Shown piece after piece: positions 1-64,000 of a stretch of 64,000 bases of DNA. A program made the translations under genes and the position numbers. The stretch's first letter is position 1. The number at the start of each line of letters is the position of its first letter. This DNA comes from Exiguobacterium mexicanum. GTDB lineage: Bacteria; Bacillota; Bacilli; Exiguobacteriales; Exiguobacteriaceae. The DNA lies in NCBI RefSeq assembly GCF_005960665.1, contig NZ_CP040676.1:1622501-1686500 (forward strand). The letters are read 5' to 3'. The notes under the pieces were generated by a model, which was not told the DNA's origin, did no database searches, and saw only the letters and a list, made by a program, of their open reading frames with translations.

Positions 1-500
1 GCTTTCGCTTCCACGATCACACGTTCCATGAACTCGTTGAAGTCGCTCGTCGACTCTGAAGCACGGAGCGCTTCGTCGGCCGCTTCACGAGCAACCGTCA
101 AAATCGTTCCTTCAACCGGTTTCATAACCGCCTTGTATGCCGTGTCGACACCACGTTTCAATGCCTCAGCGAAATCGACTGTCGACACTTCGGTCTTTCC
201 TTCGATCGCTTTACCGAAGCCACGGAACAATTGGCTTAAAATAACACCGGAGTTCCCGCGTGCCCCCATCAAGAGACCACGTGCAAACTTCGATGAGACG
301 TCAGCGATATTTGCCGTGTTGAGTGCGGCCACTTCCTTCGCACCCGATGTCATCGTCAAATTCATGTTCGTCCCCGTGTCGCCATCCGGCACCGGGAAGA
401 CGTTAAGCGAATCTACATAATCCGCATTCTGGCTCAAGTTGGCTGCACCGTTCGCGACCATGTTCGCGAACACCAATCCATCTAAACGTTTTAAACCCAC
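1..500 (-). CDS. fakA: Fatty acid kinase catalytic subunit FakA (YloV), 5' part only
   Basis: The first ~166 codons are visible; the C-terminal part lies beyond the window edge. The start is a GTG at 500 preceded by AAGGAGG seven bases upstream. The visible part is a DhaL (dihydroxyacetone kinase-like) domain: DGDTGTN at residues 39-45, the usual Asp-rich Mg-ATP binding motif, and GARGNSG at 79-85. In the family this subunit phosphorylates fatty acids held by a FakB/DegV protein so that they can enter phospholipid synthesis. It follows yloU directly, as in B. subtilis, and shares its promoter. An older label is DAK2-domain protein. Confidence 0.93.
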
Positions 501-522
501 ACCAAATCCTCCTTCGTTCTCG

Positions 523-885
523 TCAGTCATTCGTCAGACGAACGCCTTGTACGAATATGTTTACCGACGAAACGTTTAATCCTAAAGTTTCACCGAGCGT
601 GTATTTTACACGGCTTTGCACGTTGTATGCGACTTCCGACACTTTCGTCCCGTAGCTCACAATGATGTGCATGTCGATATGTACGTCTTCTCCATCTTGA
701 CGTACGACCACGCCTCGGGCGTAGTTTTCACGCTTCAATAGTTCTGCAATCCCGTCTTTCAATTGAGCTTGAGACGCCATTCCCACAACGCCGAAACATT
801 CCATCGCCGCACCGCCTGCGAGTGTTGCGACCACGTCGTTCGTGATGTCAATATTGCCATATGTTGTCTTCATTTCAATTGCCAT
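523..885 (-). CDS. yloU: Asp23/Gls24 family protein YloU
   Basis: A 120-residue protein that aligns along its whole length with B. subtilis YloU as I remember it: an N-terminal YGxIDI segment, a central [14 protein letters not shown] stretch and a C-terminal VNIFVQGVR. Asp23 proteins are small envelope-stress associated proteins; the exact role of YloU is not known. The ATG at 885 has AAGGAGG nine bases upstream; a second in-frame ATG four codons on is less well placed. It is the first gene of the yloU-fakA unit, transcribed divergently from rpmB. Confidence 0.92.
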
Positions 886-1000
886 ATGGAGTAGCCTCCT
901 TCATTCGGAATGATTCCTTCACTACATTCTACAATAAGTACCTAGTTATTAAAAGAACCTGCTCCATAAACTCGGTCAATTGTAGCCGTAACCCTCATTC

Positions 1001-1029
1001 ATTATTAAAATCCTTTCCAGTAATGTCAA
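1001..1029 (-). promoter_or_regulatory. Promoter of yloU-fakA
   Basis: Reading the minus strand: -35 TTGACA (1029-1024), a 17-base spacer and -10 AATAAT (1006-1001). The -35 is a perfect sigma-A match and the -10 has one mismatch. It lies about 115 bases upstream of yloU and points away from rpmB. Confidence 0.7.
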
Positions 1030-1060
1030 GTTTTTTTCTTGTCATCCTATGATTTTCTAG

Positions 1061-1089
1061 TTGCATCGTGAAAAAACCCGTGCTAATAT
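1061..1089 (+). promoter_or_regulatory. Promoter of rpmB
   Basis: -35 TTGCAT (1061-1066), 17-base spacer, -10 TAATAT (1084-1089) with an extended TG two bases before the -10. It is 50 bases upstream of the rpmB start. It is divergent from the yloU promoter, with 31 bases between the two -35 boxes. Confidence 0.75.
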
Positions 1090-1138
1090 AAACGAGTGTC
1101 TATTAGGACGAACCCACATAAAAAAGGAGGGGAAACGC

Positions 1139-1327
1139 ATGGCACGTAAATGCTACGTAACAGGTAAATCACCTAAATCAGGTAACAACCGTTCGCACGC
1201 ACTCAACAAGACAAAACGCACTTGGGGTGTAAACGTACAAAAAGTTCGTATTCTCGTTGACGGTAAACCTAAACGAGTTTGGGTTTCAGCTCGCGCTCTT
1301 AAATCAGGTCTCGTTGAACGCGTATAA
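1139..1327 (+). CDS. rpmB: 50S ribosomal protein L28
   Basis: 62 residues, nearly identical to Bacillus L28: [10 protein letters not shown] at the N-terminus, GNNRSHA and a conserved [11 protein letters not shown]...[14 protein letters not shown] end. It is a protein of the large ribosomal subunit. The ATG at 1139 has AGGAGG eight bases upstream; a longer in-frame reading from 1061 would begin inside the promoter and is not credible. The rpmB terminator begins just after the stop and is split by the IS1182 insertion at 1367. Confidence 0.98.
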
Positions 1328-1342
1328 TTTTTATACACGAAC

Positions 1343-1366
1343 GAAAAAAATCCCAGCGGCATTCGC
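1343..1366 (+). terminator. Left half of the split rpmB/thiN bidirectional terminator
   Basis: The left remnant (A-run, ATCCCA, CGGC, loop ATTC) and the right remnant at 3200-3221 (GCCG, TGGGAT, T-run) join into one hairpin. Its arms are AAAAAAATCCCA-G-CGGC and GCCG-A-TGGGATTTTTTT around the loop ATTC. It would have terminated rpmB on plus and thiN on minus. IS1182 copy 1 interrupts it in the loop, so neither half can fold as the original. Confidence 0.8.
1358..1366. repeat. Target site duplication of IS1182 copy 1, left
   Basis: GGCATTCGC directly before the IS end is repeated at 3200-3208 directly after it. It covers the hairpin loop ATTC plus part of the stem. The exact length (8-10 bp) is ambiguous because flanking bases match the IS ends. 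Confidence 0.85.
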
Positions 1367-1396
1367 GAGGGCACTGAAAAACTTCAAATGATTTTG

Positions 1397-1440
1397 AACA
1401 GATGAGCGTCGTCCCGTTTGGGATGACGCTCATCTGTTTT
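1397..1440 (+). terminator. Left-end terminator carried by IS1182 copy 1
   Basis: A 19-bp stem (1397-1415 with 1420-1438), one G-U pair, loop GTTT, then a short T-run to 1440. It lies 30 bases inside the left end and would stop transcription arriving from rpmB before it enters the transposase. It also stands in for the rpmB terminator destroyed by the insertion. Confidence 0.75.
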
Positions 1441-1464
1441 CCTTGTCCTTCAGCCGCCCTGTCC

Positions 1465-1562
1465 GGCACGCCGCTTTCCTGGGGGCGGGCGTCGAGCCGC
1501 ATCGCGACGTCGTCGCTGCTGGGTCTCGCCTTGCCCGCTGATTCCCCGGGAGTCGGCGTGCC
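1465..1562 (-). repeat. Structured module C inside IS1182 copy 1
   Basis: A 98-nt module closed by GGCACGCC/GGCGTGCC (1465-1472 and 1555-1562). Read on the minus strand it has four nested helices: the closing stem; GGGG plus GCGGGC with GCCCGC plus CCCC; CGAG/CTCG; and GCGAC/GTCGC at the tip. Unpaired or junction motifs are GACTCC, GAGACCC, GATGCGGCTC and GGAAAGC. The same fold and motifs occur in the solo elements at 18996-19100 and 19172-19270. It contains no open frame that I would credit. Function unknown. Confidence 0.75.
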
Positions 1563-1597
1563 CTCGGGCGGCGCTGTACGCGCCCGGCATTCCGGAC

Positions 1598-1603
1598 TAT
1601 ACT
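1598..1603 (+). promoter_or_regulatory. Possible -10 box of the transposase promoter, copy 1
   Basis: TATACT lies 33 bases before the transposase ATG. The best upstream partner, CTGTAC at 1574-1579 with an 18-base spacer, is a poor -35. Weak promoters are usual for transposases. The same box is at 61968-61973 in copy 2. Confidence 0.35.
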
Positions 1604-1635
1604 GGCAGTAACCAACCCATTTGGAGGCGATCCCG

Positions 1636-3102
1636 ATGATGCCCGACCTGCCGAACATGCCGCCGAGCCCATACGCTGCCCTTTATGACCTGTTGATCCC
1701 GGCCGATGACGAGCTACGGCTCATCCACGACCTCGTCCCGTTCGATTTCATCACCAAGCTGCTCGAGGACACGTATTGCCATGACAACGGTCGGATGGCC
1801 GTCCATCCTGTCCGGATGTTCAAGTACCTGTTCCTGAAGGCGCACTCGAACCTGTCCGACGTCGACCTCGTCAGACGGGCGAAGACCGACCTCGCCTACA
1901 AATATTTTCTGGATCTGGCACCGGAAGATGACGTCATCAATCCTTCCTCGCTCACGAAGTTCCGTCGTCAGCGCATGGCCGACGACGAGCTGCTCGACAA
2001 GTTGATCGAGCACACGGTCGAGGTCGCGAAAGGGATGGGACTGCTCAAGTCACGAACATTGATTGTCGACGCGACCCATTCCCGTGCCCGGTATGGGCAA
2101 AAACCGATCGGGCAGGCGATCATCGAGGAAGCGAAGGGGCTCCGTCATGCATGTTACAAAGAGACCAACGACGCGAAGGGACGTTTTCCGGAGAAGGCAA
2201 ACGAGTCAGACATCGACCAGCTCCTCTCGTATGCGCTCGCCGTCGCCGAGACCGTCGAGGGCGAGATGCCTGAGCTGATGGCGCGCGAACACATCCGTGA
2301 CCGTGTGAACCGTGTCCGCGAGTTCGCGGAGGATGCGCACGTCGAACTTCAAGTCTCCAGGGATCCTGATGCCCGGACCGGGCACAAGAGTGCCGACTCA
2401 TCATTCTTCGGTTACAAACATCATCTCGCGATGACGGAGGAGGGCATCATCACGGCCGTCGTCGTCACATCCGGCGAAGCGTCGGACGGGCATCAGATGT
2501 CGAGGCTCGTCGAGAAGAGCCACCGCGCAGGGGCCGAGTTCGACCACATCGTGGGCGACGGGGCCTATTCGAGCCGGGACAACCTGATCTATGCCGCCTC
2601 GCAAGGGTGCAAGCTCGTCGCGCCATTGAACCCACAAGTCTACTCGCCGGCACCGAACCGCGTCGAGGGTTTCACCTACAACAAGGATGCCGAACGTTAC
2701 GTCTGCCCAGCCGGGCATATGGCCGTCCGCAAAGCCCGTGGCGGACGGAAGGACGTCGGAAAGAACCAAGTGGAGAGCCATTTCTTCAACATCGAGCTGT
2801 GCAAGCAATGTCCGTTACGAAAAGGCTGTTACAAGGACGGCGCCAAATCCAGATCCTATAGCGTGTCGTTGAAATCAAGGGAGCACAGCGATCAACTTGA
2901 CTATGGGCAGACCGATGACTTCAAGGACCATCGTCGGAAACGCTTCGCCGTCGAGGCGAAAAACAGTCAACTGAAGAACCCACAAGGTCTGGCGCGCAAC
3001 AAGACGCCAGACCTGAAAGGCATGACGTTACAGAGCGTGATGGCCATCGTCGCAGTCAATCTGAAGCGAATCATCACCCTCCGGAAAGAGAAAACGGATT
3101 AA
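1636..3102 (+). CDS. IS1182-family DDE transposase, copy 1
   Basis: 488 residues from the ATG at 1636, which has GGAGG eight bases upstream; an in-frame TTG at 1621 would overlap that ribosome site. The N-terminal ~100 residues are the helix-rich InsH/DUF772-type domain. Likely acidic residues are D145 (IVDATHSRA), D308 (VGDGAYSS) and E440 (AVEAKNSQLK). A Cys cluster (CPAGH ... CKQCPLRKGC, residues ~357-398) is typical of the DDE_Tnp_1_6 group. Length and domains are normal for IS1182, with no frameshift, so it should be functional. Confidence 0.95.
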   Translation: MMPDLPNMPPSPYAALYDLLIPADDELRLIHDLVPFDFITKLLEDTYCHDNGRMAVHPVRMFKYLFLKAHSNLSDVDLVRRAKTDLAYKYFLDLAPEDDVINPSSLTKFRRQRMADDELLDKLIEHTVEVAKGMGLLKSRTLIVDATHSRARYGQKPIGQAIIEEAKGLRHACYKETNDAKGRFPEKANESDIDQLLSYALAVAETVEGEMPELMAREHIRDRVNRVREFAEDAHVELQVSRDPDARTGHKSADSSFFGYKHHLAMTEEGIITAVVVTSGEASDGHQMSRLVEKSHRAGAEFDHIVGDGAYSSRDNLIYAASQGCKLVAPLNPQVYSPAPNRVEGFTYNKDAERYVCPAGHMAVRKARGGRKDVGKNQVESHFFNIELCKQCPLRKGCYKDGAKSRSYSVSLKSREHSDQLDYGQTDDFKDHRRKRFAVEAKNSQLKNPQGLARNKTPDLKGMTLQSVMAIVAVNLKRIITLRKEKTD

Positions 3103-3110
3103 AGGCAAGG

Positions 3111-3155
3111 AAAAAAGGCGATCGTCCCGACACAAGTCGGGCCAATCGCCTTTTT
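3111..3155. terminator. Bidirectional terminator at the right end of IS1182 copy 1
   Basis: A6 - GGCGAT - CCCGAC - ACAA - GTCGGG - ATCGCC - T5, with a 3x3 internal loop between the two stems. Because it has an A-run on one side and a T-run on the other, it can end the transposase transcript on plus and thiN transcription arriving on minus. Confidence 0.85.
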
Positions 3156-3199
3156 CACGTTCTCACGCTCGGATAGAGCGGGGGTTTTTCAGTGCCCTC

Positions 3200-3221
3200 G
3201 GCATTCGCCGATGGGATTTTT
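3200..3221 (-). terminator. Right half of the split rpmB/thiN terminator, with target duplication
   Basis: GGCATTCGC (3200-3208) is the right copy of the target duplication, followed by the CGATGGGAT arm and T-run of the old hairpin. It directly follows the thiN stop. Alone it cannot form the original stem. Confidence 0.75.
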
Positions 3222-3227
3222 TTGTGT

Positions 3228-3815
3228 TCATTTTTTGACATACAGCACGAGGACCATACCTTCGTGCACGATCAAATCCGCTGATTCGCCGGCCCACTCG
3301 TTCGAGATCGTGAGCGCCTCATGGCTGACGACATCGTGACGGTCGAGCGGATATTTGACGCCGCGGATTGACACGTTCGCCCGTTTCCAGGGGATGAGCG
3401 ACAAATAATGATTGGCTTGACGTGGGAGCTCGTGACGCCCAGCTCCAACAAGACGAGCGGTTTGCCCGGCCGTGAACAAACGCATCTCTGGATATGCCTC
3501 GAGCAGTCCGATATTGCCGAGCGTCATGTCGAGGCGTCCACCGAGAGCGCCGTACACGAGCATCTCCGTCGCCCCGTGTCCACGGGCCGCCTCGAGCGCG
3601 ATCTCGAGGTCGGTCACGTCTTTTTCAGATGGGTAACGGACGGCGTCAATCGGCACTTCGCCCGTGAAGGAATCGAAATCGCCGACGACGAGATCCGGGT
3701 TCAGCCCGTGGTTCAACAGTGTCTCGTACCCCCCGTCGACGCCGATGATGTAATCGACGTCACGCGGGAGTCCCGAGATTGGTTCCGGGCTGGCCGCCAC
3801 AATCAACACCCGCAT
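3228..3815 (-). CDS. thiN: Thiamine pyrophosphokinase
   Basis: 195 residues, slightly shorter than the ~214 usual in Bacillus. It transfers pyrophosphate from ATP to thiamine to give TPP. Visible motifs are GVDGG (25-29), GDFDS (45-49), SEKDVTDLE (63-71) and GALGGRLD (89-96), all expected around the ATP and thiamine sites. Its ATG shares one base with the thiT stop (TAATG), so the two are translationally coupled: uptake then activation. Both are under the TPP riboswitch, giving end-product control. Its terminator is broken by IS1182. Confidence 0.96.
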   Translation of the reverse strand: MRVLIVAASPEPISGLPRDVDYIIGVDGGYETLLNHGLNPDLVVGDFDSFTGEVPIDAVRYPSEKDVTDLEIALEAARGHGATEMLVYGALGGRLDMTLGNIGLLEAYPEMRLFTAGQTARLVGAGRHELPRQANHYLSLIPWKRANVSIRGVKYPLDRHDVVSHEALTISNEWAGESADLIVHEGMVLVLYVKK

Positions 3816-4387
3816 TAGCGGAGACCCCGGGTCGCGAGCGTGGCGAAACGTGGTACCGAGACGAACAAGAGAACGAGGACGACGGCCGACACGAGGAAGG
3901 ACGGCAACATATACGTCATGTTATAAGCGAACGAATAGGCGACGACCGGCCCTTCCGCGTACTCGGCGAAGAACACGATCCCTGATAAGACGTGGGCGCC
4001 GTAGCGAAGCAAAGAACCGAGGAGCGCCCCGAGCACCAAGTAGACGACGAGCGTCTTTTTCGCCTCGTCCTTGGCGGCCCGTTTCACTTGACCAGCGAAC
4101 AGTCCGGCCATCCCGACGACACCGTAAGCGAACGTGTAGTCGAGCAGGAACTGGACCGGTGTGAAGATGTAGGCCCCGAACAGCAGTTGCAGCGTTCCGA
4201 CGAGCGCTCCTGTCGCCAGTCCGCCTTTTAATCCATGGCGGTACGCCATCACAAAGATCGGCAACATCGCCAGGCTGATCGATCCGCCCTGCGGCATCCG
4301 GAACGGGATGAGCAAATCAAAGATCAAGCCGAGTGCGGCGAACAATGAGATTTCAATGAGCGCCTGTAGTTTTAAACGTTGTTTCAT
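3815..4387 (-). CDS. thiT: Thiamine transporter substrate-binding (S) component ThiT
   Basis: 190 residues, about six membrane helices. QGGSISLAMLPI followed by YRHGLKGG is the conserved ThiT (YuaJ) signature. In the family it is the S-component of an energy-coupling factor transporter and needs EcfAA'T encoded elsewhere. ATG at 4387 with AAGGAGG upstream. It is the first gene after the TPP riboswitch and overlaps thiN by one base, so its role in thiamine uptake is well supported. Confidence 0.95.
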   Translation of the reverse strand: MKQRLKLQALIEISLFAALGLIFDLLIPFRMPQGGSISLAMLPIFVMAYRHGLKGGLATGALVGTLQLLFGAYIFTPVQFLLDYTFAYGVVGMAGLFAGQVKRAAKDEAKKTLVVYLVLGALLGSLLRYGAHVLSGIVFFAEYAEGPVVAYSFAYNMTYMLPSFLVSAVVLVLLFVSVPRFATLATRGLR

Positions 4388-4418
4388 CTTATTCCCTCCT
4401 TATTATATGAGCGAACGA

Positions 4419-4451
4419 CAAAAAGCAGCATGACGTAAACGCCATGCTGCT
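4419..4451 (-). terminator. Riboswitch-controlled terminator before thiT
   Basis: On minus: AGCAGCATGGCG - TTTA - CGTCATGCTGCT followed by TTTTT, a 12-bp stem with one G-U pair. The competing small hairpin GCTA-CTCGA-TAGC just upstream (4448-4461) overlaps its 5' arm and could act as antiterminator. Confidence 0.85.
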
Positions 4452-4472
4452 ATCGAGTAGCAACGTGCATTT

Positions 4473-4559
4473 TCGCCACATCCCTACGTCCGTGTGAACG
4501 GAACAGGTTCAAAGGGTTAGCAAATGCCTCTCAGCCACAGAATGTGACACCCCTTGCGA
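4473..4559 (-). promoter_or_regulatory. TPP riboswitch aptamer (thi box)
   Basis: The minus strand shows the diagnostic thi-box pieces in order: GGGGTG, CTGAGAGG, ACCCTTTGAACCTG and GTAGGGA, closed by TCGC/GCGA. It is followed within 25 bases by an intrinsic terminator, so TPP binding should stop transcription of thiT-thiN. It lies between rpe and thiT, so transcripts running on from the upstream operon would pass through it too. Confidence 0.96.
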
Positions 4560-4582
4560 CAATATTTGTTGTTCTATCGACG

Positions 4583-4588
4583 ATTATA
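4583..4588 (-). promoter_or_regulatory. Likely -10 box for the thiT-thiN leader
   Basis: A perfect TATAAT on minus, 24 bases before the aptamer; it overlaps the rpe stop codon (GTA TAA T). The -35 region (TAGCAT at a 17-base spacing) is poor, so strength is uncertain. Confidence 0.5.
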
Positions 4589-5240
4589 CACGAGAAGCGT
4601 GACGAATGCTATCGATTGCGTCTTTATAGCTCGGTTCGTTATAGATGGCTGAGCCGGCCACGAGCACATCAGCTCCAGCGTCGATGCATAATTTCGCCGT
4701 CTCAGCGTTGACACCGCCGTCAATCTCGATTTCAAAGTCGAGACGACGCGCTTGGCGCATCTCGCTCAGCGTCGCGATTTTCGGGACGACCGATTCGATG
4801 AATGCCTGGCCCCCAAAGCCAGGGTTCACCGTCATGAGGAGCACCATGTCGACGTCACCGAGCACATGTTCAATCGATGACAGCGGCGTATGCGGATTCA
4901 AGACGACACCACACTTGGCGCCGGCCGCTTTGATTTGTTGCAACACGCGATGCAAATGATTCGTCGCTTCAACGTGAACCGTGACGATATCCGCCCCGGC
5001 CTTGATGAAATCTTCGACGAACCGTTCGGGCTGGTCGATCATCAAATGGACGTCTAACACCATGTCCGACTTCTTCCGTAAGCTCGCTAACACCGGGAGA
5101 CCGATCGAGATGTTCGGGACGAATTGACCGTCCATGACGTCAAAATGGATGTAATCCGCTCCGGCCTCTTGGACCGCCTTCACTTCTGCCTCTAAATTGG
5201 CGAAGTCCGCCGCTAAAATCGATGGTGCAATTTTAATCAT
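4584..5240 (-). CDS. rpe: Ribulose-phosphate 3-epimerase
   Basis: 218 residues, a complete TIM barrel. It interconverts ribulose-5-P and xylulose-5-P in the pentose phosphate pathway. Seen: IAPSILAADF at the start, HFDVMDGQFVPN and DVHLMI with the metal ligands, VNPGFGGQ and the C-terminal IDGGVN. The GGAGGT ribosome site lies in the last codons of rsgA, two bases upstream, so translation is coupled. It ends the operon just before the TPP riboswitch. Confidence 0.97.
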   Translation of the reverse strand: MIKIAPSILAADFANLEAEVKAVQEAGADYIHFDVMDGQFVPNISIGLPVLASLRKKSDMVLDVHLMIDQPERFVEDFIKAGADIVTVHVEATNHLHRVLQQIKAAGAKCGVVLNPHTPLSSIEHVLGDVDMVLLMTVNPGFGGQAFIESVVPKIATLSEMRQARRLDFEIEIDGGVNAETAKLCIDAGADVLVAGSAIYNEPSYKDAIDSIRHASRV

Positions 5241-5241
5241 G

Positions 5242-6126
5242 TCAGTACCTCCGTTGTCTATCGTTTAACTCTGCCATAAACGTAACATAATTCTCATAGC
5301 GGGTGGAAGCGATTTCTCCCGCCTCGACGGCCGCTTTGACGGCACAACCTGGTTCGTTCAAATGGGCACAACCGCGGAATTTACAGTCATCATGCCGCTC
5401 GACGAACTCAGGGAAACACCAGCGCATCTCTTCGACTTCGAGTTCTTCTGGGAACTCAAGGCTCGAGAAACCAGGCGTATCGGCCACGAGCCCGTCAGCG
5501 AGCGTGATAAGCGTGACGTGACGCGTCGTGTGCTTACCGCGCCCAAGTGATTTCGAGATCTTCCCGGTCGCAAGTTCAAGCTCAGGTGCGACTGCGTTCA
5601 AGAGCGAACTCTTACCGACCCCGGTCTGTCCGGCGAACACACTCGTCTTATCCTTAAACGACCCGCGGATTTTTTCGATCCCCGACCCGTCCTCGGTCGA
5701 CGTCTCGATGACCTCATAGCCGATGGAACGATATAAAGCCGCTGCTTCATGAATCTTCTCCCGTTCCGACTCCGTCAACAAATCCATTTTCGTCAAAACG
5801 ATAATCGGATGGACTTGCTTCGACTCGATCAAGACGAGGAAACGGTCGAGCAGATGGAACGAGAACGCCGGCTCTTTTACCGAGAATAACAAGAACGCTT
5901 GATCGATGTTGGCAATCGGCGGGCGGACGAGATGGTTCGACCGCTCGTCAACAGCCAATATATAACCGGTACCATCCCCTTGGTCTTGGATGTCGACATC
6001 GTCACCGACGACCGGCGAGATGTTCCGGTTGCGGAAATTGCCGCGGGCGCGACAACGGATCTCTTGTTTTTCTTCCGTCATGACGTCATAAAATCCGCCT
6101 TGTAATCGAATAATCGTACCTTTCAT
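5242..6126 (-). CDS. rsgA: Ribosome small subunit-dependent GTPase RsgA
   Basis: 294 residues with the circularly permuted GTPase order: OB fold at the N-terminus, G4 TKMD (112-115), then G1 GQTGVGKSS (166-174), then G3 DTPG (216-219). The C-terminal zinc finger has C248, C253, H255 and C261. RsgA matures the 30S subunit. It lies between prkC and rpe as in B. subtilis, where the CpgA homologue is reported as a substrate of PrkC. A terminator-like hairpin separates it from prkC. Confidence 0.97.
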   Translation of the reverse strand: MKGTIIRLQGGFYDVMTEEKQEIRCRARGNFRNRNISPVVGDDVDIQDQGDGTGYILAVDERSNHLVRPPIANIDQAFLLFSVKEPAFSFHLLDRFLVLIESKQVHPIIVLTKMDLLTESEREKIHEAAALYRSIGYEVIETSTEDGSGIEKIRGSFKDKTSVFAGQTGVGKSSLLNAVAPELELATGKISKSLGRGKHTTRHVTLITLADGLVADTPGFSSLEFPEELEVEEMRWCFPEFVERHDDCKFRGCAHLNEPGCAVKAAVEAGEIASTRYENYVTFMAELNDRQRRY

Positions 6127-6141
6127 TCCATTCCCTCCTTA

Positions 6142-6171
6142 GAAAAAGAGGCGACGCGCACGCCACCTCTT
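6142..6171 (-). terminator. Intercistronic terminator between prkC and rsgA
   Basis: On minus, an 11-bp stem AAGAGGTGGCG/CGTCGCCTCTT with loop TGCG, then TTTTTC. It starts at the prkC stop and ends just before the rsgA ribosome site, so it may lower expression of rsgA and rpe relative to the upstream genes. Confidence 0.7.
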
Positions 6172-8123
6172 CATTGTGAATCTTTTGCTTGTGCGTAAGT
6201 CACCGTATCCGTGCGAACGACTTCGCCGTCGACTTCAATCGTCGCGGTTCCGACTTCGTCCGGTGCGATGACGAGCGTATACGAGTAAGTCGTCGTCTCC
6301 GTTATCTTATCACGCAACACCTCGACTTCGCCACGGGCGTCGACCGTCCGAATGACGACTTCGAGTGCCTCGGCTTCTTCGCCTTCAGCGGGCGGCTCGA
6401 TTTCGACGTTGACTTCCCGTTCAATCGAGACGTCCGTCGGTTCGACCCCTTGTGACACGATGACGGTCAGTTCCGTCCCCGGGTCGACTGCCGTACCGGC
6501 CGTCGGGAGTTGACGGATGATTTGATTCGCAGGAACGCTCGTTGAATACTCATCACGTTTGACGATTTTCAAGCTATTCTGTTCGGCATACGTCGTCGCT
6601 TCCTCGAACGTATAGCCCGCCAAGTTGGCGAGTTCGATTTTATTGCTGCCGGTCGAGACGACGAGCGTCACCGTCTCTTCAGATGGGACGACCTCGTTGC
6701 CTGGGGCGATCGATTGGGAGATGACATCCCCGCTATCGACCGTCTCGGATGCCTCCGACTGAATCTCGATATCCGTGAACTCAAGATCTTTGAGCGTCCG
6801 CTCGGCCGACGACTGGGACAGTCCTTCAACATCCGGCATCTCGACCGTCTCTTTTCCGGCCGAGACGACAATCGTCACGGTCGTCCCACGTTTCGGCTTC
6901 CGTCCGGCTTGCGGTGTCTGCGAGATGACGTCGCCAGCCGCGATGTTGTCACTCGCCCGTTCAGTTGCCTCGACGACAAAACCGGCCGTTTCGAGCTCGG
7001 TCGTCGCCTCGTCGCTCGTCATGCCGACGACGTCCGGGACGACGGCACGGGACATCTCATCGGCGATGACATATGCCCCGATTCCGCCGCCAATCAACAA
7101 GAAGAGGAGTAGGAGCCAAAGCCACCACTTCTTCTTCCGTTTCGGCTTCGGGTTCGCTGTCTCAGGTTCGCTCGGTGCGACCGGTTGTTCCGGTGTCTCT
7201 TTGACGTTCGGTTCGTCCGGGACGACCGGTGACATGACGAGCGTCTGATCGAATGCGTCCTGTTCTGTACTGAGGCGTTTCGGTTCGTTCGCACGTTCCG
7301 GGTCGAGCGCCGTCATGCAATCCTTCTTAAAGGCGGCGACCGATGTGTGACGGGCGCCCGGTGATTTCGCCAGCGCCTGCATGATGCAGTTCTCAAGCGC
7401 TTGCGGGATGTTCGGGTTCAAATCCATCGGTCGAATCGGGTCGTCTTGCAAATGTTGAAGTGCGACGGCGACTGGCGTCTCGCCGATGAACGGAACGCGT
7501 CCGGTCACGAGTTCATAGAGCACGGCACCGAGTGAATAAATATCTGACTTCTCATCGGCGAACTTTCCGCGCGCCTGTTCTGGAGAAAAGTAATGGACCG
7601 AGCCGAGCACTGACATCGTATGGGTCAGCGTCGCGTTCGACATGGCCACCGCAATCCCAAAGTCCGTCACTTTGACGTTGCCGCTCTGATCGATCATCAT
7701 GTTTTGTGGTTTGATGTCCCGATGAATGATTCGATTCGCATGGGCATGGTCGATGGCATCACAAATCTGTCCCATGATGCGAAGCGCCTCGTCGACAGAT
7801 ATGTACTCTTCTTGCAAATATTGTTTCAGCGTCATCCCGTCGACATGTTCCATGACGATGTAATAGATGTCGCGTTCGTCTCCGACGTCGTAAATGGCGA
7901 CGATATTCGGATGGTTCAGACTCGTCGCCGCATGGGCTTCTCGTTCAAACCGGCGTATAAATTGTTCATTATGCGAGAATTCAGATCGCAACACCTTGAT
8001 GGCGACGGTTCGGTTTAAAATCTCATCGTGAGCCCGGTAGACATTTGCCATGCCGCCGCTGCCGATTTGCTGTTCGATCCGATAACGATCGTTGATTCGT
8101 TCTCCACTTCGCATCGGATTCAT
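6171..8123 (-). CDS. prkC: Ser/Thr protein kinase PrkC with PASTA domains
   Basis: 650 residues. The kinase domain (about 14-275) has the glycine loop GSGGMANV (21-28), Lys43, HRDIKPQN (134-141), DFG (154-156) and an SPEQARG activation end. A TM helix at 333-354 is followed by three extracellular PASTA repeats (~362-424, 430-494, 498-560). A further ~85-residue beta-rich acidic tail (565-650) resembles the Ig-like end of other PrkC proteins. It senses muropeptide or lipid II and phosphorylates translation and cell-wall proteins. Its ATG overlaps the stp stop by four bases, pairing kinase and phosphatase. Confidence 0.97.
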   Translation of the reverse strand: MNPMRSGERINDRYRIEQQIGSGGMANVYRAHDEILNRTVAIKVLRSEFSHNEQFIRRFEREAHAATSLNHPNIVAIYDVGDERDIYYIVMEHVDGMTLKQYLQEEYISVDEALRIMGQICDAIDHAHANRIIHRDIKPQNMMIDQSGNVKVTDFGIAVAMSNATLTHTMSVLGSVHYFSPEQARGKFADEKSDIYSLGAVLYELVTGRVPFIGETPVAVALQHLQDDPIRPMDLNPNIPQALENCIMQALAKSPGARHTSVAAFKKDCMTALDPERANEPKRLSTEQDAFDQTLVMSPVVPDEPNVKETPEQPVAPSEPETANPKPKRKKKWWLWLLLLFLLIGGGIGAYVIADEMSRAVVPDVVGMTSDEATTELETAGFVVEATERASDNIAAGDVISQTPQAGRKPKRGTTVTIVVSAGKETVEMPDVEGLSQSSAERTLKDLEFTDIEIQSEASETVDSGDVISQSIAPGNEVVPSEETVTLVVSTGSNKIELANLAGYTFEEATTYAEQNSLKIVKRDEYSTSVPANQIIRQLPTAGTAVDPGTELTVIVSQGVEPTDVSIEREVNVEIEPPAEGEEAEALEVVIRTVDARGEVEVLRDKITETTTYSYTLVIAPDEVGTATIEVDGEVVRTDTVTYAQAKDSQ

Positions 8124-8854
8124 CCTCTCTTTCTATCTGTGAACTGGACGAGGGCAACAGTGATGTTGTCACTCCCACCCAAACGGTTGGCTCGATCGAT
8201 CAATTGATCCGCCTTGACGTCCGCCGAGACGGGGCGTTCCAAGACTTGCTTGATCTCGTCATCGGTCAAATGCGTCGTCAAGCCGTCCGTACAGATTAAA
8301 ATCGTGTCAAACTCGGGTTCGGCAAACACTTGCAGATCAGGTTCGACATGCTCTTTCGAGCCGATCGCACGGGTGATGATATTACGTTTCGGGTGGACGC
8401 GTATCTCTTCCTCGGTCAACTCCCCGAGCTGCTTCAACACGTTCACGTAGGAATGGTCTTCTGTCAACTGCTGAAGTTTATCGTCACGCAAGGCATACAC
8501 ACGACTATCCCCAACGTGGACGATGACGATCGTCTCGTCGTGCCAGCAGACACCGGCGATCGTCGTCCCCATCATGAGCAGGTTCGCTTGTTTCGAGAAA
8601 TCGAGCACTTGCTCATTGGCCAGTTCCACGTTGTGGCGAAACCAATTCTCCATCTCCATCGGTGAGGCCGGAAGCGTCGGGAAGGCACGACGAAACTGCT
8701 CGATGACGAGCTGACTCGCGACCTCCCCGGCTTCATGCCCTCCCATACCGTCGGCCACGAGTGCGATCCCGGCGTGCTCGTCCCCTAAAATCAAGACGGC
8801 ATCCTCGTTTTGCGCTCTCACTTGCCCCCGGTCGGTTCGGTATGCTAATTCCAT
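8120..8854 (-). CDS. stp: PP2C-type Ser/Thr phosphatase Stp/PrpC
   Basis: 244 residues from the ATG at 8854, eight bases after the rlmN stop, with GAGGT and AGGAAG sites upstream. A longer reading from 8908 overlaps rlmN and lacks a ribosome site. PP2C metal motifs: RAQNEDA near the N-terminus, VADGMGGHEAGE, GDSRVY, ICTDGLTTHL and GGSDNITVALV. It reverses PrkC phosphorylation and is cytosolic. It couples to prkC by an ATGA overlap. Confidence 0.96.
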   Translation of the reverse strand: MELAYRTDRGQVRAQNEDAVLILGDEHAGIALVADGMGGHEAGEVASQLVIEQFRRAFPTLPASPMEMENWFRHNVELANEQVLDFSKQANLLMMGTTIAGVCWHDETIVIVHVGDSRVYALRDDKLQQLTEDHSYVNVLKQLGELTEEEIRVHPKRNIITRAIGSKEHVEPDLQVFAEPEFDTILICTDGLTTHLTDDEIKQVLERPVSADVKADQLIDRANRLGGSDNITVALVQFTDRKRG

Positions 8855-8862
8855 CTTCCTGA

Positions 8863-9948
8863 TTACCTCGTTTCTTGTTCGCGCTCCTTCGCTCGAAGCT
8901 GCCCACAAGCCGCATCGATATCCGAACCTTGTTCGCGACGAATCGTCACGTTCACTTTTCGGTCTTTGAGCACTTTTTCAAAGGCAAAAATTTGTTTACG
9001 TGGTGTGCGGACGTAGTCGCGCTCGAGCACGTGGTTGACTGGAATCAAGTTGACGTGACATTTGACGCCTTTCAACAAGTCCGCCAACTGATGGGCGTGT
9101 TCTTCCGTGTCGTTGACACCACCGAATAAACCGTATTCGAACGTGATGCGGCGACCACTCTTCTCTGTATAGTAGTTGACGGCTTCCATCAACTTATCCA
9201 AGTTGTAGGCTCGGTTGATCGGCATGAGACGAGTCCGAATCTCTGTCGTCGGCGCGTGAAGCGAAATGGCGAAGTTGATGCGCATCCCTTCATCGGCGAA
9301 CTTGTAAATCTTCGGTACAATCCCACTCGTCGACACGGTGATATGGCGTGAACCGATGTTCAAGCCGTCATCGTGGTTGACCGTGCGCAAGAAGCGCATC
9401 AATTCGTCGTAGTTATCGAACGGTTCGCCGATACCCATGACGACGATCGAGTCGACTCGCTCTCCGCTCTCGTCAAGCGCGCGTTGGACGTCGAGGACTT
9501 GCGCCGTGATTTCACCGGCTTCTAAGTTACGTTTCAAACCGCCGAGTGTCGAGGCACAGAACGTGCAACCAATCCGGCAGCCGACTTGTGTCGTGACACA
9601 GACCGAGTTGCCGTACTCGTGACGCATGAGCACGGTCTCGATCGAATAACCGTCTTGAAGCTCGAACAAGAACTTGATCGTGCCGTCCTGTGATTCTTGA
9701 CGGACGAGTTCTTTCAACGTCGTCAATTGGAACGCCGCGTCTAATTTCTCGCGGAGCGGTTTAGAGACGTTCGTCATATCGTCGAACGATGTCACACGCT
9801 TGACGTACATCCAGTCATATAACTGTTTCGCGCGGAACGATTTTTCTCCTGCTTCAATGAGCCACTGTTCGAGTTCTGAATACGTGAGGGAATAGAGTGA
9901 CGGCTTGGCACCGACCAATGGATTTTTTTCAACTGCTTTTGGATTCAT
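8863..9948 (-). CDS. rlmN: 23S rRNA (A2503-C2) / tRNA methyltransferase RlmN
   Basis: 361 residues. Radical-SAM cluster ligands C124, C128 and C131 (CRIGCTFC), the SAM motif MGIGEP (usually MGMGEP), and a C-terminal DIDAACGQL with the cysteine that resolves the covalent intermediate. It methylates A2503 of 23S rRNA and A37 of some tRNAs. It lies two bases after rsmB, as in B. subtilis where it is yloN. Confidence 0.97.
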
Positions 9949-9950
9949 GT

Positions 9951-11279
9951 TTATACCTCTTTCTTGAATGCGGCGATATAGAAACCGTCCGTCCCGAACG
10001 TCGTCGGGAGTAATTTGAGTTCAGCGCGGTCCGATGACACCATCGGGCGCAATACTTGGGGAAGACGGTCCTGGAGTGTCTCATCCCACGTCAATCCGTT
10101 CGACAAAATGTAATCGGCCTGCTGCTCATTCTCAGACGGGTCGATCGTACATGTCGAGTACACTAGCGTACCACCTCGTTTGAGGAGTGGCAAGACGGCG
10201 TCGATGATTTCACGCTGGACTTTCGGCAGTCCGGCGAGAGCAGATTTGTCTTTTGTCCATTTGATATCGGGCTTGCGGCGGATGACGCCGAGTCCTGAAC
10301 ATGGGACATCGAGCAAAATCCGATCGAAGCTCTCCGGTTCAAACTTGTCACCGGCCTGACGGGCATCGAGGGCAAGTGCGGTCACTCCATCGATATGCAG
10401 ACGCTTCGCTTGTCGTTCAATCAACTTCGCTTTATGCGGATGCAAGTCGAGCGCGACGAGCGTTCCGCCGTCCATGCGTTCGGCCGTATGCATCGCTTTC
10501 CCGCCCGGGGCGGCACAAGCGTCGAGCACGCGTTCTGTCTTCGCGGCTTGAAGCGCATCGGCGACGATCATCGAGCTCTCATCTTGAATCGACAACAAGC
10601 CCATGTCGATGAACGCCGTCGCATGAACGTTTCCGGACTCGATGACGAGCCCGTCCGCTGACAGTTCCGAACGTGTGGCGACGACATCGACTTCAGCGAG
10701 CCGTTCAATCATCTCGTCAACGGTGACACGTTGGCGGTTGACCCGGACCGTGACCGGCGCCGGTTCGTTATTCAATTTGCACATCGCCTCGGTCGCTTCG
10801 ACACCATACGTCTCCACCCATTCGGCGACGAGCCAATCAGGATGGCTATGTTCGATGGCAATTCGTTCAGCGTCTGGCAGCTTGCTCAAATCCGGGAACC
10901 CATCCCGGACGACGTTGCGCAACACGCCATTGACGAACTTGCCGGTTCCCGAATGGCCCCGTTTTTTCGCGATTTCAACCGCTTCATGCAACACGGCCCG
11001 ATCCGGGATCTTGTCGAGATAAAACAGTTGATAGACGCTCATCCGCAAGAGCGGCAAGACAAATTTGTCCAATTTTTTCGGGTTTTGGACCCGCTTCTCT
11101 AAAATATAATCGAGCGTCCGTTTCCGACCGAGCGTCCCGTAGACGAGCTCCGTGTAGAGGCCGACGTCTTTCGTCGCTAATTTTTTTTGTTTCAATAGGT
11201 CGTTGACCGCAATCGTCGAATAGGCGCCGCCTTGTTCGATTTTGATTAGCGTATCAAGCGCTGCAACTCGTACGTTCAT
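9951..11279 (-). CDS. rsmB: 16S rRNA (C967-C5)-methyltransferase RsmB
   Basis: 442 residues. The N-terminal NusB-like domain (1-~140) is followed by the RsmB/NOP methyltransferase: SAM motif DACAAPGGK (253-261), DVPCSG (324-329) and the catalytic Cys377 in STCT. The start follows the def-fmt stop by one base, with a weak ribosome site inside the upstream gene, so coupling is likely. Confidence 0.97.
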
Positions 11280-11280
11280 A

Positions 11281-12666
11281 TTATCCTCCTAGTCGATCGC
11301 CGACTTGTAACTTTTGGCCGGCCCCACGCATAAATGTGGCCCCGTCCATTCGTTTTTTACCAGATGGTTGCAAATCGATCACTTTGATAGCGACCGCGTC
11401 ACCTGTCGCGACGACAAACCCATCCTCTTCAAGCCGTACAATCGTTCCCGGTTCACCCGTCCCTGACGTCTTCGACCCGAAGAACAGTTTGACCCGTTCA
11501 CCCGCAATCGTCGTATACGCCGTCGGGAACGGATTCATCCCTCTGATATGGTTATAAATGTCTGTGCCGGAACGGGTCCAGTCAATCTGTTCCCGCTCCC
11601 GGCTGATGTTCGGTGCGAACGTGACGTCACGCTCGTCCTGCGGCACGGCTTCAATCCAACCAGCAAGGAAAGCAGGAAGCGTCTTGATTAACAAGTCAGA
11701 CCCTGCGACCGCGAGCTTGTCGAACAACGTACCGACCGTGTCCAATTCTTCGATTGGTACGACCGTGTTGGCAATCATATCGCCGGCATCGAGCTTATCG
11801 ACCATGTACATGATCGTGACGCCCGTCTCTTTGTCCCCGTCGAGGATGGCTTGATGGATTGGAGCACCACCCCGATGTTTCGGCAAGAGCGAGGCATGGA
11901 CGTTGATGGCTCCATGTTTCGGCGCTTCTAACAGTTCGGTCGGAACAATTTGACCGTACGCCGCCGTCACAATCAAATCCGGTTCAAGTGCCAAGATGTC
12001 CGCATAATCGGTGCGCACCTTTTCAGGCTGTAACACCGGGATGTTGTGGCGCAGGGCACACTCTTTCACCGGCGTCGGTTTCAGTTCGCGTTTTCGTCCG
12101 ACCGGCTTGTCCGGTTGCGAGACGACACCTACGACATTGTATCCTTCTTCGAGCAAGCGCTCAAGTACGGATACGGCAAACGTCGGAGTGCCCATGAAGA
12201 CAATGCGTTGATCCGTCCCTTTTTCCGGCACGGCGAGTTTGTCCGTGAACAACACCCCGTCGAGATGATCGATCTCATGTTGAATCGCCCGGGCGAAGAA
12301 ACCGCTCGCCTTCACTTGTTGGGTGCGGCCCTTCAAATCTTGCGTCTTGACGACGATCGTCTCATGCCGTTCGACGAATCCGAACTCTCCCGGGATGCTC
12401 AAGCACCCTTCAAGGCCGACCTCGCTTCCCGACGTCTCGATGATCTCTGGATTGATCAACACGAGCGGTCCCGTCTCATCATCCGTATGGACGACGGCGA
12501 GCCGTTGATTCAAGTTGACCTGCGGGGCGGCAACGCCGACGCCGTCATATTCGTATATCGTGTCGAACAGTCGGTCGACCGTCTGACGCAACTTTTTATC
12601 AAATTTCGTCACCGGATCACACGTGACCCGTAAAATCTCATTTGGAATCTCTACTACTTTATACAT
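11281..12666 (-). CDS. Peptide deformylase / methionyl-tRNA formyltransferase fusion (Def-Fmt)
   Basis: 461 residues in one uninterrupted frame. Residues 1-~144 are peptide deformylase with motif 1 GVGVAAPQ (42-49), motif 2 EGCLS (86-90) and motif 3 QHEIDH (129-134). Residues ~151-461 are methionyl-tRNA formyltransferase: [25 protein letters not shown] with N255 and H257, DAGD with D296, and the C-terminal OB fold. One end adds formyl to Met-tRNA; the other removes it from new proteins. The ~15-residue tail that ends Bacillus Def is missing and the Fmt start is replaced by GGG. AGGTGG lies six bases before the ATG at 12666; the ATG at 12681 overlaps priA. Confidence 0.93.
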
Positions 12667-12677
12667 CTGGTTCCACC

Positions 12678-15002
12678 TCACATGAATACGTATGGGTTTA
12701 CGTCGATACTCAATTGATACTCTTTTTTACTGATCGCCTTCGCGCGTGCCTGTTGCAACGCGGCGAGGACCGGATATAGCGCCTCAGGATGTTTCGTTTT
12801 GATGAACAACTGATAGCGGAACAAGTTCTTTAGTTTAGACAACGGTGCCGGCATCGGTCCATTCAGCCGTGACTGGGCCACATGCGCCTCGACGAAATCA
12901 GAGGCGAACAGCTCGGCCTCGGCTTGGGCGACGAGCGGACTTTCGGCCGCGAACGTGACGAGCGTGACGTACCAATACGGTGGATGGTTGCCGACTTGGC
13001 GCAACTGCATCTCACGAGCGAAAAAGGATTCATAGTCGTGCTCGCTCGCCGTCTCGATGACGTAATGGTCGGGATTGTACGTCTGCACGTATGCCTCACC
13101 TGGTAGACTTCCTCGACCGGCCCGGCCCGCGACTTGGGTGACGAGCTGGAACGTGCGCTCGGTCGCCCGGAAATCGGGCATGCCGAGTGTCGCATCCGCC
13201 GCGAGCACCCCGACGAGCGTGACGTTCGGGAAGTCGAGTCCTTTGGCGATCATTTGGGTGCCGAGCAAAATGTCGGCCTCTCCATCCTCGAAGCGTTTCA
13301 ACAGTTGCTCGTGCGACCCTTTTCGGGACGTCGTGTCTTGGTCCATCCGGATGATCCGCGCCTCGGGGATGCGGTTCAACAGCTCGGTCTCGATCTTTTG
13401 CGTGCCGGTGCCGAACTGTTTGATTTTCTTGCTGTCACATGTCGGACATTTTGATGGCATCCCAATCTCATAGCCACAGTAGTGGCATTTGAGCCGGTCA
13501 CCATGTTGGTGATACGTCAAGTTGACGGCGCAGTGCGGACAAGTGAGTCCTTCCCCGCAGTCGCGGCACATGACGAACGTCGTGAAGCCACGACGGTTGA
13601 GCAAGATGACACACTGTTCTTTTTTGGCGATGCGGTCGTTGATAGCGACAAATAAATCTTCTGAGAACATCGTCGTGTTGCCTTTGGCGAGTTCGCGTCG
13701 CATATCGATAATATGGACCGGCGGCATCTCGCCCCCGTACCGTTCGCTGAGTTGCAGATAACGATAGACGCCTTTTTGGGCGCGGGCGTAAGACTCGAGT
13801 GACGGGGTCGCGCTACCAAGGACGACGGGACAACCGTGGTAACGGGCCCGCCAAATCGCAACGTCACGCGCATGATAGCGCGGGTTCTCTTCTTGCTTGT
13901 ACGTCGTCTCATGCTCTTCATCTAAGATGAGCAGGCCGATGTTCTCAAGCGGGGCGAAGATGGCCGAGCGTGCCCCGACGACGACATCGACTTCACGCCG
14001 CTTGATCTTCCGCCATTCATCATATTTTTCCCCTTGCGACAAAGCGCTATGAAGCACAGCGACCCGGTCGCCGAAACGGCGCTTGAACCGTTTCACCATC
14101 ATCGGCGTGAGCGAAATCTCCGGCACGAGCAAAATCGCCTGTTTGCCTTCATCGACGACTTGACCGATCGCTTCGAGATAGACTTCTGTCTTCCCGCTGC
14201 CGGTGACCCCATGCAGGAGCAACGTCTCCCCGGCTTCCGCGTCACGGATGGCATGAACGGCCGTCGCTTGACTCTCGTTCAATTGGACCGTCTCAACGAC
14301 CTGTTCGATCGTGGCATACGGGTCGCGATTCAGTTCGACCTCGGTCACTTTGACGGCACCGAGCGACTCCATTTTTTGCAGTTGGGCGCGCGATAGCCCG
14401 ATTTGACGTAACAACGACCAATACATGCGCGGTACGTCCTTTAGCAACTCAATCGCTTCTTGTTGTTTCTTCGCACGGGCCGGGATGACAGTCGCATCGA
14501 TGAGTTCGATGACGAGGTCCGTCTTGACCGTGCGTTTCTCTTTTAACACCGGCGCGAGCAAGATGTCCCCTTTTTTGGCGAGCGCCAAGATGATGGACTG
14601 CGTCTCTTTCGGGTACTCGGAAAGATGGGTACCGGTCCGGACGCCGTCCGGTAGCGTCTCGCCTTTAATCTCTTTGTCGTAGCTCACTTTCAGCGCCGCC
14701 GGCAGCATCGCGAGAAGCGCCGACGACCGGAAGCAGAGCGTCGTCTCTTTCACGTGTGTCGATAAGTCGAGCAACTCGTCCGTCAGAGATGATTCTTCAT
14801 CTAATAGGGCTTCAAGTGGCTTCAAGCCTTCACGCGTCCCTTCCGAGACACCCGTCACGATCCCGAGCAGGCGTCGTGAGCCGAACGGGACCGAGACGCG
14901 CATGCCCGGCTCGATCAATGTCTCGAACTGGGACGGGACCTCATAATCGAACGGACGGTCGATCGTGATGACCGGGGCGTCGACGTGGACGTGGGCGATC
15001 AT
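12678..15002 (-). CDS. priA: Primosomal replication restart helicase PriA
   Basis: 774 residues. The N-terminal 3' DNA-binding domain (1-~100), then a superfamily 2 helicase with Walker A GVTGSGKT (265-272), a DEEH box and two zinc sites (CRDC ... CPHC and CHYC ... CPTC). It reloads the replisome at stalled forks. Its first codon overlaps the coaBC end by four bases and its last three codons run into the def-fmt ribosome site. Confidence 0.97.
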
Positions 15003-16189
15003 CGTAAATCTTCCTTAAAGTGGGTGAGCAACTCGACGGCGAGCTCGCGTTTGCTTTGACGAGGCAAGCGGACATGCGCCCCGTCCGCGCGGAACAACAT
15101 GACCTCGTTGTCGTCAGAGCGGAAGCCGATATCCGGCTGCGACACATCATTCGCGACGAGGTAGTCGACCCGCTTACGGGCGATTTTATCGCGTGCATGT
15201 TGCTCGAGGTTCTCCGTCTCGGCCGCAAAACCGACGAGGAGCTGATGCGTCTTCTTCTCACCGAGTGTCTTCAAGATATCGGTCGTCTCTTCAAGCTCGA
15301 TCGTCAACGGCCCGTGTACTTTTTTGTGTTTCTCGGTGTGGACCGTCTTCGGACGATAGTCGGCGACGGCTGCCGATTTGATGACGAGATCTTGGTCATC
15401 GAAGCGTGCGAGCACCGTCTCGAGCATATCTTTCCCGGATTCGACGGCGATGGCGGTCACACCGTCCGGTACGGGTATTTGCAGCGGACCATGGACGAGC
15501 GTGACAAAGGCACCCATATCGCGGGCCGCCTCGGCGAGCGCGACGCCCATCTTGCCTGACGAGTCGTTCGATAAGAAACGGACCGGGTCGATGCGTTCGA
15601 CCGTCGGCCCCGCCGTGATCAATACTTGCTTCCCGAGCAGATGTTTCGGGACGAACTGGCTCTCGATAATCCGGACGAGGTCTTCCGGTTCCGGCAGACG
15701 TCCCCCGCCGACCCAGCCGCAGGCGAGGTTGCCGACACCGGGCTCGATGATTTGATAACCGAACGTTTTGAGCGTTTCGATATTGCGGCGTGTGGCCGGA
15801 TGTTCGAGCATATTGACGTTCATCGCCGGTGAGACGATGACCGGGCATTTCGCCGCTAAAATCGAGGTCGTGATGAAGTCGTCGGCAATACCGGCCGCGA
15901 GTTTCGCGATCATGTTCGCCGTGGCAGGTGCGACGACGATCAAATCACTCGTGTCGACGACGTCGATGTGGGCGATTTTGGTCGGGTCGTGTTCCTCGAA
16001 CACGTCGGTGTATACCGGATTGCGGCTGAGCGCCTGAAACGTCGCTTTCCCGACGAACTCCTGGGCTGAGGCGGTCATCGCCACGCGCACGTTCGCACCG
16101 GCCTGGACGAGTTTCGAAGTGAGCGCGCACGCCTTATACGCCGCGATCCCGCCGCTCACACAAAGCAAGATATTCCGATCGTTCAACAT
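14999..16189 (-). CDS. coaBC: Bifunctional phosphopantothenoylcysteine decarboxylase / synthetase CoaBC
   Basis: 396 residues. CoaC part (1-~185): catalytic H74 in KIAHID, the PAMN motif (121-124) and C157 in GNLACGWVGGGRLPEP. CoaB part (~188-396): AGPTVERIDPVRFLSNDSSGKMG, the CTP-dependent ligase start. Together they turn phosphopantothenate into phosphopantetheine for coenzyme A. AGGGGGAG lies upstream of the ATG at 16189. Gene order rpoZ-coaBC-priA is that of Bacillus. Confidence 0.97.
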   Translation of the reverse strand: MLNDRNILLCVSGGIAAYKACALTSKLVQAGANVRVAMTASAQEFVGKATFQALSRNPVYTDVFEEHDPTKIAHIDVVDTSDLIVVAPATANMIAKLAAGIADDFITTSILAAKCPVIVSPAMNVNMLEHPATRRNIETLKTFGYQIIEPGVGNLACGWVGGGRLPEPEDLVRIIESQFVPKHLLGKQVLITAGPTVERIDPVRFLSNDSSGKMGVALAEAARDMGAFVTLVHGPLQIPVPDGVTAIAVESGKDMLETVLARFDDQDLVIKSAAVADYRPKTVHTEKHKKVHGPLTIELEETTDILKTLGEKKTHQLLVGFAAETENLEQHARDKIARKRVDYLVANDVSQPDIGFRSDDNEVMLFRADGAHVRLPRQSKRELAVELLTHFKEDLR

Positions 16190-16248
16190 TCACATTTCTC
16201 CCCCTTATAGACAATGAGACCCAAGTCGCATCCGACTTGGGTCACAAT

Positions 16249-16457
16249 TCATCCGTTGTTTTTTTCGTTCGTGATGATTGTCGTGTCACCCGAGAATATT
16301 TCTTCTAGCGCTTGACCGACCGGCTTATACGATTTTGGCACGACGATTTTCGCTGCTTTTCCGTCCTGGATTTGGCGGGCCCGCTTCGCGGCCACCGTCA
16401 CGATCGTGTATTTCGACGGGATGATACGTTGTAAGGCATCAATCGAAGGGTATAACA

Positions 16458-16458
<1 letters not shown>
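16249..16458 (-). CDS. rpoZ: RNA polymerase omega subunit
   Basis: 69 residues with [30 protein letters not shown], the characteristic omega N-terminus, and ALEEIFSG near the end. It helps assemble RNA polymerase. Its ATG shares one base with the gmk stop (TAATG), so translation is coupled. Confidence 0.97.
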
Positions 16459-17119
<661 letters not shown>

Positions 17120-17236
17120 ATAGCAGTCAATCAATTGTTCCGGCAAGAAGAAGTTCGGATTTCCTACTTCATCGTACCATATTTTCCATGAATCTGATAA
17201 CGTAGAGACAGAAAAAGAACAAAGGTGATGAGACTA

Positions 17237-18925
17237 GTGGCATATGATGGATTAATGACATATCGTGTTGTAACAGAATTACAAGCTCTTGTCGGAGGGC
17301 GAATCAATCGCGTGCACCAACCGTATTCCCTCGACTTGATGATTCAAGTCCGATCGAACCGCCAAAGCGTCCAATTGCTCGTTTCGGCGAACGCGATGTA
17401 CGCGCGGCTCCAATTAACGGATAATCCGACCAAGAACCCGCAAGAACCCCCGATGTTTTGCATGATGCTCCGCAAACATATCGAAGGTGGCTTCATCACG
17501 GCGGTCGAACAAATCGGACGTGACCGTGTCATCGTCTTGTCGATTCGTTCACGAAACGAGCTCGGCGACGAAGAGAACAAGAAAGTGTATATCGAATTGA
17601 TGGGACGGCACTCGAACGTCGTGTTGACGAACGAGGACGGCAAGATTTTAGACGCGATCAAGCACTTGCCACCGTCACAGAACACGTACCGGACGATCAT
17701 GCCGGGCAGTGATTACTTATTGCCGCCGGCCCAAGACAAGTGCGACCCGTTGACAGAACGTGAGGCCGGCTTGAAGCGAATCGATTGGAATGCCGGAAAA
17801 CTTGATAAACAACTTGTCGCCAGTTTCGCAGGTCTGAGCCCGCAGATTGCACAAGAAATCGTCCATCGGGCCAAACTCCCGAACCGGGCGAGCATCGAAG
17901 AGGCGTTCATCGGTGTGATGGCCGACCTCGAAGGACCGTTCGTTTTCCAACAGCTCGCTTCCGGAAAAGAACGTTTCAGTCCGATCGTGCTCACGTCAGG
18001 AGAGATTACCGCCGAAGAACGCTACGAGACGAGCAAAGACGTCCTCGACCGCTTCTTCTATGAAAAAGCGAACCGGGACCGCGTCAAACAACAGGCGCAT
18101 GATGTCGAACGTTTGCTCAAGTCCGAGCTCGAGAAGAACATCTTGAAGCGGAAGCGTCTGCTCGACGACTTGAAGGCGACGGAACGGTCCGATGAGCTCC
18201 AAAAATACGGTGAACTGTTGACGACGTACTTGTTCCAACTTGAGAAAGGCATGACCGTCGCTCACGTCGTCGACTACTACGACGAAGAAGGCGGTATGAT
18301 CGACATTCCGCTCAATCCGCTCAAGACGCCAAACGAAAACGCACAAGCCTACTATAAGAAATACAACAAGTTGAAAGTCGCCAAAATCGAAGTGCAAAAG
18401 CAAATCGAATTGAACGACGCCGAGATTCACTATTTAGAGACGCTCGTCGCCCAACTCGATGTCGCCTCGCCGGCCGATATCGTCGAGATTCGGGAAGAGT
18501 TGGCCGAAGGCGGCTATATGAAACAACGAAGCCAAAAGAAAAAGCAGACGAAAAAAGTCACGCTCGAAGCGTATACGTCGTCGACGGGGACAGAGTTCTT
18601 CGTCGGGAAGAACAATACGCAAAACGATCATTTGACGTTCAAGTTCGCCCGCCGCGACGAGATTTGGCTCCACGTGAAAGACATTCCCGGTTCACACGTC
18701 ATCATCCGTTCGAGCGAGCCCGACGAGACGACGCTGCTCGAAGCCGCGACAGTCGCCGCCTACTTCTCGAAGGCCCGTGCCTCGAGCGGTGTGCCGGTCG
18801 ATTACACGAAAGCACGCTACGTGAAAAAGCCGAGCGGCGCCAAACCTGGATTCGTGATCTATACGGACCAGCAGACGGTGTACGTCACGCCGGATGAGCG
18901 ACTCGTCAAATCACTCCAGCAATGA
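17237..18925 (+). CDS. rqcH: Ribosome quality control protein RqcH (NEMF/FbpA family)
   Basis: 562 residues. The GTG at 17237 gives the family start MAYDGLMTYRVV, with AAAGG 11 bases upstream; earlier in-frame starts at 17225 and 17228 overlap that site. NFACT-N domain (~1-220, with the conserved MLRKHIEGG and IELMGRHSNVVL), helix-hairpin-helix (~195-215), two coiled coils (~260-435) and the NFACT-R domain (~440-560, FFVGKNNTQND, DEIWLHVKDIPGSHVIIR). RqcH binds stalled 50S-peptidyl-tRNA and adds alanine tails. It is monocistronic, divergent from gmk. Confidence 0.96.
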   Translation: MAYDGLMTYRVVTELQALVGGRINRVHQPYSLDLMIQVRSNRQSVQLLVSANAMYARLQLTDNPTKNPQEPPMFCMMLRKHIEGGFITAVEQIGRDRVIVLSIRSRNELGDEENKKVYIELMGRHSNVVLTNEDGKILDAIKHLPPSQNTYRTIMPGSDYLLPPAQDKCDPLTEREAGLKRIDWNAGKLDKQLVASFAGLSPQIAQEIVHRAKLPNRASIEEAFIGVMADLEGPFVFQQLASGKERFSPIVLTSGEITAEERYETSKDVLDRFFYEKANRDRVKQQAHDVERLLKSELEKNILKRKRLLDDLKATERSDELQKYGELLTTYLFQLEKGMTVAHVVDYYDEEGGMIDIPLNPLKTPNENAQAYYKKYNKLKVAKIEVQKQIELNDAEIHYLETLVAQLDVASPADIVEIREELAEGGYMKQRSQKKKQTKKVTLEAYTSSTGTEFFVGKNNTQNDHLTFKFARRDEIWLHVKDIPGSHVIIRSSEPDETTLLEAATVAAYFSKARASSGVPVDYTKARYVKKPSGAKPGFVIYTDQQTVYVTPDERLVKSLQQ

Positions 18926-18930
18926 GTTCA

Positions 18931-18959
18931 GACCACGTCACATGACGTGGTCTTGTTTG
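18931..18959 (+). terminator. rqcH terminator
   Basis: GACCACG(TCACATGA)CGTGGTC followed by TTGTTTG, six bases after the rqcH stop codon. Confidence 0.75.
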
Positions 18960-18995
18960 TGACTTGCATAGAAATCGATGCTTACTATCGCCTTC

Positions 18996-19100
18996 GCCGG
19001 CACCCTCCGTTCCTGGGGCGATGCGGATGCCTCCGCAGTGCGTACTGCACTTTACGGGGTCATCCTTGCATCGCTCTCCCCTAGGAGTTCGGGTGCCGGC
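18996..19100 (-). repeat. Structured element A (solo relative of the IS1182 module)
   Basis: A 105-nt element closed by a perfect 10-bp stem GCCGGCACCC/GGGTGCCGGC. On minus it shows helix 2 (GGGG + GCGATGC with GCATCGC + CCC), helix 3 (GGATG/CATCC), helix 4 (AGTGC/GCACT) and the conserved unpaired pieces ACTCCT, GACCC, TGCGG and AGGAACG. Its helices differ in sequence from those of elements B and C yet stay paired. It contains no credible coding frame. The region 18960-18995 upstream shows nothing else. Confidence 0.7.
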
Positions 19101-19171
19101 CCGGACATCGGTTGGTCCTGCTTCTTTTTGGTTTTCCTCTAATACGTAAAGATGAAAGATTGCTTGTCCGT

Positions 19172-19270
19172 GGCGCCGGAGACTCCTACAGGATAGCAAT
19201 CCGACGGAGACCCAGCAGCGACGCTAGTCGCGATGCGGCTCCGGGATTGCCTGTGGAAAGCGAAGGCGCC
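19172..19270 (+). repeat. Structured element B (solo relative of the IS1182 module)
   Basis: A 99-nt element closed by GGCGCC/GGCGCC, in the opposite orientation to element A. Helix 2 pairs ACAGG + GCAATCC with GGATTGC + CCTGT; helix 3 CGGAG/CTCCG; helix 4 GCGAC/GTCGC with loop GCTA. It is very close to the IS1182 module in the apical half (GAGACCCAGCAGCGAC and GTCGCGATGCGGCTC are shared) but diverged in the outer helices. The 71 bases separating it from A are bounded by CGGACA/TGTCCG and hold no gene. Confidence 0.75.
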
Positions 19271-19290
19271 TAAAGGACGAGCTCTCAATC

Positions 19291-19332
19291 AATCATAAAG
19301 CAAGGCCCCGTCGCCAAAACGGGGCCTTGCTT
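19291..19332 (-). terminator. Terminator of the DUF4097/FUSC pair
   Basis: A 14-bp stem AAGCAAGGCCCCGT/ACGGGGCCTTGCTT with a 7-base loop, starting inside the stop codon region of the membrane gene on minus. The following T-run is short (TTTATGATT). Confidence 0.7.
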
Positions 19333-20267
19333 CATTTCCGGTTATGTTTGAACGCTTCGAGCTGTTCATGATAGTCGAGCAAGTGCCCGTGTAAGATTTC
19401 AGAAACGGATAAATCCTCGTGCGGCAACGTGAACAGCGAATACGGCTTGTCACACGTGTAGAGGATGTCGTGATGATGCGCAAGGAGATATAAAAACTCG
19501 GATTCGAACGCCCGGCGTTCTTCCTCACCCATCAATAATAGTGCCTCGCGGTGTTCGGCGAGACTCTCGAGCAACAAGACGAGCTTGTCCTCAAGGTGAA
19601 TCAATAGACGATACTGTTTGATCGTCAAATGCTTCAATGTCACGTTCGTCACTTTCATGTCTTCTTGGAGCATCATGTGCAGCTCCTGATGCCCGAGGAT
19701 GCGGGCCCGCGTCTCGAGCAATTCTGATGGGGATCCGACAAGTTCACGCCAATGGTGAAACATGTAGGCCGATGTCTTTCGAATCTCATTGAGCAACCGA
19801 TCTTCATAACGAGGCGGCAGGAACGCATAGTTCACTCCGAGTGAGACGAAAACACCGACGGCCGTCAAAAGCGAACGGGTCCACGCATAATGGAAGAAGT
19901 CGGTCGTCGGGTTCTCGAGCATGAGCACGATTGCGAACGCCGCGTACGTCGACATGTGTGTCTTATCGAACGTCGTGTTGAGCGTGAGCGCCACGATGAC
20001 GGCGAGCCCGATCGAGATCGGGTTGACTCCGAACGCGTAGACGATCAAGAGACCGCACATGAGCCCGACAATCGTCCCGAAGATTCGACTGAAGACGATA
20101 TTTGATGACCGTTTCACGGTCGGTTGCATCGCGACGACGGCCGCGATAGCCCCCATGCCTGAATAGATGCCAAACACGTACCACGACAAGGCAATCGTGA
20201 TGGCGACGGCAATCCCCGTCTTTAATGTCCGGAGTCCGACTTTAGGGATGTAACGTTTGTTGATCAT
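19332..20267 (-). CDS. Aromatic acid exporter-like (FUSC/ArAE) membrane protein
   Basis: 311 residues. The N-terminal half (~10-150) holds five or six hydrophobic helices and the signature GMGAIAAVVAMQPTVKRSSNIVFSRIFGTIVG, typical of the ArAE_1 (DUF939) family. The C-terminal half (~155-311) is a soluble, helix-rich domain. Relatives are annotated as aromatic acid exporters, but substrate and direction are unproven. Its ATG overlaps the stop of the upstream gene by four bases, so the two are one unit. Confidence 0.8.
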   Translation of the reverse strand: MINKRYIPKVGLRTLKTGIAVAITIALSWYVFGIYSGMGAIAAVVAMQPTVKRSSNIVFSRIFGTIVGLMCGLLIVYAFGVNPISIGLAVIVALTLNTTFDKTHMSTYAAFAIVLMLENPTTDFFHYAWTRSLLTAVGVFVSLGVNYAFLPPRYEDRLLNEIRKTSAYMFHHWRELVGSPSELLETRARILGHQELHMMLQEDMKVTNVTLKHLTIKQYRLLIHLEDKLVLLLESLAEHREALLLMGEEERRAFESEFLYLLAHHHDILYTCDKPYSLFTLPHEDLSVSEILHGHLLDYHEQLEAFKHNRK

Positions 20268-21094
20268 TTAAGTTCGACCTTTCCTGTCTCGGAAATGAGT
20301 TCGATATTCGGTCGGTTCGAGTTCGACAGATGATACACGCCGCCCCCGATTTCCTTGAACCGCTCGGATGCTGTCACGTTGCCGGACGTGGTGACGTTCA
20401 CTTGTCCGGTCGCATTGCGCGGCTCGTAGGCGAGCGTCCCAGCCTCGGTCTGAACCGTCAAGCTTTGATTGACGACGATGTCACCCACGGCCGCATTCCG
20501 ATAGGAGCGGATATTTCCCGTGACGACCCGGACGGTCTCTAGTGTCGCATCACTCCGCGTCTCGACACGAAGTCGATCACTTTCGAGTTTCTTTACATTG
20601 ACTGCGTTCGCCTCCAAGATGATCGTCTTGGCGATCAATCCTTGTCCCGTCACTTGCTCGGCCTCGACATCGATTGACGTCATCGAGCTCGGCAAGGCGA
20701 CGCGAATTTTATAGCGGGACGGCTCATCGCTCGCCCGGCTGCCGAATTGACTCAGCTGGCCATACCGCTCGACGACCGAGATTGTGTCGCCGACCGACTT
20801 GACTTTGATGCGACGCTCTTTCGAGTTCGTCTGCAACACGTCAATCTGAACCTTCTCATTCGTGCTCCGAACAAATTCGACGTTGCCATGCGCTGTCTCG
20901 AGCCGAAGCCTCTTCATCTGGTATCGGTCCTCGTACGTGTCCCCGAGTGCCAACACATGGCTGAATAAGAATAAATTCAAGAAAAAAATGAGGGGCAAGA
21001 CGGTGAGGACGAGTCCGAACGCGATTTTACGATGTTTCGGGATCGCTTGAAAGCGAGCTTTCAAGGACTTTCCCTTCATTCTAGAATACGCCAT
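20264..21094 (-). CDS. DUF4097-type membrane-anchored beta-helix protein
   Basis: 276 residues from the ATG at 21094, which has AAAGGAG six bases upstream; an ATG two codons earlier touches the ribosome site. A positively charged N-terminus and one TM helix (~25-50) are followed by a beta-strand-rich region (~57-276) of short repeated strands (LRLETAHGNVEF ... TIILEANAVNVKKL ... LTVQTEAGTLAY), the pattern of DUF4097/DUF4098 domains. It is probably outside the membrane. Function is unknown; this family often accompanies envelope-stress genes. Confidence 0.75.
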   Translation of the reverse strand: MAYSRMKGKSLKARFQAIPKHRKIAFGLVLTVLPLIFFLNLFLFSHVLALGDTYEDRYQMKRLRLETAHGNVEFVRSTNEKVQIDVLQTNSKERRIKVKSVGDTISVVERYGQLSQFGSRASDEPSRYKIRVALPSSMTSIDVEAEQVTGQGLIAKTIILEANAVNVKKLESDRLRVETRSDATLETVRVVTGNIRSYRNAAVGDIVVNQSLTVQTEAGTLAYEPRNATGQVNVTTSGNVTASERFKEIGGGVYHLSNSNRPNIELISETGKVELK

Positions 21095-21158
21095 ACACAT
21101 CTCCTTTATTAACTGCTTTCCCTATTCTAACACGTTCAGTATGCCATGTTACCAATTG

Positions 21159-21187
21159 AAAAAGAATCCGCCCGGAGGTGGATTCTT
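21159..21187 (-). terminator. pyr operon terminator
   Basis: On minus, AAGAATCC-A-CC / GG-G-GGATTCTT with loop TCCG, then TTTTTC, 12 bases beyond the pyrE stop. Confidence 0.85.
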
Positions 21188-21198
21188 AGAAAGGTAGA

Positions 21199-21808
21199 TT
21201 ACGATGTGACACGAGCGCTCCAACCTGTCGGATCATTCCGCCAGTCACGTAAAGTAGCAGCCTCTTCTTTACTGATGATGCGCTTCTTGACGGCGACGTC
21301 GAGCACATCCAACAGTGTGATTAGCGCGTGCGCAGTGAAACCGGAGTCCAACAAATTGATGTGAAGACGGCTCAGACTGTAGGAAAAGATCGCTTGAATC
21401 TTGATCACTTCCCCGCCCGCTTTCTGGATCGCTTTGGCGGCCTCGATGCTCGATGAACCGGTCGACAACAAATCTTCAATCACGACGACACGAGCGCCAG
21501 GCTCGAACCGACCTTCGATTTGATTCCCTTTCCCATGTCCTTTCGCACTCGAACGGACGTAGACGAGCGGCAAGCCGAGCCGGTCGGCGACAAGCGTCGC
21601 ATGAGGAATTCCCGCTGTCGCTGTCCCGGCGATGACATCGGCGTTGAGCGGACGGATCGCTTCGACGAGCGCATCGATGATGAGATTGCGGACATCAGGA
21701 TAGCTGAGCGTCAAACGGTTGTCACAATAAATCGGACTCTTCATCCCGCTCGACCATATATACGGGTTCTCGGGAGAAAGGGTCACGGCCTCGATCTGTA
21801 ATAAAGCT

Positions 21809-21825
<17 letters not shown>
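21199..21825 (-). CDS. pyrE: Orotate phosphoribosyltransferase
   Basis: 208 residues from the ATG at 21825, preceded by GGAG; the frame is open further upstream but that part overlaps pyrF without a start site. PRPP motif VVVIEDLLSTGSSS (113-126) and the catalytic loop RSSAKGHGKGNQIEG (91-105). It makes OMP from orotate. It overlaps pyrF by 17 bases and is the last gene of the pyr operon. Confidence 0.97.
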
Positions 21826-24126
<2,301 letters not shown>

Positions 24127-24130
<4 letters not shown>

Positions 24131-27100
24131 ACGGTCACCCCGAATGTCTTGAACTCCGGCAAACTCGTTGTTTGGAACGACAGGCTCTCGATGACTTGGA
24201 GCAGCGCCTTAACCGTATCGAGCGACGTCAGACAGAGCACGCCTTGCTCGGCCGCGGCCCGACGGATGATGAACCCGTCTTTCGTCGCGAGGGCGTCACG
24301 CGTCGTCGTGTTCAAGACGATGTCGACTTCTCCTCGTTCGATGACGCTCAGCATCGTCTCACCAGACTCATTGATCTTCCCGACCGGATGGACCGGTAGG
24401 CCGTCTGCTGAGAGCGCCTGCGCCGTACCGGACGTGGCCATCAGGCGGAATCCGAGTCGATTGAAACGGCGGGCGATGTCGAGCGCCTCTTCCTTGTCTT
24501 GGTCGGCGACCGTCAATAGGACGTTCCCTTTCAAGGCGATCGTCATGCCGGCGGCGACGAGCCCTTTATACAGTGCTTTTTCGAGCGTACGGTCTGTCGC
24601 CATGACTTCACCGGTCGATTTCATTTCCGGCCCGAGCGACGGATCGACTTCTTTTAATTTCGCGAAACTGAACACTGGCACTTTGACCGAAATCGCGTCC
24701 GCTTCTGGATGCAGGCCGGTCCCTAACCCTAAATCTTTCAGACTCGTCCCGAGAATCGTCTGCGTGGCGATGCGCGCAATCGGCAGGCCCGTCACTTTCG
24801 AGATGAATGGGACGGTCCGGCTCGCCCGCGGGTTGACCTCGATGACATATAAGTCGTCCGCGTAGACGAACTGGATATTGAGCAACCCTTTGATTCGGAA
24901 CGCCTTGGCGAGTTTAATCGTGTAGTCGACGACTTTTTCTTTCAATGCCTCACTCAATCGTTGCGGCGGATACACGGCGATCGAGTCACCCGAGTGGACG
25001 CCGGCCCGTTCGATATGTTCCATGATGCCCGGGATATAAACGTCGGTCCCGTCACAGATGGCATCGACTTCAATCTCGATGCCCGTCAAGTAGCGGTCGA
25101 TGAGGACGGGACGGTCTTTCGAGGCGACGACGGCGTGGCGCATATACCGTTCGAGCTCCGAGCGCTCATAAACGATTTCCATCGCCCGGCCGCCGAGGAC
25201 GTATGATGGGCGGACGAGTACCGGATAGCCAAGCATATCGGCGCAAGCGACGGCCTCTTCGACCGTGACCGCCGTCTTGCCCGGCGGTTGGGCGAGTTGT
25301 TCGGCCGAGAGCGTCGCTTCGAACGCTTTCCGGTCTTCGGCGCGGTCGATATCTTCAAGCGACGTCCCTAAAATTTGGACCCCTTCCGCTTCGAGCGAGG
25401 CCGCCAAGTTGATCGCCGTCTGACCGCCGAACTGGACGATGACGCCGAGCGGCTGTTCGTTGCGGATGACCTCGAGCACGTCTTCGGTCGTGAGCGGTTC
25501 GAAGTAGAGCCGGTCCGAGATCGAGAAGTCGGTCGACACCGTCTCCGGGTTATTGTTGATGATGATCGCTTCGTAGCCTGCGTCACGGATCGTCTGGATC
25601 GAGTGGACGGTCGCGTAGTCGAATTCGACACCTTGCCCGATCCGGATCGGTCCCGAACCGAGGACGAGAATCGATGGTTTGTCCGTCTTCACGGCCTCGT
25701 TCTCGACTTCGTACGTCCCGTAAAAGTATGGTGTCTCCGAAGCGAACTCGGCCGCACACGTGTCGACCATCTTATACACCGGGCGGATGCCCCAGTCGTT
25801 CCGAAGCGATGTCACCGTCTCCACAGTCTCATTCGTGATTCGGGCGATCATCTTATCGCTGAAGCCGAGACGTTTCGTCTCGATGAGGCGTTCTTTCGAA
25901 AGCGGCTCATGCTGAAGCGTCTCTTCTTGTTGCCAAATCCGAGCGAGTTTCGATAAGAAGAAACGATCGATTTTTGTCAGCTCATGCAACTGTTCTGTCG
26001 AGTAGCCGCGGCGGAGCGCCTCATAGAGCATCCACAACCGCTCATCCGTCGGTGTCGTCAGTTCGCGGTCGAGCTCCGCGGTGCTGAGTTGCGCGAGGCG
26101 TGGCACGGCCAAGTCTTCTGTCCCGAGTTCGAGCGAACGGACGGCCTTCAAGAGTGCTTCTTCCAAGTTACGGCCGATCGCCATCACTTCCCCGGTCGCT
26201 TTCATCTGCGTGCCGAGGCGACGATCAGCCGTCTCGAACTTATCAAAGGCGAAGCGCGGAATTTTAGCGACGACATAGTCGAGCGCCGGTTCGAACGAGG
26301 CGTAACTCGTCTCCGTCACCGGGTTCTTCAGTTCTGACAACTTGTATCCGACCGCCACTTTCGCAGCCAGCTTGGCGATCGGGTACCCCGTCGCTTTCGA
26401 GGCGAGCGCCGAACTGCGCGAGACACGCGGATTGACCTCGATGACGTAATACGTGAAGCTGTCCGGGTCGAGAGCGAATTGGATGTTACATCCGCCTTCG
26501 ATGCCGAGGGCGCGGATGATGTCGAGTGAGACGCTGCGAAGCATCTGATAGTCGCGGTCAGACAGTGTTTGTGTCGGTGCGAAGACGATCGAGTCGCCCG
26601 TATGGACCCCGACCGGATCAAAGTTTTCCATCGCACAGACGATGATTGCCTGGTCGCTCGAATCGCGCATCACTTCATACTCGACTTCTTTCATGCCAGC
26701 GATCGATTTTTCGAGCAACACTTGTGTCACCGGGCTCGCTTTCAGTCCCGATTCGACGAACTGCTCAAATTCATTCCGGTCATGGGCGATCCCGCCACCG
26801 GTTCCTCCGAGTGTGTACGCCGGACGGATGATGATTGGGTAGCCGATCCGTTCCGCAAAGCCCCAAGCCGACTCGAGTGACTGCACGATCTCGCTTTCCG
26901 GGACCCCGTGCCCGAGTTTATACATGAGGTCGCGGAACTGTTCCCGGTCCTCAGCCTGTTCGATGGCCGATAATTTCGTCCCGAGCAATTCGACGCCGCA
27001 ATCTTCAAGCACGCCGCGGCGGTCGAGTTCCATCGCCAAGTTGAGGCCGGTCTGGCCGCCGAGTGTGGCGAGGAGCGCGTCCGGACGTTCTTGACGGATG

Positions 27101-27330
27101 ATCCGCTCGACGAACTCCGGTTCGAGCGGTTCGATGTAGACGCGGTCCGCCGTCGTCGGGTCGGTCATGATCGTGGCCGGGTTCGAGTTGACGAGGATGA
27201 CCTCGTATCCTTCTTCTTTCAAGGCAAGACACGCCTGGGTACCAGCATAGTCAAATTCTGCCGCCTGTCCGATGACGATCGGGCCGGATCCGATTACAAG
27301 GATTTTCTGAATATCTGGTCGTTTTGGCAT
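24127..27330 (-). CDS. carB: Carbamoyl phosphate synthase large subunit (pyrimidine-regulated)
   Basis: 1,067 residues, the normal length. It has two homologous ATP-grasp halves, each with GSGPI.IGQ..EFDY (start and ~555), an oligomerisation domain between them, and a C-terminal allosteric MGS-like domain (~930-1060). It makes carbamoyl phosphate from bicarbonate and ammonia passed from CarA. Placement in pyr marks it as PyrAB. It begins one base after the carA stop. Confidence 0.98.
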
Positions 27331-27331
27331 G

Positions 27332-28414
27332 TCACATTCCTACTTTCTGTTTGTTTTCTTGGACGATCTGCATGAAGCGGTCAAATAAGTCGTTGGCGTC
27401 ATATGGACCCGGTGCCGCTTCCGGATGGTATTGGACCGAGAACGTCGGATGATGCAAGTGCTTCACCCCTTCAACCGTGCCATCGTTGACGGCGCGATGC
27501 GTGACGACGAGTCCGGTCGTCGCGAGTGATGCCTCATCGACCGCGTAGCCGTGGTTTTGGGATGTGATTGTCACCGCGCCGGTCTCAAGTTCGAGCACCG
27601 GATGGTTGGCGCCGCGATGGCCGAACGGGAGTTTGAACGTATTGGCCCCGCTCGCGAGTGCGATCAACTGATGGCCGAGACAAATTCCGAAAATCGGCAA
27701 CACCGGCATGAGGCGCTCGATGAGCGGCAACGCCGTCGGGACGTCTTTCGGGTCCCCCGGTCCGTTCGACAGCATGACGCCATCCGGTTCATAGCGCATC
27801 ACTTCGTCGGCCGTCACGTCGTGCGGCAAGACGACGACTTCACAGTCGCGCTTCACGAGTTCACGCATGATGCCGAGCTTCGCACCGAAGTCGATGAGGG
27901 CGATACGCGGCCCGCGGCCCGTGCTGACATACGCCCGCTTTGTCGAGACGCGCTCGACTTGATCGGTCGGAAGAAGGACGTCAAAGCGATCCTGGACCGA
28001 TGCCCACGTCGATTCCCCATCGACCATGACGCCGCGCATGACGCCACGTGAGCGGAGATGACGCGTCAACATCCGCGTGTCGACCCCTGCTAGACCTGGG
28101 ATATTGAAGCGGAGAAGCGTATCGCTGAGCGTTGCGGTCGACCGGAAGTTTGAAGGCAAATCGCACACTTCTTTCACGATGAGTCCTTTCGCCATCGGCA
28201 CAGTCGTCTCAAAATCTTCCCGGTTGACGCCGTAATTGCCGATCAACGGGTTCGTCAGCACGATGAGCTGGTCGCAGTACGATGGGTCCGACAACATCTC
28301 CTGATACCCGGTCATCCCGGTCTGAAAGACGACTTCCCCGATCGTCTCGACGTCTGCACCGAATGCTGTTCCTACAAATGAAGTGCCGTCCTCAAGCCAT
28401 AATGTTCGTTTCAT
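27332..28414 (-). CDS. carA: Carbamoyl phosphate synthase small subunit
   Basis: 360 residues. The N-terminal CPSase_sm_chain domain, then a class I glutamine amidotransferase with C245 (GICLGHQ), H330 and E332 (QYHPEA). It supplies ammonia to CarB. It overlaps pyrC by 23 bases. Confidence 0.98.
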
Positions 28415-29672
28415 CGAATCTCCCCTTATATACGATTTTTCCAGCCGCGATCGTCATGACCGGCCAGCCTACCAGTTTCATCCCCGCGAACGGTGTGTTT
28501 TTTCCTTTCGAGCGGAATGTCGTCGGATCGACCACTTGCTCCGTCTCCGTATCGATGAGGGCAAAGTCTGCCGCCCGTCCAACTTCAATCACACCGTACG
28601 GTAACCCGAACACGTCGCTCGGACGTTTCGTCATCCAGTCGATGAGCGCCGCTTCTTCCATCTGACCCGTCTTGACGAACGTCGTGTACAAGAGCGGGAA
28701 CGCTGTCTCGAATCCGGTGATGCCAAACGGGGCCCGTTCCATGCCGGCCGCTTTTTCTTCGGCCGTGTGCGGGGCGTGGTCCGTCGCGATCATATCAATC
28801 GTCCCGTCGAACAAGCCTTCAAGGAGCGCCTCACGGTCGTCACGGCTCCGGAGCGGCGGATTCATTTTAAAGTTTGGGTCGAGGCCCGGGATATCGTCTT
28901 CACAGAGGACGAGGTGATGCGGTGTCACTTCGGCCGTCACCCGGATGCCGGCTCGTTTGGCGTCGCGGATGACACGTACCGACTGTCGTGACGAGACGTG
29001 GCAGACGTGATAGTGACAGCCCGTCTCTTCGGCAATCAAGACGTCACGGGCGATATGGATGCTTTCGGCGAGGCTCGGGATGCCTTGGATGCCGTGTTCT
29101 TCACTGAACCGGCCTTCATGGACCGAACCGGCCTTGAGCGTATTGTCCTCGCAGTGGGCGACGACCGCCTTATCGAGACGTTTCGCTTCCCGCATCGCCT
29201 CACGCATCATCGCCGCCGATTGGACGCCGACGCCGTCATCGGTGAACGCGAACGCATCTGCGAGCGAAGCCATGTCGACTTGTTCGGTGCCGAGCTGTCG
29301 TTTCGTGATGGCGGCGTATGGAAGGACGCGTACGCTTGCGTCTTGCTCGATTTTAGCCAGGAGCTGGTCCATCGTCGCCCGGTCGTCCGGGACGGGACGT
29401 GTGTTCGGCATGGCGCAGATTGTGGTGAACCCGCCGGCCGCAGCCGCCTCGGTCCCCGTTTTGATCGTCTCTTTCTTCTCCCCGCCCGGCTCGCGCAAAT
29501 GAACGTGGACATCGACGAGCCCCGGAATGAGGAGCTTCCCTGTCGCATCGATCACTTCATGTCCTTCGGTCGTACCGTCATAGTCGATCGAGCGGATTTC
29601 GCCGTCCTCGATCAATAGATTCGTCGTCCGTTTCGTGTTCCCGTCATACCAAGTTGCGTGTTGAAGTATCAT
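28392..29672 (-). CDS. pyrC: Dihydroorotase
   Basis: 426 residues, type I (long) dihydroorotase. Metal ligands H56 and H58 in [12 protein letters not shown]-rich VSSRQSV region and ATDHAPHT near residue 305. It cyclises carbamoyl aspartate. Its ATG overlaps the pyrB stop by four bases. Confidence 0.97.
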
Positions 29673-30574
29673 AATTGTCCCCCTAATGCTCGATTTAAAA
29701 TGGCCATCCGGGCGTAAACGCCGTTCGTCATCTGTGGAAAGATCCTCGACTTCGGATGTTCAATCAAACTGCCGGCGATCTCGACGTCACGGTTGACCGG
29801 TGCCGGATGCATGATGATCGCTTGCCCTTTCATTCGGTCGACGCGTTCGGGCGTCAACCCGTAGCGCGCATGATAATCTCCTTTCGAGAAGATGTCGCCC
29901 ATGATGTGGCGTTCGTGCTGGACGCGGAGCAGCATGACGACGTCACAGTCCGCTAACACATCGTCGAGGTCCCGATGTTCGAGCCCCATCGACTCGTCCC
30001 ACCAAGAGGCGGGGCTGCAGCCGACGACGTTCGCCCCCAGGCGTTTCAATACGCTTGCGTTCGAACGTGCGACGCGGCTATGGACGAGGTCGCCGCAGAT
30101 GGCGATGTTCAACCCTTCGAATGTCTTGAACTCTTCAAAGATCGTGACGAGGTCTAACAGTGACTGCGAGGGGTGCTCCCCGCTCCCGTCACCGCCGTTC
30201 AACACCGGGATGTTCAACTTTTCAACGAGTTCATGGTAATAGCCCGACTCCGGGTGGCGGATGACGAGGGCATCGACCCCGATTGCCTCGAGCGTCTTGC
30301 ACGTGTCGTACAGCGTCTCGCCTTTCGTCACCGATGACGTCGCCACGTCGAACGGAATCTCTTGTACTTTCAAGTGCCGTTCGGCCATTTGAAACGAATT
30401 TTTCGTTCGCGTCGAGTTTTCAAAGAACAAGTTCGCGACCGTCTTGCCGTCGAACAAGGGTGGCATGTCCCCTTGTTTGTAGCGTAGCGACTCCTCGATC
30501 AATCCCATGATCTCGTCGAGCGAGAGCGTATCCAGACTGACAAAATGCTTCGGTTGTTGTTTGATTAAGTTCAT
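29669..30574 (-). CDS. pyrB: Aspartate carbamoyltransferase
   Basis: 301 residues from the ATG at 30574, with AAAGGAGGAG upstream; the frame extends back through the leader without a start site. Carbamoyl phosphate loop FENSTRT (51-57) and [11 protein letters not shown] near residue 260. No regulatory chain gene is present, as in Bacillus. Expression is gated by the PyrR-controlled terminator just upstream. Confidence 0.97.
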
Positions 30575-30606
30575 GTTCGTCTCCTCCTTTTGTGTGAAGG
30601 CAAAGA

Positions 30607-30643
30607 GAAAAGGCGTCTCTTCACCTACGTGAAGGGACGCCTT
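30607..30643 (-). terminator. PyrR-controlled terminator between pyrP and pyrB
   Basis: On minus, a 15-bp stem AAGGCGTCCCTTCAC/GTGAAGAGACGCCTT (one internal mismatch pair) with loop GTAG and TTTTC. An alternative hairpin ATTTGGGT/ACCCAAAT (30645-30667) lies between it and the PyrR loop and probably takes part in antitermination. Confidence 0.85.
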
Positions 30644-30680
30644 CATTTGGGTAGACTACACCCAAATAAACGAGCCTTCA

Positions 30681-30711
30681 CTTTGCCGACCTCACGGGAT
30701 CGAATTAAAAG
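30681..30711 (-). promoter_or_regulatory. PyrR binding loop between pyrP and pyrB
   Basis: On minus: CTTT lower stem, CGA-U-CC, loop CGTGA, GG-TCG, AAAG. It matches the PyrR consensus ATCCNGNGAGGT, including the bulged U. It begins in the last codons of pyrP. UMP-bound PyrR should stabilise it and favour the terminator downstream. Confidence 0.88.
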
Positions 30712-32006
30712 TTACTTGCTTGTCGTGTATCTTCAGTTGTTTCGGCAGCAGCTTCGTCGACCGCTTCTTCTTTTGGCAAGAAGGCGTTCAAGAGAATCCC
30801 GACGACTGTGGCGAGTGCCATCCCTTGAACCGGGAAGCTTCCAAGTTGGACCATGGCCCCACCAAGTCCGATGACGAGGATGACCGAGGCGATGATGAGA
30901 TTGCGTTTCTCAGCGAGGTCGACGTTGCTTTCGACCATCGTCCGCAGACCGTTCGAAGCGATGACTCCGAACAAGAGGATCGAGATGCCGCCTTTGACCG
31001 GGTTCGGGATCGTCGAGATGAACGCTTCGACGTGACCAAGGAAACCAAAGCTGATAGCCATGAGCGCTGCTCCGGCGATGACGTAGACACTGTACACTTT
31101 CGTGATGGCCATGACCCCGTTGTTCTCACCGTAAGTCGTACACGGTGGACCACCGAGCGCCGAGGCGACCGCTTTCCCGACCCCGTCGCCGAGGAGTGTC
31201 CGATGGAGACCTGGATCTTTCATCGTTTCGCGTCCGATGATTTTTGACGTGACCATTTGGTCGCCGATATGTTCCGTCATCGTGACGAGCGCGACCGGGA
31301 CGATGGCGAGCAGTGCTCCGACTTGCCACATCGGCATGTAGTCGACGAACACCATCGTGAAGTCAGGCAGTTGGAACAAGCTCGCTTGACCGAGCGCCGA
31401 GTAGTCGATGATGCCGAACAGGGCGGCGATGATGTAACCACCGATGATACCGAACAAGATCGGTACGGCGCCCCATACTCCTTTGAGCGTCGTCATAGCG
31501 AACATCGTGATGCCGAGCGTGAGAAGCGCGACGGTGATGAACGTTCCATTGTAGGCACCGTCTTTGTTCATCGACATGTCGATGGCGACCGGTGCGAGCG
31601 ATAAGCCGATGACCATGATGACCGGACCGACGACGACTGGCGGCAAGAGGCGCAGCAACCAGTTCACACCTGTATTATAGATGATGAGCGAGACCACACC
31701 GTAAACCGATCCGGCGATGATGCCACCGAACAAGGCGGCTTCGACACCCCATTGCTGGCTGACGGCGATGATCGGGGCGATGTAGGCGAAACTTGACCCG
31801 AGATAGGTCGGGACTTTGAAGCGGGTAATCGCTAGGAATGAGAGCGTGGCCACACCGGAAGCGACGAGGGCGACGGACGTGCTTAGGCCCGTCAAAATCG
31901 GGACTAAAATCGTCGCTCCGAACATGGCGAAGACGTGCTGCAGGCTGAAGAGCAGCCATTGCGGTAAGTGAGCGGGACGCTCGTGGATGTTGAGGATGGG
32001 TTTCAT
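30705..32006 (-). CDS. pyrP: Uracil permease PyrP
   Basis: 433 residues from the ATG at 32006 with AAGGAG eight bases upstream. About 12-14 hydrophobic segments of the NCS2/UraA type; FALF-like QHVFAMFGATILVPILTG at the N-terminus and GAALMAISFGFLGHVEAFISTIP later. It imports uracil with protons. It lies between pyrR and pyrB as in B. subtilis. A PyrR loop overlaps its ribosome site. Confidence 0.95.
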   Translation of the reverse strand: MKPILNIHERPAHLPQWLLFSLQHVFAMFGATILVPILTGLSTSVALVASGVATLSFLAITRFKVPTYLGSSFAYIAPIIAVSQQWGVEAALFGGIIAGSVYGVVSLIIYNTGVNWLLRLLPPVVVGPVIMVIGLSLAPVAIDMSMNKDGAYNGTFITVALLTLGITMFAMTTLKGVWGAVPILFGIIGGYIIAALFGIIDYSALGQASLFQLPDFTMVFVDYMPMWQVGALLAIVPVALVTMTEHIGDQMVTSKIIGRETMKDPGLHRTLLGDGVGKAVASALGGPPCTTYGENNGVMAITKVYSVYVIAGAALMAISFGFLGHVEAFISTIPNPVKGGISILLFGVIASNGLRTMVESNVDLAEKRNLIIASVILVIGLGGAMVQLGSFPVQGMALATVVGILLNAFLPKEEAVDEAAAETTEDTRQASNF

Positions 32007-32016
32007 ATGTGGTTCT

Positions 32017-32047
32017 CCTTCCTGGCCTCTCTGGACCACCTTAAAGG
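32017..32047 (-). promoter_or_regulatory. PyrR binding loop overlapping the pyrP ribosome site
   Basis: On minus: CCTTT lower arm, GG-U-CC, loop AGAGA, GG-CC, then AAGG. TCCAGAGAGGCC matches the PyrR consensus. The 3' lower arm AAGG is the first part of the pyrP ribosome site AAGGAG (32020-32015). No terminator fits in the 48-base pyrR-pyrP gap. The arrangement suggests translational rather than attenuation control. Confidence 0.8.
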
Positions 32048-32054
32048 TTTTGGA

Positions 32055-32609
<555 letters not shown>

Positions 32610-32615
32610 TTATAC

Positions 32616-32657
32616 AAAAAAGAAGACTTCCTCATCCGGCTGGAAAAGGAAGTCTTC
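32616..32657 (-). terminator. PyrR-controlled terminator before pyrR
   Basis: On minus, GAAGACTTCCT / AGGAAGTCTTC with a 14-base loop, then TTTTTT. It stands between the first PyrR loop and the pyrR start. Confidence 0.88.
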
Positions 32658-32715
32658 ATATGTGAGGGCAGACCTCTGCCTCAAATAATCGACGTGTCGC
32701 GGCCGCGGCCACAAT

Positions 32716-32748
32716 CCTTTCACAGCCTCTCTGGACTGGGTTTAAAGG
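32716..32748 (-). promoter_or_regulatory. PyrR binding loop in the pyrR leader
   Basis: On minus: CCTTT lower arm, CAG-U-CC, loop AGAGA, GG-CTG, AAAGG. This is the textbook PyrR anti-antiterminator. It starts about ten bases after the predicted transcription start. Confidence 0.93.
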
Positions 32749-32763
32749 TGTTATGCTTCCTAG

Positions 32764-32792
32764 ACTATAAATCGGAATCGGTTGAAAGTCAA
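32764..32792 (-). promoter_or_regulatory. pyr operon promoter
   Basis: -35 TTGACT (32792-32787), 17-base spacer, -10 TATAGT (32769-32764), one mismatch in each. The -35 overlaps the rluD stop codon. Confidence 0.85.
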
Positions 32793-33700
32793 CGCGTTTT
32801 CTCGATTTTGTCCAATTTTGCAAGTTCCGCTTCGAAGTCGGCCGGGAGCGGCGCCTCGAATTCGAGCCATTCGTCCGTGCGTGGATGGAAGAAACCGAGC
32901 GTCGCCGCATGGAGAGCTTGTCCGTTCAATTGAATCGTGCGGCGCGGACCATATTTCGGGTCACCAGCGAGCGGATGGCCGATATAACGCATATGAACGC
33001 GGATTTGGTGTGTCCGTCCCGTCTCGAGCTTACACTCGACGAGTGTGAAGTCTTTATACCGCTCGAGCAGACGGAAGTGCGTGATCGCTTCTTTCGCGTT
33101 CTTGTCCGTCACTGTCATCCGCTGACGGTCGTTCGTGTCACGCCCGATTGGCGCCTCGATCGTCCCGAGCTCATGGGCAACTTCGCCGTGGACGAGAGCG
33201 ATATATTCACGCTTGATTTTACGATCCTTCAACTGGCTCGCGAGCGATTCGTGGGCCACATCGTTTTTCGCGACCATGAGGAGACCGGTCGTGTCTTTAT
33301 CGATGCGGTGGACGATGCCTGGTCGTTTGACACCGTTAATACCTGACAAATCGTCACAGTGATAGAGGAGTGCGTTGACGAGCGTGCCTGACGTATGACC
33401 AGCCGCCGGATGGACGACCATGCCGCGTGCCTTGTTGACGACGATGACATCCTCGTCCTCATAAACGACGTCGAGCTTGATATTCTCTGGCAACACCTCG
33501 AGTTCGACGGCCTCCGGGACCGTCACGACGATTTCGTCGCCTTCTTGCAGTTTATAGTTCGGCTTGACGACCTGGCCGTTGACGAGGAGGTCCCCCGCCT
33601 TGATCCAGTCTTGGATTTGCGAACGTGACCAGTCACTTTGTTCGCTCATCCATTTGTCGATACGTGCCTTTTCTTCGGCGACAAATGTGTAAGTTTCCAT
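32789..33700 (-). CDS. 23S rRNA pseudouridine synthase of the RluD family (YlyB)
   Basis: 303 residues. N-terminal S4 RNA-binding domain (~12-75), catalytic D134 in HRIDKDTTG, RTHQIRVHM near residue 230. It isomerises uridines of large-subunit rRNA, probably in helix 69. It starts one base into the lspA stop (TAATG), as in Bacillus. Confidence 0.93.
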   Translation of the reverse strand: METYTFVAEEKARIDKWMSEQSDWSRSQIQDWIKAGDLLVNGQVVKPNYKLQEGDEIVVTVPEAVELEVLPENIKLDVVYEDEDVIVVNKARGMVVHPAAGHTSGTLVNALLYHCDDLSGINGVKRPGIVHRIDKDTTGLLMVAKNDVAHESLASQLKDRKIKREYIALVHGEVAHELGTIEAPIGRDTNDRQRMTVTDKNAKEAITHFRLLERYKDFTLVECKLETGRTHQIRVHMRYIGHPLAGDPKYGPRRTIQLNGQALHAATLGFFHPRTDEWLEFEAPLPADFEAELAKLDKIEKTR

Positions 33701-34173
33701 TACGATTGTCCCCTTTCTTTGTTTAATTTTTCTTCGAACAAGACGCCGATGATCATGAAGATGACCCCGAACGTGAGCGCCATATCGGCGACGTTAAAGA
33801 TTGGGAAGTTGTAGCCGAACGGATACGTGTCGACGAAATCGACGACTTCACCACGGAACAGACGGTCGATGAAGTTCCCGATCGCACCGGCGAGCAGTAA
33901 CCCGACGCTATAACCGAGCAAATCAAACCCGTTCACTTCTTTATGCAAGAAATAAATCAAGCCGACGACGACGACCGCAGTGACGATGAAGAAGAACACC
34001 ATCTGCCCTTCGAGCATGCCCCAGGCCGCGCCTTTATTGCGGTAAGACGTCAAGTAGAGCAATTCTGGGATGAGCTCGATTGACTGCCCGATCGTCATCG
34101 TCTGGACGACAATCCATTTCGTTACTTGGTCGAGCAAGATGAGGAAAAGTGCTAATCCGTAATAACGTTTCAT
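33700..34173 (-). CDS. lspA: Lipoprotein signal peptidase
   Basis: 157 residues, four TM helices. Catalytic aspartates D103 (GNFIDRL) and D130 (FNVADM). It cleaves the signal peptide of prolipoproteins after lipid attachment. AAAGGAG lies before the ATG at 34173. Confidence 0.97.
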   Translation of the reverse strand: MKRYYGLALFLILLDQVTKWIVVQTMTIGQSIELIPELLYLTSYRNKGAAWGMLEGQMVFFFIVTAVVVVGLIYFLHKEVNGFDLLGYSVGLLLAGAIGNFIDRLFRGEVVDFVDTYPFGYNFPIFNVADMALTFGVIFMIIGVLFEEKLNKERGQS

Positions 34174-34193
34174 CAGATTCTCCTTTCAAGTCA

Positions 34194-34226
34194 TAAGAAA
34201 CCGGAGTGGACGATCGCCACTCCGGT
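34194..34226 (-). terminator. ileS terminator
   Basis: On minus, ACCGGAGTGG / CCACTCCGGT with a 7-base loop and TTTCTT, just after the ileS stop. Confidence 0.85.
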
Positions 34227-34231
34227 CCGGC

Positions 34232-36958
34232 TTATGCGATGACTTCAGTACAACGCGGGCAAAGCTCTGGATGTTCAGCATTTTGACCGAGTTCGGTCGA
34301 GTATGTCCAGCAACGGGCACAAGCGGCACCGTCAGCCTTCATGACGCTGATTTCGGCCGTCGTATAATCGACATCGGCCGATTCGACGTAATCGAGTTGC
34401 GACACTTGAAGCAACTGACGAACGTTATCGATCGTCTCGAGCAACTGTTTCGTCTCACCTTTTGGCGCGACTTGTAGTTTTGCTTCGAGCGGTTTACCGA
34501 TCAACTTCTCGCCACGGGCGATCTCGATCGCTTTCAACACGTCGTCACGGAACGTGAGGAACTTCGACCATTTAGCAAGCAATGCCGTCTCATCTTCTGT
34601 GAGAGGTGCCACTGCCTCAAGGTCTGTCAAGAAGACGCTATCAGCTGTCTTCGCCGGCACTTCTTGCCACACTTCGTCCGCTGTGTGCGGGAGGATTGGT
34701 GCAAGCAATTTCGTGAGCGTGACGACCGTGTCATACATGACCGTTTGAACGGCACGACGACGTGCGTCGTCTTCACGTTCGATATATAGAATATCTTTGG
34801 TGAAGTCGAGATAGAACGACGACAACTCGTTGACACAGAAGTTATGGCTCAAGTGATAGACAGCCATGAAATCGAACGTGTCGTACGCTTTGACGACTTT
34901 CGTCTGAAGTTGCTTGAGTTTTGTCGCCATGAAGCGGTCCGCTTCCGGCATGTCTTCGAAGGCGACACGCATCGATGGGTCGAACCCGTTCAAGTTACCG
35001 AGCAAGAAGCGCAACGTGTTGCGGATCTTCCGGTAGACTTCCGACACTTGTTTGAAGTTATCGTGCGATGCGCGGACATCCGACTGATAGTCGACCGACG
35101 ATACCCAAAGACGGACGATTTCCGCTCCGTATTGTTTGACGAGATCGTTCGGTGCGATCGTGTTGCCGAGTGACTTCGACATCTTACGGCCGTCGCCGTC
35201 GAGGACGAAGCCGTGGCTGAGCACGTTGCGATACGGCGCTTTGCCCGTCGTCGCGACTGCCGTCGAGAGTGACGAGTTGAACCAGCCGCGGTATTGGTCC
35301 GAGCCTTCAAGGTACAAGTCGGCCGGACGGCGCAAGTTATCGCGCTGTTCGAGTACGCCCGCATGAGACGAACCTGAGTCAAACCAGACGTCCATAATGT
35401 CGAGTTCTTTCCGGAACTCGCCGTTCGGGCTGTTCGGGTGTGTGAAACCTTCTGGCAACAAGTCTTTCGCTTCACGCTCATACCAGACGTTCGAGCCGTG
35501 CTCATGGAACAAGTTGGCGATGTGGTCGATCGTCTCGTTCGTGATGATCTCCGTGCCGTCTTCGGCGTAGAAGATCGGAATCGGGACGCCCCATGCCCGT
35601 TGACGGCTGATGACCCAGTCCCCACGGTCACGGACCATGTTGTAAAGGCGCGTCATGCCCCACTCCGGTACCCAGTTCACTTCTTCGATTTCACGAAGCA
35701 TGTCGGCACGGAAATCTTTGATTGACGCGAACCATTGCGGTGTGGCGCGGAAGATAACCGGTTTTTTCGTACGCCAGTCGTGCGGGTACGAGTGCTTGAT
35801 GAATTTCAAGTTGAGGAGGTAGCCGTTCTCTTCAAGCTTCATGCCGATTTGTTTGTTTGCGTCTTCATAGAACAAACCTTCGAAACCTGGCGCCTCTTCT
35901 GTCATATAACCACGGTCGTCGACCGGGCAGAGGACGTCGAGTCCGTAAGCTTGTCCGACACGGTAATCGTCTTCCCCGTGACCTGGTGCCGTATGGACGA
36001 GACCTGTCGCGTCAGCCGTGACGTGATCGCCGATCATGACGAGCGATGTCCGGTCATAAAGCGGGTGCTGAGCCGTCATGTGTTCGAACTCGCGCCCGTT
36101 CCAAGAACCGCTCACTGTGTAATCCGTCCAGCCGAGTGCCGTCGTCACGTCTTCGACGAGCGTTTCGGCAACGATGTACCCTTTGCCGTCGTGCTCGATG
36201 CGCGTGTACGTCAACTCGTCGCTGACCGCGATCCCAAGGTTGGCCGGGATCGTCCATGGTGTCGTCGTCCAGATGACGAAGTGGTCCGTTGTCGCTAAGA
36301 CGTCTTTGCCGTCGACGACTTGGAACGCCACGTAGATCGCCGGTGACTTCTTGTCATAGTATTCGATTTCTGCCTCGGCGAGGGCCGATTCAGAAGACGG
36401 TGACCAGTAGACCGGTTTCTTCCCTTTATAGATGTAACCCTTCTCGGCCATCGTCCCGAACAAGCGGATTTGAGCCGCCTCATATTCCGGCAATAGCGTG
36501 ATATACGGGTTGTCAAAATCAGCCATCAGTCCAAGACGCTTGAACTGCTCGCGTTGCGAGTTCACTTGTTCCATCGCGTACGCCGCACACTTCTCGCGGA
36601 ATTCGGCGACGGTCATCTCTTTACGATTGACGCCTGCTTTTTGAAGCGCGTTCTCGATTGGGAGACCGTGTGTGTCCCAGCCCGGGATCATCGGTGACTG
36701 GTAGCCGTTCAATGATTTGAAGCGGACGATGATGTCTTTCAATACTTTGTTGAGCGCATGGCCCATATGGATGTCGCCGTTCGCATACGGAGGTCCGTCG
36801 TGCAGGATGTATTGTGGCTTTCCGGCATTTTTTTCTTGGACGCGGTTATATAGGTCCATCTGTTCCCAAGCCTCGTGCATGGCTGGCTCGCGTTTTGGCA
36901 GATTTCCGCGCATCGCGAATTCTGTTTCAGGCATCAATAGTGTGTCTTTGTAGTTCAT
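34232..36958 (-). CDS. ileS: Isoleucyl-tRNA synthetase
   Basis: 908 residues from the ATG at 36958, with AGGAGG upstream; the longer reading runs into the T-box leader. HMGH (64-67) in [19 protein letters not shown] near residue 590, an editing domain between them, and a C-terminal zinc site CARCW ... CPRC. It charges tRNA-Ile. It is controlled by the T-box upstream. Confidence 0.98.
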
Positions 36959-36989
36959 TGAAACTCCTCCTGCATCTTTTTTTGACAAC

Positions 36990-37018
36990 AAAAAAAACCC
37001 GCCCCTAATAGGGACGAG
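36990..37018 (-). terminator. T-box terminator before ileS
   Basis: On minus, CTCGTCCC - TATTA - GGGGCGGG (two G-U pairs) followed by eight T. Confidence 0.9.
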
Positions 37019-37220
37019 TTGGTCGACTCGCGGTACCACCCTACTAATCTCAGGGAAAGCCCCGAGACCGCTCTTGGTAACCGATAACGAGGTCAGGCGG
37101 TCGCGCTTACTAACTTCAGCCCGACACTCATAGGGGATACCGATAAAGTCTTTCTCTTAGGCTTGCACCTTCCCTAAGTCGCTTCGTAGGTATGACTTTA
37201 TCGACGTGTCCTAATCGACG
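36990..37220 (-). promoter_or_regulatory. T-box leader of ileS
   Basis: The T-box antiterminator sequence AGGGTGGTACCGCG is at 37042-37029 on minus, followed by the terminator at 36990-37018. Upstream, the stem I distal loop GGTGCAAGCC is capped by CTTAGG/CCTAAG. Uncharged tRNA-Ile should favour the antiterminator. An ATC triplet lies in the 3' side of stem I (GGTATCCCC), but I could not fix the specifier loop by hand. Confidence 0.92.
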
Positions 37221-37229
37221 TATTGTGTA

Positions 37230-37775
37230 TTATCCGTGATGTTTGGTTGGTATGACTTCGTCGTCATTATACGCAAGTTCGGTCGTATCGTCAAGAACCG
37301 TCTGGACCGGCGGCTCCCCGACAATCGTGTCCCATTCCGTGCTGTTCAACAGCTCCATCTGAGCATCGACGAGGACGCGGAAGCGGGTCCGGTACAACTC
37401 GACTTTTTTGAGCATTTGAATGACTTCGCGCTCAGCGAGCTGTTCTTTACGTGACGCTTCTTCCTCACGGGCGAGCGCCTCGCGTTCGGCCTGCTTCAAA
37501 ATGAGACTCGCTTCTTTCGCCGCGTTCGTCTTCACTTCTTCGGCAGCCTCTTGGGCGACGATAATCGATTTGTTCAACGTGTCTTCCATCGAGGAGAAGT
37601 AGTCGATACGGGCTTGCATATCGTTGACGAGTTCTTCGTACCTTCTATTCTCACGAATCAATAGCTCAAACTCTTTGATGATTTGATCTAGAAATTCATT
37701 GACCTCATCGATATCGTACCCGCGAAAACGAGTCGAGAACTCTTTATTATGAATATCAATCGGTGTCAACGCCAT
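37230..37775 (-). CDS. divIVA: Septum/pole-targeting protein DivIVA
   Basis: 181 residues. The N-terminal membrane-curvature domain has PIDIHNKEFSTRFRGYDIDEVNEFLD; the rest (~30-150) is a heptad coiled coil rich in Glu, Ala and Lys, with an acidic tail. It gathers at negatively curved membrane of the septum. AGGAGG ribosome site. Its 3' end runs into the ileS leader. Confidence 0.96.
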   Translation of the reverse strand: MALTPIDIHNKEFSTRFRGYDIDEVNEFLDQIIKEFELLIRENRRYEELVNDMQARIDYFSSMEDTLNKSIIVAQEAAEEVKTNAAKEASLILKQAEREALAREEEASRKEQLAEREVIQMLKKVELYRTRFRVLVDAQMELLNSTEWDTIVGEPPVQTVLDDTTELAYNDDEVIPTKHHG

Positions 37776-37793
37776 TCGACTTTCCTCCTAAGT

Positions 37794-38564
37794 TCAACGT
37801 ATGATGCCATACTGGATTTTTATTTTCTCACGTTTCGTCGAGCCGAGAATCGCCGTCAATTTGACACGGCCATACCCTCGAATCGAGACCAAATCGTCTG
37901 GTTCAAGGATGAAGCTCGCATCGTCAATCGGTTTATGATTCACTTTGCAGTCTCCATGTTTGACGAGCGCCTGCGCTTTTTGCCTTGATAATCCGAGCAC
38001 TTCGCTGACGACCGTGTCAAACCGGAGCGATGAGACGATTCCGAACTCGTCGCTCCATTTGACTTCGGGCACGACGAGCACGGACTCGGGCGGCACCTCT
38101 GAGATGCGAATCCGGGCCTTGCCGACCCGGTCGACGTTCATCTCGATGAACCCAACCGCCTCACGCGTCGTCGCGAATTGGGCGACGCCATCGTCGAGGA
38201 CGACATCTCCGAATTTTTGACGCTTCAACCCAGCGTTCAAGAGCGTACCCGTCACCTGACGATGCGTCAATTCGACAAATTTGGTTGGATAGTCGATTTG
38301 ACGAATCGCGATATCAAAATCGTTCGGGTCGAGCTCGTAATAGTCCGGAGCGAGGATGAGTCGACGCCGTTCCGCGCCTTCAAATCCGCCGTCCTCATAA
38401 ATCGCGAGCTGCTTCCCGACGAGTTGCCGGACGATTTGTTGCTCGCGTGGATCTAAAAAGTCCGTCACTTTAAACACATAGTTGTCCTCGACTTGTTGAA
38501 CCCAATCGAGCACTTGCTCGACAAACGGGCGCTCATTCGGACGATAATGATCGAAGACGCTCAT
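37794..38564 (-). CDS. ylmH: S4-domain RNA-binding protein YlmH
   Basis: 256 residues. The C-terminal S4 domain (~178-245, LGLSRQKAQALVKHGDCKVN) follows an N-terminal YlmH-specific domain. The homologue is reported to bind 50S subunits with peptidyl-tRNA and to have an RqcP-like activity, which would link it to the rqcH gene at 17237. It starts directly after the ylmG stop. Confidence 0.92.
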   Translation of the reverse strand: MSVFDHYRPNERPFVEQVLDWVQQVEDNYVFKVTDFLDPREQQIVRQLVGKQLAIYEDGGFEGAERRRLILAPDYYELDPNDFDIAIRQIDYPTKFVELTHRQVTGTLLNAGLKRQKFGDVVLDDGVAQFATTREAVGFIEMNVDRVGKARIRISEVPPESVLVVPEVKWSDEFGIVSSLRFDTVVSEVLGLSRQKAQALVKHGDCKVNHKPIDDASFILEPDDLVSIRGYGRVKLTAILGSTKREKIKIQYGIIR

Positions 38565-38837
38565 TTAAATACCGAAAATCGCTCGCACTCCAAATTGTGC
38601 CATCCGTAGCACAAATAAAGCGACGATTGGGGAGATATCGAGCATCCCGCCAATTGGTGGGATGATTCGACGAAACGGGTTTAAAAACGGCTCGCATAGA
38701 TACGATAAAATTTGACCAAATTTAGATTCACGCGCATTTGGGAACCACGATAATAAAATATAGGCAATCAAGACCCAACTATAATACCCAAGTAATGTAA
38801 CGATCGTGTTGCCTAACGCAGGTATAGCATTTTCCAT
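38565..38837 (-). CDS. ylmG: YggT-family membrane protein YlmG
   Basis: 90 residues, two TM segments (~10-32 and ~66-86) joined by the conserved SWFPNARESKFGQILSYLCEPFLNPFRRIIPP loop. The role is poorly known; it belongs to the conserved ylm block next to ftsZ. Confidence 0.92.
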   Translation of the reverse strand: MENAIPALGNTIVTLLGYYSWVLIAYILLSWFPNARESKFGQILSYLCEPFLNPFRRIIPPIGGMLDISPIVALFVLRMAQFGVRAIFGI

Positions 38838-38841
38838 TCAG

Positions 38842-39309
38842 TTACCACCCTTTACTATTGAGTTCGTCCTCCGAAATCAAATTCGAGATCGATCCCGTCA
38901 ACTCGATGTTGTTTGGAGTACATAAAATCGTGTTATGTCCAATCGACGTCATCGTCCCTTCTAACGCATAGACGACACCTGACAAGAAGTTGACGACTTG
39001 ACGAGACTGCTCTTTCGACATCCGTTGGAGGTTGACGATGACGGCCCGGTTCTCTTTCAATTGGTCGCTGATGTCTTGGGCTTCGGCGAATACACGCGGT
39101 TCGGCCAAGACGACTTTTGAACGTTCTTTCTTCTTCGTGTTCAACGCGACGATATTGTTTGATGCTTTCGGACGGTCCTCAGTTTTGACGATTGCCTCCG
39201 TCATCGGTTGTGTCTTCGTTTCGGCGACAGCATACTCGTCTCCTTCGAACTGGTTGTTCGGATCTTCCTCGAGTCCAAAGAAGTCCTTCATTTTGTTTTT
39301 GATTGACAT
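38842..39309 (-). CDS. sepF: Cell division protein SepF
   Basis: 155 residues from the ATG at 39309 (AAGGAGG upstream); the longer frame overlaps ylmE. MSIKNKMKDFFG is the membrane-binding amphipathic helix; the C-terminal DUF552 domain (~70-150) forms rings that bundle FtsZ. Confidence 0.95.
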   Translation of the reverse strand: MSIKNKMKDFFGLEEDPNNQFEGDEYAVAETKTQPMTEAIVKTEDRPKASNNIVALNTKKKERSKVVLAEPRVFAEAQDISDQLKENRAVIVNLQRMSKEQSRQVVNFLSGVVYALEGTMTSIGHNTILCTPNNIELTGSISNLISEDELNSKGW

Positions 39310-39332
39310 AACGGATTCCTCCTTAAAATATA

Positions 39333-39986
39333 TTATTGCACAAGTACGGTTCCAATACGAACAAACGATGCGCCTTCTTCGATCGCCAACGTGTAGTCGT
39401 TCGACATCCCCATTGACAGTTCGGTACACGGTGCATGCGGATAGGCAAGACCTGCGACGTCATCGCGCAATTGTCTCAAGTTTCGGAACGTCTCCCGAAT
39501 CACCGTCTCGTCCTCTGTGAACGGTGCCATTGTCATCAATCCGATGATCCGCACGTGAGGATACTGTTTACAGTTCTCGATGAACGGGATGACTTCCTCT
39601 TTTTCGAGACCATGTTTTGATGCTTCGCCCGATATGTTCACTTGCACGAAACAATCGATCACGCCTTGGGCGCGCTTATCGATCTCTTCGGCGAGCGAGA
39701 GACGGTCGAGCGAATGGATCGCTGCCACATGGTCGATAATTTGTCTCACTTTACGTGTCTGCAGGCTGCCGATGAAATGAAACTTGGCATCAGGCGGCAA
39801 CTGCTCGACTTTTTCAAGTAATCCTTCGGGACGATTTTCGCCGAAGTCGCGGATGCCTTCCGCATAAAGGGCGTTCGCCACGTCGGGACCGACCGATTTC
39901 GTGACCGCGATGAGCGTCACCGCTTGATCGGTCCGATGCACGTCGATCGTCTGTCTGACTTGATTCACATTATTCGCTATACTCAC
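39333..39986 (-). CDS. ylmE: PLP homeostasis protein (YggS/YlmE family)
   Basis: 217 residues. PLP lysine in VTKS, GENR, HFIGSLQ and the C-terminal SMGMSNDY. It controls free pyridoxal phosphate and has no known catalytic activity. It overlaps pgeF by four bases. Confidence 0.94.
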   Translation of the reverse strand: MSIANNVNQVRQTIDVHRTDQAVTLIAVTKSVGPDVANALYAEGIRDFGENRPEGLLEKVEQLPPDAKFHFIGSLQTRKVRQIIDHVAAIHSLDRLSLAEEIDKRAQGVIDCFVQVNISGEASKHGLEKEEVIPFIENCKQYPHVRIIGLMTMAPFTEDETVIRETFRNLRQLRDDVAGLAYPHAPCTELSMGMSNDYTLAIEEGASFVRIGTVLVQ

Positions 39987-40744
39987 GATTTCTTCTCCTT
40001 GACGAGGACAGCCGCAAATCGACGTTTGGCATCTCCGTTCCGATATGAGAAAAAGCTTCGATCGGCTACGGTCGACAAGTTCGATTGGGTCACCTCGATA
40101 TTTCGTTCAGCGGCGAGCGTCTCGTTCACTCGTTGCAGGGATAGATGGGCATGGCCTGCCTGTTCGTCCGAGACTGATGCTTCATAAGCTGCCGGCGAGA
40201 CAGCTTCGACCGCATCAAGGACACGGCGGTCGACCTCGTAATGGTCGGCCGTGATGGCTGGTCCGACAAACATATCAATATCTTGTTCCGGTACGCCCAA
40301 TGTTGCAAATGCATCGGTCATCGAGGCCACGATGTTACCGACTGTCCCTTTCCAGCCTGCGTGTGCGACACCGATGACGCCATGGTCTTTGGCGCAAAAG
40401 AACAGCGGGACACAATCAGCGAACACGAGGGCGAGCGGTAACGAGTCAACCGTCGTGACGAGACCGTCCGTCGCCGGAATCGTCTCATCGTAACGGTACG
40501 CCCCTCTGCCTCGGTCAGCGTCTCCGACGACTTCGACGTTTGTTTGATGCACTTGGTCGGCCCATACCGAATCAGCGAGGTCGAGACCGGCCGCTTCGAA
40601 AAATTGCTTCCGATTGGCGACGACTCGATCCGGGTCATCTCCGACGTGGAGTCCGACGTTGCCTTCGTTATGCCCATCGGTCCGGGTCGTGACGTAGGCG
40701 CGGTAGCGATCCGTCTCGGTTTCCCATGTATGTAACAGTCGCAT
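39983..40744 (-). CDS. pgeF: Peptidoglycan editing factor PgeF (YlmD, laccase domain)
   Basis: 253 residues. Metal motif FADCVPLFF and GVAHAGWKGT of the DUF152 family. Homologues act on purine nucleosides, or remove wrongly placed residues from peptidoglycan precursors. AAAGGAG ribosome site. Confidence 0.93.
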   Translation of the reverse strand: MRLLHTWETETDRYRAYVTTRTDGHNEGNVGLHVGDDPDRVVANRKQFFEAAGLDLADSVWADQVHQTNVEVVGDADRGRGAYRYDETIPATDGLVTTVDSLPLALVFADCVPLFFCAKDHGVIGVAHAGWKGTVGNIVASMTDAFATLGVPEQDIDMFVGPAITADHYEVDRRVLDAVEAVSPAAYEASVSDEQAGHAHLSLQRVNETLAAERNIEVTQSNLSTVADRSFFSYRNGDAKRRFAAVLVKEKKS

Positions 40745-40762
40745 ATGATTCTCCTTTTTTAG

Positions 40763-40791
40763 AAAAAAGGGATGCCGAGAACCGGCACCCC
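40763..40791 (-). terminator. ftsA-ftsZ terminator
   Basis: On minus, GGGTGCCG - GTTCT - CGGCATCCC followed by TTTTTTC, right after the ftsZ stop. Confidence 0.85.
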
Positions 40792-40799
40792 CCTGTTGT

Positions 40800-41945
40800 T
40801 TAGTTACGGCGTTGTCTTACGAACGCTGGGATGTTGATCGTCTCGTCTGGGACGTCCCCGCCATAGACCGGTCTATGGAAGTTCCCTTCATCTTGTGGCG
40901 CAGCTTCTTGCGTTTTCGGTTGAGCCTCACGGTTCACTTCAGCTTCCGGTTTTTTCTTCGGTTGCTGGAGGAACGGGTTCGTCCCTTGCGCTTCTTCTGC
41001 GAATTCAGTTGCGATCACGGTTACGATGATCTCGTCGTTCAAGTTTTCGTTGATGACCGAACCGAAAATCAAGTTCACTTCTTCATCAGCGGCACTTTGT
41101 ACGATTTGAGCAGCTTCCGTGACTTCGAACAAGCTGAGGCTAAGTCCGCCTGTGATGTTCATCAAGACACCTTTCGCGCCTTCGATTGAAGACTCGAGAA
41201 GTGGAGATGAGATGGCTTTCTTCGCTGCCTCGACGGCACGGTTCTCGCCTGTCGCGACACCGACACCCATGAGGGCCGAGCCTTTTTCTGTCATGATCGT
41301 CTTCACGTCAGCGAAGTCGAGGTTGATGAGTCCAGGGATGGCGATCAAGTCTGTGATCCCTTGGACACCTTGACGAAGGACATTATCCGCTTCACGGAAC
41401 GCTTCGATCATCGGCGTATTGCGCTCGACGATTTCAAGCAACTTATCGTTCGGAATAACGATGAGTGTATCCACTTTTTCTTTGAACGCTTGAATCCCGT
41501 GTTGGGCGTGTTGCATCCGTTTGCGTCCTTCGAACATGAACGGTTTTGTGACGACACCGACCGTGAGCGCTCCGATTTCTTTCGAAATCTCAGCGATGAC
41601 AGGTGCAGCCCCAGTCCCGGTTCCTCCGCCCATACCTGCTGTGACGAAGACCATGTCGGCGCCATCAAGCGCTTCAATCAACTGTTCACGGCTCTCTTCT
41701 GCCGCTTTTTTCCCGATATCAGGATTTGCGCCGGCACCGAGGCCACGCGTCAATTTCGCGCCAAGTTGAAGCTTAACGTCTGCTTTTGACATGTTGAGTG
41801 CTTGCGCGTCTGTGTTGACGGCGATGAACTCGACACCTTGCACTCCGTGCTCGATCATACGGTTGACGGCGTTTGAACCGCCACCACCGACTCCAATTAC
41901 TTTAATTTTTGCTACGGCGTCAATCGCCTCATCAAAGTACATCAT
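40800..41945 (-). CDS. ftsZ: Cell division GTPase FtsZ
   Basis: 381 residues. Tubulin signature GGGTGTG (106-112), N-terminal [11 protein letters not shown], a variable linker and the C-terminal [13 protein letters not shown] peptide that binds FtsA and SepF. AGGGGGAT lies before the ATG. A TTGACG in the ftsA-ftsZ gap may be a weak extra promoter. Confidence 0.99.
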
Positions 41946-41993
41946 TTCAGGTATCCCCCTACGTAATTTCCAATTGTTAACACAACGTCAAGT

Positions 41994-43289
41994 TTACACG
42001 CCAAATAGTTTTTCCATTAAGCGGCCAAATCCATTTTTCGTTTCGCGATCGTCCCGCTCCAAATCCACGTCGTGTTCGTGGTCGTGGTCGTTTGGCATCG
42101 TGCCGTCCGGTTTCGTGACGGTCACGCGCTCTTCCGGCTTTTCAAGTCGTGACTTCGAGACGTGATGATCGCTCATAAGCACGTACTTGAGGACGCCGAC
42201 CGCGGTCGCGTATTTCGGGTGTCTGACGCCAATCGACGAAGGCTGATACAGTCTCGTCGTTTGACCCATAACACGAGTCGCCAATTCTTGGATGCCAGGT
42301 AAAGCAGCGGCCCCACCGCAGAGGAGATATCCTCCACTGAGCGTCGGGACGCCTACCTTTTGCACTCTATTCAACACAAGTGTAAACATTTCCTCTATTC
42401 TTGCCTCTAAAACATAACTAATTTCTGCTTGCGGTTCGAACGTGACTTCTCCGTTAATGTTCGTGAACGAGAAGCCCTCGGATGCGTCGGCCATTTCTTC
42501 AAGGGCGAGTCCGTATTCTTCTTTCGCCACTTTGGCGTCCTGGTATTTACAGTTGAGCTTGTAAACCAAGTCGCGTGTCATATGATCGCCTCCGACAGGA
42601 AGGATATATGAGTAGACAAGGTCGCCCCGATAGAAGACAGAGACGGTTGTCTTTTCATGTCCGATATCGATCAATCCGATACCAAGATCGATTTCGTCGA
42701 CAGATGCCGCGCTCATACCGAGTGCCAAGTTGCCGAGGACGAACCCTTCGAGTTTCAGACCCGCTCGTTCGATGGAGCGACGAATGCTATGTAAAATCGT
42801 CTTCGAACCAGTTACCATCTTCCCGTGCATCTCTAAACGATAGCCGAGCATTCCCCGAGGATCGACGACACCTGTCTGTTGATCGACCGTGAATGACGAC
42901 GGGATCACATCGATGACGCTCATCTCGTCCGGCAAGCGCATGACTTGCGCCGAGTTGATGACTTCGATGACGTCTGTATCCGTGATTTCTTGGTCTTCTC
43001 GTTTGACCGACGCGATTCCGTGACATGGGGCGATTTGGATATGTTCCCCTTCGATGGCAACATATACCGACCGAATTTGATCACCGAGTGCCGCTTCGGC
43101 ATGTTCGACGGCTTGTTTGATGGCTTGAACCGTCTTATCGATGTCGACGACGGCGCCACGTTTTACTCCTGCAGACGGGGCACACCCCTCCGCCAAAATG
43201 TTAAGCGTTCCCCCGAGTAATTCACCCACGACGAGCTTAATTTCTGACGTTCCTATATCCAATGCGGCCACATAACCATTCGCTTCCAA
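41994..43289 (-). CDS. ftsA: Cell division protein FtsA
   Basis: 431 residues, starting at a TTG (43289) eight bases after GGAGGTG; no in-frame ATG fits. Actin fold with AALDIGTSEIKLVVGE and GGGAAxxPGI-like LCGGAAALPGI, and a C-terminal amphipathic helix FGRLMEKLFGV that anchors FtsZ to the membrane. Confidence 0.97.
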   Translation of the reverse strand: MEANGYVAALDIGTSEIKLVVGELLGGTLNILAEGCAPSAGVKRGAVVDIDKTVQAIKQAVEHAEAALGDQIRSVYVAIEGEHIQIAPCHGIASVKREDQEITDTDVIEVINSAQVMRLPDEMSVIDVIPSSFTVDQQTGVVDPRGMLGYRLEMHGKMVTGSKTILHSIRRSIERAGLKLEGFVLGNLALGMSAASVDEIDLGIGLIDIGHEKTTVSVFYRGDLVYSYILPVGGDHMTRDLVYKLNCKYQDAKVAKEEYGLALEEMADASEGFSFTNINGEVTFEPQAEISYVLEARIEEMFTLVLNRVQKVGVPTLSGGYLLCGGAAALPGIQELATRVMGQTTRLYQPSSIGVRHPKYATAVGVLKYVLMSDHHVSKSRLEKPEERVTVTKPDGTMPNDHDHEHDVDLERDDRETKNGFGRLMEKLFGV

Positions 43290-43473
43290 AAGGGAAACAC
43301 CTCCGCGCTTTAATTTCTAAACTTGAATTCCGTTACATTGTTACAGATATCCAAAAATATTGTTAGGTCCGGCAAGATATCTCACGTCTAAGTTTACAAC
43401 AAATAAGATAGTGAGAAAAGGTAGAATCCTACAAATTAAGCGGTTTTGGGGTGTCAATTCGATTACAATCGAT

Positions 43474-43505
43474 AAAAAAACAGCCCTTATGTGTCTAAGG
43501 ACTGT
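43474..43505 (-). terminator. Terminator after divIB
   Basis: On minus, ACAGTCCTTA - GACACA - TAAGGGCTGT then TTTTTTT. It separates divIB from ftsA. The rest of the 227-base gap must hold an ftsA promoter; TTGTTG-17-TATCTT is the best candidate but weak. Confidence 0.85.
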
Positions 43506-43516
43506 AAAATATCAGA

Positions 43517-44287
43517 TTATTCTTTCGGTTTTTCATACGGGACGAAATAATATCCGCCATCCATGACGACAGTTCCTCGTTGTCCTTTTGGAATGTTTTC
43601 ATAGATTTCACCGTATTTGGAGACGGTTTGACTGAGCTTGAACGTCGGCGTTTGAATCGTGTTGCCGTCGTTCATATAAATCTCATATCGGGTCGATTCC
43701 CCGTCTTGTTTCGAGAACACGATCTCCGACATCCGGGCCCGCATCGCGTCATCAACTTGTTCAAGCTCAGTCGCGATTTTTTCGAGTTCCGTTTTATCCG
43801 TGAATTCACGCAAGAGTGGACCGTCCTTTAACTTCTCAGGGTCGGTGATACCGCCAGTCGGATGAAGCGAGCCATCGGCAAGTACCACGACTTCTTCTTG
43901 ATCCGTCCGCGAGTACGCGATCATCTTTTCTTCTTCGACATCGATTGTCACGATGTTATACCATGAGCGGTCGACGTCGACATCTTTCACGCCAGGCACG
44001 GCGCGGAGTTCTCGTTCAATCTCCTTCGGTGACACTTGAACGATTTTTGTGGACGTATCGATGTCCGTCCCGGCGAGCACGTACGCTTCTGTCAGCCAGG
44101 ACAGACCGTTCACGTTCACCGCCTTCACGTCAGAGACCGACGTCTGCATATATACGACGAGTGCGATCAGCACCGCGAATAAGATCAAGATGGTCGACAA
44201 GCGTCGGTTCGCTTTTTTACGACGCTGATCTTTCATATACGGGATACGGTCTTCTAAACTACGAACGGTGTTCTGACGTGTCTCCAT
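43517..44287 (-). CDS. divIB: Cell division protein DivIB/FtsQ
   Basis: 256 residues. Cytoplasmic N-terminus, one TM helix (~29-48), then a POTRA domain (~50-120, VKAVNVNGLSWLTEAYVLAGTDID) and the beta domain. It forms a complex with FtsL and DivIC at the septum. It follows murG. Confidence 0.93.
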   Translation of the reverse strand: METRQNTVRSLEDRIPYMKDQRRKKANRRLSTILILFAVLIALVVYMQTSVSDVKAVNVNGLSWLTEAYVLAGTDIDTSTKIVQVSPKEIERELRAVPGVKDVDVDRSWYNIVTIDVEEEKMIAYSRTDQEEVVVLADGSLHPTGGITDPEKLKDGPLLREFTDKTELEKIATELEQVDDAMRARMSEIVFSKQDGESTRYEIYMNDGNTIQTPTFKLSQTVSKYGEIYENIPKGQRGTVVMDGGYYFVPYEKPKE

Positions 44288-44299
44288 GTCTATTCTCCT

Positions 44300-45376
44300 T
44301 TATCGGCGGACTTCTTCGACGAGGTCGGCGAGTGATTCCGCAGCTTGCGGGAATCCTAGCCGTTTCGATGCTTCTGCCATCTCAGTATGATGTGCCAATA
44401 CGTGACGGATCGACTTGACGAGTGTCTCGCCCGTCAAGTCTCCTTCTTTGATCAATTCGGCCGCGCCGCTCTCAACGAGGGCTGACGCATTTTTCGTCTG
44501 ATGATCGGCCGTCACATACGGGCTCGGAATCAAGATGCTCGGTAGACCGAGCGCGGTCAACTCCGAGATCGTCGACGCGCCGGCCCGTGACACGACGAGG
44601 CTCGCGCAAGCGAGAAGCTCAGGCATATCGTAGACGTATGGCAAGACATGGACGTTTTCAGCTGTTGGCGCGGTGGTCACGACGTTGTCGTAGTGCACGT
44701 TCCCGGTCACGTAGAGCACGTTCACCGGTTCAGCCGCGAGCTCGGGAATAGCTTCGATGACAGCGCGATTGATCGCTTCTGCCCCGCGGCTTCCGCCGTA
44801 AATCAAGACGATCGGCCGCTCATCGATCCCGTACTCGGCACGGACGGCCGCCTCATCTACGGTCGTCTTCAACACTTCGCTCCCACGCGGGTTTCCGATG
44901 ACGCGAACGTTGGCTCCGGGAAACTGCGACTCAGAACCGGCGAACGACAAGGCGACGCGGTCGGCTTTCTTCGAGAGGAACTTGTTCGTCAAGCCCGGGA
45001 TGCTGTTCTGTTCATGCAAGATGGTCGGAATTCCGAGCTGCTGTGCCGTAAAGACGACCGGTCCTGAGACGAAGCCACCCGTTCCGATGACGACATCCGG
45101 ACGAAACGTCTTCATCTCTTTACGTAACGTGAGGACGGATTGAATGAACCAATACGCCGTCTTGATGTTGTCTAGCGATAGAGAACGTTTTAGTCCGGCA
45201 ATCCGGATCGATTTGAACGGGACGCCCGCCCGTGGAACGAGGTCAGCCTCGAGACCGTTCTCAGTCCCGATATAAAGCACCTCGAGGTTCGGGTGCCTCG
45301 CTTTGAGTGTGTCGAGAAGAGCGAGTGCCGGGTAGATATGTCCACCCGTCCCTCCACCAGAAATCATAACTTTCAT
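44300..45376 (-). CDS. murG: UDP-GlcNAc:undecaprenyl-PP-MurNAc-pentapeptide GlcNAc transferase
   Basis: 358 residues. GGTGGHIYPA near the N-terminus, LHEQNSIPG and the C-terminal SRAGASTISEL donor site. It makes lipid II from lipid I on the inner membrane face. ATGA overlap with murD. Confidence 0.98.
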   Translation of the reverse strand: MKVMISGGGTGGHIYPALALLDTLKARHPNLEVLYIGTENGLEADLVPRAGVPFKSIRIAGLKRSLSLDNIKTAYWFIQSVLTLRKEMKTFRPDVVIGTGGFVSGPVVFTAQQLGIPTILHEQNSIPGLTNKFLSKKADRVALSFAGSESQFPGANVRVIGNPRGSEVLKTTVDEAAVRAEYGIDERPIVLIYGGSRGAEAINRAVIEAIPELAAEPVNVLYVTGNVHYDNVVTTAPTAENVHVLPYVYDMPELLACASLVVSRAGASTISELTALGLPSILIPSPYVTADHQTKNASALVESGAAELIKEGDLTGETLVKSIRHVLAHHTEMAEASKRLGFPQAAESLADLVEEVRR

Positions 45377-46710
45377 CGATTGGCCTCCTCATATGAATTC
45401 ACGAGTCGGACGAAATGTTCGCCGCGCTCTTCGAACGTCTTATATTGATCCCAACTTGCACAAGCCGGCGATAATAAGATCACGTCATCAGTCGCCGACT
45501 GTTCGAACGCGAGCGGTACCGCCGCCTCGAGCGTAGCGACCGCGAACGACGGAATCAGCTCGGCCTCACCTAACGACTTGAACCGCTCTGCTGTCTCGCC
45601 ATAAGCGACAATCGCTTTGACCCGGCCGAGCGCCGGAACGAGAGAAGTGAGGTCGGCGCCACGTTCGAGTCCTCCGCACACCCAGACGATCGGGGCCTCG
45701 AAACCGTTCAATGCGGCTTCGGCGGCCACGTTGTTCGTCGCTTTCGAGTCGTTATACACCCGGCGGCCGAGCACTCGCCCGAGGCTCTCTGTACGGTGGG
45801 CCACTCCGCCGAACGTCTGAAGGACGCGTTCGATGTGTGCTCGCGGAATGTCGAACGGTTCGACGAGCAACAAGGCTGCCAACACGTTCTCGACGTTATG
45901 GGCCCCACCAAGGGCAAGGTCCTCGACGCGGATGACCGGTTCTCCATGAAGCGTGATCCAACCGTCCACTACGTGTGCGTCTCCACTGTCGTAACCGAAC
46001 GTTGAGACGGGAAGACCGGACGGGACACGTTTCATCACTTCCGTGTCGCTGCCTTTGACGACGACACGGTCTGCGGCCGTCATGTTCCGGAACAAGTTTC
46101 CTTTGGCATCGGCATACGAGTCAAAGTCGCCGTGGTAATCCAAATGCGCCGGTGACAAGTTCAACAGTGCCGCCGCTTGCGGATGGAACTGTTCGACGCC
46201 CATCAGTTGAAAGCTCGACAGCTCGATGACGATGACGTCACCCTGCTTCGCTTTCGATGCCACTTCGATGGCCGGGAAACCGATATTCCCTGCCACATGC
46301 ACCGGACGACTTCCCCCTTTAAGCAATTCGTGGACGAGCGTCGTCGTCGTCGTCTTCCCGTTCGAACCAGTGATGGCGACGAACATGGCATCGGTCGCCA
46401 AGTAGGCGAGCTCCACTTCTGTATAGATCGGGATGTTCCGCTCAAGCGCTGCTTGAAGGAGCGGGATGTGATACGGGATGCCCGGGTTTTTGACGATCAT
46501 ATCCGTCGTGTCGAGCAATTCGAGCGGATGGGAACCGAAGACGCCGTTGATGCCGAGCGCTTCGATTTTCATCCGTTCTTCCGTTGACGGTTCGCTCCCG
46601 GTATTGATGGTCACGTTCGCGCCGACATTTCTTAAGTAAGCGGCAGCGGCGATGCCGCTCCGTGCCGCGCCGAGTACGAGGACTCGTTTATCGTTCCACT
46701 GTTGTTGCAT
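45373..46710 (-). CDS. murD: UDP-MurNAc-L-alanine:D-glutamate ligase
   Basis: 445 residues from the ATG at 46710 with GGTGG five bases upstream; an ATG at 46722 has no ribosome site. ATP loop TGSNGKTTTT, KNPGIPYHIPLL and LSPAHLDYHGD. It adds D-Glu to the stem peptide. Confidence 0.96.
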   Translation of the reverse strand: MQQQWNDKRVLVLGAARSGIAAAAYLRNVGANVTINTGSEPSTEERMKIEALGINGVFGSHPLELLDTTDMIVKNPGIPYHIPLLQAALERNIPIYTEVELAYLATDAMFVAITGSNGKTTTTTLVHELLKGGSRPVHVAGNIGFPAIEVASKAKQGDVIVIELSSFQLMGVEQFHPQAAALLNLSPAHLDYHGDFDSYADAKGNLFRNMTAADRVVVKGSDTEVMKRVPSGLPVSTFGYDSGDAHVVDGWITLHGEPVIRVEDLALGGAHNVENVLAALLLVEPFDIPRAHIERVLQTFGGVAHRTESLGRVLGRRVYNDSKATNNVAAEAALNGFEAPIVWVCGGLERGADLTSLVPALGRVKAIVAYGETAERFKSLGEAELIPSFAVATLEAAVPLAFEQSATDDVILLSPACASWDQYKTFEERGEHFVRLVNSYEEANR

Positions 46711-46725
46711 GTCTTCCACCATCCA

Positions 46726-47685
46726 TTACATGAGTAGTAACGACAAGACTGCCGTGATCAAACTAATTCCACCGAACGTCAAGACGATGCGCCATTCTGA
46801 CCAACCGACCATTTCGAAATGGTGATGGATCGGGCTCATCTTAAAGATTCGTTTGCCCGTCGTCTTGAACGAGAGCACTTGCAAAATGACGCTGAGCGTC
46901 TCGATGACAAAGATGATACCGACAAAGACGAGCAACAACTCGAGCTTGAGCATAAGGGCGAGACCCGCGACCGCACCACCGAGGGCGAGCGACCCCGTGT
47001 CGCCCATGAAGATTTTTGCCGGGTATTTATTGAAGACGAGGAAACCGAGCAAGGCGCCGACGGCACTGAAGGCGAACCAAGCGATTCCGGCTTCATCTTG
47101 CCCGAGGGCATAGATGCCAAAGAAGGCGAACGTCGGGATGGCCGAGAACGAGACGAGACCGTCGAGACCGTCCGTCAAGTTGACCGCGTTCGAGAAACCG
47201 ACAAGCCAGAAGATGACGATGGCCACATAGAACCAACCCGTTTCAAACGCGATCGAGGTGAACGGGATTTGAATCGTCGTGTCGAGCTCCCCACCGAGTG
47301 AGAGGAACCAGACGAACAGGACGGAGACGACGATTTGGCCGATCAATTTCTGGAGCGATGTCAAACCGAGGTTACGTTTGTTGACGACTTTGATGTAGTC
47401 GTCAAGGAAGCCGATCACACCGAAGGCGAGTGTCACGAACAAGAGCGTCCCGAATCCGGCGACGGCTTCTCCGAAGACGACCGAGACGAGGAATCCGATG
47501 ATGAGGGCGAGCAAAATGACGATGCCTCCCATCGTCGGAGTGCCTGATTTCTTTTGATGCCAACCCGGACCTTCGTCACGGATTTCTTGGCCAAACTTTA
47601 AGTTACGCAGTGCCGGGATGGCCCGCGGCATGACGACCAATACGGTCAATAATGAACTGATTAAGACGATTAAACTGATTAGCAT
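46726..47685 (-). CDS. mraY: Phospho-MurNAc-pentapeptide transferase MraY
   Basis: 319 residues, ten TM helices. [22 protein letters not shown] and HHHFE, all conserved active-site pieces. It makes lipid I. Confidence 0.98.
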
Positions 47686-47706
47686 GTTCGTACCTCACTA
47701 CTCTCT

Positions 47707-49014
47707 TTATTGAACTAAGCGCTCAAGCGCCAGTCCTCGCGATGCTTTTAACAATATCACAGTCTGGGGGCGTTGATAACTGCCGAGAAGCACTTTCGCT
47801 TCCTCGACGGTCGGCACCGTTGTCACGTTCACACGCGGGTCGGTAATGCCGTTCGCAATCCATTTCGCCTTCTCTCCGATGAGCACGCAATCTGTGACCG
47901 GGGCCGTGATGACACGGCCGACACTTTCGTGTTGCGTGACTTCATCTGCGCCAAGTTCATACATGTCCCCGAGGACGAGGACACGTCGCGTGAACCCTTC
48001 AAGTGTTTTCATCGTCTCGATGGCGGCGATCATCGAAGTCGGGCTGGCGTTATAGGCATCATTGATCAAGTGCGCATCACCGAACATCCGCTTCTCCATC
48101 CGCATCGATGTCAACTGGACCCGATCGAGTCCGCGTTGGATCGTATCGTGTCCCAATCCGAACTTGAGTCCGCAAGCGATCGCATAGGCAGCGTTGCGAA
48201 TTTGGTGGGCGCCGAGCACTTTCAATTCATACATCTCGTTGTTGTATCGGAAAATCGAAGCGTCAAACGTCGCCTCCACGACCTCGAGTTTGCCGTCAGC
48301 GGTCGCCTCATAACCGACGCGGTACCCGCCAGCTTCACTGAGGAGCGGCTCGTCGGCATCGACGATCAAGACGCCACCCGGTTTCAGACCGGCTTTGATC
48401 TCGAGTTTCGCCTTGGCGATGCCCTCGCGCCCCCCGACTTGTTCTCCGTGCGACTCTCCGATATTCGTGACGAAAGCGATATCCGGTTTAGCGAGCTTCG
48501 ACAACAATTCAATTTGACCGAATCCGTTCATCCCCATCTCGAGGACGGCGACTTCCGTATCGCGTGGCATCCGTAACACGGTGAGCGGCAAGCCGACATC
48601 CGAGTTGAAATTGCCTGCCGTCTTGTGTGTCTTAAACGTCTCGCCGAGCACGACGGCGATCATATCTTTCGTCGAGGTCTTTCCGTTCGATCCGGTGATG
48701 GCTACGACTTTTGGATCAATCTCTGCCAAGTAGCGGGCCGCCGCCTCTTGAAGCGCCTGAAGCGGCGATGCGACCGGAATGGCGACAATCCCTTCCGGCA
48801 ACGGCCGGTCTTGCTCCCAAAACGTCACGATCGCACCTTGTTTGACGGCAGCCTCGATATAATCGTGTCCATCGACACGCGCCCCGATGATTGGGACGAA
48901 CAAGCCGTCGGCGTTATCGTCTCGCGAGTCGGTTGCGACGTGGCGCACCTCACGCGTATCATCTGTCTTCATGCCGAACCAAGATGCGAGTGTTTGTATC
49001 GTCAACTGTTCCAT
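47707..49014 (-). CDS. murF: UDP-MurNAc-tripeptide:D-Ala-D-Ala ligase
   Basis: 435 residues from the ATG at 49014 (AGGAGG eight bases upstream). TGSNGKTSTKDM loop, then AGNFNSDVGLPLTVL and AVLEMGMNGFGQIELL, which mark MurF and not MurE. It sits where B. subtilis has spoVD-murE, between pbpB and mraY; murE is not in the window. Confidence 0.95.
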   Translation of the reverse strand: MEQLTIQTLASWFGMKTDDTREVRHVATDSRDDNADGLFVPIIGARVDGHDYIEAAVKQGAIVTFWEQDRPLPEGIVAIPVASPLQALQEAAARYLAEIDPKVVAITGSNGKTSTKDMIAVVLGETFKTHKTAGNFNSDVGLPLTVLRMPRDTEVAVLEMGMNGFGQIELLSKLAKPDIAFVTNIGESHGEQVGGREGIAKAKLEIKAGLKPGGVLIVDADEPLLSEAGGYRVGYEATADGKLEVVEATFDASIFRYNNEMYELKVLGAHQIRNAAYAIACGLKFGLGHDTIQRGLDRVQLTSMRMEKRMFGDAHLINDAYNASPTSMIAAIETMKTLEGFTRRVLVLGDMYELGADEVTQHESVGRVITAPVTDCVLIGEKAKWIANGITDPRVNVTTVPTVEEAKVLLGSYQRPQTVILLKASRGLALERLVQ

Positions 49015-49034
49015 AACCATTTCCTCCTGTGACA

Positions 49035-49070
49035 AAGGAAAAGAGAGCCGAGGCCCTCTTCATCCCTTTG
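49035..49070 (-). terminator. Hairpin between pbpB and murF
   Basis: On minus, an imperfect stem AAAGG-GATG-AAGAGGGCC / GGCTCTCTTTTCCTTT. It lacks a long T-run, so it could be a weak terminator or an mRNA processing site. Confidence 0.4.
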
Positions 49071-49072
49071 CG

Positions 49073-51220
49073 TTAGTTCGACGGTGACTGGAGCTTCACT
49101 TTTAACGTTGCCCCGGTCTTGACAGGCTTGCCTTTCCCAATCGACTGGGACGTGACGAAGCCGGTACCGTCTATTTCTAAATTCAATTGGTAAAGTGTCG
49201 CCAACCGTTTCACATCACGGAGCGACCAACCTTTCAAGACCGGCATCGTGAACGACTCATCCGTCTTCAATAGCAAGCGCTCGCCGACGACGTACGGTTG
49301 ACCCTCGACCGGACTTTGCGCGATGACCGTTTCGCCACTGCCGAGTGACACCGGTGTGAATGCCGCCGCCTTGGCCGCCTTCACCGCCTCGTCACGGCCT
49401 TGCCCGACGAATGACTCTGTCGTCTTCGTCGACGCATCGATCGTCTTCGCCTGTTTGTCTGGCTCGACACTCCGGTAACGGAGCGCGACGTCCATCACGT
49501 CTTTGAACAGCGGTGCCATGATGCGTGGTCCCGTCGTCGACGAGTCGCTGTTCGGACGGTCGACGGCGATATACATGACGAGTTCTGGATCGTCCTCCGG
49601 CGCCATGCCGACGAACGAATGGATATATTGTCCACTCAAATACTTCCCGTTCTCCGCAATTTGCGCGGTCCCGGTTTTCCCGATGACGCGGTAGTTGTCA
49701 AGGGCGTACAATTGCCCCGTCCCGACGTCACTATTGACGACGCCGTCAAGTGCTTCCCGCGTCTGTTTTGCCGCCTCGGCTGTAATTGGCTGTCCGACGA
49801 TTTTCGGATTCGTCGTCCGAATCGTCTCGCCCGTCTCACGGTTCACGACTTTTTTAATGACATGAGGTTGCTTCATCGTCCCATCGGTCGCGATGGCCGA
49901 CGTCGCTTGCAAGATTTGCATTGGCGTGACGGCCGTCGATTGACCCCATGCTGTGATCAAGACGTTGAGCGGGCTCTCGAAATCGAACTGGCTGTTGACC
50001 TCGCCCGGTAAATCGACGCCCGTGCGTTGGTCGAACTTGAACGCTTTGAAATAATCCTCGTAGCGACTGAGTCCGAGCCGTTCGTTCGCCAATATCGAAA
50101 AGGCGACGTTCGACGAGTGCCAGACGCCTTCTACCATAGGAATCGTACCCCATCCGGTAATGTTGTAATCATTGAATACGGTCTTGCCATACTTATATGA
50201 ACCCGACTTGTACAGTTCGTTCGGGTTGTAGACACCTTCGTTGATGGCAGCGGCCAACGTGAAGATCTTCATCGTCGACCCCGGCTCGAAGCGGGACGAT
50301 ACCGAGAAGTTGCTGTATGAGCTGATTTCACGCGTGTTCGGATCGAATGATGGGCGGTCCGACAAGGCGATGATTTCGCCGGTCTTCGGGTCCATAATGA
50401 TCGCCGTCGCATTCTTCGGCTTGTACTCTTTATACAGCTCTTCCATCTTCGTATCGAGCAGCTGTTGAATGCGGTGATCGATCGTCAGTTGGACGTCCGC
50501 CCCATCTTCCGGGTCAACCTTCAATTGCTCGTCACTCGAGACGAGTTGACGGCCGGCCAAATCTTTCTCGAACCGATACAGCCCATACGACTCGCTCAAG
50601 ACGTCATTGAGTGACTTTTCAATCCCGAGTTCTCCAACGAGTTCGATCCGCCCATTCTGGTCAATCTTTTGGGCGTATCCGACGACGCTTGATGCGAACA
50701 CTTTGTTCGGATAATAGCGTTTCGGTTCTTCGACGAACGTGATCCCGGGAATCTTGAACGTTTCAATCTCTTCTTTTTGTTCGACCGTCAAATCACGACC
50801 CGGCACGCCGAACTCGATTTGCCCACGGTCTTTGTTTTGCTCGAGCCGTTTCAAGATGTCACCTTCCGTCATCGGAAGCACGGTCGCAAGTTGCTTCGCG
50901 GCCTCAGGAAACGCTTCGGGCATGAGCGTCTTGTTTTCTACCCGCTCGCCGCCGAGCTTCAACACGGCCACGACTCGGTACGACGGGATGTTGATGGCGA
51001 TTGGTTGTCCAAACCGATCAAAAATCTCGCCCCGCTCCGCTTTTAACGTACTGACCGCTTTCCAGCGTTCTTCCTCGGCGAAGGCGAGCATGTTTTCCCC
51101 TTTGTACGTCTGGAAGACGGACAAATAAAGGAACCAACCGACAAAAAATAAAAAGAGTGGTGTGAAGCAAACAATCGCCACCCACGCCACTCTTTTTTTA
51201 CTCTGTTGTAGAGAATTCAT
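49073..51220 (-). CDS. pbpB: Division transpeptidase PBP2B
   Basis: 715 residues. One TM helix (~13-35), dimerisation domain, transpeptidase with S315-T-M-K318, S369-S-N371 and K515-T-G517, and two C-terminal PASTA domains (~590-715). It cross-links septal peptidoglycan. Its ATG shares one base with the ftsL stop. Confidence 0.97.
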   Translation of the reverse strand: MNSLQQSKKRVAWVAIVCFTPLFLFFVGWFLYLSVFQTYKGENMLAFAEEERWKAVSTLKAERGEIFDRFGQPIAINIPSYRVVAVLKLGGERVENKTLMPEAFPEAAKQLATVLPMTEGDILKRLEQNKDRGQIEFGVPGRDLTVEQKEEIETFKIPGITFVEEPKRYYPNKVFASSVVGYAQKIDQNGRIELVGELGIEKSLNDVLSESYGLYRFEKDLAGRQLVSSDEQLKVDPEDGADVQLTIDHRIQQLLDTKMEELYKEYKPKNATAIIMDPKTGEIIALSDRPSFDPNTREISSYSNFSVSSRFEPGSTMKIFTLAAAINEGVYNPNELYKSGSYKYGKTVFNDYNITGWGTIPMVEGVWHSSNVAFSILANERLGLSRYEDYFKAFKFDQRTGVDLPGEVNSQFDFESPLNVLITAWGQSTAVTPMQILQATSAIATDGTMKQPHVIKKVVNRETGETIRTTNPKIVGQPITAEAAKQTREALDGVVNSDVGTGQLYALDNYRVIGKTGTAQIAENGKYLSGQYIHSFVGMAPEDDPELVMYIAVDRPNSDSSTTGPRIMAPLFKDVMDVALRYRSVEPDKQAKTIDASTKTTESFVGQGRDEAVKAAKAAAFTPVSLGSGETVIAQSPVEGQPYVVGERLLLKTDESFTMPVLKGWSLRDVKRLATLYQLNLEIDGTGFVTSQSIGKGKPVKTGATLKVKLQSPSN

Positions 51221-51582
51221 CAGTCAATCACCTTGACGTTGTTCTCATTGAATTGCATTCCGAGCTTTTCAGCAATCGCATAGATTCTCTCAGGTGAGCT
51301 TAGTTGGGCGATCTCATACTTCAATTCTTCATTCTCTTTCGCGATCGTGTTCGTCTCTTGTGTGATCAGAGCCGTGTCGCGCATGATGTTGTACGCTTCG
51401 TTATGTTTCGATACCGTGATGCCACCGAACAAGACAACTGAACAGATCATGGTCGGGTACAGGATGGATTCGAACAAAGTCAACGTACGTCGTTTTGGAG
51501 CTGGTATTGGTCGTTCTTGCGGAATCGGATTGCGATTCGGCGAAATTTGAGGCTGCAAAGCCTTGCGAGCAGCTTCTGGCAT
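51220..51582 (-). CDS. ftsL: Cell division protein FtsL
   Basis: 120 residues: a basic, Pro-rich cytoplasmic N-terminus, one TM helix (~37-56) and a short coiled coil (~60-115) ending in a conserved LGM. AGGAGGG ribosome site. Position between rsmH and pbpB identifies it. Confidence 0.93.
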   Translation of the reverse strand: MPEAARKALQPQISPNRNPIPQERPIPAPKRRTLTLFESILYPTMICSVVLFGGITVSKHNEAYNIMRDTALITQETNTIAKENEELKYEIAQLSSPERIYAIAEKLGMQFNENNVKVID

Positions 51583-51605
51583 CAGGTATCCCTCCTACGT
51601 ACAGT

Positions 51606-52538
51606 CTATTTTTGTTTTTCTGCGACCCGAAGCTTGGCTGAACGGGCCCGGCGGTTGTCTTCAAGTTCAACGTCCCCGGCCGTGATCGGCTTGCGCGTGA
51701 TCAACTTCAACTCGGGTTCAAACTCTTTCGGGATGACCGGCAATCCTGGTGGTAACGGCGGATGCTGGCTTCTCTCTTTGAAGACTTGCTTACAAATCCG
51801 ATCTTCTAACGAGTGGAACGTGATGACACAAATCCGTCCACCGATGGCGAGTAGATCGATCGCGTCTTGGACGGCGCGGTCGAACACGTTCAATTCATCG
51901 TTGACGGCGATGCGGATCGCCTGGAACGTTCGTTTCGCAGGGTGTCCGCCTTTTCGTCGTGCCGGCGCCGGAATCGCGTCTTTAATCAACTCGACGAGTT
52001 CAAACGTCGTCTCGATCGGCTTGACGGCACGGGCTTGCTCGATCTTGCGGGCGATCTGTTTCGAGAATTTTTCTTCCCCGTATGTAAAGAAGATGCGGGC
52101 AAGGTCCCCGAACGGCCATTCGTTGACGACATGGTAAGCCGATAGCTCACGCGAACGGTCCATGCGCATATCTAACGGCGCGTCGTAATTGTAGCTAAAG
52201 CCACGTTCGGCCTCATCGAGCTGCGGCGAAGACACGCCAAGGTCAAACAATACCCCATCGACCTGGGTGATTCCCCGTGCCAGCAGTTCATCTTTCAAAT
52301 GGACGAAGTTGCTTTTAATGAACGTAACCCGGTCCTCATATGGAGCCAACCGCTCACTCGCGTGCTTGAGCGCGACGTCGTCTTGGTCAAAGGCGTACAG
52401 ATGGCCTGTCGTCAAACGCTTGACAATCTCTTCGCTGTGACCGGCTCCTCCTAACGTACAATCGACATAAATCCCGTCTGGCTTAATATTCAATCCCTCA
52501 ATGGACTCCATTTTTAAAACCGTTTCATGCTCAAACAT
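51606..52538 (-). CDS. rsmH: 16S rRNA (C1402-N4)-methyltransferase RsmH (MraW)
   Basis: 310 residues. SAM site [13 protein letters not shown], the [18 protein letters not shown] motif and [10 protein letters not shown]. It is the first gene of the dcw cluster here; mraZ, which normally precedes it, is missing. Confidence 0.97.
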
Positions 52539-52575
52539 ACAAAAACCCTCTCAACCTACATTTTTCAACTATTTT

Positions 52576-52605
52576 ATTACGTTTACTTTATCATAAAAAT
52601 GTCAA
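52576..52605 (-). promoter_or_regulatory. dcw cluster promoter upstream of rsmH
   Basis: -35 TTGACA (52605-52600), 18-base spacer, -10 CGTAAT (52581-52576). The leader lacks the repeated MraZ-box pattern that I would expect if MraZ controlled it. Confidence 0.55.
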
Positions 52606-52653
52606 GCGCCGCATAGGTTTTTAGCGAAAAGAGGAAACAAAAAGGTAACAAAC

Positions 52654-52685
52654 AAAAAAGATTCCCTGATTGCTCAGGGAACCAT
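52654..52685 (-). terminator. bshC terminator
   Basis: On minus, GGTTCCCTGA - GCAA - TCAGGGAATC then TTTTTTG. Confidence 0.88.
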
Positions 52686-52706
52686 CAAAAAACAATGGTA
52701 TTTATT

Positions 52707-54263
52707 TTACAGTTTAACGAGACATCGCTCCGATTCAGACTGTTCGTAGGCGGCAAATAGCCGTTTGAACACATCGAGGCCATGACGATTCAAGAGCGGT
52801 ACCATCGACCAGATCCGTTCTTGCGGCGCATCCATCGGTAAGAGCCTTGTCGACAGATGAATCCGCCGACTGTTCAACCGATATTGGTCACGTTTCGCCT
52901 CGGCCCGCATCTCGTCAGCGAGCCGATCAAGTACGTGTCGCGCCTTGGCGTCAAATCGATGGCCCCGCTTCCCGGCTTCGCGACCGAGCGCTTCCGTGAG
53001 CGTTCGGTAGGCGTAAAGACTCTGGTCGAACGCCTCGTCATCGAACGTATGGTCCGGCAACGGGTTCGTCAAGTAATCGACGAGCGTCACGCCTTCTTGG
53101 GCAAGCTTCTTCTCATCGTTCGTCGAAACGAGGACGGCCCCGAGCCGTGGGATGAGGAGCGGCATGTTCCAACCAAAGAGATGGAACAGCGGGCGCAACT
53201 GAAGCCAGTAGGCGATTTCCCCCGGGCCGGCGATATAAGCGAGCGTCGGGAACAAGAAGTCTTGCATGAGCGGACGTGACACGACGTTGTTCGAGAACCG
53301 CTCCGGGTGCTCCTCGACTTGTTGCAGCAACTCGGCCTCGGTGAATCGATGGCCTCGTTTCGTCGTGAACACCCCGTCTTGTTTCGTCAACAACTCGCGT
53401 GTGCCGTCGTGATAGAACAGATGGGCCGCATCCCGGTTCAAGTCGACGTGTGGCATGCCATCCTCGAACGCCTCTCGTAGCGCCGTGTTCAGACGATCGT
53501 GTTCGCGAATCAACCGCTTGAATGCATCGCGCTCGAGCGCCCGGACTTCCGGTTGGTGCGGGTCGAACAGGATGAAGTCTTCTCCGACGAACCGGCGCAT
53601 CATCCGCCCGAAAAATTCGGCGAACGAATGGCTCGCTTGGAGCACGGCGACGAGCTCTTGATAAAGTGTCGTCGTGTATGGCGTCTCCGTCTCTGATAAC
53701 AGCACACGCTGTAGCATTTGCACGAGCTCAATTTTCAGTCGATCGAATTCTAACTCCCCGATCGATGCCTTGCCGGCGAGCGGGACCGTCGATAGCGCCT
53801 CTTTACGCAATTGACGCGACAACGGTTGGCTCACGAACACGTGGTTGATTTCCGCATAGTCGTGATCCTCGGTCGCCATCCAAAAAATCGGGATGACCGG
53901 TTTGTTCAGTTTCGCTTCTGCCTGTTTGGCTTTTTTGATCACGGTCAACAGTTTATACACCGCGAACAACGGACCACCGAATACCCCGACTTGCTGTCCG
54001 GTCACCATCGTCAACGCCTCGCCACGAGCCAACGCGTCGAGCTTTGATTCGAGCGCGGGAGACATCGGACCGTGGACGGTTTGTTGGTCTCGCAATATAG
54101 TTACAAGCGCGGGCAAATGCGTGAACGAACGTCCGGTCAGTTCGTCAGCCCTCGCCTCGAGTTCGTCCATCCCTTTATAGTCCAGCCATTTCGAATAACC
54201 TGTCTCCACCTGCATCATCGGAGACGACGGGGCGTACATGGCATCTAGCGACTCTATCCTCAC
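52707..54263 (-). CDS. bshC: Bacillithiol biosynthesis cysteine ligase BshC
   Basis: 518 residues from a GTG at 54263 with AAAGGAAG upstream; a TTG at 54287 lies before that site. Rossmann-like core with TGQQVGVFGGPLFAVYKLLTVI, FWMATEDHDYAEINHVF and a C-terminal coiled coil. It adds Cys to GlcN-malate in the last step of bacillithiol synthesis. It lies upstream of rsmH as in Bacillus. Confidence 0.95.
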   Translation of the reverse strand: MRIESLDAMYAPSSPMMQVETGYSKWLDYKGMDELEARADELTGRSFTHLPALVTILRDQQTVHGPMSPALESKLDALARGEALTMVTGQQVGVFGGPLFAVYKLLTVIKKAKQAEAKLNKPVIPIFWMATEDHDYAEINHVFVSQPLSRQLRKEALSTVPLAGKASIGELEFDRLKIELVQMLQRVLLSETETPYTTTLYQELVAVLQASHSFAEFFGRMMRRFVGEDFILFDPHQPEVRALERDAFKRLIREHDRLNTALREAFEDGMPHVDLNRDAAHLFYHDGTRELLTKQDGVFTTKRGHRFTEAELLQQVEEHPERFSNNVVSRPLMQDFLFPTLAYIAGPGEIAYWLQLRPLFHLFGWNMPLLIPRLGAVLVSTNDEKKLAQEGVTLVDYLTNPLPDHTFDDEAFDQSLYAYRTLTEALGREAGKRGHRFDAKARHVLDRLADEMRAEAKRDQYRLNSRRIHLSTRLLPMDAPQERIWSMVPLLNRHGLDVFKRLFAAYEQSESERCLVKL

Positions 54264-54287
54264 GTATAACGACTTCCTTTCAAACAA

Positions 54288-54647
54288 TTAATACATCATC
54301 TCGCGTGCGATGCCGATCGTGAACAAGACGAAGTGGGCCGGGACGAGCAACAAAAACAATAGGCGCCACCCGTGCACGAACATCTTCGAATAGACGACAT
54401 CCTCATGGCGAACCCGCTGCCAAATGGCGTTGGCAGGGAAGATGGCGGCACAGACGGCGAGCAGCAGCCAGAACACATCGACCCCGACAATCGCCTCGAG
54501 CAAAATCCCACACGCATAGAACCATAGGACCACGCCGGCATCACAGACGAGTTTGAACGTATTAACCGATTTCGGCATAATTTTTCTAAGTATCATATAC
54601 ACCATAAACCAAATGACGAGTGGAAATGAAACGATATACACTAGCAC
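54288..54647 (-). CDS. DUF3397-type membrane protein
   Basis: 119 residues starting at a GTG (54647), four hydrophobic helices, no catalytic motif. Small proteins of this kind often sit between panE and bshC in Bacillales. It overlaps panE by seven bases. Function unknown. Confidence 0.75.
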   Translation of the reverse strand: MLVYIVSFPLVIWFMVYMILRKIMPKSVNTFKLVCDAGVVLWFYACGILLEAIVGVDVFWLLLAVCAAIFPANAIWQRVRHEDVVYSKMFVHGWRLLFLLLVPAHFVLFTIGIAREMMY

Positions 54648-55480
54648 GATACGCTCGCTCCTAAAATTAATTTTTGTAGGACGGGAATGACGGTCAATGT
54701 GATGCCTCGCTCGTCGGCCCGTTTCAACAGCGGTGTCAAGATGGCGTCGACCTCGGTCTGGCGCCCTGCTTCGATGTCACGTAACATGGAAGACCGGTTA
54801 TGGGCCGTTTTTTCAATGATGGTCTCGATATATGTATAAGGCACGTGCCGGTCGAACAATGTGGACAATTCCGCATAGACGGCATCGGCGATGTCACGGC
54901 AAGGCGGCGAAGCGACCGCACCATTTTCGACACGACAGAGCGCTGTGATCGGATTGATGATCGCGTTCGCGAATAGCTTCTCGGTGACGACTTGCTCGAT
55001 GTCTGCTTCCCAGACGACATCGAGTGGAGATGCGTTGAACGACATCTCTTCGAGCGAGCCGAGGCTGCCAATCCGGATGCGCCCGAGCCCGGTATGCTGG
55101 AGCCGGGCGCCGTCGCGGCTCACGCCATGTTCGACCACGCCGAGATGAAACCCTCGTTTCCGTGCGTAGTCGAGATGGGCGATCCCGTTCGAACAGATGA
55201 AGACGGGCACATCCCCTGACAATCGTTCCGTCGCCGCCTCGACCTGGTGTGCTTTCGTCGTCACAAAAAAAACGTCCTGCTCCGACTCGACGAGTGACGT
55301 CACCGGACAAAGGCTTACATGAGCCTTCCCGTTCGTGACGCCGATTCGTTCGATCGTCACGGTCGTCGCCTCGTCGACACGGCCATAGAGCGTCACCGTA
55401 TAATCCGGTTCGAACAGCGAAGCCATCAGCATGCCGACGGCGCCGTTCCCGATAATCCCAATTCGTTTAATCGGCTTCAT
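54641..55480 (-). CDS. 2-dehydropantoate 2-reductase family protein
   Basis: 279 residues from the ATG at 55480 (GGAGGG upstream). NADPH-binding GIIGNGAVGMLMA at the N-terminus, TEKLFANAIINP with the catalytic Lys, and SSMLRDIEAGRQTEVD. It would reduce ketopantoate to pantoate for coenzyme A. Bacillales often have more than one such gene, so the substrate is probable, not certain. Confidence 0.85.
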   Translation of the reverse strand: MKPIKRIGIIGNGAVGMLMASLFEPDYTVTLYGRVDEATTVTIERIGVTNGKAHVSLCPVTSLVESEQDVFFVTTKAHQVEAATERLSGDVPVFICSNGIAHLDYARKRGFHLGVVEHGVSRDGARLQHTGLGRIRIGSLGSLEEMSFNASPLDVVWEADIEQVVTEKLFANAIINPITALCRVENGAVASPPCRDIADAVYAELSTLFDRHVPYTYIETIIEKTAHNRSSMLRDIEAGRQTEVDAILTPLLKRADERGITLTVIPVLQKLILGASVSC

Positions 55481-55543
55481 TGCCATCCCTCCACGTCTAG
55501 TCTGCACTCAAAAGTTTACCACAATCTATTTCCACGACCCAAA

Positions 55544-55584
55544 AAGAAAAAAAGAAGCGATCTCCGAGGAGACCGCTTCTTTTC
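55544..55584 (-). terminator. rpmF terminator
   Basis: On minus, GAAGCGGTCTCC - TC - GGAGATCGCTTC followed by seven T. Confidence 0.9.
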
Positions 55585-55587
55585 GCA

Positions 55588-55761
55588 TTATTTGCTTGTT
55601 ACTTCTTTACCGTTGTAGTGTCCGCAAGATTTGCATACACGGTGAGAAAGCTTCATTTCGCCACAGTTCGGGCACTCGTTCATACCAGGTACGTTGAGTT
55701 TGAAGTGAGTACGACGAAGACGTTTGCGAGTTTTCGACGTTCTACGGAATGGTACTGCCAT
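55588..55761 (-). CDS. rpmF: 50S ribosomal protein L32
   Basis: 57 residues, [19 protein letters not shown] start and a zinc ribbon CPNCG ... CKSCG, the zinc-binding form. AAGGAGGTGG lies before the ATG at 55761. It is cotranscribed with yceD. Confidence 0.98.
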
Positions 55762-55783
55762 CGTTGTCCACCTCCTTGAAAAG

Positions 55784-56311
55784 TTAGCCGTTCTCGTCCT
55801 CTTTTTTAGAGAACAAGTCGGCGAGGCCCGCGAGGCGCGGGTCAATTTTTGGTTGGTCGTCCGGCTGCTCGTCAATGACGGACCAGCCTTCCCCTTCAAC
55901 CTGAGTTTTGTCTGTTTCGTTCCCGAAAACTTGCATCGGGACGTCTAACATGATGAGCTCTCTTACGATTGGTCGCAGATCAATCGTATTTCCTTCTGGC
56001 AAATTGACATCATCGAATTGCTCCGTATAACGCCCATTCTCCAAAAAGAAAGGCTCGAGCGATTCAATATCAAATTCATAGATGACATCGTCCAACGTAC
56101 GCGCATCTGGCAACGTCAGGTCACCTTGAACCTTCAAATTGAATGTAACTTGATTAGATGTGAACGACGCATCCCCGTGCACATGCACCGGGCGAATCGA
56201 ACGGATATCCGGATGGAGCTGAGTAAGCTCTGGTAGTTCGACCATCTCGTCGATGGCAAAACTGTCACCCTGGTTTCGTAGCTTAAGTAGCTGTGCAATA
56301 GACCACTTCAT
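55784..56311 (-). CDS. yceD: DUF177 (YceD) family protein, large-subunit rRNA accumulation factor
   Basis: 175 residues from the ATG at 56311 (GAGGTG upstream); the longer frame would start inside the promoter. [11 protein letters not shown] start, a beta-rich core and [16 protein letters not shown]. It always sits next to rpmF in bacteria and supports 23S rRNA accumulation. The B. subtilis name is ylbN. Confidence 0.93.
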
Positions 56312-56339
56312 CCGAATCACCTCAATTGCAACAATATGA

Positions 56340-56368
56340 ATTATAGATAGGCCAACTTGTTTTGTCAA
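56340..56368 (-). promoter_or_regulatory. yceD-rpmF promoter
   Basis: Perfect sigma-A consensus on minus: TTGACA (56368-56363), 17 bases, TATAAT (56345-56340). Its -35 box overlaps that of the tmcAL promoter on the other strand. Confidence 0.93.
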
Positions 56369-56390
56369 TGTTTTTTCTTTACACTAAAAT
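56362..56390 (+). promoter_or_regulatory. tmcAL promoter
   Basis: -35 TTGTCA (56362-56367), 17 bases, -10 TAAAAT (56385-56390), one mismatch each. It is back to back with the yceD promoter, sharing five of six -35 bases. Confidence 0.8.
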
Positions 56391-56468
56391 CAGTTGACGA
56401 CGGCGCTTTGCCAAAGCGTACTTATCCATCTTACACCAATCCAATCGACAATGCAAAGGAGTAATTTT

Positions 56469-57577
56469 ATGCGAAAAACGGCCATCATCGCTGAGTACAA
56501 CCCGTTCCATAACGGGCATCTCCATCAAGCTGAACGAGCACGGATCGAAACGGGCGCCGATGCCGTCATCGCCGTCATGAGCGCCCAGTTCACCCAACGC
56601 GGGGAACCGGCGGCGTTCGACAAATGGAGCCGCGCGAAAGCGGCCGTCCAGACGGGCGCGATTGACCTCGTCGTGGAACTGCCGACCCGTTACGGGGTAC
56701 AACGTGCCGACCGGTTCGCAAGCGCCGCCGTCGCCATCGCCGAACGCATGCAGTGCCAAACCCTGTCGTTCGGAAGCGAGAGCGGAGACATCACAGCCGT
56801 GAAACGGGCCGCGGCCGCAAACATCGAGGCGACGCCAGCTTATCAGACGGCACTAAAAGAAGCGCTTGACCAAGGACGATCCTCGGCCAAAGCGTCGAGT
56901 GAGGCGTTCGGTGCGCTCTATCCCGATTTCGACTTGACGCTCCCGAACAATATCCTCGCCTATCACTACGCGAAAGCGGCGACGACGATCGAGCTCCATA
57001 CGATTCGTCGCCTCGGTGCGGGATACCATGACCCAAGCGTCTCAGACGTCATGTCGGCCACGGGGGTGCGCGGCCACTACTTGGAGACAGGTATGGTCCG
57101 GGCCGTCCCTGACGCCACGAGAGCCCTGTTTGCGGACGTGTCGATGGCACACTGGTCACTCTATTGGCCCGTCTTGCAGTACAAGTTACGGACGACCCCG
57201 AAAGACGTGCTCGACCAACTTGTCGGCATCGACAGTTCGTTATCACCGCGTTTGATTCAAGCCGGTCTCGAGCCGACGTTCGAGCAGGCGCTCGCTCGAC
57301 TGTTGACGAGACGCTACACTCGGACCGCCATTCAACGTGCTCTCGTCTCTGTGCTCGTCCATTGGCGCCGCGATGAGCTGCCAGAGCGTTTCGATGAGGT
57401 GCCTTACGTCCGCCCGCTCGCGTTCAACGCGATTGGACGAATCGTGTTGAAAGGCATAAAAAAAGACGTACCGCTCATGAGCAAGTACCATCCTGACCTT
57501 GCGTTCGAGGCTCGAGTGACCGAGGCGTATCGCCTTCCTCTCGGAAATCGGTCACTCGTCGAACACGTACAAACCCC

Positions 57578-57599
<22 letters not shown>
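56469..57599 (+). CDS. tmcAL: tRNA(Met) cytidine acetate ligase TmcAL
   Basis: 376 residues from the ATG at 56469 (AAAGGAG upstream). Nucleotidyltransferase motif AEYNPFHNGH (8-17) and SAQFTQRGEPA. It makes N4-acetylcytidine at the wobble base of elongator tRNA-Met from acetate and ATP. It is somewhat shorter than the ~415 of B. subtilis YlbM. Its last 22 bases overlap the convergent ylbL end. Confidence 0.95.
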
Positions 57600-59635
<2,036 letters not shown>

Positions 59636-59651
59636 CTCCGTTCTCCTTCAC

Positions 59652-59688
59652 CACAAAAGATGAAGGCGGTGCCGCCTTCATCTTTGTG
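59652..59688 (-). terminator. Terminator-like hairpin between ylbG and rsmD
   Basis: On minus, ACAAAGATGAAGGCGG - CA - CCGCCTTCATCTTTTGT, a long near-perfect stem. The T-run (TTTTGTGG) is short and only ~16 bases separate it from the rsmD start, so some read-through must feed rsmD unless a promoter is hidden in the stem. Confidence 0.65.
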
Positions 59689-59952
59689 TTATTTCTGCTT
59701 CGATTCGTACGTCTCCGCGACGAACGGCCGCTCACTGCGGACGACCGCTTCGACGAACGGCAACGCGCTCACTTGTTCGAGAATCGCCTCATGTCCATCG
59801 AGGTCGGTATACAAGAAGGCGTACTTCTCCCGCTTTGACACGTAATACAGGTTCGCATAGCGACGCAACGCCTTCACTTGCTTCAACGATTGGACGTAGA
59901 CGACGAACCCGATTCGACCATTCAACTCAAACGTCTCAGATGGCACATCCAC
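59689..59952 (-). CDS. ylbG: YlbG family protein
   Basis: 87 residues if started at the GTG 59952, eight bases after GGAGG; this start overlaps ylbF by 17 bases. The core RIGFVVYVQSLKQVKALRRYANLYYVSKREKYAFLY ... LPFVEAVVRSERPF matches the DUF2129/YlbG family. Function unknown; it is always next to ylbF in Bacillales. Confidence 0.8.
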   Translation of the reverse strand: MDVPSETFELNGRIGFVVYVQSLKQVKALRRYANLYYVSKREKYAFLYTDLDGHEAILEQVSALPFVEAVVRSERPFVAETYESKQK

Positions 59953-60382
59953 AGCTTCCGCCTCCACAACTTCCTCCGCCTGAACATCCGCCTTCATCGA
60001 AGAACGGGTTTCCGGTCGGGACTTTGATTTTTGGAGAAACCGAGAAGGCCAACAGCTCACTCACTTCCCCGAGCAGTTTATCTAAACTGCGTTCCGCTTT
60101 TTTAAATGCGGCCACTTCTGGCTGGACATCGAGACGCCGTTTGACGAGATGCATCTCTTTTTTAATGCGATCGTGGTCCGGGTGATGTTTCCCGAACCGC
60201 TGTACGTACTCGTAATCTTCTTTCATCCGCAAGAACTCACGTTCCACGAGGCGCGCTTCCTCCGATTGGGCTCGCGCTTGTTTCGTGGCGATATATGTTT
60301 GGAACGACTCGCTCGCTTCAATCAAATCGGCTAACGATTCCGTTTGATCGAGCAGGGCGATCGTCTGTTCAGTAATAATCAT
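59936..60382 (-). CDS. ylbF: RNase Y specificity / competence factor YlbF
   Basis: 148 residues from the ATG at 60382. A helical domain (~10-110) with VQRFGKHHPDHDRIKKEM and a C-terminal tail CSGGGSCGGGSCGC. In B. subtilis YlbF, YmcA and YaaT form a complex that carries Fe-S clusters and directs RNase Y; the tail cysteines are likely ligands. The codons of the tail also supply the ribosome site of ylbG. Confidence 0.93.
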   Translation of the reverse strand: MIITEQTIALLDQTESLADLIEASESFQTYIATKQARAQSEEARLVEREFLRMKEDYEYVQRFGKHHPDHDRIKKEMHLVKRRLDVQPEVAAFKKAERSLDKLLGEVSELLAFSVSPKIKVPTGNPFFDEGGCSGGGSCGGGSCGCAI

Positions 60383-60443
60383 GGCTTTCACCCTTTCTGC
60401 CATGATTTTAACACATTTGATTCCCTCTGTAAGCAATCGGCTT

Positions 60444-60449
60444 TATAAT
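60444..60449 (+). promoter_or_regulatory. Likely -10 box of the ATP-grasp gene
   Basis: Perfect TATAAT; the -35 at 17 bases (TTCCCT) is poor. Confidence 0.4.
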
Positions 60450-60477
60450 TGAACGTGACTGTCAAGCGTCCAACCAG

Positions 60478-60515
60478 AAAGGAAGTGAACAGGTGCATCC
60501 GTGCACCTCGCTATG
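60478..60515 (+). promoter_or_regulatory. Hairpin and seven-codon minigene in the ATP-grasp ribosome site
   Basis: AAAGGAAG is followed by GTG (60493) that opens a short frame encoding VHPCTSL, whose TGA overlaps the ATG at 60513 (ATGA). The same bases form a perfect hairpin GGTGCA-TCCG-TGCACC (60492-60507). Either the minigene couples translation to the gene, or the hairpin brings the distant ribosome site close to the ATG. Confidence 0.5.
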
Positions 60516-61268
60516 AAAAAAGTCTCATTTAACATGATTCGTTCGGCCGGCATCAAGACCGACTATGCGAAACCTGAATATTATTACGACCAGCTCGATA
60601 AAGTAAGAGCGGCCGACCTCGTCTTGTTCCCTGAATATTGGATGGTCAACTCGATCATCTACGGACTGAATAAACCGATTTTCCCGTCCCCGGCCACGTA
60701 TCACCTCGGGCACGATAAGATTGAGATGACGCGCGCCTTCAAGGCGACGTTCCCGCACCGCATCCCGAAGACGCTCATCTACGGGAAAAACCCTTACACG
60801 ATTGAGCGTGTCTTGGAAGAGTTCGAGTACCCGTTCGTCGCCAAGACGGCCAAGTCGTCGATGGGACAAGGCGTCTGGCTCATCAAGCATGAACAGGACT
60901 GGCTCGAATACGTCGACAAGCACGAGACGTTCTACGTCCAGCAATATATCCCGAATGACCGCGACTTACGGATCATCGTCATCGGTGAAGAAGTCGTCGG
61001 TTCGTACTGGCGCGTCAGCGAAGCGTTCTTGAACAACGTCGCCCAAGGTGCCCACTTCTCGTATGACGACATCCCGGAAGACGTCGTCGCGGAAGTGCTC
61101 GATATCGCCAAAACGCTTCACATCAATCACGCTGCCTTCGACGTCATCGTCGCAGACGGTGAATTTTACATTTTAGAGTTCAACGTCTTCTTCGGTTCGG
61201 AAGGGCTCCTGCCGCTCGGTGTGAGGCTTACAGACAAGATTGCCCACTACCTCGACACCCAGGCTTGA
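60513..61268 (+). CDS. ATP-grasp (RimK-like) ligase of unknown substrate
   Basis: 251 residues from the ATG at 60513; a GTG at 60501 in frame is an alternative. ATP-grasp features: PFVAKTAKSSMGQGVWLI (glycine loop), FYVQQYIPNDRDLRIIVIGEEVVGSYWRVS and DVIVADGEFYILEFNVFFG with metal ligands. Enzymes of this fold join a carboxylate to an amine or thiol. No partner gene shows the substrate. It is monocistronic or ahead of the yugN-like gene. Confidence 0.8.
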   Translation: MKKVSFNMIRSAGIKTDYAKPEYYYDQLDKVRAADLVLFPEYWMVNSIIYGLNKPIFPSPATYHLGHDKIEMTRAFKATFPHRIPKTLIYGKNPYTIERVLEEFEYPFVAKTAKSSMGQGVWLIKHEQDWLEYVDKHETFYVQQYIPNDRDLRIIVIGEEVVGSYWRVSEAFLNNVAQGAHFSYDDIPEDVVAEVLDIAKTLHINHAAFDVIVADGEFYILEFNVFFGSEGLLPLGVRLTDKIAHYLDTQA

Positions 61269-61371
61269 GGCGTTCATCTTTTTTTCACAATTTGAACACA
61301 CGTTATTCCAAGAACGTTTTCGAATATGATATGATGACATATGAGGTTTATTAGGGAAAAGGAGGATTATG

Positions 61372-61734
61372 ATGAAATTTGAGCAGTTCCACATCGAGGG
61401 AAAAGAGATCCGCTTCGGTTTGCTCGAGACGATCATGGATCATCATCATTTCATCCGTGAAGGCGCTTGGGACTATGAGCGTGCAACGTATGACATGAAG
61501 TACGAGAAACAATCGACAGGCGAGACGTTCTACCTTCGCTTACCGGTATATGCGATTGAAGGACAAATCGAGGACCGTCATGCGGTCGTTAAAATGTTGA
61601 CACCGATTCTCGGAAAACATTACTACCCGCACGGCGTCGAGTACGACGAAGAGTTCCCGGAAGAAATCGTCCGTGATTGCGAGCGTCGTCTTGCCGCACT
61701 CGCTGAGACACTCGAAGTAAAACCCCTTGCATAA
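61372..61734 (+). CDS. YugN-like family protein
   Basis: 120 residues from the second of two adjacent ATGs, six bases after GGAGG. An FGLLETIMDHHHFIREGAWDYERATYDMKY core matches the YugN-like (PF08868) family as I remember it. Function unknown. The stop codon lies in the loop of its own terminator, and IS1182 copy 2 begins two bases after it; the protein is intact. Confidence 0.82.
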   Translation: MKFEQFHIEGKEIRFGLLETIMDHHHFIREGAWDYERATYDMKYEKQSTGETFYLRLPVYAIEGQIEDRHAVVKMLTPILGKHYYPHGVEYDEEFPEEIVRDCERRLAALAETLEVKPLA

Positions 61735-61736
61735 GC
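61718..61736 (+). terminator. Left half of the split terminator of the yugN-like gene
   Basis: AAAACCCCTT-GC and loop ATAA; the right half GC-G-AAGGGGTTTTT is at 63576-63590. Rejoined they form a strong hairpin that overlaps the last codons and the stop. GCATAAGC at 61729-61736 is the left copy of the IS target duplication. Confidence 0.8.
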
Positions 61737-61766
61737 GAGGGCACTGAAAAACTTCAAATGATTTTG

Positions 61767-61810
61767 AACAGATGAGCGTCGTCCCGTTTGGGATGACGCT
61801 CATCTGTTTT
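61767..61810 (+). terminator. Left-end terminator of IS1182 copy 2
   Basis: The same 19-bp stem and T-run as in copy 1; here it faces transcription from the yugN-like gene. Confidence 0.75.
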
Positions 61811-61834
61811 CCTTGTCCTTCAGCCGCCCTGTCC

Positions 61835-61932
61835 GGCACGCCGCTTTCCTGGGGGCGGGCGTCGAGCCGCATCGCGACGTCGTCGCTGCTGGGTCTCGCC
61901 TTGCCCGCTGATTCCCCGGGAGTCGGCGTGCC
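61835..61932 (-). repeat. Structured module C inside IS1182 copy 2
   Basis: Identical to 1465-1562: closing stem GGCACGCC/GGCGTGCC and the same inner helices and motifs. Confidence 0.75.
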
Positions 61933-62005
61933 CTCGGGCGGCGCTGTACGCGCCCGGCATTCCGGACTATACTGGCAGTAACCAACCCATTTGGAGGCGA
62001 TCCCG

Positions 62006-63472
62006 ATGATGCCCGACCTGCCGAACATGCCGCCGAGCCCATACGCTGCCCTTTATGACCTGTTGATCCCGGCCGATGACGAGCTACGGCTCATCCACGA
62101 CCTCGTCCCGTTCGATTTCATCACCAAGCTGCTCGAGGACACGTATTGCCATGACAACGGTCGGATGGCCGTCCATCCTGTCCGGATGTTCAAGTACCTG
62201 TTCCTGAAGGCGCACTCGAACCTGTCCGACGTCGACCTCGTCAGACGGGCGAAGACCGACCTCGCCTACAAATATTTTCTGGATCTGGCACCGGAAGATG
62301 ACGTCATCAATCCTTCCTCGCTCACGAAGTTCCGTCGTCAGCGCATGGCCGACGACGAGCTGCTCGACAAGTTGATCGAGCACACGGTCGAGGTCGCGAA
62401 AGGGATGGGACTGCTCAAGTCACGAACATTGATTGTCGACGCGACCCATTCCCGTGCCCGGTATGGGCAAAAACCGATCGGGCAGGCGATCATCGAGGAA
62501 GCGAAGGGGCTCCGTCATGCATGTTACAAAGAGACCAACGACGCGAAGGGACGTTTTCCGGAGAAGGCAAACGAGTCAGACATCGACCAGCTCCTCTCGT
62601 ATGCGCTCGCCGTCGCCGAGACCGTCGAGGGCGAGATGCCTGAGCTGATGGCGCGCGAACACATCCGTGACCGTGTGAACCGTGTCCGCGAGTTCGCGGA
62701 GGATGCGCACGTCGAACTTCAAGTCTCCAGGGATCCTGATGCCCGGACCGGGCACAAGAGTGCCGACTCATCATTCTTCGGTTACAAACATCATCTCGCG
62801 ATGACGGAGGAGGGCATCATCACGGCCGTCGTCGTCACATCCGGCGAAGCGTCGGACGGGCATCAGATGTCGAGGCTCGTCGAGAAGAGCCACCGCGCAG
62901 GGGCCGAGTTCGACCACATCGTGGGCGACGGGGCCTATTCGAGCCGGGACAACCTGATCTATGCCGCCTCGCAAGGGTGCAAGCTCGTCGCGCCATTGAA
63001 CCCACAAGTCTACTCGCCGGCACCGAACCGCGTCGAGGGTTTCACCTACAACAAGGATGCCGAACGTTACGTCTGCCCAGCCGGGCATATGGCCGTCCGC
63101 AAAGCCCGTGGCGGACGGAAGGACGTCGGAAAGAACCAAGTGGAGAGCCATTTCTTCAACATCGAGCTGTGCAAGCAATGTCCGTTACGAAAAGGCTGTT
63201 ACAAGGACGGCGCCAAATCCAGATCCTATAGCGTGTCGTTGAAATCAAGGGAGCACAGCGATCAACTTGACTATGGGCAGACCGATGACTTCAAGGACCA
63301 TCGTCGGAAACGCTTCGCCGTCGAGGCGAAAAACAGTCAACTGAAGAACCCACAAGGTCTGGCGCGCAACAAGACGCCAGACCTGAAAGGCATGACGTTA
63401 CAGAGCGTGATGGCCATCGTCGCAGTCAATCTGAAGCGAATCATCACCCTCCGGAAAGAGAAAACGGATTAA
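62006..63472 (+). CDS. IS1182-family DDE transposase, copy 2
   Basis: 488 residues, identical in sequence to the copy 1 protein (likely acidic residues D145, D308, E440). GGAGG lies eight bases before the ATG at 62006. Intact, probably active. Confidence 0.95.
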   Translation: MMPDLPNMPPSPYAALYDLLIPADDELRLIHDLVPFDFITKLLEDTYCHDNGRMAVHPVRMFKYLFLKAHSNLSDVDLVRRAKTDLAYKYFLDLAPEDDVINPSSLTKFRRQRMADDELLDKLIEHTVEVAKGMGLLKSRTLIVDATHSRARYGQKPIGQAIIEEAKGLRHACYKETNDAKGRFPEKANESDIDQLLSYALAVAETVEGEMPELMAREHIRDRVNRVREFAEDAHVELQVSRDPDARTGHKSADSSFFGYKHHLAMTEEGIITAVVVTSGEASDGHQMSRLVEKSHRAGAEFDHIVGDGAYSSRDNLIYAASQGCKLVAPLNPQVYSPAPNRVEGFTYNKDAERYVCPAGHMAVRKARGGRKDVGKNQVESHFFNIELCKQCPLRKGCYKDGAKSRSYSVSLKSREHSDQLDYGQTDDFKDHRRKRFAVEAKNSQLKNPQGLARNKTPDLKGMTLQSVMAIVAVNLKRIITLRKEKTD

Positions 63473-63480
63473 AGGCAAGG

Positions 63481-63525
63481 AAAAAAGGCGATCGTCCCGA
63501 CACAAGTCGGGCCAATCGCCTTTTT
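63481..63525. terminator. Bidirectional terminator at the right end of IS1182 copy 2
   Basis: The same A6 - two-part stem - T5 structure as at 3111-3155. It shields the flanking DNA from transposase transcription and the transposase from the IS3 element next door. Confidence 0.85.
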
Positions 63526-63569
63526 CACGTTCTCACGCTCGGATAGAGCGGGGGTTTTTCAGTGCCCTC

Positions 63570-63590
63570 GCATAAGCGAAGGGGTTTTTC
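63570..63590 (+). terminator. Right half of the yugN-like terminator with target duplication
   Basis: GCATAAGC (63570-63577) is the right duplication; GAAGGGGTTTTT is the 3' arm of the old hairpin. About 40 bases of host DNA follow before the IS3 element. Confidence 0.75.
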
Positions 63591-63628
63591 TTTTGTGCGT
63601 TCAAAAAAATGGAGAACCCGGCTTAATC

Positions 63629-64000
63629 TGTACCCCTTGTAAAGGACATTAATAAAAAAACTTATGCTGATTCAAGGAGATGATTCCTGTACTGTACGGG
63701 AGTCATCTTTTTCATGTTCCATTGATAACGATGATGGTTGTAATAGTTAATGGTTTTTCGGATTTCACGCTGTAGTGAATCGAACGTGGTACAGGCCTTT
63801 AACTCGACGATATCCTTGAAATGTCCAAAGAATGATTCCTGGACAGCGTTATCCCAACAGTTGCCCCGTCGGGACATGGATTGACCTAGCTTCATACGCT
63901 TCACCTCTTTCTGATAGGTCGGGCTCGTGTAGTGCCCTCCTTGATCTGAATGGATGAATGCGTCCTTGTCCAAGCGAATCCTCCGGTTCTTCCGTAAACG
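63629..64000 (-). mobile_element. IS3-family element, 3' end only
   Basis: The element end reads TGTACCCCTTGTAAAGGACATT from 63629, with the TG tip typical of IS3-family ends. The other end is outside the window, so the target duplication cannot be checked. Confidence 0.75.
63662..64000 (-). CDS. IS3-family transposase OrfB, C-terminal part
   Basis: The last 112 codons are visible; the frame stays open to the window edge. HSDQGGHYTS carries the second catalytic Asp and NAVQESFFGHFK the Glu of the DDE core (rve family), followed by NYYNHHRYQWNMKKMTPVQYR, usual for the IS150 group. OrfA and the frameshift signal lie outside. Confidence 0.92.
   Translation of the reverse strand, partial: RLRKNRRIRLDKDAFIHSDQGGHYTSPTYQKEVKRMKLGQSMSRRGNCWDNAVQESFFGHFKDIVELKACTTFDSLQREIRKTINYYNHHRYQWNMKKMTPVQYRNHLLESA

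What the first reader, a model, noticed from the sequence alone, without database searches (positions are those of the whole stretch)
1465..1562. IS1182 carries a structured module antisense to and upstream of its transposase
Between its left terminator and transposase the element holds a 98-nt fold (repeated at 61835-61932). Its apical half is nearly identical to solo element B. A DDE element normally has little non-coding DNA; a conserved fold here may be a transposase binding site, an RNA that regulates transposase synthesis, or a passenger that the element spreads. The solo copies lack the IS inverted repeat GAGGGCACTGAAAAAC, so they are not simple internal deletions of this IS.
Basis: partly seen in the sequence, partly recalled or inferred. 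Interest (0 to 1): 0.75.

Follow-up and report, generated by a model that had tools for sequence, protein, structure and literature searches.

The report
Captured hairpin repeat inside an IS
A jumping gene in this Exiguobacterium genome carries a strongly folded DNA hairpin that belongs to a large, apparently unnamed family of repeats scattered through the Bacilli, and related jumping genes seem to have picked up the same hairpin several times, in the cases seen always at the same place and pointing the same way.

Summary
A 98-nt imperfect hairpin (1465-1562, repeated at 61835-61932; z -4.7 as RNA on +) lies between the left end and the transposase of two IS1182-type elements. It is not specific to this IS. 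It belongs to a dispersed hairpin family with strong covariation (95.6% of cells paired, 15 of 22 pairs with double changes), matched in 36 of 38 genomes of the window's order, in 100 of 398 sampled Bacilli genomes and at up to 139 places in one genome. Rfam has no match at gathering score. Solos A and B belong to the same family. Most IS1182 relatives examined lack it, including an 81%-identical one in a neighbouring genus that still transposed; so it is not needed for transposition. Yet it occurs in about seven IS lineages, in each upstream of the transposase and in sense. In Exiguobacterium it varies less than its flanks (10/97 against 33/104 columns, p=2.5e-4). I read it as a captured hairpin kept as a cis-element of the left end. 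These elements insert into transcription terminators, so a barrier to incoming transcription is my leading, unproven mechanism. Pair types give no clear support for a one-strand RNA.

The parts
1367..3199 (+). IS1182-type insertion sequence, copy 1
   Evidence: perfect inverted repeats at 1367-1382 (+) and 3184-3199 (-); Pfam DDE_Tnp_1_6, DDE_Tnp_1, DUF772
61737..63569 (+). IS copy 2, same transposase
   Evidence: inverted repeats; 100% identical transposase
1358..1366 (.). target duplication GGCATTCGC, left; mate at 3200-3208; the empty site is the loop of a terminator hairpin
   Evidence: the script reports it one base to the left
61729..61736 (.). target duplication GCATAAGC of copy 2, left; mate at 63570-63577; also in a terminator hairpin
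1397..1438 (+). left-end hairpin (terminator-like, short T run)
   Evidence: not called by the standard scan
1465..1562 (+). the 98-nt structured module; covariance-model core 1472-1554
1453..1571 (+). module with its outer GC-rich stem extension
   Evidence: fold of 1453-1585
61835..61932 (+). second copy of the module; core 61842-61924
1636..3102 (+). transposase gene, 488 aa; TATACT at 1598-1603 lies after the module
   Evidence: promoter not confirmed by scan
62006..63472 (+). transposase gene of copy 2
18996..19100 (+). solo element A (core 19007-19089), same family
19172..19270 (-). solo element B (core 19181-19262), same family, inverted with respect to A

Best explanation
Shown: the module is one copy of a family of dispersed imperfect hairpin repeats of Bacilli. 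IS1182-family elements of about seven lineages carry a copy, in each case seen 5' of the transposase and in the same orientation; in Exiguobacterium the IS multiplies it and it is more conserved than its surroundings. Inferred: these ISs insert into intrinsic terminators just behind host genes, so transcription that leaks through the terminator would run into the element. The module, in most lineages directly behind the IS's own left hairpin, most likely acts as a second barrier that slows or cuts incoming transcription, or disables its transcript, and so keeps transposase synthesis low. Solo copies behind gene terminators may do the same for host genes. Identity of the family: about 0.95 likely. 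A selected function for the IS: about 0.6. The barrier mechanism itself: about 0.35.
For: Family and covariation: (covariation score 0.480 against 0.166 shuffled and at most 0.112 slid). Window IS, G007-type IS and G005-type IS all carry it near the left end. Elsewhere: neighbouring genus g2 (L204, L205, L223), G235 (L207), G216 (L171), G358 (L237), G240 (L250) and Peribacillus sp. R9-11 and P. muralis plasmids. The label needs at least 4 changes on the ISEfa7-like tree and 3 on the window-type tree. Constraint: module 10/97 variable columns against 33/104 in flanks among 7 copies, p=2.5e-4; in the 4 full copies module 4/97 against third codon positions 242/487. Terminator targeting: both window copies and 4 of the 7 G005 window-type copies searched have an 8-9 bp duplication in a hairpin (L057 only weakly; ends not found for the other 3); 5 of 5 G007-type and 5 of 5 G005-type copies duplicate 19-29 bp spanning a hairpin. 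Of 114 distinct modules, 33 have a terminator-like hairpin 60 nt or less upstream in sense and 5 the mirror arrangement; among 70 unpaired modules 16 against 5.
Against: No transcript or activity data. The module has no U tract, so it is not a terminator by itself. Non-Watson-Crick cells (G-T 62, A-C 33; by clusters 38 and 26) give no clear strand asymmetry, which an RNA function should show. In L237 the module lies before, not after, the left hairpin (by eye). Most relatives do without it (18 of 28 and 19 of 25 rows). The 33:5 count is inflated because inverted pairs always turn their upstream side outwards; unpaired and without IS-borne copies it is 11:5, and at 220 nt there is no bias (48:42). 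With copy L051 added to the 4 full copies the constraint test weakens (p=0.025), for the pair L056/L051 the module is the more variable part, and in the G007-type IS the difference is not significant (6/105 against 16/135, p=0.12). No promoter was found in 1300-1700.
Confidence: 0.4

Rival explanations
1. Selfish hairpin: the module is a non-autonomous mobile repeat of its own that inserts at terminators, and the left hairpin of IS1182 elements is one more landing site. The IS spreads it as a hitch-hiker, and its conservation reflects the hairpin's own needs.
For: Many solos without a transposase beside them: in 14 genomes chosen for matches, 3 to 139 places each (contexts of 20 regions read). 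In Peribacillus the unit in the IS is flanked by two copies of the terminator arm (TTTGYCTACAGT and a T run), while the related Cytobacillus firmus IS (84.7% identical transposase) has one copy and no module (by eye). About 260-345-bp repeats of Priestia megaterium plasmids carry the module between imperfect terminal repeats.
Against: Sense and 5' in about seven lineages (orientation alone p=0.016 if the lineages are independent). No mobiliser found: PF01797 (Y1/RAYT-like) genes are not flanked by modules (1 of 23 loci; 0 of 16 Exiguobacterium loci). Four Exiguobacterium solo loci are syntenic between species, so old.
Confidence: 0.3
2. DNA-level binding site, BIME-like: the hairpin pairs between convergent genes, and the IS copies, bind a host protein such as gyrase or a nucleoid protein.
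For: Changes are mostly Watson-Crick to Watson-Crick with few G-T steps and no clear strand asymmetry. Solos form inverted pairs between terminator-like hairpins and persist at the same loci with the pair in either orientation. REP/BIME binding of gyrase and IHF is known from titles in the reference list of PMC2267715 and from recall.
Against: No binding data. Uniform orientation inside ISs is not predicted.
Confidence: 0.2
3. Regulatory RNA, sense or antisense, that controls transposase synthesis.
For: Very stable fold on both strands; upstream position and one orientation.
Against: A likely -10 (TATACT) lies after the module; no promoter found by scan; no clear strand asymmetry of pairs; no Rfam match at gathering score, and the sub-threshold matches lie far under their families' cut-offs.
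Confidence: 0.1
4. Transposase binding site or transposition enhancer.
For: Lies in the left end; short elements of G016, G002 and G013 carry an inverted module near each end.
Against: The module-free copy L043 has a target duplication and module-free relatives have intact-looking ends; the same fold serves ISs with unrelated inverted repeats.
Confidence: 0.06

Closest known systems
REP / BIME elements of enterobacteria and pseudomonads
   Same: dispersed imperfect palindromes, often in inverted pairs, up to 139 places per genome
   Different: longer (about 80-nt core), in Bacilli, and not flanking PF01797 (RAYT-like) genes in the loci tested
Bhal-1, a 74-bp intergenic stem-loop family of Bacillus halodurans, 36 copies (PMC2267715 Table 3; passages seen)
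   Same: size, structure, host group and copy number fit
   Different: its sequence is not in the passages seen, so identity is untested; no link to an IS stated in the passages seen
bcr1 repeat of the Bacillus cereus group (listed in PMC2267715; title of the original paper seen)
   Same: folded dispersed repeat of Bacilli with mobile-element character
   Different: 147-167 bp in that table; not compared by sequence here
IS1182 family, ISEfa7-like subgroup (database annotation)
   Same: the host elements: DDE transposase, inverted repeats, target duplication
   Different: the module is an extra that most members examined lack
IS110 bridge RNA / IS605 omega RNA (recalled)
   Same: structured non-coding part in an IS
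   Different: the module is not tied to one transposase, is absent from most relatives and shows no clear RNA signature

Membership tests
IS1182 family (the host element) | DDE transposase with DUF772 and DDE_Tnp_1_6 domains | tested here: met
   relatives annotated 'IS1182 family transposase'
IS1182 family (the host element) | terminal inverted repeats and target duplication | tested here: met
IS1182 family (the host element) | structured module in the 5' non-coding region | tested here: not met
   not a family feature: 18 of 28 and 19 of 25 rows lack it (three module rows, L171, L259 and L260, were found through the module, so the share with it is overstated)
dispersed hairpin family found here | conserved fold with compensatory changes | tested here: met
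   one of five measures, the number of further pair types, is below the shuffles (26 against 32.8)
dispersed hairpin family found here | many copies in many genera | tested here: met
REP / BIME with RAYT | repeats flank a RAYT (Y1 transposase) gene | tested here: not met
   1 of 23 loci; 0 of 16 loci
REP / BIME with RAYT | imperfect palindromes in inverted pairs | tested here: met
MITE of IS1182 elements | terminal repeats of the IS and target duplication | tested here: inconclusive
   short elements of G016, G002 and G013: IS-like ends, duplication found by script in 6 of 10, not in L114, L130, L131, ends not found in L119, a transposase remnant in 10 of 10; not met for window solos A and B
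Rfam families | match at gathering score | tested here: not met
   for the window; sub-threshold matches only
Bhal-1 of B. halodurans | sequence similarity | not testable with these tools

The most novel reading that the evidence does not exclude
A Bacilli-wide class of terminator-associated DNA hairpins, BIME-like but without RAYT, that terminator-targeting IS1182-family elements have captured again and again as a standard left-end part, in a fixed place and orientation, to shield the transposase gene from host transcription; in some other IS1182 lineages unrelated large folded inserts may fill the same slot.
Probability: 0.3. Interest if true: 0.75.

Novelty: new variant of a known kind. Interest (0 to 1): 0.56.

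Why it matters
It ties an apparently unnamed, abundant repeat family of Bacilli to mobile elements that repeatedly recruit it and that live in terminators. If the barrier role is right, it shows how an IS that settles just behind active genes protects itself. It also gives a covariance model with which dozens of genera can be annotated, and a set of genomes in which the function of a BIME-like repeat outside proteobacteria can be tested.

Tried and rejected
Rfam: no hit at the gathering score except TPP and PyrR elsewhere in the window; sub-threshold hits are implausible. RAYT as mobiliser: PF01797 matches exist in 9 of 19 Exiguobacterium genomes and 11 of 18 genomes that carry modules, but modules do not flank them. 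Orientation relative to terminators as a general law for solos: at 220 nt there is no bias (48 against 42 of 114); at 60 nt or less the bias is partly a consequence of pairing (33:5 in all, 16:5 unpaired, 11:5 unpaired without IS-borne copies, of which L015 and L016 have a degenerate partner by eye). Simple in-situ inversion of the A-B pair: at locus 1 the two orientations have different spacers (by eye) and B copies (74-75 of 83 alike), and the flank tree needs 2 changes, so exchange of alleles or separate insertion is as likely. Empty sites of Priestia megaterium and Bacillus badius plasmid solos: no matching empty plasmid. Ancestral module with many losses cannot be excluded for part of the tree; L200 (99% identical to the G007-type transposase) looks like a deletion of the module (by eye). 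Literature: searches listed no paper that I could recognise as describing this repeat or terminator targeting by IS1182; only open-licence PMC text was searched and, apart from passages of two papers, only listings were seen.

Full report
What is there. Two IS copies, 1367-3199 and 61737-63569, have perfect 16-bp inverted repeats, the same 488-aa DDE transposase and short target duplications, GGCATTCGC and GCATAAGC, which lie in terminator hairpins. Between a left-end hairpin (1397-1438) and the transposase lies the module: 98 nt, -64.4 kcal/mol, no shuffle of 200 as stable.

The module is a repeat family. Alignment of IS modules with solos A and B shows one skeleton: an outer stem, CTTTCC facing GGAGTC, a stem with a bulge on its 3' side, a GAGCC/GGGTC stem and a variable tip. 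A first covariance model (R1, 7 sequences) matched 36 of 38 genomes of the order at E up to 0.01. A second (R2, from 67 matches) has 95.6% of cells paired, 15 of 22 pairs with changes on both sides and a covariation score of 0.480 against 0.166 in shuffles and at most 0.112 when slid; the number of further pair types is lower than in shuffles, 26 against 32.8 (repeated). This alignment was fitted to the R1 model and leans towards it. In 14 of these, chosen because they had matches, counts run from 3 to 139. A blastn search of plasmids names hosts: Bacillus badius, B. subtilis, Priestia, Peribacillus, Niallia, Cytobacillus, Paenibacillus urinalis (16 records).

Which ISs carry it. Of this IS, 12 Exiguobacterium g1 copies with a readable 5' end were seen (2 in the window, 7 in G005, 1 in strain SL-9, 2 in E. 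alkaliphilum, one of them lacking the left hairpin) and all 12 have the module; 3' fragments (e.g. L036, L045, L048) and a decayed copy at G000:C4:549997-550777 were not counted. Two copies in G020 of the neighbouring genus g2 (81% identical transposase) lack it; so do five more distant relatives with a clear 5' end: Metabacillus, Peptoclostridium, Priestia megaterium, Enterococcus avium and a Bacteroidales MAG (by eye; the first four also scanned). Two other ISs of Exiguobacterium carry it in the same place: a 1.7-kb IS in G007 and a 1.76-kb IS in G005. About 560-bp elements of G016, G002 and G013 carry one near each end, inverted, and a short transposase remnant, 10 of 10. Scanning 65 loci (IS1182-type relatives, plasmid copies and controls) with R2 found further sense-oriented modules upstream of the transposase in g2 (L204, L205, L223), G235 (L207), G216 (L171), G358 (L237) and G240 (L250), and a very weak one in L241 (E 0.74, not counted). 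L230 and L210 matches lie outside the IS and inverted; L199 has two solos nearby; a second weak match at L207 (E 0.23) lies outside the IS. Peribacillus sp. R9-11 (two plasmids) and P. muralis have it too; the loci of Cytobacillus firmus, Sutcliffiella, Listeria, E. faecium and the record named Arthrobacter citreus gave no match at E up to 0.1. L228, L232 and L241-L243 have other large folded-looking inserts in the same slot (judged by eye).

How often it was acquired. On a tree of 28 ISEfa7-like transposases (10 with module) the label needs at least 4 changes; on a tree of 25 window-type transposases (6 with module) at least 3 (loci are the best matches that the tools returned, not all). Three of the 10 rows (L171, L259, L260) were found through the module, so the share is overstated. 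The G005-type IS is in neither tree. I count about seven lineages: window-type Exiguobacterium, L237, L250; ISEfa7-like of the Exiguobacterium family, L207+L171, Peribacillus; and the G005-type. All are 5' and sense; one orientation in 7 of 7 has p=0.016, and one of four side-orientation states 2.4e-4, if the lineages are independent. One gain and several losses cannot be excluded for part of this, but L237 has the module before its left hairpin, and in Peribacillus the unit is flanked by two copies of the terminator arm where the C. firmus IS has one (by eye), which points to insertion.

Is it a passenger? Among 7 window-type copies the module has 10 variable columns of 97 and its non-coding flanks 33 of 104 (p=2.5e-4; columns with a gap left out, which removes most of the left flank because of L038). 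In the 4 full copies it is 4 of 97 against 28 of 165 in flanks (p=0.0016) and 242 of 487 third codon positions; with L051 added, 7 of 97 against 29 of 165 (p=0.025). The pair L056/L051 goes the other way: 6 differences in 98 against 7 in 166. In the G007-type IS the module varies at 6 of 105 columns and the two flanks at 16 of 135 (p=0.12). Overall this favours constraint over neutral hitch-hiking. By coordinates and identical scores at least 20 of 30 R1 matches in G005 lie in ISs (8 window-type including a fragment, 10 of one identical score of which 5 were aligned as the G005-type IS, 2 ISEfa7-like; not all 30 are listed), so the IS is the main vehicle there. G382, with 136 matches, is not among the genomes with a transposase match of either type at 1e-60 (its own row is not shown), so solos seem to multiply without these ISs.

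RNA or DNA? The transposase start follows TATACT at 1598-1603, after the module, so the regular transcript would not hold the module; the scan did not confirm a promoter. If one strand acted as RNA, G-T pairs should far exceed A-C (expectation from recall). On 114 distinct rows there are 62 G-T and 33 A-C cells, and 38 and 26 by cluster, the first pair (T-G in 112 of 114) left out; 28 of the 62 come from two pairs (9-101 and 15-89) that look misaligned. This gives no clear support to a one-strand RNA.

Solos. At four Exiguobacterium loci the A-B pair, or what is left of it, lies in a spacer with a terminator-like hairpin on at least one side, at locus 1 on both sides and facing each other, and the same loci are found in other species (hairpins by eye). 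At the window's locus the order is A-B in G000 and G007, A alone in G005, and B-A in G008, G011, G014 and G015; the flank tree needs two changes. The four B-A copies share an identical B (83/83) while their flanks differ by up to 10%, so exchange between strains is likely. At the other three loci the pair, or its A, lies in both orientations between species too.

Mechanism. Shown: family, distribution, position, orientation, constraint, terminator targeting. Inferred: that the module dampens transcription entering from the invaded host gene. Selfish hairpin, DNA-binding site and regulatory RNA remain open, in that order.

Known or new. Nine paper searches listed no recognisable description of this repeat; a 2008 survey lists Bhal-1 of B. 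halodurans (74 bp, 36 copies), which may be it, but only passages were read and no sequence was available (PMC2267715). PMC1590033 was read as passages only.

Noticed in passing
window 18975-19275 and loci L013-L016: The A-B hairpin pairs are old and syntenic, but the pair, or its A element, lies in either orientation between the same flanking genes in different Exiguobacterium species.
   Followed up: partly
L120-L124, L125-L128, L132: ISEfa7-like and G005-type IS1182 elements duplicate a whole terminator hairpin (19-29 bp, one mismatch allowed) on insertion, 10 of 10 copies examined; window-type copies duplicate 8-9 bp, mostly in the loop.
   Followed up: yes
L125 (G005 1.76-kb IS): The transposase reads in two overlapping frames around an A-rich stretch; possibly programmed frameshifting, or decay (one copy translated).
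   Followed up: no
L228, L232, L241, L242, L243: Other IS1182 relatives have unrelated large folded-looking inserts of roughly 150-250 nt in the same 5' slot (by eye).
   Followed up: no
L257, L258, L263, L264, L265: Priestia megaterium plasmid repeats of about 260-345 bp with imperfect end repeats (AAAGAGGCTG..ACA, by eye) hold a hairpin plus the module.
   Followed up: partly
L270-L276, L280-L283, L292: RAYT-like PF01797 proteins, one or two per genome, in open frames of 157-344 aa, in several Bacilli genomes; none of these 12 loci holds a module.
   Followed up: partly
L200 (G000 contig C3): A copy 99% identical in protein to the G007 IS lacks most of the module, apparently by deletion.
   Followed up: partly
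window 4464-4564 and 30606-30716, minus strand: TPP riboswitch and PyrR binding site, ordinary Rfam hits.
   Followed up: no
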